Source: an uncultured bacterium | GTDB taxonomy: Bacteria > Bacillota > Clostridia > Lachnospirales > Lachnospiraceae | DNA length: 46,857 bases | Assembly: GCA_947063875.1 (NCBI GenBank) | Contig: CAMSTY010000025.1 | Coordinates: 1-46,857, forward strand | Direction: 5' to 3' | Shown here: positions 1-46,857 of the stretch, one piece after another | Layout of the letters: each line of letters begins with the position of its first letter | Position numbering within the stretch: the stretch's first letter is position 1 | Notes under the pieces: generated by a model | Database searches by the model: none | Told to the model about the DNA's origin: nothing | The model's input: only the letters and a program-made list of their open reading frames with translations | Position numbers and translations under genes: made by a program

Positions 1-251
1 CAGAAATGATAAAGGACAGCGCAAACGCGCTTAAACTGGTATGCAGATCCAGTTTGATCTGGGGAAGTATCGGCTTTATGATCAGCACGGTGAACCTTAT
101 GCGTCGTCATATGCTAGATCCCGAGTTTGCTGCCTTATGTGGGGACATATCGGTAGCGTTGCTTCCTCTGTTTTACTCCCTGGTTATAAATGCGGTATTG
201 ATGCCATTGTACTTTGAACTAAATCGTTTACATACGAAAAATGAAGAATGA
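1..251 (+). CDS. C-terminal part of a MotA/TolQ/ExbB-like membrane protein (5' end outside the window)
   Basis: The reading frame is already open at the window edge, so the first visible ATG (position 6) is probably internal. The visible 81 residues hold two hydrophobic segments (about residues 15-30 and 48-68) separated by a loop of the form NLMRRHMLDPEFAALCGDIS, then VALLPLFYSLVINAVLMPL. This resembles the last two membrane helices of MotA/TolQ/ExbB proton-channel subunits, where a V-A-L-L-T-T-x-Y-G motif is usual. Family members are about 200-270 residues, so most of the gene lies upstream. The next gene remnant overlaps its stop codon, and the surroundings are mobile-element debris, so it may itself be cut off. 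Family assignment is by pattern only. Confidence 0.5.
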   Translation, partial: EMIKDSANALKLVCRSSLIWGSIGFMISTVNLMRRHMLDPEFAALCGDISVALLPLFYSLVINAVLMPLYFELNRLHTKNEE

Positions 252-648
252 GGGTATGTGCAATAGGAACACTTTTCCCAAAAGAGAGTACATTTTTCAT
301 GAAAAGGGAGACAGATTATGTTTTGGTGTTTAAACTTTCACGATTGGGACGTAATGCTGCGGATGTCCTGGCTTCCTTTCAGCGGATGCAGGATTATGGT
401 GTGAACCTGATATGCGTGGAGGACGGGATTGATTCTTCAAAGGACGCAGGCAAGCTCATGAGAAGACCCACAGTCTTGAGCATGAGCATATCCTTACCGG
501 AATATTAAAGTGCCCGGTATGCGGAGGCGGAATGTATGCCAGCATCTTACGGAAGAAACGGAAGGACGGGAGTCCGTATAGGGATTTTTTCTATTCGGGA
601 GAAAACGGAAACCCCATACTTCGTTCGGATGAACTTTTAGCAAATTAG
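248..648 (+). pseudogene. Remnant of a large serine recombinase (catalytic-domain piece joined to zinc-ribbon piece)
   Basis: One frame (248-508) encodes VFKLSRLGRNAADVLASFQ followed by MQDYGVNLICVEDGIDSS, the conserved second half of the resolvase catalytic domain (S-R-L-x-R signature). Around 480-490 the frame changes. The next stretch reads HEHILTGILKCPVCGGGMYA and ends at a TAG (646-648). It is the zinc beta-ribbon entry of large serine recombinases with its first Cys pair. About 150 residues that normally lie between these parts are missing, as are the catalytic-serine N-terminus and the C-terminus. The gene is therefore dead. It most likely belonged to an integrative element whose other debris (parB) follows directly. 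Confidence 0.75.
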
Positions 649-649
649 G

Positions 650-932
650 TTGGGGAGAGCCGGAATCAGATTGTAAGGTATATCCGTCTGACAAATCTTA
701 TTTCCAAAATCCTTGACATGGTAGATGAAGGGAAAATAGCGTTTGCCATAGCGGCGGAATTTTCTTAATCTGAAGGAAGAAGAGCAGTATGAGCTTCAGG
801 CAGTGATGGATTTGGAGCAGTGCACACCGTCTTTTTCACAGGCAAACCGGATGAAACGTCTGAGCCAGAGGGGATTGATATGGATAGAATGTATGATATG
901 CAATGGCAGAAGAATCGGTTTTTCATGATATG
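650..932 (+). pseudogene. Frameshifted parB-family remnant
   Basis: From about 652 the translation reads GESRNQIVRYIRLTNLISKI and then LDMVDEGKIAFAIAAEFS, interrupted by a TAA at 766. After a frame change it resumes as KEEEQYELQAVMDLEQCTPS and FSQANRMKRLSQ. A second frame change near 870 restores DMDRMYD. This is the central helix-turn-helix and following part of ParB proteins found on integrative elements of Clostridia. At least two frameshifts and missing ends show that it is decayed. Together with the recombinase remnant it marks the scar of an element next to the restriction-modification operon. Confidence 0.7.
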
Positions 933-1095
933 GCCTACTGTTATCACTGAATATTGATGCGCACGATTTTTGTAAGGTGGCTTCTGCGTTTAAACGTAGT
1001 AAAAATCGACGCAGGAAACATTATAAAAAAGAGAGGGAAAATTTATGTTTCAAAGAGGTACAAGCAATGTCAAAAACCTCTAAAAATAGTGTGTT

Positions 1096-1136
1096 TCCGA
1101 GAGGCGGAGGTATTCTTCCAACTCTCGGATTTTTCA
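1096..1136 (+). terminator. Rho-independent terminator-like hairpin
   Basis: An 8-bp stem TCCGAGAG (1096-1103) / CTCTCGGA (1122-1129) is extended by an inner GGAGG/CTTCC helix with one G-U pair and is followed by a T-rich tail. No intact gene lies directly upstream, so it probably ended a gene of the decayed element. The rest of 933-1306 holds no gene that I can support. Confidence 0.6.
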
Positions 1137-1306
1137 TTTTCCAGGGCTGCTTCCTTGGAGAAAATGAGGGGTGAGCTGACAGGTAGGAAATGGAAAAGGC
1201 TGAGTTGACAAGATGATTTTGTGCCGGGTTGAGTGGACGGACGATTGGTTTGTAACGGAATTTCCATAAAAACCCTATCAATTATCATGAAATTCCATAT
1301 AAACCA

Positions 1307-1336
1307 TTGACGGAAAGATGAGTAATGATGTACAAT
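1307..1336 (+). promoter_or_regulatory. Sigma-A promoter of the restriction-modification operon
   Basis: TTGACG (1307-1312), an 18-bp spacer and TACAAT (1331-1336) form a near-consensus promoter. Transcription would start near 1343, inside the left arm of the adjoining inverted repeat. Confidence 0.65.
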
Positions 1337-1339
1337 ATG

Positions 1340-1387
1340 CTAGTGTACTGACTCAATTGGCGAAATGTAAATGAGTCGGTGCACTAG
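1340..1387. promoter_or_regulatory. Inverted-repeat operator or leader hairpin
   Basis: Two 16-bp arms (1340-1355 and 1372-1387) match at 14 of 16 positions around a 16-nt loop. Each arm carries a GACTCA/TGAGTC core and a terminal CTAGTG/CACTAG. It starts 3 bp after the -10 box and ends 31 bp before the start of the helix-turn-helix gene. Its position suits an autoregulatory operator, or an RNA hairpin at the very 5' end of the transcript. Confidence 0.6.
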
Positions 1388-1418
1388 TTAAATTATGCGT
1401 ATATGTGAGGTGGCGCAA

Positions 1419-1613
1419 ATGGCAGAAAAATATAATGATGGTTGGATTGGAATTAATGAAGCGGCCGAATATCTTGGGGTGACAAAAGAAACAGTCAGAA
1501 ACTGGATTAAAAAACAAAATGGCATCCCGGCACAAAAGATAGGGAAACTTTGGAAATTTAAACGCTCTGAACTTGACGCTTGGGTTAAAAGCGGAAAAAG
1601 TGCAGACATATAA
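1419..1613 (+). CDS. Small excisionase/MerR-type helix-turn-helix protein, probable operon regulator
   Basis: A 64-residue protein with one winged helix-turn-helix of the excisionase/HTH_17 type: W-I-G-I-N-E-A-A-E-Y-L-G-V-T, then TVRNWIKK, then a wing containing KIGKLWKFKRSELDAWVKS. I chose the ATG at 1419 because AGGTGG lies 7 nt upstream; an upstream in-frame ATG at 1395 has no ribosome-binding site. It is the first gene after the promoter and inverted repeat and precedes the methyltransferases. Such small regulators often lead restriction-modification operons, so a controller role over its own promoter is plausible but inferred. It has no catalytic domain. Confidence 0.8.
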   Translation: MAEKYNDGWIGINEAAEYLGVTKETVRNWIKKQNGIPAQKIGKLWKFKRSELDAWVKSGKSADI

Positions 1614-1630
1614 TCCAGAAGAATACAGCC

Positions 1631-1889
1631 ATGAAGAAAGCTTATTTTCCTTCCAACAGCGTGCTGGAAGAAGCCGTTTCTTAATGCCATCAAGGAATTG
1701 GGTGGAGAAACAACAACGGAACAAATTAATCAGAAAGCGATAGAGATATTAAACCTGCCGGATGAGATTGGGTAGATGGAAGACGAAAGTGGCCTGGGAA
1801 CCAAACTGAATTATCGTTTGCGTTGGAGCAGAACGAATCTTAAATCACGTGGTCAAATTAAAATATTAAGCAAGGCACTTGGTCTTTAG
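1631..1889 (+). pseudogene. Decayed winged-helix gene resembling the Mrr N-terminal domain
   Basis: Starting at ATG 1631 the frame reads MKKAYFPSNSVLEEA, then shifts by one base near 1675. It continues as FLNAIKELGGETTTEQINQK and AIEILNLPDEIG, hits TAG at 1772-1774, and resumes in the same frame as LGTKLNYRLRWSRTNLKSRG to a TAG at 1887. The whole is 259 bp, that is 86 codons plus one base, consistent with a single inserted base plus one nonsense change. The pattern (acidic helix, R-W-S-R-T-N-L-K) resembles the Mrr N-terminal winged helix of restriction proteins. It sits between the regulator and the first methyltransferase, so it was probably a DNA-binding component of the operon that has been lost. 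Confidence 0.6.
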
Positions 1890-1911
1890 ATTAAGTGACC
1901 AAGGAGGAACT

Positions 1912-3117
1912 ATGGCAACATATAAGATTGAAAAGCAGTATTTTGCTAATGTTACTCCCCATCAAAGGGAGGCAATGCTTGCTGCTTTTGAGGTGGATGA
2001 TAACGGGGATATTATGATCCCCTATGAGCATAAGGGGTATACTGTTAACGACCTTCAGATAGGCTATCGTACTGATGTTAAAGCAATCAGTATGTTTTCT
2101 GGTGCGGGTGGCTTGGATATTGGCGCGCAAATGGCAGGAGTGAAAGTCCTGTCAAGTCTTGATATCTTTGAAGACAGTGTAGAGACAATTAAACGAAACC
2201 CATTCTTTAAGGATGCTTTGCATGAGGTTGGGGACATAACTCAATTGAGAGGGAGCCACTATAAAGAAATATTAGATAGGGAAAAACCGGAAAAACTACT
2301 TATTATTGGTGGCCCGCCTTGCCAGCCTTTTTCTAAAGCAGGTTATTGGGTTACTAATGAAAAACGAAATTCTAGTGAGGACCCGCGAAATTTAATCGTG
2401 CCTTACTTTAAAATAATTGAAGACTTACAACCAGATGGCTTTGTCCTCGAAAACGTGGAAAGCATTATGCATCCGTCTAATAAGGAAGCAGTGGATACCA
2501 TTTATGAGAACATGAGTAGGTTGGGTTATAAGTGTTCCGTTCTAAAAATGAATGCTGCAGAATATGGTATTCCGCAGAAAAGAAAAAGGGTATTTTTCTT
2601 AGCAAGCAAGAAGGATATTAACGCATCTTTGCCGCAGACTCATGGTTCTAAAAAGGAGATTTTGGCTAATCCGAATTTGCTGCCTTATGAAAGGGTAATT
2701 GATTGGATTGGCAAATTTGATGCACCTGAATATTGTGGTGATGAGAAACTCGTAACCGAGGGCAAATGGGAACATGAACTGACGTGTATTCCGTTTGGGA
2801 AGAACTATATTGCGCTGACAGAACGTGAGAAACATCCGAACCCCGTGTTTGTGGCAGGAAAAAGATACTGGCTCTCTCTTCTGAAATTGCATCCTTTTCA
2901 GCCGTCTTGGACTATTATTGCCAGTCCTGGGCATTGGGAAGGCCCGTTTCATTGGAAGGGCAGAAGATTGAATATTAGGGAATTGGCGGCAATTCAAACC
3001 TTCCCGGATGATTATGTATTTTATGGAAGTACATATTCACAACACAAACAGATAGGGAATGCCGTCCCTCCGTTACTCGCAAAAAAGGTGGTTGAAGAAT
3101 TATGCAGATGGATATAA
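1912..3117 (+). CDS. DNA (cytosine-5) methyltransferase 1 of a LlaJI-type system
   Basis: A 401-residue m5C methyltransferase that transfers a methyl group from S-adenosylmethionine to cytosine C5. The canonical motifs are in order: motif I SMFSGAGGLDIG (about residue 61), motif IV GGPPCQPFS with catalytic Cys about 137, motif VI ENV (about 180), motif VIII PQKRKRVFF, and motifs IX-X RELAAIQTFPDDY with QIGNAVPPLLA. The ATG at 1912 is preceded by AAGGAGG at 5 nt; earlier starts in the frame lack such a site. The target-recognition segment before motif IX (NPVFVAGKRYW to GPFHWKGRRL) is visibly homologous to that of the next gene. The stop overlaps the start of methyltransferase 2 by 16 nt. The pair probably protects the two strands of one asymmetric site. 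Confidence 0.93.
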   Translation: MATYKIEKQYFANVTPHQREAMLAAFEVDDNGDIMIPYEHKGYTVNDLQIGYRTDVKAISMFSGAGGLDIGAQMAGVKVLSSLDIFEDSVETIKRNPFFKDALHEVGDITQLRGSHYKEILDREKPEKLLIIGGPPCQPFSKAGYWVTNEKRNSSEDPRNLIVPYFKIIEDLQPDGFVLENVESIMHPSNKEAVDTIYENMSRLGYKCSVLKMNAAEYGIPQKRKRVFFLASKKDINASLPQTHGSKKEILANPNLLPYERVIDWIGKFDAPEYCGDEKLVTEGKWEHELTCIPFGKNYIALTEREKHPNPVFVAGKRYWLSLLKLHPFQPSWTIIASPGHWEGPFHWKGRRLNIRELAAIQTFPDDYVFYGSTYSQHKQIGNAVPPLLAKKVVEELCRWI

Positions 3118-4157
3118 AAAAGCCAAGGGTCATCAGTCTTTTTTCCGGTGCGGGCGGTCTGGATATCGGATTTGAACAGGCAGGATTTAGAACCGTGTTT
3201 GCCACAGATGTTTGGGATATTGCCTGTGAAACCTTAAAGAAAAATGATATGGCTGATGAGGTTTTTTGCGGCGATGTTAGAAATATCAACTTTAAGGAAT
3301 TGAAAGAAAAATACGGAGAAATTGACTGCCTTATTGGTGGCCCGCCTTGCCCTCCGTACAGTCAAACCCGCCATTATCTTGTAGGTAAGGCAGATGGTTT
3401 TGATGATGAACACGCGGGTTTTGCCGTTCCGGAATATTTTAGAGCAGTGGAAGAGCTGAAACCAAAGGTCTTTCTGTTTGAAAATGTTGATGGATTTGCG
3501 TTTAAAACGCATCAGCAAGAGTTTGATTTCCTGAAAGATAAAGCAGAAAGCTTAGGATATAACATTGCCTTTAAGGTAGTGAACTGTGCAAATTATGGAG
3601 TACCTCAGACAAGGAAGAGATTCTTTTGTGTGAGCAGTTTAAAGGAACTCCCTCCATTTGTATTTCCGGAAGAAACTCATGCCGACCCACAGAAAAAAAC
3701 GGATAAATTACCTTGGGTAACCTGCAAAGAAGTCCTTTCGGATTTTGATAATATCACTGAGGAAGAGAAACTTCAGCGTCCTGGAGCAAAAGACTATGAG
3801 TTGCTTCTCGAAATTCCGGCGGGAGATAATTATTTGTATTTTACGGAAAAGCGAGGTTATCCTAATCCAAAATTCAAATGGAAATCTCGTTATTGGACAT
3901 TCTTGCTAAAACTTACACCGGACAGGCCGTCTTGGACTATTCAAGCAAGTTTTTCAAACAATCAAGGTCCATTCCATTGGCGTAACCGTTTCCTTAGGAT
4001 CGAGGAACTAAAAAGGATACAGACTTTTCCCGATGAGTATATGCTTATTGGCGAAATGAAAGAACAATGGCGTCAAGTTGGCAATGCTGTTCCCGTAGAG
4101 ATGGCACACATATTAGCCACTAAGATAAGGGAGGTATATTTCGATGGAACGATATGA
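3102..4157 (+). CDS. DNA (cytosine-5) methyltransferase 2 of a LlaJI-type system
   Basis: A 351-residue m5C methyltransferase. Motif I is LFSGAGGLDIG near residue 13, motif IV GGPPCPPYS has its catalytic Cys at residue 83, motif VI is FENVDGF, motif VIII is PQTRKRFF, and motifs IX-X are EELKRIQTFPDEY and QVGNAVPVEMA. Motif IV reads P-C-P instead of the usual P-C-Q, but the nucleophile is kept. Its C-terminal recognition region parallels that of methyltransferase 1 (RYWTFLLKL, PSWTIQAS, GPFHWRNR), so the two are diverged tandem paralogues. It overlaps its neighbours on both sides (16 nt upstream, 14 nt downstream), showing tight operon coupling. In LlaJI itself two such enzymes modify opposite strands of an asymmetric sequence. 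Confidence 0.93.
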   Translation: MQMDIKKPRVISLFSGAGGLDIGFEQAGFRTVFATDVWDIACETLKKNDMADEVFCGDVRNINFKELKEKYGEIDCLIGGPPCPPYSQTRHYLVGKADGFDDEHAGFAVPEYFRAVEELKPKVFLFENVDGFAFKTHQQEFDFLKDKAESLGYNIAFKVVNCANYGVPQTRKRFFCVSSLKELPPFVFPEETHADPQKKTDKLPWVTCKEVLSDFDNITEEEKLQRPGAKDYELLLEIPAGDNYLYFTEKRGYPNPKFKWKSRYWTFLLKLTPDRPSWTIQASFSNNQGPFHWRNRFLRIEELKRIQTFPDEYMLIGEMKEQWRQVGNAVPVEMAHILATKIREVYFDGTI

Positions 4158-6048
4158 AATAAATCATGACGGAGTGATTGTTTCCCATGAATCTGCATTA
4201 TGCTCAGATTTGGATAAGATGCTAATTTCCTTGTTTAATCAGCACGGGTGGACGTCTGAGATTGTTGACAAAAAGGGTTCGTGCAGAAGGATTCTGCTAA
4301 AGGATGCAAACGGAAAAAGCAAGTACATTAATGTCTATTGCGGAACCATTCGTAACGAGGCAAGAAATCCGTATGAGAAGAAAATACAATTGGGCACGGT
4401 AACGGACCCGAAAGAAAAAGCAAAGGAAGATACCATTATTATCGGCGTTTATGTGTTTGAAAAAGATGACGGAATTTCTGACGCTATTTTTGTGGGGTAT
4501 CCGATTGATGAGGCTATAAGATACGATACTAATCCGAGTATCCGAGGAACATTTGTTAATCAGCTGCTGATTGACACTAAAAATAATGGATTCCTATATG
4601 ATAAAGAGCGTAATACGGTTGGGTTTTTGGCACCGTTTGTCTACTACTATTTAGACAACCATTATGCCCTCCATTATACTTCTGACAAGTATCCGGAAGT
4701 GAGTTATGACGATGAACCGGACCTGGATACAGTGGAAAGTGACAGCAGCAGCGCAAGCTTGTGCTTTGAAACGGAATGCGATGCTAAGGGTTTTTCTCAT
4801 AATCGTATTTTATTTGGTGCGCCGGGAACGGGAAAAAGCTTTACTCTTAACAAAGAGGAAAAGGAACTGTTAGCGGATGGCGGACATAAGGAACGTGTTA
4901 CTTTCCATCCGGACTATTCTTATGCTAATTTTGTCGGTACATACAAACCCGTTATGGTTAGCGGAGATGCTGAGACAATTAGTGGCATGAGCAAAGATGT
5001 GGTTTCTGTATTGTCAGATAAAACAAAGACAGCGCAGGAAAAATATGATTTGCTGTATGAGAGATTTAAGGATGATGGATTGACAAGGCTCCCTATTTTG
5101 TTGGGATTGTATACCGATGAAGCCTTTAAAACTAGAACGAACGACGGAACAGATTCTGTCGTGGATAGTAGCGCAGAGCGAGATCATGGAAAGGCTCTTA
5201 GACCATATGTGGCACTTCCTTCGGTTGTAAAAGCAAAAGAAGAAATTGCATATGAGTATGTTCCTGGTCCTTTTATGCGTGTGCTGGCTAAGGCGCTCAG
5301 AAGTGCAATGAGTGATAATCCCAAACCGCATTTACTTATCATTGAGGAAATAAATAGAGCCAATGTGGCAGCCGTGTTTGGTGATGTGTTCCAGTTGCTT
5401 GATAGGGCATCAACCAATGCCAGTGAATATGAAATCGCAACAACAAATGAAATGCGGGTTTATCTTGCAAAGGAACTTGGCGTAGAAAAGAGTGCGGTAG
5501 AAACTATCAAAATTCCAGACAATATGTTCCTTTGGGCCACAATGAACAGTGCTGACCAGGGAGTTTTCCCAATGGACACCGCATTTAAACGCAGATGGGA
5601 TTTCACTTATTTGGGAATCGATGACAGCGAAAAAGATTTGATTGGAAAAACGGTTATTCTGGGAACTGGAAATACTAAGCATAAAGTTGAGTGGAACAAG
5701 TTGCGTAAGGCCATTAATAACTTCCTGGCCAAAGAAAAAATCAATGAAGACAAACAGCTGGGTCCGTATTTCATTGCGAGAAGTATTGTTGTTCCTGAAG
5801 AAGGTACGGAAATCGATAATGAAAGATTTATCCATACGTTCAAGAGCAAAGTAATTATGTACCTGTATGAAGACGCAGCCAAGCAGAAGCGTCCAAAATT
5901 GTTTGAAGGCTGCTTTGAAAACAGTAGCCGCTACTCAGAGATTTGCCGGGAATTTGAGAAAAAAGGGATTGGTATTTTCCATCACGATATTCAGCTTGAG
6001 GCAGAGCCAGAAGACTTGGCCAGTGCATCTCCTGTCGGTGACGAGTAA
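4144..6048 (+). CDS. McrB-like AAA+ NTPase, restriction subunit R1 of a LlaJI-type system
   Basis: A 634-residue motor protein. The first 210 residues form a domain I do not recognise, probably DNA-recognising and ending in an acidic linker. The AAA+ module follows: Walker A GAPGTGKS at about 225-232, Walker B LLIIEEINRANVAAVFGDVF at about 395-415, and MNSADQGVFPMDTAFKRRWD near 467, matching the M-N-x-A-D signature of GTP-using McrB proteins and an arginine-rich sensor. The C-terminus resembles the lid found in McrB relatives. GGGAGG precedes the ATG at 8 nt, inside the end of methyltransferase 2. In the LlaJI and McrBC families this subunit assembles as a ring and drives translocation so that the partner nuclease can cut unmodified (LlaJI) or modified (McrBC) DNA. 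Confidence 0.88.
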   Translation: MERYEINHDGVIVSHESALCSDLDKMLISLFNQHGWTSEIVDKKGSCRRILLKDANGKSKYINVYCGTIRNEARNPYEKKIQLGTVTDPKEKAKEDTIIIGVYVFEKDDGISDAIFVGYPIDEAIRYDTNPSIRGTFVNQLLIDTKNNGFLYDKERNTVGFLAPFVYYYLDNHYALHYTSDKYPEVSYDDEPDLDTVESDSSSASLCFETECDAKGFSHNRILFGAPGTGKSFTLNKEEKELLADGGHKERVTFHPDYSYANFVGTYKPVMVSGDAETISGMSKDVVSVLSDKTKTAQEKYDLLYERFKDDGLTRLPILLGLYTDEAFKTRTNDGTDSVVDSSAERDHGKALRPYVALPSVVKAKEEIAYEYVPGPFMRVLAKALRSAMSDNPKPHLLIIEEINRANVAAVFGDVFQLLDRASTNASEYEIATTNEMRVYLAKELGVEKSAVETIKIPDNMFLWATMNSADQGVFPMDTAFKRRWDFTYLGIDDSEKDLIGKTVILGTGNTKHKVEWNKLRKAINNFLAKEKINEDKQLGPYFIARSIVVPEEGTEIDNERFIHTFKSKVIMYLYEDAAKQKRPKLFEGCFENSSRYSEICREFEKKGIGIFHHDIQLEAEPEDLASASPVGDE

Positions 6049-6062
6049 AAGGGGGTACATAA

Positions 6063-7508
6063 ATGCACTCTGAATTTGTAAGAGAACAAAAAAGGTATAC
6101 GCAGAAAGAACTCTGTAAAATCTTTTCCTGCCCAGAAGAAAAAACGGTTTCGATGATCCGTAAACTCAAGGAATTCGGAATCTTAAAGGCTGTAAAAGCA
6201 GAAGAGAAACAGCGGGATATGTCAGAACTGACAGATGAGGACATAGAGGTTTCTGACGTTGAAATAGGAGAAAGCGAATACCTTTATGTTTTTACTTTTG
6301 TTGGAGTTATCGTTGTGTCAGGAATAGTCTTGAAATGCTACCCTAAGTATTTGCTAACTACCATACATCCTGAGCAGGAATTAACACAGGTTATTAAGGT
6401 TCTTGAGAAATATAATTCCAAGGAACAAATTATCCGAATGTTTAATGACAGCAGCGAAAGCAGGTCATTTAATTTATTGGCAGTGCTTTTATTTTTGATG
6501 CAGGACTACTACGAAAATGGCATCTACGAAAATACGGGTGATATAGTGGAGAGCAATGGTTCGGGCGAAATAATTTGGGACAAGACGATAAATGAGAGCT
6601 TTGCGATGATTTCTAACAATCGCCCGTATTACGTGGACTTGCAAACGAGGAAAAGAATTTCTGATGACCACGATTATTTTAAACGCCTGCATGAATGCGT
6701 ACTTACGATTGCGTCAAAAGAACTTCAGGATGCGGGATTATTGAATTTATTTGAACTTATGGGTGTTGACCTCACGGAAGAAACTTTGGATGACTTTGGC
6801 GAGAAAGAAGTCATTCTGTATAATATTGAAAAAGAATTAGGCACCCAGTTCAATACAAGAAAACAGCTTGTTTTGAAAACGATTTATACTTACCTCGACC
6901 ATGGTGGAAGCTTATATGATGTAGATTGCCTGTCACTGTTCGGAACCAACAGCTTTAATCTTGTGTGGGAAAAAGTCTGTTCTGAAATTATGGACAATCA
7001 GCTTGCTACACGATTGGGAGCATTAAGGTTGCCGGTTCCATTAAGTGATAAGTATAATCGACAGGAAAAATTGACTGATATAATTGAAAAACCATTATGG
7101 ACAGTAACAGGAAAAACAGCAACAGATACTCTGATTCCGGATATTGTTACGATTTCTATGGTTAATGGGGACTGGCATTTTATTATTTTTGACGCCAAAT
7201 ATTACAATGCTAAGTTGGAACATGGTAATGCACCTAAAGGCCAACCTGGCATTGAATCGGTTACAAAGCAATATTTATATCAATTGGCATATCAAGAATT
7301 TATAGGCGAGCATAAGTTCTCTGTGGTAAAAAATTGCTTTTTAATGCCAACAGAAGAGAAGGATGCCGTGGACAAAGAATCGGTATCCTTGCAGATGCTT
7401 TCTAAGCTTGGATTGGAAAGTATAAAAGTGAGATTTCTTCCAGCCACGATGGCATACGAAAATTATTTATCAGGAAGAAAATTTGACCTTTCTCTGTTGA
7501 AACTCTAA
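6063..7508 (+). CDS. LlaJI-family restriction endonuclease subunit R2 (PD-(D/E)XK nuclease)
   Basis: A 481-residue partner of the upstream AAA+ protein, starting 14 nt after its stop with a G-rich ribosome-binding site. Residues 1-50 look like a winged helix (YTQKELCKIFSCPEEKTVSM, then IRKLKEFGILKAVK). The C-terminal half carries a PD-(D/E)XK-type active site: IPDIVTIS with Asp about 360, a short hairpin, then FIIFDAKYY with Asp about 377 and Lys about 379, followed by a helix with QLAYQEF. Order, size and partner fit the second restriction protein of LlaJI (the McrC-like role) better than a stand-alone enzyme. I assign the LlaJI family from this architecture plus the two cognate methyltransferases. 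The exact recognition sequence cannot be read from the protein. Confidence 0.8.
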   Translation: MHSEFVREQKRYTQKELCKIFSCPEEKTVSMIRKLKEFGILKAVKAEEKQRDMSELTDEDIEVSDVEIGESEYLYVFTFVGVIVVSGIVLKCYPKYLLTTIHPEQELTQVIKVLEKYNSKEQIIRMFNDSSESRSFNLLAVLLFLMQDYYENGIYENTGDIVESNGSGEIIWDKTINESFAMISNNRPYYVDLQTRKRISDDHDYFKRLHECVLTIASKELQDAGLLNLFELMGVDLTEETLDDFGEKEVILYNIEKELGTQFNTRKQLVLKTIYTYLDHGGSLYDVDCLSLFGTNSFNLVWEKVCSEIMDNQLATRLGALRLPVPLSDKYNRQEKLTDIIEKPLWTVTGKTATDTLIPDIVTISMVNGDWHFIIFDAKYYNAKLEHGNAPKGQPGIESVTKQYLYQLAYQEFIGEHKFSVVKNCFLMPTEEKDAVDKESVSLQMLSKLGLESIKVRFLPATMAYENYLSGRKFDLSLLKL

Positions 7509-7509
7509 A

Positions 7510-7635
7510 TCCATCAAGGAGGGTCCTACGCCAGAGCCGGATGAAGAGGCGGAGCAGCACCTGGCCATATTATACAAGACAGAGCATGTGATTGATTCTG
7601 CCACTCATGAAATTATTCGTTCCTTTTTGGGATAG
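7510..7635 (+). pseudogene. C-terminal remnant of an unidentified gene
   Basis: A frame without its own start encodes about 41 residues (EGPTPEPDEEAEQHLAILYK, then TEHVIDSATHEIIRSFLG) and stops at 7633-7635. The composition is protein-like and acidic, and it begins directly after the nuclease stop codon. It is probably the tail of a gene truncated when the restriction island inserted. I do not recognise the family. The remaining sequence up to 7784 has no gene; a 15-bp palindrome (7743-7757) lies there. Confidence 0.35.
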
Positions 7636-7784
7636 GTGCCCTTGGAAGCTGCTTGTTCTTTCTTGAAGGGAAATATAGGGTTAGGATTGAAAAGAAATGA
7701 CAGGAAATGATGTCTCATATTTTCTAAAAAGAAGAAATAGTTCTATCTAATAGATAGGGGTTCACATGAAAGGAAGTGGCGGGG

Positions 7785-9080
7785 ATGTCTATGTTGTGGA
7801 AAAAGAAAAGATGGTTTTGGAAAACGGGCTTGCATGATAGGAATAGAAGGAATTCCTTATTTGCAACGGTTGCCATGATCTTGTTAATACTGGCTGGGTG
7901 CGGCCATGATATGCCGGAGGCATCAGATATTGAGATAACTCAGGCAGATCATGAAGCGTATGTTTCCGATGAAAAGGATTTTTCTGATACAGAGCGCATA
8001 GCAGAGATTCTCAATGATATTTATGATGAAGCAGCAGGTGCCAATACATTGGGAAACCTGGATATTATGCGGCGCATGGTTATCAGGCTTGGGGAAAATG
8101 GTTATGTGGCCGTTGACAGCGGAAATCAGGTGGATATGACACAGGCAGAGCAGGCATTGAAGTTTTGCAAGGCAGTAGAGGAAAAAGAAATTGCTGAATT
8201 GACAATTATAGTAATTACAGAGACAGGGTTTCGGAAGTTTGATTTGAACACAGAGGATGGTAATGTAAATATTGCCAGCGGATACTACCAATATGATCAG
8301 AATGGCAGCTTGCAAAACAGAGGCACGGTAAGTTATCCGGCGGACTTCTGGCAGTATACAGAGGAAGGATATATTATCTTTGAGGGAAGCTATTTTTCGG
8401 ATGAGAATTTCGCACTGACATTAAGTGACGCATCGGAATGTATGGCGCTGCGGGTTTTGCCGCTGGATGAGAAATGCAGGGAATGGAACAGAAAGTATAT
8501 ATTGCCAATCGGTTATGGGCAGAATAACCTGTTTCTCTGCAATTGGAGTGAGGATGATTTTGGGGATTTGGATTTTTACGATTTATTTGACAGGCTTTAT
8601 CCAATGATGCATAGCCAGCCAGTGCCCTATTTGACAGATGAAAATACAGGGACCGGAGCAGTTTATCAAATACCAGGAGATCTGTTTGAAAATGTTATCG
8701 GGGAATATTTCCATGTAGACAGAGAAACGCTCCGTTCCAAAACAACATACATTACAGAACTTGCGGCCTATGAATACAGGCCACGGGGGGTTTACGAGGT
8801 TGAATATCCGGAGGTTGCGTATCCGGAAGTAGTAAGCTACACGGAGAATGAGGATGGGACGATCACATTGAATATCCATGCAGTATCTCCAAGTGGAAAT
8901 ATGTCTAAAGAGTTTTCGCATATAACCGTAATCCGCCCATTACACGAAGGCGGCTTTCAATATGTATCAAATGAGATAATCTTACCAGAAGATTATGATA
9001 TTTGGTGGCATTCCAACCGGCTGACAGAGGAGGAATGGAAAGAGGCTTATGGAGGGGAAGATGAGGCCAGAGGAGATTAA
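7785..9080 (+). CDS. Secreted lipoprotein of unknown function (possibly the DUF6070 family)
   Basis: A 431-residue protein with a basic N-terminus (WKKKRWFWK), a hydrophobic segment and the lipobox LILAGC with Cys39, so it should be a membrane-anchored lipoprotein on the outer face. The rest is acidic and rich in Tyr, with no enzymatic motif that I can see; a repeated VEYPEVAYPEV stretch lies near residue 345. It looks like the uncharacterised Lachnospiraceae lipoproteins often labelled DUF6070, but this is from memory of their general form. I prefer the ATG at 7785 to a GTG at 7776 because AGGAAG and GGGG lie at suitable spacing. The next gene starts inside its 3' end, so the two are co-translated. 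Confidence 0.65.
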   Translation: MSMLWKKKRWFWKTGLHDRNRRNSLFATVAMILLILAGCGHDMPEASDIEITQADHEAYVSDEKDFSDTERIAEILNDIYDEAAGANTLGNLDIMRRMVIRLGENGYVAVDSGNQVDMTQAEQALKFCKAVEEKEIAELTIIVITETGFRKFDLNTEDGNVNIASGYYQYDQNGSLQNRGTVSYPADFWQYTEEGYIIFEGSYFSDENFALTLSDASECMALRVLPLDEKCREWNRKYILPIGYGQNNLFLCNWSEDDFGDLDFYDLFDRLYPMMHSQPVPYLTDENTGTGAVYQIPGDLFENVIGEYFHVDRETLRSKTTYITELAAYEYRPRGVYEVEYPEVAYPEVVSYTENEDGTITLNIHAVSPSGNMSKEFSHITVIRPLHEGGFQYVSNEIILPEDYDIWWHSNRLTEEEWKEAYGGEDEARGD

Positions 9081-9939
9081 ATTATATTGCCTGAGCAAAT
9101 GGAAGGCTTATGAGGATCATCCTTTTGGAGATACTCCCATCTGCTATAAGCTGAATAAAAAAGTGTTTGCCCAGGTTTATCCGAATCCGGAGGATTATAA
9201 AGTCACACTAAAGTGCACAGCAGATGCCGGACAATTTTACCGGCAGGCTTATCCGGGAGTGGTAGTGAGGGGGTATCATTGTCCGCCGGTGCAGCAGCCT
9301 TACTGGAATACCATTGATTTGAAGGATTTTCCGGATGAGGAATTGTTGAATATGATTGACCACGCCTATGATACGGTGCTGCGCAGCTTCAGCAAAAAGG
9401 TACAGAAGCAGCTTTTGACAGTAGATGAGGTGATAATCCGGGCGATGAAGCCTGAGGAATATCCTATGCTGGGTGATTTTTTGTATGATGCCATTTATAT
9501 TCCGGAGGGGGAGGCACCGCCCCGGGAGATCATTTGCCAGCCGGAACTTGCTGTTTATATTGAGAATTTTGGCCGGCCAGATGATTGGTGCCTGGTGGCG
9601 GAATCGGAAGGGCATATTCTTGGCGCCGTTTGGACAAGGATACTGGCAGGAGCGGTGAAGGGATATGGTAATATTGATGAGAGTACTCCGGAGTTTGCTA
9701 TCTCTGTAAGCAAGAAGTTTCGGAGGCAGGGGATTGGCAGCAGGCTTATGAAGGAAATGACCAGGTTGCTGAGAGAAAAGGGGTATATAAAAGTGTCTCT
9801 CAGTGTAAATAAGGAAAATTATGCGTATCGGATGTATCAGAAACTGGGATTTGAGGCAGTGCCGGAAGAGTGTGGTAAGGGAGGGCAGAAAGAGGAACCG
9901 GAGGATTATGTGATGGTGTTGTACTTAAATTCACCTTAA
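9061..9939 (+). CDS. MmcQ/YjbR-like domain fused to a GNAT acetyltransferase
   Basis: A 292-residue two-domain protein. Residues 1-115 match the MmcQ/YjbR family (YCLSKWKAYEDHPFGDTPIC, VFAQVYP, GYHCPPVQQPYWNTIDL, DEELLNMIDHAYD), a small CyaY-like fold of uncertain, possibly DNA-binding, function. Residues 120-290 form a GNAT N-acetyltransferase with a beta-bulge LGAVWTRILAG, the acetyl-CoA loop RRQGIGSRL (about 221-229) and the C-terminal NKENYAYRMYQKLGFEAV. I chose ATG 9061 because GGAGGGG stands directly before it; ATG 9049 is possible. It overlaps the lipoprotein stop by 20 nt. MmcQ/YjbR proteins are usually separate 110-120-residue proteins, so the fusion is noteworthy. Its substrate is unknown. 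Confidence 0.82.
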   Translation: MRPEEIKLYCLSKWKAYEDHPFGDTPICYKLNKKVFAQVYPNPEDYKVTLKCTADAGQFYRQAYPGVVVRGYHCPPVQQPYWNTIDLKDFPDEELLNMIDHAYDTVLRSFSKKVQKQLLTVDEVIIRAMKPEEYPMLGDFLYDAIYIPEGEAPPREIICQPELAVYIENFGRPDDWCLVAESEGHILGAVWTRILAGAVKGYGNIDESTPEFAISVSKKFRRQGIGSRLMKEMTRLLREKGYIKVSLSVNKENYAYRMYQKLGFEAVPEECGKGGQKEEPEDYVMVLYLNSP

Positions 9940-9991
9940 TGGGAAAATCGGAGGATGAATATGTGGCCTATGAGATGATGGGGGAGGGAAA

Positions 9992-10501
9992 ATGATTCTG
10001 GAGACTAAGGATTTGCTGCTGAAGAAGGCAGAGTTTGAGGACTGGAGGACGATCTATCACAACGTCTGGTCAAAACCGGAAACTGCCCGATATATGGCCT
10101 GGCGTGTGACGGAAGATGAGGAAGAGGCCAGGGAGCGGATGAAAAGAACCATAAAATATCAGAAGGAGCATGATACCTATCTGGTCTATGAGAAGAAATC
10201 CGGTCAGGCCATAGGCTTTGCTGGTGTGGAGGAAATCCGGCCTCACATTTATCAGGATGCCAGTATTGCCTTGGGACCGGAATATGTGGGAAGAGGGTAT
10301 GGAAAGCAGATTTTGCGGCTTTTGATGGAATACTGTGCTTCTCTGGGAGGGGAAGTGTTTTATTATTCCACGCGTTCCGCTAATGAGGCTTCCAGGGCAT
10401 TGGCGTTGGCCTGTGGTTTTCAGTATCAGTATTCCGAAAGCAGGGTGGATGAGCGGAACGGGGAACCTTTTGAACTGGAGGTTTATTTTCGCAGGTTATG
10501 A
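9992..10501 (+). CDS. GNAT family N-acetyltransferase (RimJ/RimL-like)
   Basis: A 169-residue single-domain acetyltransferase. It begins with LLLKKAEFEDW, has the central strand KSGQAIGFAGVEEI, the acetyl-CoA-binding loop GPEYVGRGYGKQIL (about 95-107) and the end motif SANEASRALALACGFQYQ. These are the usual motifs of RimJ/RimL-like GNATs, which acetylate protein N-termini or small amines such as antibiotics; nothing shows which applies here. GGGAGGG lies just before the ATG. It is the second of three consecutive acetyltransferase genes on the same strand, separated from its neighbours by about 50 nt on each side, which suggests a shared transcript. Confidence 0.85.
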   Translation: MILETKDLLLKKAEFEDWRTIYHNVWSKPETARYMAWRVTEDEEEARERMKRTIKYQKEHDTYLVYEKKSGQAIGFAGVEEIRPHIYQDASIALGPEYVGRGYGKQILRLLMEYCASLGGEVFYYSTRSANEASRALALACGFQYQYSESRVDERNGEPFELEVYFRRL

Positions 10502-10554
10502 ACAGGTGCCGTGTAATGATTGAGGGGATTGATTAAGGCAAGGAGGAAACGAAT

Positions 10555-11757
10555 ATGAATCACATAGGGACAAAAACAATAGAAACGAGCCGCCTGATAC
10601 TCCGGGCGTTTCAGGCTGAGGATGCAGAACCCATGTTTCGCAACTGGGCTTCGGACCCGGAGGTGACCAAATACCTGACCTGGCCGGCTCACGAAAGCGC
10701 TGAGGAAAGCAGGAAGATCGTGGAATGCTGGACGGGTGAGAATAGCAACCCTCAAAATTACCAGTGGGCGATAGAACTGAAAGAAATCCATGAACCTGTC
10801 GGCAGCATCAGTGTGGTAAAGATGAACGAAAATACGGAGTCGGTTACTATTGGCTATTGTATCGGACGCAGCTGGTGGGGGCAGGGAATTACGGCGGAGG
10901 CACTGCAGGCTTTGATTGCCTTCTTTTTTGAGGAGGTTCATGTGAATTGCGTCAATGCCTGCCATGACCCCCGCAATCCCAATTCCGGAAAGGTGATGCG
11001 AAAATGCGGCATGACTTATGAGGGGACCTGGCGGGCAGGGGGCGTCAATAACCAGGGGATCTGCGACGAGTCCTGGTATTCCATTTTGAAAAAGGATTAT
11101 GAAAAATGTCCGGAAAATGACGGGATATGGGACAGGCCATATGAGGCGATTGAGAATATGGATTTGACAAAATTCAAATGGGTAAGGGAGCCGGAAAGCT
11201 GCACAGTCGGTCATGACAGGATTGAGATTGTCACAAAACCCTGTACGGATTTGTGGCAGAGGACCTATTATCATTTTCAGAATGATAACGCTCCGGTTCT
11301 CCAGATGGAGACGGAAGAAAAATATTTCAGTTTTGTGGTAAAAACGGAGTTTGAGGAAAGCCACCGTAGATTTGACCAGTGCGGGATTGTCATGTATCTG
11401 GACAGTGAGAATTGGCTGAAGGGTTCCATTGAGTACGAGAATGAAAATTATCAGCATTTGGGAAGTGTGGTGACCAATAACGGCTATTCTGACTGGGCAA
11501 CTACGGTGATTAGCGCGGATGTGAAAGCTATGTGGTACCGGTTTAGCAGGCGGGAGGACGACTACTGCATTGAGAATTCGGAGGATGGGGTGATATTTCA
11601 TCAGATGCGTATTTGCCATATGCAAAAAGGAGATGGGAAAATACGGTTTGGCATATATGCCTGCTCGCCGGAGGAGTCTTCCTTTCGGGCGGTATTTTCT
11701 CATATGCAGATGATGGATTGTATGTGGAAGGCTCATGACGGGCAGCAGCCGGATTGA
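10555..11757 (+). CDS. GNAT acetyltransferase fused to a DUF1349-like concanavalin-type domain
   Basis: A 400-residue protein. Residues 1-185 are a RimJ/RimL-like GNAT (ETSRLILRAFQAEDAEPMF, GYCIGRSWWGQGITAEAL, NPNSGKVMRKCGMTYEGTWR). Residues about 203-395 look like DUF1349 (FKWVREPESC, TDLWQRTYYHFQNDNAPVL, FDQCGIVMYLDSENWLKGSI, then EYENENYQHLGSVVTNNGYS), a beta-sandwich of the concanavalin/laminin type seen alone in many bacteria. AAGGAGG precedes the ATG at 8 nt. The combination suggests an acetyltransferase guided by a carbohydrate-like binding domain, which is inference. There is no signal peptide, so it is cytosolic. Confidence 0.82.
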   Translation: MNHIGTKTIETSRLILRAFQAEDAEPMFRNWASDPEVTKYLTWPAHESAEESRKIVECWTGENSNPQNYQWAIELKEIHEPVGSISVVKMNENTESVTIGYCIGRSWWGQGITAEALQALIAFFFEEVHVNCVNACHDPRNPNSGKVMRKCGMTYEGTWRAGGVNNQGICDESWYSILKKDYEKCPENDGIWDRPYEAIENMDLTKFKWVREPESCTVGHDRIEIVTKPCTDLWQRTYYHFQNDNAPVLQMETEEKYFSFVVKTEFEESHRRFDQCGIVMYLDSENWLKGSIEYENENYQHLGSVVTNNGYSDWATTVISADVKAMWYRFSRREDDYCIENSEDGVIFHQMRICHMQKGDGKIRFGIYACSPEESSFRAVFSHMQMMDCMWKAHDGQQPD

Positions 11758-11791
11758 ACGATTATATTCCATTATAAAAAGGCAATTTTCC

Positions 11792-11822
11792 TTAAGACGA
11801 TCCGGTCAGAGAATGCTATAAT
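11792..11822 (+). promoter_or_regulatory. Probable promoter of the araC-clpP pair
   Basis: TATAAT at 11817-11822 is a perfect -10 box. TTAAGA at 11792-11797 is a weak -35 with a 19-bp spacer. The start point would fall about 20 nt before the AraC-type start codon. The -35 part is uncertain. Confidence 0.45.
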
Positions 11823-11850
11823 GGGGCAAAAGGAAAAGGAGTGCCGGCAT

Positions 11851-12282
11851 ATGAGTGACCGTTTGATGATCGAAAAAATACTTAGGTACATGGAAGATCA
11901 TTTAGATCAGGAACTGACCTTAGAGAAGATAGCCAAGGAATTTCATTACTCCAAGTTTTATTTGACAAGGAGATTTAAGGAAAATACAGGCGTTACTCCC
12001 TATAAATATATGCAAGGCCGGAGGCTGGATAGAGCGGCAAGAAAGCTGGCAGAGACTTCGCGGCCCATTGTGGAGATTGCCCTGGAGGCAGGCTATCATT
12101 CTCAGCAGGCGTTTACTCAGGCCTTTCGGGACACATATGGACAGACGCCTCAGGAATACCGGCGGACAGGGATATTCATTCCCAGACAGAACAGGATTTT
12201 CATGGACTTATCCGGCGTTTCCCAAAGCAGCTTATCTTGGATCTTCCGGCTGGAACGGACGGAAAGAAGGGCGGCGGCATGA
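11851..12282 (+). CDS. AraC-type transcriptional regulator consisting of little more than the DNA-binding domain
   Basis: A 143-residue protein. Residues 1-110 are the double helix-turn-helix of the AraC/XylS family: [40 protein letters not shown], then [20 protein letters not shown] and the closing [11 protein letters not shown]-terminal tail of about 30 residues has no recognisable ligand domain, so sensing may be absent or lie in a partner. ATG 11851 has AGGAG at 9 nt; an upstream ATG at 11821 lies inside the promoter's -10 region and is rejected. Its stop codon overlaps the start of clpP in an ATGA arrangement, so the two proteins are translationally coupled. It probably regulates its own operon; that is inference. 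Confidence 0.85.
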
Positions 12283-12866
12283 GTTTCATCCCATATGTGA
12301 TTACGCAAATCGGCGGGGGAGAGCGAAGCTGTGATATATATTCCCGCCTGCTTTCAGACCGCATTATATTTTTAAATGAAGAGGTTAGTGACTCTTCAGC
12401 CAGCCTGATTATTGCCCAGATGCTCTTTTTAGAGGCCCAGGACCCGGGAAAGGATATCCAGTTCTATATTAACAGTCCGGGAGGCTCGGTGTCAGCGGGT
12501 TTTGCAATCTATGACACCATGCAGTATATCCGATGCGACGTTTCCACCATATGTCTGGGACTGGCTGCCAGCTTCGGGGCATTTTTGCTGGCCGGAGGAA
12601 CCAGGGGAAAGCGCATGGCGCTTCCCAATGCGGAGATTATGATACACCAGCCGTCCATCCATGGGAACGGTATCCAGGGACAGGTTACAGACATCCAAAT
12701 CATGTCCGACCATATTCAGAGAAGCAAAGAGCGGCTGAACCATATCCTGGCCCTAAATACGGGAAAGTCCATGGAAGAGATCCGGGCTGTCACAGAGAGG
12801 GACTATTATCTGTCGGCTGAGGAAGCGCTGGCGTTTGGCCTGATTGATCGAATTATTAAAAAATGA
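12279..12866 (+). CDS. clpP: ClpP-family serine protease, additional (non-housekeeping) type
   Basis: A 195-residue ClpP, the usual length. The catalytic triad is present: Ser98 in [14 protein letters not shown], His123 in MIHQPS, and Asp175 in [19 protein letters not shown]. The oxyanion and handle regions are also normal ([20 protein letters not shown], with helix [20 protein letters not shown]). The Ser motif has Phe where most housekeeping ClpP have Met. I chose ATG 12279 because it overlaps the AraC-type stop (ATGA). No ClpX or tig neighbour is present, unlike the housekeeping operon, so this is probably a second paralogue under its own regulator. It would form a tetradecamer, possibly mixed with the housekeeping ClpP, and work with a Clp ATPase encoded elsewhere. 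Confidence 0.9.
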
Positions 12867-12891
12867 GATTCCTGCTTTATGGAAAAAATAC

Positions 12892-12920
12892 TTGCACTCC
12901 TCCTCAACCTATGGTAGAAT
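12892..12920 (+). promoter_or_regulatory. Promoter of the MATE leader transcript
   Basis: TTGCAC (12892-12897), a 17-bp spacer and TAGAAT (12915-12920) make a good sigma-A promoter just after clpP. Transcription would start near 12927 and leave a leader of about 180 nt before the MATE gene. Confidence 0.65.
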
Positions 12921-12926
12921 TCCAGT

Positions 12927-13066
12927 GTTCATCGGAGGACTTGTTATCGTAATAATAAGTACCGGATAAGATGTTGTATCCAGGCATTTTTCGGAGGTCT
13001 GACTGCCGTAGCAGTGACAGACGGATAAGGAAATGCTTCTGGCTGCAATTTCTTATCCGGTTTTTT
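12927..13066 (+). promoter_or_regulatory. Structured leader with terminator and competing pairing segment (riboswitch/attenuator-like)
   Basis: The segment CTTATCCGG (13052-13060), followed by a run of six T, can pair with GGATAAG (13023-13029) and adjacent bases to make a strong terminator. The same segment also matches an earlier copy, CCGGATAAG (12962-12970), perfectly over 9 bp. Between them lies a second hairpin (12997-13022) with helices GTCTG/CAGAC and ACTGC/GCAGT, loop CGTA and a two-base GA bulge. Two mutually exclusive partners for one terminator arm are typical of transcription attenuators and riboswitches. I could not match it to a class I know (purine, guanidine, preQ1, yybP-ykoY were considered). 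The gene it controls is a drug/metabolite efflux pump, now broken. Confidence 0.55.
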
Positions 13067-13111
13067 GTTTCACAAAGGTCCGCATAATAAAAGCATTTAT
13101 AAGGAGGCATG

Positions 13112-14247
13112 ATGATTATGGATTTGCTGCAGGGAAAGATCAGAACCATATACGCCAGATTTCTCATGGCAGCCTTTGGAAGCGCGCTGATTTCTTCCAT
13201 TTACGGAATTGTGGATATGGCTATGGTGGGACAATACCACGGGCCGGAGGGCACGGCGGCCATGTCTGTTGTGGCGCCGAAGATATCACGCTGCCGCTGG
13301 CGCGGGAATATATGAGACATATAAAGCTGGTGATACCGGCATTTATGTTTAATCAGATGATGGCGGCGTTTTTGAGAAATGATAATGCGCCGGGACTGGC
13401 CACGGCAGCGGTTCTTGCGGGAGGAATTTTCAATATATTCGGGGACTATTTCTTTGTTTTTGTCATGGATATGGGGATTACGGGAGCCGGACTGGCCACG
13501 GCGATGGGGGCAGGAATTACTTTCGTGGTATTGCTGACTCACTTCCTGTCCCCCAAAAACACCCTAAAGCTGGTGAAAATCCATCAGGCGGCGGAGAAGA
13601 TAAGAAAAATCCTGACGGTAGGGTTTTCTACCTTTTTCATCGATGTGGCTATGGGAATCCTGACTATGATGTTTAATCGGCAGATTGTCCGGTATCTGGG
13701 CACAGATGCGCTGGCGGTTTATGGCGTGATTGTCAATATCAGCACGTTTGTCCAGTGCTGCGCCTACAGTGTGGGCCAGGCGGCCCAGCCGGTTATTTCT
13801 ATCAATTTTGGTGCGGGGAAGGTTTCGCGGATTGGAGAAACTTTAAAGTACGGGTTATACTCGGCAGGATTTTTTGCCGCGGTGTGGACGCTGCTGATCT
13901 TTACTTTCCCCAACGGATTTATCCGGATTTTTATGGACAGTACCGAGAATGTAAGGCGGATTGCGCCGGAGATTATGCGCTGTTATGGCCTGTCCTTCCT
14001 GCTGCTGCCTTTTAACATTTTTTCTACCTACTATTTTCAGTCGGTGATGCAGGCCCGGGATTCTTTTCTTGTATCAGTGTCCCGTGGAATGGTGATCAGT
14101 GGAGGCCTTATCTACCTTTTACCCTTGTTGGCTGGTCCTAAGGCCATCTGGTTTGCCATGCCGGTTACGGAGGCGGCGGTGGCGGTGTATGTGTTGGTGG
14201 AAATAAGGAGGAGCATGAAGCGGTTTCGGAGCGGGAGATGGAAATGA
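13112..14247 (+). pseudogene. MATE-family multidrug efflux pump with internal deletion and frameshift
   Basis: The first frame gives MDLLQGKIRTIYARFLMAAF and ISSIYGIVDMAMVGQYHG, then AAMSVVAP, the start of a MATE transporter. At about 13275-13285 the frame changes and the protein resumes as DITLPLAREYMRHIKLVIPA and FLRNDNAPGLATAAVLAGG, continuing normally to 14247. Compared with the family, roughly 80-90 residues (about two helices) are missing at the junction, so the gene is a deletion-frameshift pseudogene. MATE proteins export cationic drugs or metabolites by Na+ or H+ antiport and have about 450 residues. AAGGAGG precedes several closely spaced ATG codons (13109, 13112, 13118). The remaining 3' part is well preserved, so the damage seems recent. 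Confidence 0.8.
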
Positions 14248-14381
14248 TTGGACAAGCAGTTCAGGATCAGCTGCAAAATACATTCAATGACAGAAATAAA
14301 CGTTTGTTTGGCAGTATGATTGCCGCGTTAAGACAGCAGGATGATGAGGGGAAGACGGATCTTAAGTTCGGCATACATTGA
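14244..14381 (+). CDS. Possible 45-codon small ORF or gene remnant
   Basis: The frame beginning at ATG 14244 (or 14238) encodes a hydrophilic peptide (IGQAVQDQLQNTFNDRNKRL, then FGSMIAALRQQDDEGKTDLK) ending at 14381, just before a terminator. The frame is open further upstream through the end of the MATE gene, so it may be the tail of a fused or lost gene. I do not recognise it, and there is no clear ribosome-binding site. Confidence 0.25.
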   Translation: MIGQAVQDQLQNTFNDRNKRLFGSMIAALRQQDDEGKTDLKFGIH

Positions 14382-14383
14382 CA

Positions 14384-14436
14384 AAAAAGGGTATCGCACA
14401 ATGATCGGTTCTTGATGATTGTGCGATACCCTTTTA
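14384..14436. terminator. Bidirectional terminator between the MATE region and the malic enzyme
   Basis: A perfect 14-bp stem, GGGTATCGCACAAT (14389-14402) with its complement at 14418-14431, is flanked by A-runs on the left and T-runs on the right. It therefore works for the rightward MATE transcript and the leftward malic enzyme transcript that meet here. Confidence 0.9.
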
Positions 14437-14439
14437 TGT

Positions 14440-15627
14440 TCAAAAAATTTCTTCGTAGGGCGCCCGGTTGATTCCCAGCCGTACGGCCTCCCTGGCCACG
14501 GCGTTGGCTACTGCCAGCGCCACTCGCTTGTCAAACGAGGAAGGGATCACATATTCCGCAGTCAGTTCTTCCTCCGGAATGACCTCTGCAATCGCGTGGG
14601 AAGCCGCCACTTTCATGGAATCTGTGATATCTCTGGCGCGGACAGCCAGAACTCCTTTGAAAAGCCCCGGAAATACCAGTACATTGTTAATCTGGTTCGG
14701 ATAATCGGACCTGCCGGTGCCAACTACTGCCGCACCGCCTTCTTTTGCCTCTTCCGGCATGATCTCCGGAACCGGATTCGCCATGGCAAAGACGATCCCG
14801 TTATTCATGGAAGCGACCATTTCTTTTGTCACCAGATGAGGCCTGGATACTCCCACAAAAATATCTGCATTTTTCAGCGCATCTGTCAGGTTTCCGTGTT
14901 CTTTTTCGAGGTTGCTGATATGGGAAATCTCTTCCTGGCCGGAATTCAATCCCTCATCGCCTTCACAGATGACGCCATGAATGTCACACATGATAATATT
15001 GCCAAACCCCATAGAGATCAGATGCTTCCCGATGGCAATCCCGGCGGCGCCGGCGCCGTTGATCACCACGCGCAGCTTTCCCATCTCCTTGCCGGTCACT
15101 TTTACCGCATTCAGGAGCGCGGCGCCGACCACAATCGCTGTGCCATGCTGGTCATCATGGAAAATCGGAATATCACAGACTTCTTTCAGGCGTTTCTCAA
15201 TCTCGAAGCACCGGGGCGCCGCGATATCCTCCAGATTGATCCCGCCAAAGCTTTTGGAAATCAGGGATACTGTCTGTACAAAGGTATCGACATCTTTGGT
15301 ATCCACACACAGAGGGAAAGCATCCACATCAGCAAATGCTTTGAACAGTGCGCATTTTCCTTCCATCACCGGCATTCCTGCAGAAGGACCGATATCCCCT
15401 AAACCCAATACTGCCGTACCGTCGGTGATAACAGCCACGAGATTCCCCTTGCGGGTATAATCATAGGCTTTCTCCTCATCTTCGGCAATCACCAGGCATG
15501 GCTCTGCTACTCCTGGCGTATAGGCGACGGCAAGTTCTTCCCGGTTTGTAATGGGAGCGCGGGAAATGACTTCGATTTTGCCTTTCCACTCTTTATGCTT
15601 CTCGATGGCAAGCTGCTTTTTATCCAT
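14440..15627 (-). CDS. Malic enzyme (malate dehydrogenase, oxaloacetate-decarboxylating)
   Basis: A 395-residue short bacterial malic enzyme that converts malate to pyruvate and CO2 with reduction of NAD(P). Motifs: VAYTPGVAEPC near residue 35 with the catalytic Tyr, ITDGTAVLGLGDIGPSAGMP, the metal-binding FHDDQHGTAIV, the Rossmann loop INGAGAAGIAIG, SRPHLVT and MANPVPEI. Length and motif spacing fit the MaeA/YtsJ-like enzymes of Firmicutes rather than the longer hybrid enzymes with a phosphotransacetylase tail. AGGAGG stands 8 nt before the start codon. It is a single-gene unit with its own promoter and a shared terminator. The cofactor (NAD or NADP) cannot be judged by eye. Confidence 0.95.
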   Translation of the reverse strand: MDKKQLAIEKHKEWKGKIEVISRAPITNREELAVAYTPGVAEPCLVIAEDEEKAYDYTRKGNLVAVITDGTAVLGLGDIGPSAGMPVMEGKCALFKAFADVDAFPLCVDTKDVDTFVQTVSLISKSFGGINLEDIAAPRCFEIEKRLKEVCDIPIFHDDQHGTAIVVGAALLNAVKVTGKEMGKLRVVINGAGAAGIAIGKHLISMGFGNIIMCDIHGVICEGDEGLNSGQEEISHISNLEKEHGNLTDALKNADIFVGVSRPHLVTKEMVASMNNGIVFAMANPVPEIMPEEAKEGGAAVVGTGRSDYPNQINNVLVFPGLFKGVLAVRARDITDSMKVAASHAIAEVIPEEELTAEYVIPSSFDKRVALAVANAVAREAVRLGINRAPYEEIF

Positions 15628-15669
15628 GGTAGATTCCTCCTGGTCTGATTACGATTCCGTTCTTCCTTT

Positions 15670-15698
15670 ATTTTAATACAAATTATTAACAGCGTCAA
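15670..15698 (-). promoter_or_regulatory. Promoter of the malic enzyme gene
   Basis: On the minus strand TTGACG (15693-15698), a 17-bp spacer and TAAAAT (15670-15675) form a near-consensus promoter about 40 nt before the start codon. Confidence 0.75.
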
Positions 15699-15786
15699 CG
15701 GAAAAAGGCATAGGATATCTGGAACAGGATAAGCTAAGAAGTAGCCAGAGGGGATGAAGAACGCAAAAGGCCGGGGAAATTGGGAA

Positions 15787-15815
15787 TTGCGGAAACAAGG
15801 ATAAAATGATATACT
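15787..15815 (+). promoter_or_regulatory. Promoter of the EPS operon
   Basis: TTGCGG (15787-15792), a 17-bp spacer and TATACT (15810-15815) with an upstream TG form a good promoter about 85 nt before the first EPS gene. The rest of 15628-15906 holds no gene. Confidence 0.7.
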
Positions 15816-15906
15816 TGGCACAAGAAAATGCGGAAAACGAGGCAGACAGGGTTCAGGAAACGATGTTTGCAAGGAACGACAGAACAACGGATACGAGGTT
15901 AAATTT

Positions 15907-17298
15907 GTGAAAAAATACGAACGTTATAAACGGATGATACGCCTGATGGCATCTCTGATACTGGTTGCCGTACTGGTTGCGATCTATATGGAGATTTGGT
16001 ATAAATTGATTTCACCAGCTACCGGAGTCTGGTATTGGAGGCGGGGCAACTGGGTAATCATGGGACTTTATACCGCTTTGATCCTGTTTTTTTCGACGAT
16101 GTATGGCGGTTTCCGTCTCGGCGATCTGGAAAAGGGAAATGTGATTTATTCCCAGATTTTGTCACTGCTGATCGTGAATTTTATCACCTATATTCAGGTG
16201 GCCTTGCTGGCTTACCGCTTTCCGCCCCTTTGGATTTTCCTCTTATTGACGATGTGCGATGCGGTTATTATTGCAATCTGGGCACAGATTTATGCGATGA
16301 TATACCGGAGGATGTTTCCGCCCCGGAGACTTCTGCTGGTGTACGGACAGTCCCATGCCCTGGAACTGTTGGGAAAGCTGAGACAGAGGGAAGATCGTTA
16401 TCAGATCGAAAAGATTGTGTCGGCGGAGATTGGGGAAGAGGCTGTCATGAACATGGTGGAAGCTTACGACGGCGTGATTCTGTGTGATATTCCGACTCCG
16501 GTGAGAAACTTTATTCTGAAGGCCTGTTTTGAAAGATCCATTCGTGTATATATGACCCCTAAGATATCCGATATTCTGGTGCGGACTTCCCGGGAACTGC
16601 ATACGTTTGACACGCCTCTTCTGCTTTCCCGCAATAACGGACTGACGATTGAGCAGCAGATGGGGAAGCGGTGCCTGGACGTGGCGGTATCTATGTGCAT
16701 GATTCTTCTGGTGTCGCCGCTTATGCTTGTGACGGCGGCGGCGGTAAAGCTGTATGACGGGGGAAACGTTTTGTACAGGCAGAAGCGGCTGACTTTAAAT
16801 GGCCGGGAGTTTTATGTTTACAAATTCCGCAGTATGCGGATGGATGCGGAGAAAGACGGGGTGGCACGTCTGGCCAGTGAGAATGATGACCGGATTACCC
16901 CGGTTGGAAAACTGATTCGTATGACCCGTATGGACGAACTGCCGCAGCTTTGGAATGTGCTGAGAGGGGATATGTCCCTGGTAGGTCCAAGGCCGGAACG
17001 GCCGGAGATTGCAAAAGAATATGAGACCTGGCTGCCTCAGTTCAAAAGCAGATTGAAGGTAAAGGCCGGTCTGACCGGTTATGCACAGATATATGGGAAA
17101 TACAATACGACGCCTTATGATAAGCTGAAACTAGATTTGACCTATATTCAGAATTATTCTTTTATCCTGGACTTGAAACTGCTGCTGCTGACAGTGAAAA
17201 TCCTGTTTATGAAAGAAAGTACGGAAGGAGTGTCTTCCTCTGAAGGAAAGCCGGGGCAGCAGGCAGGGGGATGGAAACATAAGGATGGAAATGCGTAA
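15907..17298 (+). CDS. Polyprenyl-phosphate sugar-1-phosphate transferase, initiating enzyme of EPS synthesis
   Basis: A 463-residue WbaP/CpsE-type phosphoglycosyltransferase that loads the first sugar-phosphate onto undecaprenyl phosphate in the membrane. Four hydrophobic segments (about 11-32, 48-66, 85-105, 108-130) precede a Rossmann-like middle domain. The C-terminal transferase domain starts with a membrane helix at GKRCLDVAVSMCMI (about 255) and continues with YVYKFRSMRMDA (about 303), TRMDELPQLWNVLRGDMS and LVGPRPERPE (about 341-367), which contain the catalytic Asp-Glu pair, and AGLTGYAQIYGKYNT. The start is a GTG with GAGG upstream. It opens the forward part of the locus; the next gene overlaps its stop codon. 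Confidence 0.93.
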   Translation: MKKYERYKRMIRLMASLILVAVLVAIYMEIWYKLISPATGVWYWRRGNWVIMGLYTALILFFSTMYGGFRLGDLEKGNVIYSQILSLLIVNFITYIQVALLAYRFPPLWIFLLLTMCDAVIIAIWAQIYAMIYRRMFPPRRLLLVYGQSHALELLGKLRQREDRYQIEKIVSAEIGEEAVMNMVEAYDGVILCDIPTPVRNFILKACFERSIRVYMTPKISDILVRTSRELHTFDTPLLLSRNNGLTIEQQMGKRCLDVAVSMCMILLVSPLMLVTAAAVKLYDGGNVLYRQKRLTLNGREFYVYKFRSMRMDAEKDGVARLASENDDRITPVGKLIRMTRMDELPQLWNVLRGDMSLVGPRPERPEIAKEYETWLPQFKSRLKVKAGLTGYAQIYGKYNTTPYDKLKLDLTYIQNYSFILDLKLLLLTVKILFMKESTEGVSSSEGKPGQQAGGWKHKDGNA

Positions 17299-18436
17299 GT
17301 TGAAGGTATTGCAGCTGGGGAAGCAATACTATCCGCATATTGGCGGAATAGAGGCGACCATGCAGCAGATTGCGGAGGGGATTCAAGGCGAGGCAGACAG
17401 CTATGTGCTGGCGTCTCAGGACAGAGGCGCGGCATATGAAAAGACGATAAACGGCGTGCCGGTTTACTTTGCAAAAAGCCTGGGGATTATAGCTTCTTTG
17501 CCGATTTCCTGGGATCTGGTGCGTTATCTGAAAAAACATTGCGCGGAATATGATGTCATTCATCTGCATATGCCGTTTCCTCTCGGGGATCTGGCGTGTC
17601 TTCTGTCTGGGTACCGGGGAAAGCTGGTGCTGTATTGGCACAGTGATGTGGTAAGGCAAAAAAAGGCTATGCTGTTTTACAAACCTCTGATGAACTGGAC
17701 GTTAAAAAGGGCAGACGCCATCGCAATCGCCACGCAGGGGAATATCGACGGTTCTCCGTATGTGAAACCATTTGAGAGCAAATGTGTGCGGATTCCGTTC
17801 GGACTGCGGAAAGCCTGGGAAAAGAAAAGCGACTGCTACTGGGAACGCCGGACAGAAAGCAAGGATTCCACGTTGCGTCTGCTGTTCATCGGCCGCCTGG
17901 TATATTATAAAGGCTGTAGCATTTTAATGGCAGCGATGGGCGAATTAAAAAAGAAATTAGGGACAGAAATCAACCAGGTGGAACTGGCGATTGTAGGCAC
18001 CGGAGTGTTGGAACAGGAGATGAAGCAACAAGCCGAACAGGAGGGGCTGGAAGGGGCGATCCGTTTTCTTGGCAAAATCTCTGACGAAGAGATGGAAAAG
18101 GAACTGGAACATTGTGATGTGCTCGTATTTCCATCAGTCGCCAACAGTGAAGCATTTGGACTGGTACAGCTGGAAGCGATGGCCTACGGAAAACCCGTGA
18201 TCAACACTAACTTGCCTACAGGGGTTCCCTGGGTGAGCCTGGATGGCGAAACCGGACTGACCGTTCCTCCGGAAGATGCAGAGGCGCTTTCCCGCGCTAT
18301 TTTGTGGATGAAGGATCATCCGACGGAGAGAAGAGAGATGGGAGTACGGGCAAGGCAGCGAGTGAAGGAAGAATTCAGCCAGGAACAGATGCTAAGCCAG
18401 ATTCTGAGATTATATAGGGAATTGTGTGGACAATAA
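17291..18436 (+). CDS. Glycosyltransferase family 4 (GT-B fold)
   Basis: A protein of about 381 residues with the GT4 layout: an N-terminal acceptor half opening LKVLQLGKQYYPHIGGIE and HLHMPFPLGDLA, and a C-terminal donor half with LRLLFIGRLVYYKGCSILM, ELAIVGTG, IRFLGKISDEEM and the signature FPSVANSEAFGLVQLEAMAY. The E-x(7)-E element that binds nucleotide sugar is present. ATG 17291 has AAGGA at 5 nt; ATG 17285 is an alternative. It overlaps the initiating transferase by 8 nt, so it probably adds the second sugar of the repeat unit. Sugar specificity cannot be read. Confidence 0.9.
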   Translation: MRKLKVLQLGKQYYPHIGGIEATMQQIAEGIQGEADSYVLASQDRGAAYEKTINGVPVYFAKSLGIIASLPISWDLVRYLKKHCAEYDVIHLHMPFPLGDLACLLSGYRGKLVLYWHSDVVRQKKAMLFYKPLMNWTLKRADAIAIATQGNIDGSPYVKPFESKCVRIPFGLRKAWEKKSDCYWERRTESKDSTLRLLFIGRLVYYKGCSILMAAMGELKKKLGTEINQVELAIVGTGVLEQEMKQQAEQEGLEGAIRFLGKISDEEMEKELEHCDVLVFPSVANSEAFGLVQLEAMAYGKPVINTNLPTGVPWVSLDGETGLTVPPEDAEALSRAILWMKDHPTERREMGVRARQRVKEEFSQEQMLSQILRLYRELCGQ

Positions 18437-18437
18437 T

Positions 18438-19556
18438 ATGAAAAAAATATTGTATATAGCAATCAGTTCTCAAACTGGCGGTGTGCCCAGGCATATTCTG
18501 GATGTGCTGAAACGTGCGAAACCGTATGGATATGAAATACGGGTTGCCGTGCCGGCCGACGGGGATTATTATCCCTGGTTTCAGGAGTATGCCGCGGATG
18601 TATGGAATATAAAACTGAAGCCATATTCGCTTCGCTCTTTGCTGGCGTTGCGTCGGTATGTCAGAAAAAACGGGATAGAATTGGTACATTCTCATGGAAA
18701 GGGAGCCGGGATGTATGCCAGGCCACTGAAGATCCTTTGCCCTGGAATCAGGGTAGTGCATACATTCCATGGGGTGCATGTGGAACAGTATGGGATGTTT
18801 GTGAGGCTGATTTACTGTCAGATTGAACGTGTTTTGAAGCGGTTGACAGACCGCTTCATCTGTGTATCGGCAGGGGAGCATAGAGAAGCACTACGCTTGG
18901 GATTTGCAGATAAAAAGCGCACTGGTGTGATTGGAAATGGGGTAGAACCGGAGATATTTGAGACTGTGGCTGTCGATAAAAGTCATTATCTGGAGGAGTT
19001 TGGATTTCCCAAGGATGCTTATGTGATTGGATGCGTGGCAAGGCTGGAGCAGATTAAAGGACTTCCTTTTTTGCTGGAGGCATTTGCGGAACTGGTAAAA
19101 GCGTTCCCCCGATGCCGCCTTTTGCTGGTGGGAGACGGCCCTGACAGAGAAAAGACAGAGAAGGAGATTCAGGAATTGGGACTGCAGGAGGCAGTCCGGC
19201 TTGCCGGCTTTCGATACGATGTACCGCAGCTTCTGAAGGTATTTGACCTGTATGTATCCGCATCGCTGAAAGAGGGAATGCCATATACGCTGATTGAAGC
19301 GCTGGCAGCAGGTACGCCGATTGTGGCGACGGATGTAACCGGAAATCAGGATGTTGTCGTAAGCGGCCAAACCGGACTGCTGGTAGCTTCCAGGGATGCC
19401 GGCGCCATGTACCGCGGCTTGCTTTATGCCAGAGAACATCCTCAGGAGTGTCAGAAGTGGGCAGAAAATGGGAGGCAATCTGTGAAGGCGAATTTTACGA
19501 TTCAAAAGTCATGGGAACAATTGGTTCACGTTTATAAACAGATATTGGAGCCATAA
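18438..19556 (+). CDS. Glycosyltransferase family 4
   Basis: A 372-residue cytosolic GT-B transferase. The N-terminal half has YIAISSQTGGVPRHILDVLK and HSHGKGAGMYARPLK. The C-terminal half has YVIGCVARLEQIKGLPFLLE, LLLVGDGPDREKTEKEI, VRLAGFRYDVPQLL, and ASLKEGMPYTLIEALAAGTP, which holds the conserved Glu pair. It follows the previous gene by one base. A GTG at 18426 in the same frame is possible, but ATG 18438 gives the usual N-terminus. Its role is extension of the lipid-linked EPS repeat; donor and linkage are unknown. Confidence 0.9.
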   Translation: MKKILYIAISSQTGGVPRHILDVLKRAKPYGYEIRVAVPADGDYYPWFQEYAADVWNIKLKPYSLRSLLALRRYVRKNGIELVHSHGKGAGMYARPLKILCPGIRVVHTFHGVHVEQYGMFVRLIYCQIERVLKRLTDRFICVSAGEHREALRLGFADKKRTGVIGNGVEPEIFETVAVDKSHYLEEFGFPKDAYVIGCVARLEQIKGLPFLLEAFAELVKAFPRCRLLLVGDGPDREKTEKEIQELGLQEAVRLAGFRYDVPQLLKVFDLYVSASLKEGMPYTLIEALAAGTPIVATDVTGNQDVVVSGQTGLLVASRDAGAMYRGLLYAREHPQECQKWAENGRQSVKANFTIQKSWEQLVHVYKQILEP

Positions 19557-19605
19557 AAAGCCATTTTTTGACATTCTTACAGGAATATTAATGAATTTGT
19601 AATTA

Positions 19606-19640
19606 TTGACATGCCGTAAAGGAACAAATTATGATATAAT
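19606..19640 (+). promoter_or_regulatory. Internal EPS promoter with extended -10 box
   Basis: TATAAT at 19635-19640 preceded by TGA makes an extended -10 element. TTGACA at 19606-19611 is perfect, but 23 bp away, too far for a normal -35, so activity probably rests on the extended -10. It would give a leader of about 75 nt for the following dehydratase gene. Confidence 0.45.
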
Positions 19641-19722
19641 GAATTGCACTGATGTGCAAGCAGGCCATCAATTTTCTGACGATAACCAAAACGATTCATT
19701 AAGAATACAGGAGCATGAGAAA

Positions 19723-21630
19723 ATGTCGCTTTTTACAGGGAACAAAAACAATGCTGTAAATGGGAAAAATGTGAATTTAATGGAAAGATATCTGCCTAAA
19801 AACAAACGGGTACGGATGATTATTCTGATGTTTGCAGATGCCTGTGTAGTGATGCTGGCATCTTTTTTGAGTTTGTACATCCGCTTTGATCTGGATATCG
19901 AGAAGATTGAGATGCAATATCTGGAGGCGGTCGGGGGATATCTGCCGTTTTATATTGCGGCAACTCTGATTATATTTTTATTGATGCGTATGTACGCAAC
20001 TATGTGGAGCGTGGCCGGAATCCGGGAGGTGCTTCATATTCTATGGGCCTGCTGCCTGGCGTCTCTGGTGCAGGTAACAGGAATGACCTTTTTGCAGTAC
20101 AGGGTGCCACGGAGCTGTTATCTGATCTCTTTTGTCGTTCTCTATCTGGGAGAGGTGCTGATCCGGCTTTCTTACCGGATTTTTATGACCGTATGCCCGG
20201 GAGGGGCGGGAAGTAACGGGAAGCGGATTTTGGTTGTGGGAGCCGGAAGCTCCGGCGCCATTATTTTGAAAGAACTGACGACCAGCCGTCTGACGGACGG
20301 CCGCATTGTCTGCTTTGTGGATGATGACAAAAATAAGATAGGAAAATATCTGGGAGGGCTTCCGATTGCAGGAAACCGGAATGATATTCCGGAACTGGTG
20401 AAAAAATATCATATAGATGAGATTTACATCGCTATGCCTGCGGCTTCGGCAAAACAGAGAAAAGAAATCATCGAGATCTGCCGGGAGACCGGCTGCGGGG
20501 TGAAAACGCTTCCAGGAATCTATCAGCTGCTGAACGGAGAGGTAAGCGTGGCACGGCTGAGAGAGGTTGAGATTGAGGATCTTCTGGGCAGGGAACCGAT
20601 CCGGGTGGATTTGGATGAAATCATGGGATATGTCGGCGGAAAAAGCGTGATGGTTACCGGCGGGGGCGGTTCGATCGGAAGCGAATTGTGCCGGCAGGTG
20701 GCAGGGCATGGCGCCAGGCAATTGATTATCTTTGATGTCTATGAGAACAATGCTTATGATATCCAGCTGGAATTGAGGGAAAAATACCCGGATCTGGATT
20801 TGATAGTCCTGATCGGTTCTGTGCGGAATACACATCGGATTGAGAGCGTATTTGAAAAATACCGGCCCAATATCGTCTATCATGCTGCCGCCCATAAGCA
20901 CGTGCCGCTGATGGAGGACAGTCCCAATGAGGCGATCAAAAACAATGTGTTTGGGACTTATAAAACGGCAAAGGCGGCAGACAAATATGGGACAGAGCGG
21001 TTTGTCCTGATATCCACAGATAAAGCGGTGAATCCGACTAATATCATGGGAGCCTCCAAGCGGATGTGCGAGATGGTAGTGCAGATGATGAATGCGCGTT
21101 CAAAGACCGATTTTGTGGCAGTCAGATTCGGAAACGTACTGGGGAGCAATGGTTCGGTGATTCCGCTGTTTAAGCGGCAGATCGAACAGGGTGGGCCGGT
21201 GACGGTGACGCACCCGGATATTATCCGTTATTTTATGACGATCCCGGAGGCTGTGTCACTTGTGCTGCAGGCCGGAGCATACGCCAAAGGCGGGGAAATC
21301 TTTATCCTGGATATGGGAGAGCCGGTGAAGATTCTGGATTTGGCAAAGAACCTGATTCGCCTTTCCGGGTACAAGCCGGATGAAGATATTAAAATTGAGT
21401 TTACCGGGTTGCGCCCTGGTGAAAAATTATATGAGGAACTGCTGATGGGGGAGGAAGGAATGCAGGATACCCCCAATAAGCTGATACATATTGGAAAGCC
21501 GATTGAGTTTGATAAGGAACGGTTTGAGGGACAGCTTGCCGCTCTGTATGAGAGAGCGAATCAGGACCCGGAGAACATCCGGGAAGAAGTGAGGAAGATC
21601 GTACCGACTTATCAGCCTCCGAAGGAATAA
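19723..21630 (+). CDS. Membrane-bound nucleotide-sugar 4,6-dehydratase (CapD/WbpM/PglF type)
   Basis: A 635-residue protein. The first 150 residues hold about four membrane helices. A first Rossmann module starts at ILVVGAGSSGAIIL (about 169) and the second, catalytic one at VTGGGGSIGSELC (about 311). The active-site region STDKAVNPTNIMGASKR (about 431) has Met in place of the catalytic Tyr of typical short-chain dehydrogenases, giving the Ser-Met-Lys arrangement known from WbpM and PglF. Those enzymes convert UDP-GlcNAc to a 4-keto-6-deoxy sugar, precursor of FucNAc, QuiNAc or bacillosamine. I chose ATG 19723 with AGGAG at 9 nt; earlier codons in the frame overlap the promoter. It probably supplies the first sugar of the repeat. 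Confidence 0.92.
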   Translation: MSLFTGNKNNAVNGKNVNLMERYLPKNKRVRMIILMFADACVVMLASFLSLYIRFDLDIEKIEMQYLEAVGGYLPFYIAATLIIFLLMRMYATMWSVAGIREVLHILWACCLASLVQVTGMTFLQYRVPRSCYLISFVVLYLGEVLIRLSYRIFMTVCPGGAGSNGKRILVVGAGSSGAIILKELTTSRLTDGRIVCFVDDDKNKIGKYLGGLPIAGNRNDIPELVKKYHIDEIYIAMPAASAKQRKEIIEICRETGCGVKTLPGIYQLLNGEVSVARLREVEIEDLLGREPIRVDLDEIMGYVGGKSVMVTGGGGSIGSELCRQVAGHGARQLIIFDVYENNAYDIQLELREKYPDLDLIVLIGSVRNTHRIESVFEKYRPNIVYHAAAHKHVPLMEDSPNEAIKNNVFGTYKTAKAADKYGTERFVLISTDKAVNPTNIMGASKRMCEMVVQMMNARSKTDFVAVRFGNVLGSNGSVIPLFKRQIEQGGPVTVTHPDIIRYFMTIPEAVSLVLQAGAYAKGGEIFILDMGEPVKILDLAKNLIRLSGYKPDEDIKIEFTGLRPGEKLYEELLMGEEGMQDTPNKLIHIGKPIEFDKERFEGQLAALYERANQDPENIREEVRKIVPTYQPPKE

Positions 21631-21650
21631 CAAGTAAGGAGAAATGCAGG

Positions 21651-22613
21651 ATGCCGGAAGTTTCCGTAATAATGAGCACATACAATGAAAAGCGGGAATA
21701 TCTGACAGCAGCGATTGAGTCTGTCAGAAAACAGACATTCTGTGATTATGAGTTCCTTATCGTTCTGGATAATCCGCAGAATGAGATGATCCGCGAATGT
21801 GTCCTGCAATATGCGGCAAAAGATTCCAGGATATGCGTGATAGAGAATGAAAGGAATCTGGGACTTACCAAAAGCTTGAATAAAGCAATCCAGGCAGCAA
21901 GTGGCGTGTATATGTCGCGCATGGATGCGGATGATATTATGGCGGAAACCTGCCTGGAACGCGAACTGGCAGAAATCAGGGAAAAGAGTCTGGATTTGGT
22001 GTCTGTTTCCCGCGTCAATATTGATGAGCATGGCTGTGAACAGGGCATGTATATCAATGATTTTTCCCCGGAACAGATGAAAAGGCTGCTACCTTATGAT
22101 AATAGTGTGACACATCCTTCCGTAATGGTGCGGTTGGAACTTGTGCGAAAAGAAGGCGGGTATCGGGAGATACCCGCCTGTGAAGATTATGATTTGTGGC
22201 TTCGGCTTTTGCATCATGGCAGCCGCATGCGCATTATGCCGGATGTGCTTTTGCAGTACCGTGTGAGGGCAGAAGGGATTTGTGGCAGCGACCCTTACCG
22301 GCAATATCTGTCAAAGAAATATTTGATGAGTATGTGCAAGAAAAGCAAAAAGGATACCAGGATTTGGGAAAGAAAAGAAAGCTTTAAGGAATATATCAGC
22401 AGACAGGATGTTTCCCAGGGGAGGAAAGAACGATTTAATCATGCTTATGAAGAAATGTATCGGGGGATTGCATTTTTGAGGGGCGGAAAGTATTGGCGGG
22501 GCGGGCGTCTGCTTTTGCAGGCGGTGGCCAGAGATTGGGAGATGGCGCGGGTAGTTGGGGGGAAGATTGGGTATTGGGGGAGGAAATGGGTGGCTCGGAT
22601 GTTTACAACATAG
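21651..22613 (+). CDS. Glycosyltransferase family 2
   Basis: A 320-residue GT-A transferase. It starts PEVSVIMSTYNEKREYLTAA, has the donor-binding FLIVLDNPQNE region, GLTKSLNKAIQAASG, and the metal-binding DXD as SRMDADDIM (about residue 90). An acceptor-side ACEDYDLWLRLL motif (E-D-x-D-L-W) follows near 180. The C-terminus is basic and may lie on the membrane surface. AAGGAG precedes the ATG. It is 20 nt after the dehydratase gene and is the last gene of the first rightward block; the next gene is on the opposite strand. Confidence 0.9.
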   Translation: MPEVSVIMSTYNEKREYLTAAIESVRKQTFCDYEFLIVLDNPQNEMIRECVLQYAAKDSRICVIENERNLGLTKSLNKAIQAASGVYMSRMDADDIMAETCLERELAEIREKSLDLVSVSRVNIDEHGCEQGMYINDFSPEQMKRLLPYDNSVTHPSVMVRLELVRKEGGYREIPACEDYDLWLRLLHHGSRMRIMPDVLLQYRVRAEGICGSDPYRQYLSKKYLMSMCKKSKKDTRIWERKESFKEYISRQDVSQGRKERFNHAYEEMYRGIAFLRGGKYWRGGRLLLQAVARDWEMARVVGGKIGYWGRKWVARMFTT

Positions 22614-22679
22614 ATGGATGAACAAGGGAGACTTTGGCACTTTGTTTTATTTAATATTGAAGAGGGCGGAAAGGCACCC

Positions 22680-24179
22680 TCATTCAAATCGGATCACTAC
22701 AGTATCATCTATAATTGCAATGCTTCCTTGATTAGGATATACAGGTAAGTCATGAGGAACCGACGATGCGGATGAAAAAGATTTTTCCCATCCCAGATAA
22801 TTTTTCAGGAAGTGTGGAAGTGACCAATCGCAAACATAGTGAAGGGAAACAAGATGGTGAAAGTCGTCATAGCTTTCGATAACGGAAGGAAAGCAAGGAT
22901 GATCACCAATGATATGCAAGGGCATTTGCGAATGATATCCTTCCAGGGATTCTACTTCTGCGATGATACGGTTCCAGACAGTAATATTTTGCTCAATAAT
23001 ATGATGGCTAGCCATATAGACACCATTGCTAAACCAACTCCAAAGAAAAATGATAGAACTAATGGTAATGCAAAGAATACATTTTGTAGAAGCTTTCACA
23101 CTTTCTTGTGGGAAAAATAAGGGGACGAATAAAAATATCGTTACCAAACCATAAAGCATAGCTGTGTATACGGAGTCTTTATCTGCACCTACCATGAAAA
23201 ACATCAAATTTGCAAGGGGGGGGATGAGAGCAAATAATAAGGTAAGCAAAAGCTTATTTGATAAAGATTTTGCTGTCTTTTTATATAAATATATGGCTGT
23301 TAAGATGGCAAACAGATAATATATGGTAATAAAAATACGTAAAACGGGAAAGGCACTAATCCCATAAAGATTTTTAACAGGCAGGATAAAAAGTATTCCG
23401 TATGAATAGGCGGCAGATAGGAATAATTTCCCTAAAGAAGGGATGGCGGTCATCTGATTGATACCCTTGTAGCTGCTTAAAGATGTATGGAATAATGTAC
23501 AAAATGATTTTGTTAATATAAAATATAAAACCAGTCCTGACAGAACAGTTATTGAATCCAACAGGATGGAACGGATAACCGTTTTGCAGGAGGGGTTGCC
23601 AGAAACGCTTTTAATCCAGAATAGGGCAAGAATAGAACAAGCGAATGGAAGATATGCTTGATATATACCGAGAGAAAGAGCAAGTAAAAAAACGGATAGA
23701 AAACGAGATGGGATAGTTGCTTTTAGGCAAAAAATAACACTGCAAACAGCAAGAAACAAACTGAACATGTTAAAGTGAAATGTATAACCATATAGAGCCA
23801 TGGAAGTAGTAGCAGGGAATACGATCATTAGGGCAGTAATAAAAATAATCATGATTTTTGATTCAATTTGAAATAAATATAGAACCAAAAAGGCAGAGCA
23901 TGTAATTAAAAAAAGTCCGATGAGTAAATTAAACCAGGGAAGAAAATAGACATCTCCCAGTAAAATTTGGCATACTTTTACAAGTATATCTAAAAACCAG
24001 CGTCCGGAAGAAGTTCCAGCGCCAGCATTCCCAGATATAATTCCCATAGTATCATTGTTTCCAACCAGATTACACATAGCATATCCATGAGCGAAAAAAG
24101 TAATAAGGAAGAAAGTCAAAAATACAGTTTTGGCATACAATAGAAAATATTTTTTTAGTGAAACAGGGTATTGTACCAT
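22680..24179 (-). CDS. GtrII-like membrane glucosyltransferase
   Basis: A 499-residue protein with about 10-12 hydrophobic segments. The first external loop has AMCNLVGNNDTMG and GAGTSSGRWFLDILVKV, and a later segment reads LGIYQAYLPFACSILALF. These features resemble the GtrII family, which transfers glucose from a polyprenyl carrier to surface glycans outside the membrane. GGAGGT lies 9 nt before the ATG. It is reversed relative to the glycosyltransferases on both sides, converges on the GT2 gene with a 66-nt gap, and is markedly A+T-rich, suggesting a separately acquired decoration gene. The partner GtrA-like gene lies 5 kb away on the same strand; no clear GtrB is present. Confidence 0.75.
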   Translation of the reverse strand: MVQYPVSLKKYFLLYAKTVFLTFFLITFFAHGYAMCNLVGNNDTMGIISGNAGAGTSSGRWFLDILVKVCQILLGDVYFLPWFNLLIGLFLITCSAFLVLYLFQIESKIMIIFITALMIVFPATTSMALYGYTFHFNMFSLFLAVCSVIFCLKATIPSRFLSVFLLALSLGIYQAYLPFACSILALFWIKSVSGNPSCKTVIRSILLDSITVLSGLVLYFILTKSFCTLFHTSLSSYKGINQMTAIPSLGKLFLSAAYSYGILFILPVKNLYGISAFPVLRIFITIYYLFAILTAIYLYKKTAKSLSNKLLLTLLFALIPPLANLMFFMVGADKDSVYTAMLYGLVTIFLFVPLFFPQESVKASTKCILCITISSIIFLWSWFSNGVYMASHHIIEQNITVWNRIIAEVESLEGYHSQMPLHIIGDHPCFPSVIESYDDFHHLVSLHYVCDWSLPHFLKNYLGWEKSFSSASSVPHDLPVYPNQGSIAIIDDTVVIRFE

Positions 24180-24332
24180 AGATATTTACCTCCAAAAAAC
24201 ATAAAATTTGTTAAAGTATAGCATGGATTGATACGGATTACAAGATTACTGTTTAGTTTATTTAAAAAAATGGTGTATAAAAATATTGGAGGATATGATA
24301 ATGAATGTGAGTGCGTTCAGAAAAGAGGACTT

Positions 24333-25418
24333 ATGGGAAAAAAACATATATGTTTAATTGACTATGACATGTGTGACTGGGGGGGAGTGGAACAAGTAAT
24401 TGAGAATTTGGGACAAGCTTTCTTGGGGGATTACAGAGTATCAATCATAAGCTTATGTTCAGGATTTCTAAGAACATACGACGGAATTTCTTGCTATACA
24501 ATTATAGATAAAAGGGCCAGAATGCGAGAAATTCTTGTTAGTGGTTATTGGAAACTGATACAAATATTAAATCAGAATCACGTTGATATCGTAATTGTAT
24601 GCGAATCTTGTGCGGGGATGATTGTTACTTTGGCAAGACCATTTATTAAGGCAAAAGTGATATTTGCAGACCACTTAAACCTTCTGAGCGTTTGGAATGA
24701 TAAACCTGTCCGCTATATGAGGTATTTTAGTTCTCGCTTTTCTGATTGTACAATAACATTGACGAAAAAAAACAAGGATGATTATATACAATATTTTCAT
24801 TGCCCCCCACAGAAACTGACAGTTATTTATAATTGGATTGATGAGAAGGTATTTAAAGCTGTAAAAGAATATAAAAGTGGAGAAAAAAAGATTGTGACGG
24901 CAGGTCGTCTGGAACATGCAAAGGGATATGATCGATTGCTGGATATCGCAGAAAGAGTACTACCGTGTCATCCGGATTGGGAATGGCATATATTTGGCAG
25001 CGGAAGCCTGCAGAAAATGATCAGTCAGGAAATTCAAAATAGAAATTTGGGAAAGCAATTGATTTTGACGGGGAATTCAAAAACAATGTTGGAAGAGTAT
25101 CATAATTATTCTATATTTGCGATGACATCTTATGTAGAAGGACTGCCATTAGTACTGTTAGAGGCAAAAACGAATCGTTTACCATCAATAAGCTTTGATA
25201 TATTGACAGGCCCATCAGAAATCATTGATGATGGTCAGAATGGTTATTTGGTTGAAGAGGGAGACATTATTGGGTTTTCAGAGAAGTTAAGTTTGCTGAT
25301 GGAGAATGAGAAATTGAGGAAGAGTTTTTCCGACCAGGCATATCAAGGGATAGAAAAGTTTCAAAAAGAGAAAATATTAAAACAATGGGAATGTTTATTT
25401 GACAGAATATTGATATAA
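24333..25418 (+). CDS. Glycosyltransferase family 4
   Basis: A protein of about 361 residues. The N-terminal domain opens KHICLIDYDMCDWGGVEQVI. The donor domain has KIVTAGRLEHAKGYDRLLDI, WEWHIFGSGSLQKMI, LILTGNSKTMLEEYH, and FAMTSYVEGLPLVLLEAKTN with the conserved Glu pair, followed by GPSEIIDDGQNGYLVEEGD. I placed the start at ATG 24333 where GAGG is close; the frame is open upstream to a TTG at 24228, and an ATG at 24270 is possible, so the start is uncertain. It opens the second rightward, A+T-rich block, divergent from the GtrII-like gene. Confidence 0.87.
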   Translation: MGKKHICLIDYDMCDWGGVEQVIENLGQAFLGDYRVSIISLCSGFLRTYDGISCYTIIDKRARMREILVSGYWKLIQILNQNHVDIVIVCESCAGMIVTLARPFIKAKVIFADHLNLLSVWNDKPVRYMRYFSSRFSDCTITLTKKNKDDYIQYFHCPPQKLTVIYNWIDEKVFKAVKEYKSGEKKIVTAGRLEHAKGYDRLLDIAERVLPCHPDWEWHIFGSGSLQKMISQEIQNRNLGKQLILTGNSKTMLEEYHNYSIFAMTSYVEGLPLVLLEAKTNRLPSISFDILTGPSEIIDDGQNGYLVEEGDIIGFSEKLSLLMENEKLRKSFSDQAYQGIEKFQKEKILKQWECLFDRILI

Positions 25419-25427
25419 GGAGCAGAT

Positions 25428-26465
25428 ATGGAAATGTTCAGTGTTTTGATCCCTGTGTATAATACGGAAAGATATTTAAGGGAGTGTATAAACTCTGTAT
25501 TGGATCAAACCGTGAGTGATTTTGAGATTGTTTTGGTTGATGATGGTTCTAAGGATGCTTCCGGGGCGATCTGTGATGAGTTTGCATCGTATGATAAACG
25601 CGTCCGAGTCATACATCAAAAAAATCAGGGACCGTTGATGGCCAGGCTGAGAGCATTTCAAGAGGCACAAGGGGATTTTGTTGTTTACATGGATTCTGAT
25701 GATCTTTGGAGCAAGGAATTACTTGAAACAGTAAAAGATGTAATCCTAAGATATAATTGCGATATTGTGTCATTTAAATGGAAATATATGGATGAAGCGG
25801 GGAATTTTTTAGAGGGCGATGGTTTTCAACATTCGTCCGAACTGATTGAGCATAGCATAGAGCAATTGATTGCAAGATTTTTAACAGGAGAAACAGAAAA
25901 TTCTTTATGTAAGCGGGTTGTGAGAAAGCGTTGTGTTAATAATAGTCAGATGGAATTGCTGACTCAGATAAAAGACATTTATTTGGGTGAAGACATGATA
26001 CAGTCTTTTATTATGATTAAGGACTGTAAAAGTATGGTTCATTTGGATAAAGTATTTTATTTTTATCGGATGAATTCTCAAAGCCTTACTCATAATATTA
26101 CAATAAAATCGGCAATCGATATTGCAAAGGCACGAGGATATCTGAGAGAGATATTGGAGGTTTCCGGATATAACCAGCCGCAATATAAAGAAATGTTAGA
26201 TAAAACTTTTTTAGAACACTATTTAACAGATATGGTTGGAATCGCTGATTATTATTCAGTGGAAGGATTGAAAAAAACAGCTGCTGAAATTAAACGACTG
26301 GAGATTTACAAAAATGTTCAAAAGCATATATCTGGATGTGAATTGTCATTAAAACGCAGACTTTTATATGATCTGGACCGACGAGAATGGTGGAGATGTT
26401 TTTGGGTCATCTCAAAAATATATAGGAAATTAGTCTGTAAAGAAAAAACAGTGTGGCACAAATAA
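25428..26465 (+). CDS. Glycosyltransferase family 2
   Basis: A 345-residue GT-A transferase: FSVLIPVYNTERYLRECINS, DFEIVLVDDGSKDASGAICD, VRVIHQKNQGPLMARLRAFQ, and the DXD motif YMDSDDLWS (about residue 90). A long C-terminal part with ED-type acceptor residues (LGEDMIQSF) follows. AAGGAG lies 7 nt before the ATG, 9 nt after the preceding stop, so the two are co-transcribed. It adds one sugar to the EPS unit; specificity is unknown. The 108 nt after it contain no gene. Confidence 0.92.
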   Translation: MEMFSVLIPVYNTERYLRECINSVLDQTVSDFEIVLVDDGSKDASGAICDEFASYDKRVRVIHQKNQGPLMARLRAFQEAQGDFVVYMDSDDLWSKELLETVKDVILRYNCDIVSFKWKYMDEAGNFLEGDGFQHSSELIEHSIEQLIARFLTGETENSLCKRVVRKRCVNNSQMELLTQIKDIYLGEDMIQSFIMIKDCKSMVHLDKVFYFYRMNSQSLTHNITIKSAIDIAKARGYLREILEVSGYNQPQYKEMLDKTFLEHYLTDMVGIADYYSVEGLKKTAAEIKRLEIYKNVQKHISGCELSLKRRLLYDLDRREWWRCFWVISKIYRKLVCKEKTVWHK

Positions 26466-26573
26466 TCTTTCAGGATATTTTTGCGTCTTTCATTGGTTTG
26501 CCCATAACCTGTTTATTTTCTAATAGCGCATGTTGTCTGGAACAGGAGAAAGATTAAAAGGGAGGAACGGAAA

Positions 26574-28130
26574 TTGCAGGAGAGCAGAAAAGCAAAGACC
26601 TTGCGTAATTTAATGTATGCGTGGATGAGTCAGGGTTTTACGGTAATAATGAATTTACTGATCCGTATTGTTTTTGTTCGCGTCCTGTCGAAAGATTATG
26701 TGGGAATTTCCGGATTGTTTAGCAATATCATTACATTGTTATCGTTGGCAGAACTGGGAGTCGGCAGTGCTATTGTGTATGGACTATACGAACCTCTGGC
26801 TAATAATGATCAAAAGAAAATTAAAGCCTTAATGAAGTTTTACCAAAGGATATATATATTTATTGGGTGCTTTATACTGGTAATCGGGATTGCCCTTACT
26901 CCGTATTTATCCTGGTTTATTAAAGAAATGCCAGAGATAGAAGAACTTTCCTGCATCTATATTCTGTTCATTTGCAATGCCGCGGCGTCCTACTTTTTTT
27001 CTTATAAAGGAACTTTGATCAGTGCGGATCAAAAAGATTATGTGCTGAAAAAAATTCGTGTGAAAGTACTATTTTTAATGTATGTGGCACAGATAGTTGC
27101 ATTGTTGACTATAAAAAATTATATTGCATATTTGGCAATACAGGTTTTTGCGACATTTATTATGAATTTTGGTTTCAGTCAAGCAGCAGATCAGATGTAT
27201 CCTTATTTGAGGGAAAAGGAAAAAGTGCCTTTAGAGCAAAAGCAGCTGCAGCAAATAGTAAAAAATACCAAGGCGTTGCTTTGTCATAAGGTTGGAAGTG
27301 TTCTGGTTTTCTCAACAGATAATTTGATTATTTCAAAATTCACCGGATTAGGTAATGTTGCAGATTATTCAAATTATATACTAATTCAGGAAACTTTAAA
27401 TGGAATATTACAACAGTTATTTTCGGTTATGGCGCCAAGTGTAGGAAATATGGTGGCAGTAGAAAATCAGGAAAAAAACCAGGAAATGTTTTGGCGAATT
27501 ATGTTTTTGAATGTCTGGATATATGGAGGAAGCGCGATATGTTTTTTGTGCCTGGCCCAGGACTTTGTCCAACTGTTTTTTGGCGAGGACTATTTGGTAT
27601 CAACGGAAATATTAATAGTGATTATAGTGAATTTTTATTTGAGCGGCATGCGCAAATGCGTTATGATATTTAAAGATGCTTATGGCTTGTTTTTTCAAAA
27701 CTGGTATATGCCGTTGCTGGAATCAGGAATCAATCTGATAACATCCGTTTGGCTGGTATATAAAATAGGGGTAATAGGTGTCCTTTTGGGGACGACAATC
27801 AGTTCGCTGCTGGCACCTGTGTGGTCAGAGCCGTATATACTTTTTCGATATGGATTTCATCAGCCAGTGATATCTTATTGGAAACAATATGGAAGATATT
27901 TTGCTCTGGTTTTGGTTACTGGTTTGATTACGTGGAAGGTATGTTTGTGGATTCCATTTATTCCGTTGTTTTCTTTTTTATTTAGAGGCATTTGCAGTAT
28001 GGTATTGATAAATGGTATATTTTATATTGTCTTACGGAGAAATAGAAATATGAATTATTACTTGGATTTACTGATAACAACTCAAAGGAAAATTGTGGTT
28101 TATATACAAAACAGAAAAGAAAGCAACTAA
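26574..28130 (+). CDS. wzx: Wzx-type polysaccharide flippase
   Basis: A 518-residue membrane protein with about 12-14 hydrophobic segments in the oligosaccharidyl-lipid/polysaccharide exporter family. The N-terminus (NLMYAWMSQGFTVIMNLLIR, then VFVRVLSKDYVGISGLFSNI and LSLAELGVGSAIVYGLYEPL) is typical of Wzx proteins in Firmicutes capsule clusters. It moves the finished lipid-linked repeat across the membrane. The start is a TTG at 26574 supported by GGGAGG at 7 nt; no ATG lies near. It sits among the glycosyltransferases as expected for a Wzx/Wzy pathway. Confidence 0.88.
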   Translation: MQESRKAKTLRNLMYAWMSQGFTVIMNLLIRIVFVRVLSKDYVGISGLFSNIITLLSLAELGVGSAIVYGLYEPLANNDQKKIKALMKFYQRIYIFIGCFILVIGIALTPYLSWFIKEMPEIEELSCIYILFICNAAASYFFSYKGTLISADQKDYVLKKIRVKVLFLMYVAQIVALLTIKNYIAYLAIQVFATFIMNFGFSQAADQMYPYLREKEKVPLEQKQLQQIVKNTKALLCHKVGSVLVFSTDNLIISKFTGLGNVADYSNYILIQETLNGILQQLFSVMAPSVGNMVAVENQEKNQEMFWRIMFLNVWIYGGSAICFLCLAQDFVQLFFGEDYLVSTEILIVIIVNFYLSGMRKCVMIFKDAYGLFFQNWYMPLLESGINLITSVWLVYKIGVIGVLLGTTISSLLAPVWSEPYILFRYGFHQPVISYWKQYGRYFALVLVTGLITWKVCLWIPFIPLFSFLFRGICSMVLINGIFYIVLRRNRNMNYYLDLLITTQRKIVVYIQNRKESN

Positions 28131-28165
28131 AAAAGTTTACCCTTATAAAACAGGAGGGGATTACA

Positions 28166-29104
28166 ATTAAAAAATATAGAAAACTGAAATCATACATTAA
28201 AATGGCTTTATCCATTACGCCTACAATAGCATTAACAAACGTTACCTTGGATATTATGAGCAAATTTCATATACCTAATAATATTATTATCAGGCTTAAA
28301 CATTTTCTGATCTTAAAATACATTGAAATAAAATATAAGCATATAATAGAAGACTATAAGAAATGTCCCCCCCAAATAGTGAGCGAAGAAAACAATCGAT
28401 TTATATGGATTTTTTGGTGGCAAGGCTATGAGGATGCCCATGAATTGGTAAAAAAGTGTATTTCTTCCATAAAAGAGAATTGTCCTGCTGATAAACAAGT
28501 GGTTGTTCTTGATAAGGATAATTATGCACAGTGGTTGAAAATAAAACCTGTGATTATTCGTAAAGTAGAAAACGAAACAATTACTCTGACGCACTTTAGT
28601 GATATTGTAAGAATGGGATTGCTTTCTCGATATGGAGGACTATGGGTAGACGCTACAATCTATGCGGGACATTTGATTCCTAAAAGCATATGGAGCAGAG
28701 GATTTTATAGTAATAGTATTCCTGTCGTCGGTGATTATTTTGTGTCAAAGGGTGAGTGGAGCGGTTTTCTGATTGGGGGTTGTAATCGGAAGTTGTTTTC
28801 GTTTTGTTTTGCTATTTTTGAACAATATTGGTCAGAACACGATTATTTGATTGATTATTTTTTTCTGGACTATTGCATCAGGTTGGCATCTGTTTGCTTT
28901 AGTGATATTCATGAACTGATACGTGAACCCGGAAACAGTGACGATATTTATAAATTGCAATCAATCATGAACCTACCTTATGAGGAATCTGTTTTTAAGG
29001 AAATAATAGATAATAATTTATTTCAAAAGCTGAACAGAAAAGAAACATTTTTAATGGAAACTCCTGACAAAATTAAAACCACCTACGCTGTCTGGATAGA
29101 GTAG
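28166..29104 (+). CDS. Capsular polysaccharide synthesis glycosyltransferase, apparently starting at ATT
   Basis: A protein of about 312 residues of the Caps_synth type, related to Och1-like mannosyltransferases: RFIWIFWWQGYEDAHELVKK, CISSIKENCP, THFSDIVRMGLLSRYGGLWV with the Asp of the DXD-like DAT, and a C-terminal YFFLDYCIR. A strong AGGAGGGG (28152-28159) is followed 8 nt later by ATT (28166), in frame and open, giving the normal-looking basic N-terminus KKYRKLKSYIK. The first ATG (28202) has no ribosome-binding site. I therefore extend the gene to the ATT, either a rare start codon or a one-base change from ATG. It is the last gene of the A+T-rich block. Confidence 0.78.
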   Translation: MKKYRKLKSYIKMALSITPTIALTNVTLDIMSKFHIPNNIIIRLKHFLILKYIEIKYKHIIEDYKKCPPQIVSEENNRFIWIFWWQGYEDAHELVKKCISSIKENCPADKQVVVLDKDNYAQWLKIKPVIIRKVENETITLTHFSDIVRMGLLSRYGGLWVDATIYAGHLIPKSIWSRGFYSNSIPVVGDYFVSKGEWSGFLIGGCNRKLFSFCFAIFEQYWSEHDYLIDYFFLDYCIRLASVCFSDIHELIREPGNSDDIYKLQSIMNLPYEESVFKEIIDNNLFQKLNRKETFLMETPDKIKTTYAVWIE

Positions 29105-29164
29105 GGTATAGCGGATGTTAGCATTATACACTGTTGCTTTTGCTATCAGATGCTACTAAAACAG

Positions 29165-29206
29165 AAAATCGTTGGAGCCGCTATTTATGGGAATCCAACG
29201 ATTTTT
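29165..29206. terminator. Bidirectional terminator after the capsule block
   Basis: A 12-bp stem AAAATCGTTGGA (29165-29176) / complement (29194-29205) has T-runs on both strands. It separates the rightward capsule genes from the leftward GtrA-like gene. Confidence 0.85.
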
Positions 29207-29250
29207 GCGTAAGACTTCCTTCTTCATAAAGCTAAAAATCATAAGACGGA

Positions 29251-29676
29251 TCATGAAGAAATCTTTGTGGATTTTTCGTTAAAAATAATCCACTTACTAA
29301 ATATATAGTTTACAATAATCACTATTATACCAGCAAGAACTTTAATAATAGAGTCATCATATCCCATAAAACTTACCAGGACCAGGAGTAAAAGCGTTTC
29401 CAGTCCTCCGGAAAAAATTCTGGCAGAAACGAACTGCAAGACCTGCCAGAAAAGATTGGGAAGGTTCCAGGTTTTTGACTTAAACACAAAAATCTTATTG
29501 ACCATAAATGCAAAAATAACACTGATTATCCATGCAATAACATTGCCCGCCAGATAATGAATATGAAATACTTTGGTGCAGGAAAAATAAACACTATAAT
29601 TGACCAAGGTAGTTGCAGCACCCCAGAATATATAGGAAACCAATTCTCTATATGCTTTGCATTCTATAATTTTCAT
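29251..29676 (-). CDS. GtrA-family membrane protein
   Basis: A 141-residue protein with four membrane helices (about 12-32, 38-60, 76-96, 104-126). The GtrA hallmarks are visible: FWGAATTLVNYSVYF, AWIISVIFAFMVNKIFVF after helix 2, and IVNYIFSKWIIF at the end. GtrA proteins are thought to flip polyprenyl-phosphate-linked sugars for later decoration of surface glycans or teichoic acids. GAGG lies 7 nt before the ATG. It is monocistronic, on the same strand as the GtrII-like gene 5 kb away, which may be its partner. Confidence 0.9.
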   Translation of the reverse strand: MKIIECKAYRELVSYIFWGAATTLVNYSVYFSCTKVFHIHYLAGNVIAWIISVIFAFMVNKIFVFKSKTWNLPNLFWQVLQFVSARIFSGGLETLLLLVLVSFMGYDDSIIKVLAGIIVIIVNYIFSKWIIFNEKSTKISS

Positions 29677-29822
29677 CTAATACCTCTATTTTGAAAAATA
29701 CCTATTTTCACCATATTGTTTTTATAAGTTGGAATAATTTCAACAGCGAATGGCAACATTTCTGCGTTCAGGTATCCGGTTTAGTTTATTCATAAGATAT
29801 CCTTACGATTAATTCTTTATGT

Positions 29823-29851
29823 ATTTTAACATAAAGAAAATCCATTGTCTA
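29823..29851 (-). promoter_or_regulatory. Promoter of the gtrA-like gene
   Basis: On the minus strand TAGACA (29846-29851), 17 bp, and TAAAAT (29823-29828) with an upstream TG. The leader to the start codon is about 140 nt with no recognised element. Confidence 0.55.
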
Positions 29852-29905
29852 TCAAAAGACTGCGGAAATTCATTTTACGGGAACTGCAAGAAGAACAGAA
29901 TGGTA

Positions 29906-29935
29906 TTGACCATTACGGGTGAGGGATGATAGAAT
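29906..29935 (+). promoter_or_regulatory. Promoter of the vanZ-like gene
   Basis: TTGACC (29906-29911), 18 bp, TAGAAT (29930-29935). The predicted start near 29942 makes the TTG at 29945 an unlikely translation start. Confidence 0.65.
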
Positions 29936-30007
29936 AATAATCAATTGGAAGAAATGGATATATTAGCAGTACATTTGAATACAAAGGATAAAGAGAGGAC
30001 TTTACAT

Positions 30008-30475
30008 GTGAAAGATTCGCTGAAAAGATTTCTTGCCTGGCTTCCTGCCATCCTGATTGCGCTTGCCATTTTTTTGTTTTCCCATCAGCCTGCTGAGGAG
30101 TCAACGATGACAAGCGAGAGCATCAGCCAGATGCTTTTGAGCCTGGCCAATGAGTTGAAAATGATTGATTTAAAGGATATGAATATAAAAGACATATATT
30201 TTGCTATGGCGACCCCGGTTCGGAAAAGCGCTCATATGATAGAGTTTGCTGCTTTTGACCTGTCCTTAATCTTTGCTTTGTGGTTTTGGGAGAAAAGAGG
30301 GAAGGAACTGGTGGAAACGGCGTTTACTATTGCGTTTGTGTATGCCTGTTCAGATGAGTTTCATCAGCTGTTTATTCCGGGAAGGGCGGGACTGGTGACG
30401 GATGTCCTGATTGATAGCGTCGGATTGGTGATTGTCAGTGCGGGAATAAGCTACTGGTTAAGAAAACAAAAGTAA
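30008..30475 (+). CDS. VanZ-like membrane protein
   Basis: A 155-residue protein with about four hydrophobic segments and the VanZ-like signature: FSHQPAEES after helix 1, VRKSAHMIEFAAFDLSLIFA, and SDEFHQLFIPGRAGLVTDVL, then IDSVGLVI. VanZ family members are of uncertain function; one gives low teicoplanin resistance, and others are linked to envelope glycans. I chose the GTG at 30008 because AGAGGA lies 9 nt upstream. The frame extends to a TTG at 29945 and an ATG at 29954, which lie too close to the predicted transcript start or lack a binding site. Confidence 0.85.
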   Translation: MKDSLKRFLAWLPAILIALAIFLFSHQPAEESTMTSESISQMLLSLANELKMIDLKDMNIKDIYFAMATPVRKSAHMIEFAAFDLSLIFALWFWEKRGKELVETAFTIAFVYACSDEFHQLFIPGRAGLVTDVLIDSVGLVIVSAGISYWLRKQK

Positions 30476-30481
30476 AAGAGA

Positions 30482-30517
30482 CTGGCCTGTTTCTTTGGAA
30501 AAACAGGCCAGCCTTAT
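30482..30517. terminator. Terminator between convergent vanZ-like and wzz-like genes
   Basis: A perfect 11-bp stem CTGGCCTGTTT (30482-30492) / complement (30501-30511) with an 8-nt loop lies between two converging stop codons. Confidence 0.8.
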
Positions 30518-30523
30518 TAGAAT

Positions 30524-31966
30524 TCATGATTCGTATACAACAAATCCGATCATTTCTTTCTTTAAATCACAGATTTTTTCTAATTCCAGTTCTACAGACT
30601 GGTAAGAGGAGACATTGCATTGTTCGACCAGTACGACACCCTCGCAATCTGAAAGTTTTTGGATGGCGTTTACATTCTGGAGAATATTACCTCCGGGAAT
30701 GATTTGCATATCCGGAAGGTGTTCTCTCAGCTGATCGGCAACCTGTATAACTGTTTCAGAGGTCGCACAGCCGGCAATCAGCAAGGTTTCTATCTCTCCG
30801 GCATAGTTTTTAATATTGGCTGCGATTAACGGATACTGGCTATCTGCAGACTCGAATACAGTCCGGCCCTCCAGGCGGTCCAGCCAGAGATCGATAAAGT
30901 TCTTTTTCTGATTTTTCGTACCCGGCAGTGTTCCCAAAAGCTTTGTGCCAAAACGGACGCGCAGTTCTTTGGGAGAATATAATTTATCGCTCATCAGGAA
31001 ATATACGCAGATGAGGAATACAATCATAAATCCACCAAGGACGCCGCCAAGAATTCCGTATTTGACAGCGCTTTTCAGGGCGATTAAATTGGAAGAACTG
31101 GGAGCGGCAGGGAGGCTTAATTCGTTCCTGGCAGTTTCCCGGTCGGTCAGTGAATTCCGGAGGTCTGTAAGGCGGACTTCCTCTTCATTTTGCGCTTTTG
31201 CGAGATCCATATCTACAATATTGCCGCAGCTTGTATTTAAAACCGTGACAGAATGTTCGCCGATATCTTTGGCAATCTGCCTCTGCAGAGAATCCATCTT
31301 GTCCAAGATGGCGTTGAGGAGTTGCTCTGCCTTTTTCTGGTCTTGATGCCTGACACGGACAGTGAGCAGATTGGTCAAAGAACGGGAATTGACCTGCATT
31401 TCTGCCTGCAACGGCATCTGGGAATCCAATTGGCCTCTTTCTACGGCGATTAATTCCTGGAGATAGCGGATATCCAGGTTCTTGGATGGGTTGATTTCAC
31501 TGAGAAAAGAGGCGCTGGTGATCAGATACTGATATGCCTGTAGGATGGAGTCTGTGTAATCAACGTTTTGATAAACCATACCAGGCATGATTTCATAGTC
31601 AGTCTTAACAAACAGGTTAGCTTTGGCTTCATAGAGATTATAGGGACTTATGTTCATTAAGACGGAATGTTCCATATAGTCCTGCTGGTTGACAATATTG
31701 TCGGAAATGTTTTGGATCTCTCTTTCATAAGAGGAAAGGCCGTTTTCATATTGTGCAAGATCGAGTTGATAGGCCTCTTCTCTTTGCGTGATGGCATCCG
31801 GATCGTTCTGGCTCCTATAAGTAAGAAAACCTTTCGCACCGCCCATCAGGATGGCAAGAAGTATGGAGACAACGAGAATGATTCGCCATTTATGAAGGAT
31901 TACGAAAAGCAAATCTTTTAGGTTGACTTCCTGCTCATAATTGTTTTGTGTGTTTATGGAATCCAT
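30524..31966 (-). CDS. Wzz/YveK-type chain-length regulator with a degenerate BY-kinase-like C-terminal domain
   Basis: A 480-residue polysaccharide co-polymerase. N-terminus NLKDLLFVILHKWRIILVVS with the first helix (about 27-48), a long coiled-coil extracellular part, and a second helix (about 308-330, GILGGVLGGFMIVFLICVYF). After it comes a cytosolic domain of about 150 residues. FGTKLLGTLPGTK and QYPLIAANIKNYAGEIETLL look like the kinase linker, LLIAGCATSETVIQVADQL stands where BY-kinases have their Walker A loop, and GVVLVEQCNVSSYQSVELEL with IGFVVYES matches their last strands. The P-loop glycine-lysine residues are absent, so the kinase fold seems dead. The protein controls EPS chain length. 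GGGAG precedes the ATG. No separate BY-kinase is seen in the window. Confidence 0.85.
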   Translation of the reverse strand: MDSINTQNNYEQEVNLKDLLFVILHKWRIILVVSILLAILMGGAKGFLTYRSQNDPDAITQREEAYQLDLAQYENGLSSYEREIQNISDNIVNQQDYMEHSVLMNISPYNLYEAKANLFVKTDYEIMPGMVYQNVDYTDSILQAYQYLITSASFLSEINPSKNLDIRYLQELIAVERGQLDSQMPLQAEMQVNSRSLTNLLTVRVRHQDQKKAEQLLNAILDKMDSLQRQIAKDIGEHSVTVLNTSCGNIVDMDLAKAQNEEEVRLTDLRNSLTDRETARNELSLPAAPSSSNLIALKSAVKYGILGGVLGGFMIVFLICVYFLMSDKLYSPKELRVRFGTKLLGTLPGTKNQKKNFIDLWLDRLEGRTVFESADSQYPLIAANIKNYAGEIETLLIAGCATSETVIQVADQLREHLPDMQIIPGGNILQNVNAIQKLSDCEGVVLVEQCNVSSYQSVELELEKICDLKKEMIGFVVYES

Positions 31967-32087
31967 AGATATTCTCCCTGTTTTTGTTTTTATAAAAGTG
32001 GATATTATACCATGTCTGCTAACCTTATGCTGCGCCTTCGGCTCTCATTCGCTAGGTGGCCGGGTATTATTCTCACTAAACGTTCCT

Positions 32088-32116
32088 ATTATATCATAGA
32101 GAAGCATACAAAACAA
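32088..32116 (-). promoter_or_regulatory. Promoter of the wzz-like gene
   Basis: On the minus strand TTGTTT (32111-32116), 17 bp, and TATAAT (32088-32093) with an upstream TG. A second extended -10 (TGGTATAAT) lies near 32010, closer to the gene. Confidence 0.55.
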
Positions 32117-32138
32117 GATCATAAGATTTAGAAAATTA

Positions 32139-32167
32139 TTGAATCTTGGTAAAGGGTTTAGTATACT
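32139..32167 (+). promoter_or_regulatory. Promoter of the orphan 441-residue gene
   Basis: TTGAAT (32139-32144), 17 bp, TATACT (32162-32167). Between it and the start codon a 13-base element GAAGAATTTAAAG occurs twice in direct repeat (about 32200-32230). Confidence 0.65.
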
Positions 32168-32240
32168 GAAACCAATTATTAAGGGGAAGGATTGAAAGGG
32201 AAGAATTTAAAGCGAAGAATTTAAAGGAGACGGTTGATTT

Positions 32241-33566
32241 ATGGAAGAGAAGGTAATGGGAATTTTGCTTTCTGGGATTTATGCTGCTTACCAGGATACG
32301 GGAAGAGATAAAGTCTGCCGGATTTTTATTCCCGGTGACAGCAGGATGTTCGATAAATTCTGGAAGGTGACGAATCGGCACATAAAAGCAGGCTGGGAGG
32401 TTCTGAAACAAAATCAGAGGCAGGAAAACAGAATGTTTCTGGAAGAAATGTGGTTTCATCGCTACTTGCAGTATCAGACTTCTGTGTCGGATGCGTATCA
32501 TTATGTGCTGGAAAGTAAGGAAGAGGAAGCCAAAGACGGACCGCTTTCTGAAGAACTGGCGGAGAGAACAAGGGGTTATGCTGCGGATTGTGGCGCAAGA
32601 AAGCTGCAAACGGGAGAAATCTTTGCCATGAAAGCGTTTTACCGGATGGTGATTCAGACGGTGCGTCTGACTATCACAGAGATTACGCCGAGACCAGAAA
32701 AACTGCAAAAAGTAGATTTGCAGGGCACGGATGAGGAAATACGCGCCAGGGTCATTTATAATCTGGAAAATGAAAAACTGGACAATGACGAAATGTGGTG
32801 GCACATTCGTTATTGCATTGATCATGAAATCAGGGACTATACAGACCTGATGTCCAGAGTGGCGAAACATAAATGCTGGAAAGCCTGGGTGAGACAAGCG
32901 GCAGCAGAGTATAACTGTAGATTTATGGAGATAGGAGAAGTGTGTGAACGGCTTCTTTCCGGGTTGTCAGGGAAGCTGTTTTATTGGATAATCGCACAAT
33001 TTACAGATACTAAAGATGAGAGATTAAAGGAATGTCTGCGAGAATATGCAGAATATTATACAGGGCAGGAAATGCTAAAGGATATCAGCCTGGTAAAGAT
33101 GCAGGACAGAGGAGGAGTCGGGAAAATCCGCCGCTATCTGGAACGGATGAAACATGTGCCGGAAAGAATGGAAGACCCGGATTCGGTTTTGGCACTTGGC
33201 GGCATCCGGGAAGTTGAATTGCTGGAGGAATTGGACAGGCTATTGGATTTGATGATGCGGGAGAACTTCCGGGACAGAACCTGTAATGGACTGCAGGCGG
33301 CATTGGTGTCTGCGCTGAGCAATATTGCTGTCAGGGGAAGGCAGGAGTATGTCCGGGTAATGGAACTATTGGACGGAAAAGTGGCGTATTATCAGGAATA
33401 TACTCATCAGAATCCGGGTAAACCAGAGACGGTAAAAAAGAAACTGGCTGCGCTTATATATCTGCGTGAAGATGTCTGTTGGAGAAGCCGGCATTTTCCA
33501 GGTATGATTTCAGCCATTGATATTTCTTCTCAGGAACCGGAAGGCGGAACTTATTGTTTAGGATAA
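32241..33566 (+). CDS. Orphan 441-residue helical cytosolic protein, function unknown
   Basis: I do not recognise this protein. It has no signal peptide or membrane helix, and looks almost wholly alpha-helical with high charge. Trp- and Cys-rich patches stand out (NDEMWWHIRYCIDHEI, HKCWKAWVRQAAAEYNCRFM, then GKLFYWIIAQFTDTKDE), with a late Leu-rich helix LLEELDRLLDLMMREN. No catalytic motif is evident. GGAG precedes the ATG at 10 nt and a good promoter is present, so it is probably expressed. It is monocistronic, and its 3' end overlaps the end of the oppositely oriented LytTR gene by 113 bp. It may be a Lachnospiraceae-specific protein. Confidence 0.7.
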   Translation: MEEKVMGILLSGIYAAYQDTGRDKVCRIFIPGDSRMFDKFWKVTNRHIKAGWEVLKQNQRQENRMFLEEMWFHRYLQYQTSVSDAYHYVLESKEEEAKDGPLSEELAERTRGYAADCGARKLQTGEIFAMKAFYRMVIQTVRLTITEITPRPEKLQKVDLQGTDEEIRARVIYNLENEKLDNDEMWWHIRYCIDHEIRDYTDLMSRVAKHKCWKAWVRQAAAEYNCRFMEIGEVCERLLSGLSGKLFYWIIAQFTDTKDERLKECLREYAEYYTGQEMLKDISLVKMQDRGGVGKIRRYLERMKHVPERMEDPDSVLALGGIREVELLEELDRLLDLMMRENFRDRTCNGLQAALVSALSNIAVRGRQEYVRVMELLDGKVAYYQEYTHQNPGKPETVKKKLAALIYLREDVCWRSRHFPGMISAIDISSQEPEGGTYCLG

Positions 33567-33810
33567 GCGTATGATGATATAATGCCGTGATGAAATTCTG
33601 GTTTACCAGAAAACTACGATGAGTTCTGAGAAAATAATCAGGCAGCAATTCCTCCATAAAGAGAATCGGGTAAGCGATGTGAATAGCCAAATTCTCACAT
33701 ATGAGCCAGGAGCGGATATTATCAGCTTTTACATAATAAATGTCATGCGGGTAAAGATAATATTGCTGTTTGTCAAGACCTGTGAATTTCATGTTTTTTT
33801 CTGTTTTCAT
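33454..33810 (-). CDS. Stand-alone LytTR-type DNA-binding protein
   Basis: A 118-residue protein that is essentially one LytTR domain: YPHDIYYVKADNIRSWLICE, HIAYPILFMEELLPDYFLRT, HRSFLVNQNFITALYH, and the closing RLPVPEKKYQWLKSYL. LytTR domains usually follow a receiver domain and bind paired direct repeats to control cell-envelope, bacteriocin or virulence genes. Here no receiver exists, so it would act without phosphorylation or with a partner. AGGAAGG lies about 12 nt before the ATG. Its last 113 bp overlap the 3' end of the orphan gene in antisense. The next secreted repeat gene is close and could be a target; that is inference. Confidence 0.8.
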   Translation of the reverse strand: MKTEKNMKFTGLDKQQYYLYPHDIYYVKADNIRSWLICENLAIHIAYPILFMEELLPDYFLRTHRSFLVNQNFITALYHHTLILNNKFRLPVPEKKYQWLKSYLENAGFSNRHLHADI

Positions 33811-33907
33811 CGATTACAAGAGTCCTTCCTGAACCATTATGCTGAACCGATTGGAATGAAGCGGGTATTTGAGGCCAGGTTTGATACGGGTGAAATGAAA
33901 AATTTGT

Positions 33908-34000
33908 GACGCGGGAGAAGCTGTGAAACGGAGAAGCTGTGACGCAGGAGAAGCTGTGAAACGGAAAAGCTGTGACGCGGGAGAACCTGTGAAGCAGAAG
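33908..34000. repeat. Tandem 33-bp repeat, 2.8 copies
   Basis: Units start at 33908, 33941 and 33974 (last partial) and differ by few bases. Each unit itself contains two near-copies of GAGAAGCTGTGA. It lies between genes; the minus-strand frame is open but has no support as a gene. The rest of 33811-34149 holds nothing that I recognise. Confidence 0.85.
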
Positions 34001-34143
34001 ACATACAGATCTAAAACACGTAAGAAAAGCGTATAAAGCAAAAGGAAATAATGTAACAATGCCCTGGTATTATAAGAAATCAAAAAATCAACAAGATCAT
34101 AACCAATAAAACGCAAAAGGAAAAAGATTGTGACAGCTTTTTA

Positions 34144-34190
34144 CAAAAAAACAGAGACAGGAAACCGTAAAGGCCTGTCTCTGTTTTGGC
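34144..34190. terminator. Bidirectional terminator downstream of the small secreted repeat gene
   Basis: A 12-bp stem AACAGAGACAGG (34150-34161) / complement (34174-34185) is flanked by an A-run on the left and T's on the right, serving the leftward gene that ends at 34236. Confidence 0.85.
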
Positions 34191-34235
34191 ATCATAGGAT
34201 ATTCGGTAAAACGGATACGTAACGCATATTACGAA

Positions 34236-34559
34236 TCAGCGCTTTTTCTCAAGTCGTCCATCGCTGCCTACATAGTAATTATCAACCCAGTCATTGGTGA
34301 CCAGAACGCCGTCTTCATCCAGATAGTACCAGCCGCCGCTGTCCTTCTGCCAATATTCTGACTTGCGGTAGCCATTGTCATCCAGGTAGTAGCGCTTGCC
34401 GTCCAGTTCCAACCAGCCGGTTGCAAAAGTCCCATCGTCCTGGATGTATTGCCACTGGTCTTCTTCCGTCTGCTGCCACTCGCCGGCAAAAGCAGGGAAT
34501 ACACTGAGAAGAAGGCAGAAAAACGTTGAAATTAAAATCAGACCCGTCTTGTGTTTCAT
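34236..34559 (-). CDS. Small secreted cell-wall-binding repeat protein
   Basis: A 107-residue protein with a signal peptide (MKHKTGLILISTFF to VFPAFA, cleavage after about residue 25). About three 20-residue repeats of the choline-binding/cell-wall-binding type follow: WQYIQDDGTFATGWLELDGK, RYYLDDNGYRKSEYWQK, and GWYYLDEDGVLVTNDWV. There is no catalytic domain. Such repeats bind choline or other teichoic acid/EPS groups. ATG 34559 has GAGGTG at 7 nt; a GTG one codon earlier is less likely. It has its own promoter and terminator, so it is a single-gene unit. Confidence 0.9.
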   Translation of the reverse strand: MKHKTGLILISTFFCLLLSVFPAFAGEWQQTEEDQWQYIQDDGTFATGWLELDGKRYYLDDNGYRKSEYWQKDSGGWYYLDEDGVLVTNDWVDNYYVGSDGRLEKKR

Positions 34560-34591
34560 CACAATTCACCTCTGCTTTCTATGTTGATTTC

Positions 34592-34620
34592 ATTATAGCA
34601 AGGGTGAAATTGGATAGCAA
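34592..34620 (-). promoter_or_regulatory. Promoter of the small secreted repeat gene
   Basis: On the minus strand TTGCTA (34615-34620), 17 bp, TATAAT (34592-34597) with an upstream TGC. The interval 34621-34860 holds no gene; it has short direct TTGTAAG repeats. Confidence 0.75.
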
Positions 34621-34923
34621 TAGCTTTGGGCGGATTGTAAGGATTTTACAGGAATTGTAAGAAAAACGTTAATATCCCAGAACTGTTAAAAGCCAGTGGA
34701 TCTGAAAAAAATTATGAAGGCTGCATAAACCCATCCCAGGGGCGGATTACAAGTGGTAGTGACGCAGGAAACCGAAAACTGACAGATGTTGTAGGGCGAT
34801 GTGTCACTTGGGAAAAATGGGGGATATTGTCGGATTACGCGATTTTTTTCGCTTTTCAAAAGGTGAAAAAGGACTTATATTGAATATAGAAACACAGCAT
34901 TTATGAGAAGGAGATGGGAAATA

Positions 34924-35112
34924 ATGAATGTATCGGTAGGAAAGGCAAGCGACAGAAGGGCAGAAGATAAGCAGGACCGGCTCCGACGATTGGAGGCAGA
35001 TAATTTACGGCTGCAAAAGGACAATGAAATGCTGTTGAATACGGTGGCCACGATGAGAACTACTTTGAACAGGCTGCTGGAACGTTATGTGATTGAGGAA
35101 GCGGGACGCTGA
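34924..35112 (+). CDS. Small coiled-coil protein
   Basis: A 62-residue hydrophilic protein, most of it one predicted coiled coil: DRLRRLEADNLRLQKDNEML, then LNTVATMRTTLNRLLERYVI with Leu at heptad positions. The family is not recognised. ATG 34924 has GGAG at 10 nt; ATG 34903 upstream includes that site and is less likely. A weak promoter (TTTTCA, 17 bp, TATATT ending about 34881) precedes it. It ends 5 bp before the stop codon of the oppositely oriented zinc-ribbon coiled-coil gene, and the two may be a functional pair. Confidence 0.65.
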   Translation: MNVSVGKASDRRAEDKQDRLRRLEADNLRLQKDNEMLLNTVATMRTTLNRLLERYVIEEAGR

Positions 35113-35117
35113 TAGCG

Positions 35118-35549
35118 TTACGTGGGAGGCGTGATTTCGGGATCTTGCTTGGCGGGGCAATCCGTCAGATATTTTTCCAGCTGATGCTCCAGGTGGCGTT
35201 TCTGGTGCAGCAAGTCCCAGATAGTCTGGTGCATCCACTGAATGGTATCATTCATTTTTTGGTTTTCCGATTCCAGCTGGTTTATGCGGGGATCAATCAG
35301 GGTAGCGGCTTCTTTGCAGGAGCAAGAACGCAGATAGGCCAGAAGACGGCCGGACAGGGAAGCATCGCTTTCCATCATTTTTTGAATCAGGAACTTGTCC
35401 CGTTCTTCCTGATTCAAAAAATGAAAATCTGAATACGGCATGAGAAAAATCATGGAAACCTCGCACAGGGAACAGGCAGGCAGACCGGAGGGCTGACTGT
35501 AGCTGTACCTACCGCAAACCGGACAGTAATAAACAGAAAGATCTTGCAT
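35118..35549 (-). CDS. Zinc-ribbon plus coiled-coil protein, function unknown
   Basis: A 143-residue protein. The N-terminus has a zinc-ribbon, YYCPVCGRYSYSQPSG followed by ACSLCEVSM (CxxC twice). Then comes FHFLNQEERDKFLIQKMM, a short CSCKE stretch, and a C-terminal coiled coil RINQLESENQKMNDTIQWMH, QTIWDLLHQKRHLEHQLEKY. I do not recognise the family. GGAGGTG stands 6 nt before ATG 35549; the frame continues upstream into the tRNA gene without meaning. It converges on the small coiled-coil gene with a 5-bp gap and no terminator between them. Confidence 0.75.
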   Translation of the reverse strand: MQDLSVYYCPVCGRYSYSQPSGLPACSLCEVSMIFLMPYSDFHFLNQEERDKFLIQKMMESDASLSGRLLAYLRSCSCKEAATLIDPRINQLESENQKMNDTIQWMHQTIWDLLHQKRHLEHQLEKYLTDCPAKQDPEITPPT

Positions 35550-35714
35550 AAACACCTCCACAAATTTCGCAAATTTTGCTTTATTATATATATAACGCAG
35601 AACTCCCGGAAATATGACAGATTTTTTAACGGATAAGGCAGAAAAGGGGAAAAGATGGGATTTTATATTGACAAATAACGAGTTATAGGGTAAGATGTGG
35701 AAGGTAGAAGAAAT

Positions 35715-35787
<73 letters not shown>

Positions 35788-35813
35788 TTTATTTTTGTGT
35801 GATAATTTCTTAA

Positions 35814-35842
35814 TTGAAATATGGTCAGTTGTATGATATAGT
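35814..35842 (+). promoter_or_regulatory. Promoter of the rmlA operon
   Basis: TTGAAA (35814-35819), 17 bp, TATAGT (35837-35842) with an upstream TGA. Transcription would begin near 35849, a few bases inside the left arm of the long palindrome. Confidence 0.7.
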
Positions 35843-36012
35843 ACAGACAAATGCAAAAACAAGCGTTTTATGGAAAATAGATGAGAACAGGGAGAAAACA
35901 AATGAAAGGGATTATTCTTGCCGGAGGTTCCGGCAAGAATAATCCCTTTCATTTGTTTTCTCCCTGTTCTCATCTATTTTCCATAAAACGCTTGTTTTTG
36001 CATTTGTCTGTA
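35842..36012. repeat. Perfect 84-bp inverted repeat with a 3-nt spacer
   Basis: Left arm 35842-35925 and right arm 35929-36012 are exact reverse complements; the spacer is GGT. I compared them base by base. The centre is CCGGA-GGT-TCCGG, a short inverted repeat that normal rmlA genes would carry by chance at codons for A-G-G-S-G. The left arm is the natural rmlA leader, ribosome-binding site and first codons; the right arm is its mirror copy in place of the next stretch of rmlA. Transcribed, it gives an 84-bp hairpin holding the start codon. Confidence 0.95.
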
Positions 36013-36786
36013 TTGATGAATGCCGGTATTCGGGACATCCTGATTATTTCCACGCCAGAGGATACGCCGCGGTTTGAGGAATTGCTCAGTGACGGGCATC
36101 AGTTCGGGGTAGAATTGCACTATGCCGTTCAGCCGAGTCCGGATGGGCTGGCACAGGCGTTTGTTATCGGAGCTGATTTTATTGGCGGGGATTCGGTGGC
36201 AATGATTTTGGGAGACAATATATTCCATGGGCAGGGACTGAAGAAACGCCTCCGTGCCGCGGCGGCAAAGGAAAAGGGCGCTACGGTTTTCGGATATTAT
36301 GTGGATGATCCGGAGCGTTTTGGCATTGTGGAGTTTGATGAGAGCGGAAAGGCCGTTTCCATTGAGGAGAAGCCGGAGAAACCAAAGTCCAATTATTGTG
36401 TGACAGGTCTGTATTTTTATGATAACCGGGTCGTGGGGTATGCGAGAAATCTTAAGCCGTCGGCGCGGGGGGAACTGGAGATTACGGATTTGAACCGGAT
36501 TTATCTGGAGAACGGAGAATTGGATGTGACGCTGCTGGGGCAGGGTTTCACCTGGCTGGATACGGGGACGCACGAGTCTTTGGTAGAGGCAACTAATTTC
36601 GTTAAGACAATTGAGACCCATCAGCACCGCAAGATTGCCTGTCTGGAGGAGATTGCCTGGCTGAATGGCTGGATTAGCCGGGAACAGGTGCTGGAGACTT
36701 ACGAGACGCTGAAGAAAAACCAGTACGGACAGTACCTGAAAGATGTGTTAGATGGTAAATATATTGATAGGATTCATAATCTGTAG
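35902..36786 (+). CDS. rfbA: Glucose-1-phosphate thymidylyltransferase with scrambled N-terminus, probably inactive
   Basis: A 294-residue RmlA that would convert glucose-1-phosphate and dTTP to dTDP-glucose, first step of dTDP-rhamnose synthesis. From [16 protein letters not shown] onward it is normal: [58 protein letters not shown]. After [11 protein letters not shown], however, the family's T-R-L-x-P-L-T and S-K-Q-L-L-P segments are replaced by 23 unrelated residues ([20 protein letters not shown] and three more) encoded by the mirror arm. The Arg and Lys needed for nucleotide binding are gone. The frame stays open because about 26 codons were exchanged for 23. GGGAG precedes ATG 35902, but that site lies in the hairpin. 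Confidence 0.88.
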
Positions 36787-36819
36787 GAATGATAAGTTCA
36801 AAGAAAGGATAGGAAAACG

Positions 36820-37842
36820 ATGAAGATTATCGTAACTGGCGGCGCCGGGTTTATCGGTGGAAACTTTGTGCATTATATGGTTGAAAAATATCCGGAGGAC
36901 ATGATTATCAATCTGGATGCCCTTACTTATGCGGGGAATCTGGAGACTTTAAAACCGGTGGAGGACAAGCAGAATTACTGTTTTGCCAAAGGGGATATTG
37001 CGGACCGGGAATTTGTTTTTGAATTGTTTGAGAAGGAAAAACCGGATGTGGTAGTGAACTTTGCTGCCGAGAGCCATGTAGACCGTTCGATTACGGACCC
37101 GGGGATCTTTGTGAGGACCAATGTGATGGGGACTACGACGCTTCTGGATGCCTGCAAGGAGTTTGGCATTAAACGTTTCCATCAGGTATCTACAGATGAG
37201 GTATATGGAGATTTGCCGTTGGACCGGCCGGATCTGTTTTTTACGGAGGAGACTCCGCTGCATACTTCCAGCCCGTATTCTTCGTCAAAGGCCAGTGCAG
37301 ATCTTTTTGTGATGGCATATCACCGGACTTTTGAGATTCCGGTTTCAATATCCCGGTGTTCCAACAACTATGGCCCTTATCAGTTTCCGGAAAAGCTGAT
37401 TCCTTTGATGATCAGCCGGGCGCTGGCGGACGGAGAACTTCCGGTGTATGGCAATGGCGCGAACGTCCGCGATTGGCTTCATGTGTATGACCATTGTCAG
37501 GCGATTGATCTGATTATCCGTAAAGGTGAGGATGGTTGTGTTTACAATATCGGGGGACATAACGAGAGGACAAACCTGGAGGTGGTAAAGACAATTCTGA
37601 GGGTATTGGACAAGCCGGAGAGCCTGATTAAGTATGTAACCGACCGCCCGGGGCATGATATGCGTTATGCGATTGATCCGGCGAAGCTGGAGAGTGAACT
37701 GGGGTGGGAGCCGGTATATAATTTTGATACCGGAATTGAGCAGACCATACGATGGTATCTGGAGAACCGTGAGTGGTGGGAGCACATCATCAGCGGGGAA
37801 TACAGCAACTATTTTCAGAAGATGTACGGACAGCGGCTGTAA
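36820..37842 (+). CDS. rfbB: dTDP-glucose 4,6-dehydratase
   Basis: A 340-residue short-chain dehydrogenase-type enzyme that makes dTDP-4-keto-6-deoxyglucose, second step to dTDP-rhamnose. It has the NAD loop TGGAGFIGGNFVHYM, INLDALTYAGNLETL, FAAESHVDRSI, the dehydratase signature STDEVYGDL with Asp-Glu acid/base residues, and the catalytic YSSSKASAD. Substrate-side motifs NNYGPYQFPEKLIP and GNGANVRDWLHVYDHC are intact. It follows rfbA by about 33 nt and appears fully functional, in contrast to that gene. Confidence 0.96.
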   Translation: MKIIVTGGAGFIGGNFVHYMVEKYPEDMIINLDALTYAGNLETLKPVEDKQNYCFAKGDIADREFVFELFEKEKPDVVVNFAAESHVDRSITDPGIFVRTNVMGTTTLLDACKEFGIKRFHQVSTDEVYGDLPLDRPDLFFTEETPLHTSSPYSSSKASADLFVMAYHRTFEIPVSISRCSNNYGPYQFPEKLIPLMISRALADGELPVYGNGANVRDWLHVYDHCQAIDLIIRKGEDGCVYNIGGHNERTNLEVVKTILRVLDKPESLIKYVTDRPGHDMRYAIDPAKLESELGWEPVYNFDTGIEQTIRWYLENREWWEHIISGEYSNYFQKMYGQRL

Positions 37843-37866
37843 AAGCGGAAGCAGGAGTAAACAGAC

Positions 37867-38721
37867 ATGAGCATGAAAGTGTTGGTGACCGGAGCCAAGG
37901 GGCAGCTTGGCATGGATTTGATGAAGGAATTGCAGCGGCAGGGACTGGAAGGGATCGGCGTGGATGTTGAGGAGATGGATGTCACGGATGCCGAAGCCTG
38001 CCGGCGTGTGATTTCCCAGGCGGGGATTGATGCTGTTATTCACTGTGCTGCATATACTGCAGTAGATGCAGCGGAGGATCAGGTGGAACTTTGCCGGAAG
38101 ATCAATGCGGATGGTACCCGCAACGTGGCAGATGCCTGCCGTGAGGCGGGAGTGAAGCTGATGTATATCAGCACAGACTATGTCTTTGACGGGGAAGGAA
38201 CGCGCCCATGGGAGCCGGACGACGCACGGGCGCCCTTGAATGTATATGGCCAGACGAAATATGAAGGCGAACTGGCTATTGAGGAATTGCTGGAGGATTA
38301 TTTTATCGTTCGCATTGCCTGGGTATTCGGGGTGGCAGGGAAGAATTTTATTAAGACTATGCTGCGTCTGGGAAAAGAGAAGGGAGCCGTCAGTGTGGTA
38401 ATGGATCAGGTTGGTTCTCCGACCTATACCTATGACCTGGCACGGCTGCTGACGGATATGATTCAGACAGAACATTATGGCCGCTATCACGCAACCAATG
38501 AGGGTGAGTGCAGCTGGTATGAGTTTGCCTGTGAGATATTCCGCCAGGCGGGCATGGATGAGGTGAAGGTGACTCCGGTTACCAGCGAGATGTTTGCAGC
38601 CAAGGCGAAGCGGCCGGCAAACAGCCGGATGAATCGGGAAAAACTGGCTGAGAAGGGTTTTGAACCGCTGCCTGCATGGCAGGATGCGCTTGGGCGTTTT
38701 CTGAAAGCGATTGGATATTAA
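37867..38721 (+). CDS. rfbD: dTDP-4-dehydrorhamnose reductase
   Basis: A 284-residue NAD(P)H-dependent reductase, last step to dTDP-L-rhamnose. Motifs: TGAKGQLGMDLMKEL, DAVIHCAAYTAVDAAED, ISTDYVFDGEG, the catalytic YGQTKYEGE, and DQVGSPTYTYDLARLL. AGGAG precedes ATG 37867 at 9 nt; an in-frame ATG at 37873 is possible. It is 24 nt after rfbB. The 3,5-epimerase gene rfbC that normally belongs to this set is absent from the window, so it must be elsewhere or the pathway is incomplete. Confidence 0.95.
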   Translation: MSMKVLVTGAKGQLGMDLMKELQRQGLEGIGVDVEEMDVTDAEACRRVISQAGIDAVIHCAAYTAVDAAEDQVELCRKINADGTRNVADACREAGVKLMYISTDYVFDGEGTRPWEPDDARAPLNVYGQTKYEGELAIEELLEDYFIVRIAWVFGVAGKNFIKTMLRLGKEKGAVSVVMDQVGSPTYTYDLARLLTDMIQTEHYGRYHATNEGECSWYEFACEIFRQAGMDEVKVTPVTSEMFAAKAKRPANSRMNREKLAEKGFEPLPAWQDALGRFLKAIGY

Positions 38722-38750
38722 TAAAAACAGATAAAAGGGAGACAGCAATT

Positions 38751-40124
38751 ATGGGAAAATATTTTGGAACGGACGGTTTCCGCGGGGAAGCAAATGTGAA
38801 CTTAACTGTGGAACATGCTTATCAGGTGGGGCGTTTCCTGGGTTGGTATTATGGTCAGAAAAGCCGTGTGACACCGCAGAACCCTGAAGGCAGATGCCGG
38901 GTGGTGATTGGTAAAGATACCCGCAGAAGCAGTTATATGTTTGAGTACTCTCTGGTAGCGGGTCTGACTGCCTCCGGCGCGGATGCGTTTCTTCTCCACG
39001 TAACGACGACTCCGAGTGTATCTTATGTGGTGCGCACGGAGGAATTTGACTGTGGCATTATGATTTCTGCCAGCCATAATCCTTATTATGACAACGGGAT
39101 CAAAGTGATCAATGGCAAAGGGGAAAAGCTGGAAGAAGAAGTGATCGGAGAAATTGAACGGTACCTGGATGGCGAAATGGGAGAGATTCCGTTTGCCTTA
39201 AGGGACAAAGTCGGGCGTACGGTAGACTATGCGGCAGGGAGAAACCGCTATATCGGTTATCTGATTTCGATTGCCACCCGTTCTTTCAAGAATAGAAAGG
39301 TCGCGTTAGACTGTGCAAACGGCAGTGCGTCTTCGATCGCCAAAAATGTATTTGACGCGCTGGGAGCGGAAACCTATGTGATCAATAATAATCCAAATGG
39401 CCTGAATATCAATACTAATTGCGGCTCCACCCATATTGAGGTATTGCAGCAGTATGTGAAGGAAAATGGCTGTGACGTGGGATTTGCTTATGACGGAGAC
39501 GCGGACCGCTGTATTGCCGTAGATGAAAATGGCGAGGTGGTAGACGGCGACAAGATCATGTATATCTGCGGCAAATACATGAAGGAGAGCGGGGCGCTGG
39601 TAAATAATACCGTAGTGACGACAATCATGTCCAATTTCGGCCTTTATAAGGCATTTGACCGTGAGGGAATCACCTACGAAAAGACAGCGGTCGGCGACAA
39701 ATATGTGTATGAAAATATGGCAAAATATGGCAATTGCCTGGGAGGCGAACAGTCCGGGCATATTATCTTTAGCAAGCATGCCACGACAGGGGATGGCATT
39801 CTGACCTCTCTTAAGGTGATGGAGGTGATGCTGGAAAAGAAAGAAGCATTAGGGAAACTGGCATCAGAAGTGGAGATTTTCCCCCAGGTACTGAAAAATG
39901 TCCGCGTGCATGACAAACAGCTGGCTCAGGATGATGCCAAGGTCCAGGAGGCAGTGGCCAAGGTGACAGAAGAACTGGGGAATGATGGCCGTATCCTGCT
40001 GCGTCAGTCCGGTACAGAGCCGGTAGTGCGGGTGATGGTGGAAGCCGCCAGCGGGGAACAATGCGAGAATTATGTGAACCAGGTGATTGCAGTGATGGAG
40101 GCACAAGGACATATACTGAAATAA
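38751..40124 (+). CDS. glmM: Phosphoglucosamine mutase
   Basis: A 457-residue alpha-D-phosphohexomutase. Motifs in order: GKYFGTDGFRGEAN at the N-terminus, the phosphoserine loop MISASHNPYYDNGIK (about 103-117), the metal loop YDGDADRCIAV (about 247), the sugar-binding GGEQSGHIIF, and the phosphate-binding RQSGTEPVVRVMVEA. The opening and closing motifs fit GlmM, which makes GlcN-1-P for peptidoglycan and UDP-GlcNAc, better than phosphoglucomutase. GGGAG lies 10 nt before ATG 38751, 29 nt after rfbD. As the probable main GlmM it may be essential, so the defects upstream in the operon should not be strongly polar. Confidence 0.9.
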   Translation: MGKYFGTDGFRGEANVNLTVEHAYQVGRFLGWYYGQKSRVTPQNPEGRCRVVIGKDTRRSSYMFEYSLVAGLTASGADAFLLHVTTTPSVSYVVRTEEFDCGIMISASHNPYYDNGIKVINGKGEKLEEEVIGEIERYLDGEMGEIPFALRDKVGRTVDYAAGRNRYIGYLISIATRSFKNRKVALDCANGSASSIAKNVFDALGAETYVINNNPNGLNINTNCGSTHIEVLQQYVKENGCDVGFAYDGDADRCIAVDENGEVVDGDKIMYICGKYMKESGALVNNTVVTTIMSNFGLYKAFDREGITYEKTAVGDKYVYENMAKYGNCLGGEQSGHIIFSKHATTGDGILTSLKVMEVMLEKKEALGKLASEVEIFPQVLKNVRVHDKQLAQDDAKVQEAVAKVTEELGNDGRILLRQSGTEPVVRVMVEAASGEQCENYVNQVIAVMEAQGHILK

Positions 40125-40152
40125 ATAAAAAGAGAAATATTGTAAAACAGGG

Positions 40153-40218
40153 AAAAGCCGGACTTGCAAGCAGCAGGGAATTGTGATAAAATTTATGCTG
40201 ATGCAATAGCCGGCTTTT
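40153..40218 (+). terminator. Possible glmM terminator enclosing the leuA promoter
   Basis: AAAAGCCGG (40153-40161) and CCGGCTTTT (40210-40218) form a 9-bp stem with a loop of 48 nt that contains the next promoter. The T-run is short, so efficiency is doubtful. Confidence 0.35.
40164..40192 (+). promoter_or_regulatory. Promoter of leuA
   Basis: TTGCAA (40164-40169), 17 bp, TAAAAT (40187-40192). It leaves a leader of about 205 nt. Confidence 0.7.
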
Positions 40219-40404
40219 AGCTGGCTTCGCAAAATTTATCAGTAAAGGAATGATGACCGATGGGGTTAGACCTAAGAGCGTGACAATCTTTATTGTCGAG
40301 AATTATGGCGTGATTTATCGACTGCGAAGCCGTAGATGAGATGTGGATGACAGCGCAGAAAAGAAACAGATATAAAAATTTACGGATTTGAGGAGGATAA
40401 GATC
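40199..40404 (+). promoter_or_regulatory. Structured leader RNA of leuA, class unknown
   Basis: The leader has a closing helix GGCTTCGCA (40223-40231) / TGCGAAGCC (40323-40331), perfect over 9 bp, enclosing about 90 nt. Inside is a hairpin GACAAT-CTTT-ATTGTC (40282-40297) and unpaired, conserved-looking purine-rich parts (around GATGACCGATGGGGTTAGACC). A multibranched domain closed by a long-range helix in front of a biosynthetic gene looks like a riboswitch or other cis-regulatory RNA. There is no T-box signature, no run of Leu codons and no T-tract terminator before the gene. Regulation at translation or by an unknown ligand is possible. Confidence 0.5.
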
Positions 40405-42078
40405 ATGTTGAATTATAAGAGATATCAAAGAGTCCCGGTGGTGGATTACCCTGAGCGGGGGTGGCCGAATAAGCAGATTGAGAAAGCGCCGATGTGGTGC
40501 AGTGTGGATTTAAGAGACGGCAACCAGGCGCTGATTGAACCGATGGTGGTAGAGGAAAAGATTGAGTTCTTCAATATGCTGGTGAAACTGGGTTTTAAGG
40601 AGATCGAGATTGGATTTCCGGCAGCATCCCAGATTGAGTTTGATTTTCTCCGTCAGCTGGTAGAGAGAAACCTGATTCCGGATGATGTGCGGGTGCAGGT
40701 GCTTGTTCAGTGCCGTGAGCATTTGATTAAGAGAACTTTTGAGGCGATTCAAGGGATCAAGAAAGTTGTGGTGCATATTTATAACTCCACGTCTATTTTA
40801 CAGCGTGATGTGGTATTTCATAAGAACCGGGAAGAGATCAAGCAGATCGCAGTGGAAGGAACGGAATTGGTGAAGCGGTATGCTGCAGGGTATGACGGAG
40901 ATCTGTTGCTGGAGTATTCCCCGGAAAGCTTTACCGGGACAGAGCTGGATTATGCGCTGGAGATTTGTACGGCAGTACAGGACACCTGGGGACAGGCGAC
41001 ACCGGAGCGGCCGATTATTTTTAATCTTCCTTCGACCGTGGAGATGACGACGCCTAATGTCTATGCGGATCAGATTGAATGGATGAATAAGCATTTCAAA
41101 GACAGGGACAGCATTATTCTGAGCGTACATCCCCACAACGACCGGGGAACCGGTGTGGCGGCCACGGAACTGGCTTTGTTGGCCGGAGCGGACCGGGTAG
41201 AGGGAACTTTGTTCGGCAACGGGGAACGTACGGGGAATGTGGATGTTCTGACCCTTGCCTATAATATGTTTTCACAGGGAATTGATCCCGAACTGGAGAT
41301 TGAGAATGTCCGCGCCATTGCAGAGGTGTATGAACGCTGCACGAAAATGCAGATTGATGAACGCCATCCATATGCGGGAAAACTGGTCTTTACTGCGTTT
41401 TCCGGTTCTCATCAGGATGCGATCAACAAGGGTATGCAGGCGTTGAAAGAAAGAGGCGGAGAGCACTGGGAAGTTCCCTATCTGCCGATTGATCCTTCCG
41501 ATATCGGGCGGGTATATGAGCCGATTGTCCGCATTAACAGCCAGTCCGGTAAGGGCGGCGTGGCCTTTGTTATGGATACCTTCTATGGATTTAAGCTGCC
41601 GAAAGGAATGCATAAGGAATTTGCAGATGTGATTCAGAAGATTTCTGAAAAACAGGGTGAGGTTGCTCCGGAACAGATTATGGATGAGTTCCGCCGGTGC
41701 TATCTGGACAGGAAGGAGCCGATGCATTTCAGAAAGTGCCAGATTACCGATACGGAAGTGGAGAAGGATGTATATGCAACCCTGGCAAGAGTGACTTATA
41801 CGGACCGTGGGATCGAGAAGGTCTTCGAGGGTGTAGGAAACGGCCCCATCGATGCAGTACAACGCGGTTTGGAAGAAGAGTTGGGAATTCAGATCAAGGT
41901 GCTTGATTATAATGAGCATGCACTTCAGACGGGTTCCAATGCACAGGCGGCTTCTTATATTCATCTGATGGATCAGGCAAGCGGTCGGGTGACTTATGGT
42001 GTGGGAGTCAGTTCCAATATCACCAGGGCTTCTGTGCGCGGGATTTTCAGCGCGGTGAACCGGTTGTTTTATTCGTAA
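40405..42078 (+). CDS. leuA: 2-isopropylmalate synthase, type 2 (leucine biosynthesis)
   Basis: A 557-residue enzyme that condenses 2-oxoisovalerate and acetyl-CoA, first committed step to leucine. The catalytic barrel has MWCSVDLRDGNQALIEPM, GFKEIEIGFPAASQIEFDF, the metal-binding SVHPHNDRGTGVAATEL and FGNGERTGNVDVLTL. After residue about 430 comes the LeuA dimer/regulatory domain (leucine feedback), ending in GVGVSSNITRASVRGIFSAV. Length and the extended N-terminus (YPERGWPNKQIEKAP) fit the type-2 enzymes. GGAGG lies 9 nt before the ATG. It stands alone, without leuBCD, behind a long structured leader. Confidence 0.96.
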   Translation: MLNYKRYQRVPVVDYPERGWPNKQIEKAPMWCSVDLRDGNQALIEPMVVEEKIEFFNMLVKLGFKEIEIGFPAASQIEFDFLRQLVERNLIPDDVRVQVLVQCREHLIKRTFEAIQGIKKVVVHIYNSTSILQRDVVFHKNREEIKQIAVEGTELVKRYAAGYDGDLLLEYSPESFTGTELDYALEICTAVQDTWGQATPERPIIFNLPSTVEMTTPNVYADQIEWMNKHFKDRDSIILSVHPHNDRGTGVAATELALLAGADRVEGTLFGNGERTGNVDVLTLAYNMFSQGIDPELEIENVRAIAEVYERCTKMQIDERHPYAGKLVFTAFSGSHQDAINKGMQALKERGGEHWEVPYLPIDPSDIGRVYEPIVRINSQSGKGGVAFVMDTFYGFKLPKGMHKEFADVIQKISEKQGEVAPEQIMDEFRRCYLDRKEPMHFRKCQITDTEVEKDVYATLARVTYTDRGIEKVFEGVGNGPIDAVQRGLEEELGIQIKVLDYNEHALQTGSNAQAASYIHLMDQASGRVTYGVGVSSNITRASVRGIFSAVNRLFYS

Positions 42079-42087
42079 ATGATACTT

Positions 42088-42126
42088 TCAGGGAACAAGT
42101 GTATCCTTCTTGTTCCCTGAGTTTGT
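42088..42126 (+). terminator. leuA terminator hairpin
   Basis: A perfect 12-bp stem TCAGGGAACAAG (42088-42099) / complement (42109-42120) begins 10 nt after the stop codon; the tail GTTTGTC is only moderately T-rich. Confidence 0.7.
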
Positions 42127-42168
42127 CTCAGTATGTTCTTTTGCCCATGGGGACTAAGAAAGGAAGAG

Positions 42169-42205
42169 CGGACTGCCACATAGAGGTTATGGCGGTCCGT
42201 TTTTA
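42169..42205 (+). terminator. Second rightward terminator
   Basis: CGGACTGCCA (42169-42178) pairs with TGGCGGTCCG (42190-42199), one G-U pair, followed by TTTTT. It backs up the leuA terminator ahead of the converging wzy-like gene. Confidence 0.75.
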
Positions 42206-42232
42206 TCCATCAGATAAGATTTTGTAAAAGGA

Positions 42233-43837
42233 TTATGGGTTGTGAGGGCGGCGGCAGCCGGCGATTCCGATACTGAGCAGCAGCCACATGATAGGGGTGA
42301 CAATGGGCAGGTCGATATTAACCAGAGACTGCAGGGCATAACAGAGTACGGAAAATGCTATGCCGTAAAGGCAGGCAGAATGGTTTTGGTTTTTTAGCAG
42401 GCAGGTGACAGAAGAAATAAAAAAGGTCAGATAGGCGAGGGTTCCCACAAAACCGATGGTCAGTAAATACTGCAAGACCGAGTTGTGGGCACTGTCGAAA
42501 AGCTGGCGGGTAACCTGGGCCATTTCCTGATGAATCTGGTTATTGGTCAGAAGTCCAAAGGTATCAGGACCGTATCCAAACAGTTTTTGAGACAGGGGAA
42601 ATGCGGCGTATAGTTGTAGGGACCTTTTCCAGATATAGCCGCGGAAGGTGCCCCAGCTGTCATTAAAGACAAGGTATGTGCTTAAGGAGCCATAGCGATC
42701 GGCGTGATGGAACATATTGGCATCTAAAAATATAAAGCCAATAATCAGGGCAACCATACTCATCAGGATTTTCCAATAATGAATACAATGAGAACTATGT
42801 TCAGAGCCTTCGCTGAGCGGATAGAAGCGGTTTACGGCAACCAAAAGGAGCATTGTCAAGGCAGGAAGGCTGTGAAAGCGGGAAATGACCAGAAACAAAC
42901 TGTCCAGGCCGGACACGATATCCGAAAATATCTGGTTGAGGATATGAATGATCTGGATAACGGAAAAGAACGTTGCCAAAATAATCAGGTATCGTTCCAG
43001 GCCTTTTCGATTGTGGAACAGCAAAAAAGGAAGTCCTGTGAAAATAGTGGCTATGCTTAAGTAGGCATTATCACTGCAGCCCATAATAATTGCCATAAAG
43101 GAAATTACCAGGCAGCAATAATACCATACTGCTTTTTTCGGTCGTTTTTCCAGGGCGAATAAGGTGGCGGAAAGTCCCAGAATCATGGCGACATAGGCAG
43201 TATAGGTGTTGATGTTCCCCAGGGTCGATATATAAATCTGAGCCTGAGAAGCGCGGATTGCTTTGTGAAGGTCCAGGATATCCATCTGAAAGTAGTCAGT
43301 AATGCCAATGAGGCATAAAACCATACCGCTGCCAAGAAACACATCCAGATACCACTGTACAGGCCTTCCAAAGCGGCTGATGAAGAAATAGGAGGCTACA
43401 TATAGAGTAAGGAGGAATAAGCCTGAATATCGCCCTTTATTTCCCCAAAAGGCTTCCTGGGGATAGTAGGATAACAGAGTGGAAATAACAGCAGATATCC
43501 AAAAGAGGAAAAGAGAGATACGGGCAGCTTCTAATGGTTTGTAACTGCCAAAAGAAGTCGTTTTTTTCAGAAGATGGCGGGTGTGGGCCCCTTTGAATTC
43601 CAAAAAATCAATGCCCATCATAATCAGGCCCAGCAGCAGGGCAATTCCCAGCATCCCAAGCATACAGACTCGGTAACAGTGATATTTGGTTTCCAGAATA
43701 TTAATGTAGGAATTGTCGTAAATCAGTGGAAAAACAGTAATTAACAAGAAAACAGCAATGTGGATCACTCCCCCTGTGATGCCGGAACAAGTTTCAATGA
43801 AGGCTTCAGACAGGTCAGGGGTGTTTTTTTTACTCAT
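42233..43837 (-). CDS. O-antigen ligase / Wzy-like polymerase family membrane protein
   Basis: A 534-residue protein with about 12 hydrophobic segments. Diagnostic parts are STLGNINTYTAYVAMILGLS (the usual G-N-x-N motif after the middle helices) and the large outside loop ending FDSAHNSVLQYLLTIGFVGT, where the conserved His-Asn of Wzy_C proteins stands. Such proteins polymerise or ligate lipid-linked glycans on the outer face. As the only candidate polymerase in the window it probably serves the EPS pathway. ATG 43837 has GAGGT at 8 nt; a TTG two codons earlier lies too close to that site. It has its own promoter and lies beside a tyrosine recombinase gene. Confidence 0.85.
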   Translation of the reverse strand: MSKKNTPDLSEAFIETCSGITGGVIHIAVFLLITVFPLIYDNSYINILETKYHCYRVCMLGMLGIALLLGLIMMGIDFLEFKGAHTRHLLKKTTSFGSYKPLEAARISLFLFWISAVISTLLSYYPQEAFWGNKGRYSGLFLLTLYVASYFFISRFGRPVQWYLDVFLGSGMVLCLIGITDYFQMDILDLHKAIRASQAQIYISTLGNINTYTAYVAMILGLSATLFALEKRPKKAVWYYCCLVISFMAIIMGCSDNAYLSIATIFTGLPFLLFHNRKGLERYLIILATFFSVIQIIHILNQIFSDIVSGLDSLFLVISRFHSLPALTMLLLVAVNRFYPLSEGSEHSSHCIHYWKILMSMVALIIGFIFLDANMFHHADRYGSLSTYLVFNDSWGTFRGYIWKRSLQLYAAFPLSQKLFGYGPDTFGLLTNNQIHQEMAQVTRQLFDSAHNSVLQYLLTIGFVGTLAYLTFFISSVTCLLKNQNHSACLYGIAFSVLCYALQSLVNIDLPIVTPIMWLLLSIGIAGCRRPHNP

Positions 43838-43880
43838 AGTCAATACCTCAGGATGCGATAGGAATGCGGTTACGTGTCAC

Positions 43881-43909
43881 AGTATATCATTATTCTGTAG
43901 AGCGTGCAA
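43881..43909 (-). promoter_or_regulatory. Promoter of the wzy-like gene
   Basis: On the minus strand TTGCAC (43904-43909), 17 bp, TATACT (43881-43886), between the recombinase stop and the wzy-like start. No inverted repeats flank it by eye. Confidence 0.7.
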
Positions 43910-43943
43910 GTGGGGTCAGCGGTTATTCGGGTATGATATTATA

Positions 43944-44747
43944 TTACCAATCGACAATCTGATTGATGATATTTTGTTGTTCTGTGCTGGTTTTTCTAAG
44001 ATAGATGCGTGTGGTTTCGATACTCTCATGCCCCATCAGATCAGCCAGCATGGAGATGTCATTGTAGCGATCCAAAAAACTTTTTGCAAAACGATGACGG
44101 AAGGAGTGGGGATATATCACGGATGGGTCCAGGTCATACTTCAGTGCCAGTTTCTTTAACTGTCCGGCAAGGCCGCGGGAGGTGATTCGCTCGCCAAAAC
44201 GGTTGGTGAAAATAAATCCGCTTTGGCGGTCGTTTTCGGAAAGCCATACGAGCGCCTCCTTCCGCAACGCTGCCGGGATATAGATTCGCCGCAGCTTTCC
44301 TCCTTTGGAGTAAAGATCCAGATATCCTATTTTTACATGTTCCGATTTGATCTGTACCAGTTCGCTGACACGTGCGCCGGTTGCAGCGAGAAAGCGTACT
44401 ACAAAATACCAGTAGATTTCCCCGTCTTGCTTGAGACGGTTTTTGAAATACAGATAATCCGCCTCACTGATAACATTTTCCAGAAAAGGTTTTTGTTGTA
44501 CCTTGACTGTGGTCAGCTTCCAGGAGGATTTCTGAATGCTTTCCAGGTAGCAATTCATAGCCCGGATACGCAGATTGACTGTCTGAGGTTTGTAATTCTC
44601 AATGAGATACATTTTGTAGTCACGGAGATTTTTTTTCGAGACTTTGTCATAGCGTTTTTCATACTGGCTGATTGCACACATGTATGACAGGATGGTGTTG
44701 GGAGACAGGTTTTGCTCCTTTAAATACTCTTCAAATGGTTTGTTCAT
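43944..44747 (-). CDS. Solitary tyrosine recombinase
   Basis: A 267-residue site-specific recombinase. An N-terminal SAM-like core-binding domain (FEEYLKEQNLSPNTILSYMC) precedes a catalytic domain with all key residues: Arg126 in ATGARVSEL, Lys151 in SKGGKLRRI, His214 and Arg217 in PHSFRHRFAK, His240 in LMGHESIETT, and the nucleophile Tyr249 in TRIYLRK. Its size matches XerC/D-like or small phase-variation recombinases rather than prophage integrases. ATG 44747 is supported by GGAGAG at 8 nt; the frame extends 21 codons further without a better site. It stands alone between a glycan polymerase and a surface-protein gene, without excisionase or phage genes. Confidence 0.92.
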   Translation of the reverse strand: MNKPFEEYLKEQNLSPNTILSYMCAISQYEKRYDKVSKKNLRDYKMYLIENYKPQTVNLRIRAMNCYLESIQKSSWKLTTVKVQQKPFLENVISEADYLYFKNRLKQDGEIYWYFVVRFLAATGARVSELVQIKSEHVKIGYLDLYSKGGKLRRIYIPAALRKEALVWLSENDRQSGFIFTNRFGERITSRGLAGQLKKLALKYDLDPSVIYPHSFRHRFAKSFLDRYNDISMLADLMGHESIETTRIYLRKTSTEQQNIINQIVDW

Positions 44748-44895
44748 AGCGATCTCTCCTTTGTGCATTGGTTTTTTTGAAGGTTTACTCGTTGCTTTTT
44801 TATTATACAACTATTGTGAGTGTTAGGGCGATAAGTCATCTGGAAGTTGGAAGGGAGGAGAGGGGAGGAAAAAGAAGTGAGTTGTGCGGGGATAA

Positions 44896-44936
44896 AAAAG
44901 AAAGGCAATTGCCCCGGTTGTGGAGCAATTGCCTCT
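44896..44936 (-). terminator. Terminator of the large secreted repeat gene
   Basis: A perfect 10-bp stem, AGGCAATTGC (44903-44912) / complement (44925-44934). On the minus strand it is followed by a T-rich tail. Confidence 0.85.
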
Positions 44937-44982
44937 TGCGTTGTTAATGCTTGATGTTATTTAGTTTTGTAAGGATGTATGT

Positions 44983-46770
44983 TTAATATTCCAAAACACC
45001 TGTAGTACACCAGCTCTCCCAATTCTCACGGACAGATGTTGAACCCCTATCCAAATTCTTGTTGTTGGTATACAGCAGAAGCGCTCTATCCCTCACATAG
45101 AAGTACCAGTCATCACCATCATTTGCTGCAACCTTGCTCTTCTGGATGTTACCGCTGGTATTTACCAGGTAATAACGCAGGTTAGCATTATGCAAAACGG
45201 AAATATCCTTGTAGCTAACGGTCTCGCCGTCATCATTGACGAAGGTTGGCAGATTAGTCTTCAGAGTTCTGGAATCAACCTTTTCTACTTTTACGCCGTC
45301 TTCATGAATGTCAACAGCAGTACCGTTAGGTGTTACCCTAACAACCTGATACTTGTCATCGCTGTCAGCTTTAATTCTGCAGCCATACTTATAGATGTAC
45401 TTGTTGTCATCCACACCAGTCAGACCTTTACCTCTGCTCTCGATACCGCCAGTCCTCCGGAAGAAGAAGTTATAGGTATCACCATCCAGAGTTACAGTCG
45501 TAGCGCCGGTCTTCATAGAACCATCGCCAAGTTCATCGCTACCGAAGTAGTACAGAGAAATCGTGGGATCAGCCAGAGCCCGTGCTGCATTGGTCCCGGT
45601 GTCATCTAACAGATCGTCCAGATCATCTGCGTCTACGTCATCATCCAGCACTTCCAGAATTACACCCGTTGCCGGATCAACTTTCATCAGTACCAGACCA
45701 GACAGCATAGCGCCTGCTTTTCTGTCGCCGCCAGTAGCGGTACCCTCCGGACGGAAGCCATAGTATCTACCTTTGATCTTCTCGATCTGGCCAGAGATAA
45801 CCTGGCCGTCGCCATCGGCATAGTACCATCTCTCGTTTTCGTCATCCGCATCATCCGCTGCGAAGGTAGCATTATAATTGCTACGGAAGGTATTGTCATT
45901 ATCCTCATCGGGAGCGATTACACGGAACCAGCCTTTGGTTACGCGGGCGCCATCATCTACATTGTTGAAGTATCTCCAGTTTGAGGTTGATGCCAGGCTA
46001 GCAGTATTGTTAGTTGCGGCGGTCCATTCGTAAGTCATAACGCCGCGCTCATCGAAACCATAACGCCGGCCATTGATTCTAACCTCATCAATTGCTTTTT
46101 CAGCACTATCTTCATTGAATCTCTTCTTACCATTGGATCTGAAGTTGAACCAATAATCCATATCGTCTTCTTCGATGTCATCATGAACGGTGATCTTCTG
46201 CCAGCCGGTCTTCATAGCACCATCATCCCAGGAACCCAGATAATACAGGGTATCGGACTCGGCCCATCCATCCTCGTCGGTTTCCCTCTCGCCGTCTGCG
46301 CTTACCCAGCCGTACAGCATAATGCCGTCATCATCAAAGGCGTATCTCTTGCCGTCAATGGTACGGAAACGGATATCCGCACTGTCCGGAGCCTTGTAGG
46401 CCTTACCATTGGACTGCATATAGTAGTAATGGTATTCAGCCGGATCGTCATCCTCATCCTGATCCTCGTTCACAATCCTAACCCAGGTATTGCGGACCAT
46501 CACACCGTTGGAATCTACATAGTAGGTGTCGTCGTCATCATCAACCAGCTTATCGATGGCCATGGCGCCGCCTTCTTCGCTGTCCAGCCAGTACCAGTTG
46601 TCGCCGGATTTCTTCCAGGTGTCTTCCACTCTGTTGCCATCATTGTCATAGAAATACCAGGTCCCATCCTCTTCCACCCAGCCGGTAGCTGCGAAGGAAG
46701 TCATGGAAGCGCCGATGGCAAGCAGGGCTGCTGCAGATGCGACTGCAACTACTTTTGTCTGCTTTCTCAT
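44983..46770 (-). CDS. Large secreted cell-wall-binding repeat protein, very acidic
   Basis: A 595-residue protein with a signal peptide (RKQTKVVAVASAAALLAIGA, then SMTSFA, cleavage about residue 27). The rest consists of repeats of the choline/cell-wall-binding type: GWVEEDGTWYFYDNDGNRVE, DNWYWLDSEEGG, ADIRFRTIDGKRYAFDDDGI, EVRINGRRYGFDERGVM, GRYYGFRPEGT and so on, about a dozen units of uneven length. Runs of Asp (DDDDD near 75 and DDDVDADDLDDLLDDTG near 380) make it strongly acidic and could bind calcium. No catalytic domain is visible, so it is a structural or ligand-binding surface protein. GGAGAG lies before the ATG and a terminator follows. It resembles the smaller repeat protein ending at 34236. 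Confidence 0.88.
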   Translation of the reverse strand: MRKQTKVVAVASAAALLAIGASMTSFAATGWVEEDGTWYFYDNDGNRVEDTWKKSGDNWYWLDSEEGGAMAIDKLVDDDDDTYYVDSNGVMVRNTWVRIVNEDQDEDDDPAEYHYYYMQSNGKAYKAPDSADIRFRTIDGKRYAFDDDGIMLYGWVSADGERETDEDGWAESDTLYYLGSWDDGAMKTGWQKITVHDDIEEDDMDYWFNFRSNGKKRFNEDSAEKAIDEVRINGRRYGFDERGVMTYEWTAATNNTASLASTSNWRYFNNVDDGARVTKGWFRVIAPDEDNDNTFRSNYNATFAADDADDENERWYYADGDGQVISGQIEKIKGRYYGFRPEGTATGGDRKAGAMLSGLVLMKVDPATGVILEVLDDDVDADDLDDLLDDTGTNAARALADPTISLYYFGSDELGDGSMKTGATTVTLDGDTYNFFFRRTGGIESRGKGLTGVDDNKYIYKYGCRIKADSDDKYQVVRVTPNGTAVDIHEDGVKVEKVDSRTLKTNLPTFVNDDGETVSYKDISVLHNANLRYYLVNTSGNIQKSKVAANDGDDWYFYVRDRALLLYTNNKNLDRGSTSVRENWESWCTTGVLEY

Positions 46771-46835
46771 AATGAATGCACTCTCCTTTTCCTTTTTGAA
46801 ATTCCTAAAAAATGCTTGTTTTGCATCTCGATGGT

Positions 46836-46841
46836 ATTATA
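46836..46841 (-). promoter_or_regulatory. -10 box of the large secreted repeat gene
   Basis: TATAAT on the minus strand, about 65 nt before the start codon. The matching -35 would lie at or beyond the window edge. Confidence 0.45.
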
Positions 46842-46857
46842 CTTCCTATAATGGCAA

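Follow-up and report, generated by a model that had tools for sequence, protein, structure and literature searches.

A perfect palindrome with 84-nt arms over the start of rmlA in a Lachnospiraceae draft genome: a likely library or assembly artefact, or possibly a recent template switch

The stretch analysed here (the window, 46,857 nucleotides) is the complete contig C25 of a Lachnospiraceae draft genome (G000; 3,485,877 bases in 111 contigs, 92% complete). On its forward strand, a tRNA-Phe (GAA) gene identified by ARAGORN (35714..35788) lies upstream of rmlA, an open frame of 294 aa for glucose-1-phosphate thymidylyltransferase (35902..36786), and the same tRNA neighbours the gene in the relatives G021, G023 and G012. 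Between the two, a consensus scan located a probable rmlA promoter on the forward strand (TTGAAA-17-TATAGT with TG before the -10 box; 35814..35842). The scan returned 2 matches versus 1.3 expected in shuffles, and TGATATAGTACA of the promoter is conserved in G021, G023, G012 and G010. From this predicted promoter, transcription of rmlA would start at about 35849. The gene is followed by rmlB (36820..37842, TIGR01181) and rmlD (37867..38721, TIGR01214), both forward-strand open frames above their family cut-offs, and then by glmM.

The beginning of rmlA is covered by a perfect inverted repeat (35842-36012), whose 84-nt arms are complementary at 84/84 positions. The left arm (35842..35925, forward strand) and the right arm (35929..36012, reverse strand) are separated in the inverted-repeat comparison by the 3-nt spacer GGT (35926..35928). 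Pairing stops at the arm ends: the flanking bases 35841 (G) and 36013 (T) are unpaired, and 7/30 positions pair over the next 30 bases outward. With spacers of at most 60 nt, the runner-up perfect inverted repeat in the window has 19-nt arms. Folded as RNA, the palindrome gives a single uninterrupted hairpin with a predicted energy of -145.7 kcal/mol, compared with a mean of -33.6 (s.d. 4.1) for shuffled sequences. Because the next inverted repeat in the window is so much shorter and the RNA fold lies far below the shuffled mean, a chance origin is excluded. Our own inverted-repeat scan bears out the arms and spacer reported in a preliminary description of this DNA, and the fold agrees with its claim that the rmlA start codon sits within a predicted RNA hairpin.

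The native state of the locus was read from relatives. G021, the best match to the window among 60 relatives searched (83% over the query), shares the tRNA-Phe, promoter, leader and start codon with the window and then has the usual RmlA N-terminal codons. The left arm, consisting of the leader and codons 1-8 of rmlA, is therefore native. An inverted copy of it, the right arm, stands in place of native rmlA codons, as had been proposed. The unambiguous copied part is 35936-36003, the reverse complement of 35851-35918. Measured against G021, 26 native codons have been exchanged for 23 copied ones with the reading frame kept, which likewise matches the preliminary description.

The exchange removes the nucleotide-binding signature of RmlA (GG-GTR-----K), a loss that had also been claimed: the T and R that follow GGSG are changed or absent, as are another 19 conserved positions. 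In an alignment of 100 distinct relatives' proteins (103 of 105 loci yielded a protein), the window's RmlA departs at 21 of the 190 columns conserved at 97% or more, and all 21 are inside the event. The signature is intact at 108/109 relative loci, a count that includes a few genes twice because they came from two collections; the sole exception, L032, is a tRNA-only match. Among the best 80 of the listed matches, the named relatives with the closest RmlA are mostly Lachnospiraceae, along with other gut and rumen bacteria. The palindromic protein still matches TIGR01207 (415.4 bits; cut-off, 360.65); from established knowledge of the enzyme family, we presume it to be dead.

Outside the event, rmlA shows no decay. 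Its dN/dS versus G021 is 0.034/1.04, which resembles rmlB (0.023/1.12), glmM (0.040/1.30) and leuA (0.021/1.16) and is lower than rmlD (0.072/0.99). Because this remainder is undecayed, the event would be either very recent or absent from the cell. A second copy of rmlA as a backup was considered and rejected: none was found in the draft, where the other protein matches are distant nucleotidyltransferases only.

Short homologies mark both junctions of the copy. At the centre lies a natural inverted repeat, TGCCGGA-GGT-TCCGGCA (35919..35935), the putative place of the first switch, and the 7 nt after its spacer (TCCGGCA, 35929-35935) are common to the native G021 sequence and the copy, in agreement with the natural repeat described earlier. 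At the far end, TTGTCTGT (36004..36011, forward strand) belongs to the native G021 sequence and, at the same time, matches the reverse complement of the G021 leader. A return microhomology had been anticipated here and is present with 8 nt, but its letters had been given as TGTCTGTA. Within 300 nt of the G021 centre, no other 8-mer is in register (within 10 nt), two more 8-mers common to the native G021 sequence and its mirror being out of register; 106/2000 shuffled leaders contain an in-register 8-mer. The hairpin strength of the native G021 sequence is unremarkable (z -0.73). Together, the 7-nt centre repeat and the 8-nt return microhomology make a double template switch a well-supported geometry for the palindrome, judged from the junction sequences. 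A 3' end would fold back at the central repeat, copy some 68-84 nt lying upstream on its own strand and return to native rmlA at TTGTCTGT.

The draft contains more palindromes of this kind. A sample of G000 made up of stretches of 400,000, 395,843, 400,000 and 761,945 bases and the window, 2,004,645 bases of 3.49 Mb, held three long perfect palindromes with arms of 84, 81 and 77 nt; the first two stretches had none and the later ones two. The palindrome with 77-nt arms and a 3-nt spacer is located at the end of a malonate decarboxylase gamma gene (C12:22179-22335, equivalent to L201 2179-2335), and comparison with G021, G012 and G018 indicates that its right arm is native and its left arm the copy. 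The one with 81-nt arms and a 23-nt spacer (C30:17023-17207; L264 17023-17207) falls in the C-terminus of an MsbA-like ABC half-transporter and truncates it; the gene is normal in G016, G021, G022 and G023. All three palindromes alter a gene that is normal in aligned relatives and replace native sequence nearly in register, with inserted minus replaced lengths of -9, +4 and +1 nt (the last 0 against G021). Return homologies are 8 nt for the window event and about 4 and 7 nt for the others, and centre homologies versus relatives are 7 nt for the window event and 0 and 2-3 nt for the others. Going by these junctions, no natural primer repeat like that of the window event is apparent at the other two palindromes.

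These arms form a class apart in length and in perfection. With spacers of at most 60 nt, the next perfect arm in the 2,004,645 bases is 29 nt, and no arms of 30-76 nt occur. A mismatch-tolerant scan of 60-nt inner arms scored the three palindromes at 60/60 and the next best at 47/60, and it detected no half-decayed long palindromes in the sampled part of G000. In 1,091,794 bases from relatives (about 25 kb counted twice), the longest perfect arm with a spacer of at most 60 nt is 26 nt and the best 60-nt arm 45/60; the absence of long palindromes there is weak evidence, since about 1.6 would be expected at 1.5 per Mb (Poisson probability about 0.2). Counting the three, perfect arms of at least 14 nt number 67 in the 2.00 Mb of G000 versus 24 in 0.55 Mb from G021 and six other relatives, with no excess in G000. 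For three exponential lengths with a mean of 80, a range of 7 or less has P = 0.007, in a test chosen after seeing the data, and, with ambiguous junction bases counted by hand, the three events are all compatible with one single copied length in the range 73-77 nt.

How the draft was assembled bears on these regularities. Among 47 contig ends, two pairs (C26/C17 and C16/C18) have exact 55-nt overlaps, presumably the mark of a SPAdes-type de Bruijn graph with k = 55, which suggests that the draft is a k=55 short-read graph assembly in which the members of each pair are neighbours. On balance, we favour a library or assembly artefact as the probable source of the palindromes: the switch would have arisen in vitro during library preparation, or been promoted to the consensus by the short-read graph assembler, without being fixed in the chromosome, and the actual strain probably carries an ordinary rmlA. 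We reason here from general background on how assemblers treat parallel graph paths. With k=55, any arm of more than 55 nt would share one graph path with its own mirror image, and a rare fold-back path could borrow the coverage of the true arm and displace a native path of similar length; candidate sources of such double-switch molecules are library chemistry at short inverted repeats and rare cells. Shared arm coverage would account for a minimum arm length, near-equal lengths, perfection, recurrence and no decay. In keeping with this, the events recur at three loci of one draft, all are perfect with no ageing copies, and their arms cluster at 77-84 nt above the empty range. Each alters a gene normal in relatives while the rest of RmlA is undecayed, and inserted and replaced lengths are close, as if parallel paths of similar length had been swapped. 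The 55-nt overlaps and the presence of sbcD with an sbcC-like gene point the same way, and fold-back chimeras at short inverted repeats are a library artefact documented in PMC10908179. The artefact reading meets resistance at the junctions: neither is native, and at 7 and 8 nt (some shorter elsewhere) their homologies are far below 55, so molecules carrying both switches must have existed. Double-switch chimeras should be rare and outvoted under good coverage. In vitro, chimeras with a single fold-back would be expected more often, and the sampled stretches contained no palindromes of that type. Moreover, the borrowing of coverage is a step that we infer, the absence of long palindromes from relatives counts for little, and near-equal lengths with junction homology are also what a polymerase in vivo could produce. 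Insertion of one read or one k-mer of constant length would be a simpler scheme; its k-mer form fails because the fitted copied length is 73-77 nt and the contig-end overlap 55 nt, and we found no direct precedent in the literature for palindromic gap-fill misassembly. The preliminary description had offered a recent event and an artefact as alternatives; both stand, and the two further palindromes shift weight toward the artefact.

The second most likely reading, though less probable than an artefact, is that the sequenced strain genuinely mutated by template switching, very recently and in the manner of a quasipalindrome mutation, only with far more sequence copied than usual. It would have knocked out rmlA and hidden its start codon in a hairpin. 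The 7- and 8-nt homologies at centre and return suit it, as does the status of TTGTCTGT as the only in-register 8-mer near the centre against its frequency in shuffled leaders; we also reason that double switching is needed in vivo and not in vitro. The reading frame is kept, and template switches in great apes copy up to 128 nt (PMC7954356). Yet their median there is 12 nt, and a randomly switching polymerase would be expected to make mostly short copies, whereas in this genome three long events are all perfect, none older, with arms of nearly one length, no intermediate lengths at short spacing and no excess of short palindromes. An in vivo mutator with a broad length range is accordingly rejected on the lack of excess among perfect arms of at least 14 nt. 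Every event alters a gene, and while the draft has no second rmlA path, as a real mutation would have it, it also offers no other rmlA. That all three are real, the outcome of a recent burst of fold-back switching with a nearly fixed copied length in an SbcCD-bearing cell, is improbable. Such a burst would imply a mutational process gated by length, whether through a polymerase, a single-strand gap or a reverse transcriptase; it may be new, as no such fold-back process was found described in the literature examined. The preliminary description had called palindromes of this size unstable in cells with SbcCD, and the machinery does seem to be there: G000 has sbcD above the profile cut-off, and adjoining it is a 1295-aa open frame that matches both ends of the SbcC profile below the cut-off, a model that exceeds its cut-off in only 1/14 control genomes. 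Loss of SbcCD as the reason for stability was rejected on these grounds, and the presence of the genes argues to some degree against a real mutation. The claimed instability itself is less secure, since recombination-proficient E. coli with SbcCD is reported to tolerate a 246-bp interrupted palindrome, a 460-bp perfect one being lethal (PMC4245961); the 246-bp palindrome is cleaved and then repaired, according to PMC3315005. Neither case matches the 171 bp with a 3-nt spacer found here, and the presence of SbcCD is, in our analysis, compatible with a real mutation. Readings other than artefact or chromosomal mutation are, taken jointly, very improbable. In an RNA-templated variant, the strand would have been copied on rmlA mRNA up to the transcript's 5' end, where copying ran off. 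The unambiguous copy does end at leader position 35851, beside the predicted transcription start, the use of nascent transcripts has been proposed for yeast quasipalindrome mutations (PMC3820800), and the genome has a single reported RVT_1 match, a retron-type reverse transcriptase of the RT_Ec107-like type (L185 1330-2364, in G000:C26). Against this, complementarity runs 7 nt upstream of the predicted start into the -10 box, where the homology already exists in G021 DNA, and of the other two events, one is at the end of a gene and the other within coding sequence; we hold this variant to be highly improbable. A programmed or reversible rmlA switch, or an invertible element, is the most doubtful of all. 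The palindrome does sit over promoter-proximal sequence and the start codon, but its 3-nt spacer leaves no segment to invert, and a search with the lost rmlA segment of G021 found no copy in G000 (92% complete), although its counterpart was found in 4/4 relatives. The earlier suggestion of an off-state that can revert falls with this, and a reversible or invertible state was rejected. The idea that other species have a hot spot at the start of rmlA was also rejected: a degenerate pattern for the fold-back at codons LAGGS, which did not cover every codon choice, matched 2/397 family genomes, namely the window's own and G220, there in a frame without the RmlA motif.

Several known systems resemble the palindromes in part. 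Quasipalindrome template-switch mutation, studied in E. coli thyA and lacZ reporters, yeast and phage T4, involves the same fold-back, self-copying and return to the template, and yields the same product, a perfect inverted repeat (PMC7202029). The E. coli events use this mechanism over much shorter distances; classical events improve an existing near-palindrome, the reporter in that source being 18 bp, whereas here the copying began from 7 nt and extended over 68-84 nt, and three loci in a single draft are affected. Short-range template switches in animals, in the four-point model, show the same reverse-complement insertion with a net change in length and likewise leave a new perfect inverted repeat (PMC7954356, PMC8794818); the copied lengths reported for great apes contrast with arms of 77-84 nt and no short excess here. 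Fold-back chimeric reads from libraries contain the same inverted copies at short inverted repeats (PMC10908179), but these and whole-genome-amplification chimeras are artefact reads, and here a consensus contig carries two switches. The coding palindromes of Nematomorpha mitochondria are also long perfect inverted repeats in protein genes (PMC6649704); that source reports read mapping across them and conserved protein encoded by each arm, while here the second arm replaces conserved protein.

If the palindromes are artefacts, genes in public drafts may have been overwritten by mirror copies unnoticed, still in frame and still passing their family profiles; searching for perfect palindromes whose arms exceed the assembly k would flag such genes. 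Should the window event be real, it would offer, with its two siblings, a natural system in which to study the formation and survival of such palindromes, and to our knowledge the double template switch would be very long by bacterial standards and would have occurred in a cell with SbcCD.

At wider spacing (partners within 2 kb), G000 also contains arms of 30-38 nt, mostly belonging to a repeat family. Seven places among the listed rows (L168 10645-10874, L202 9886-10112, L178 7091-7307 and 1772-1987, L040 14695-14910, L263 17747-17957 and L038 2070-2281) have inverted repeats of 29-38 nt, in each case at a distance of 153-154 nt. These pairs look like a family of small repeated elements (about 210-230 bp) with inverted ends.
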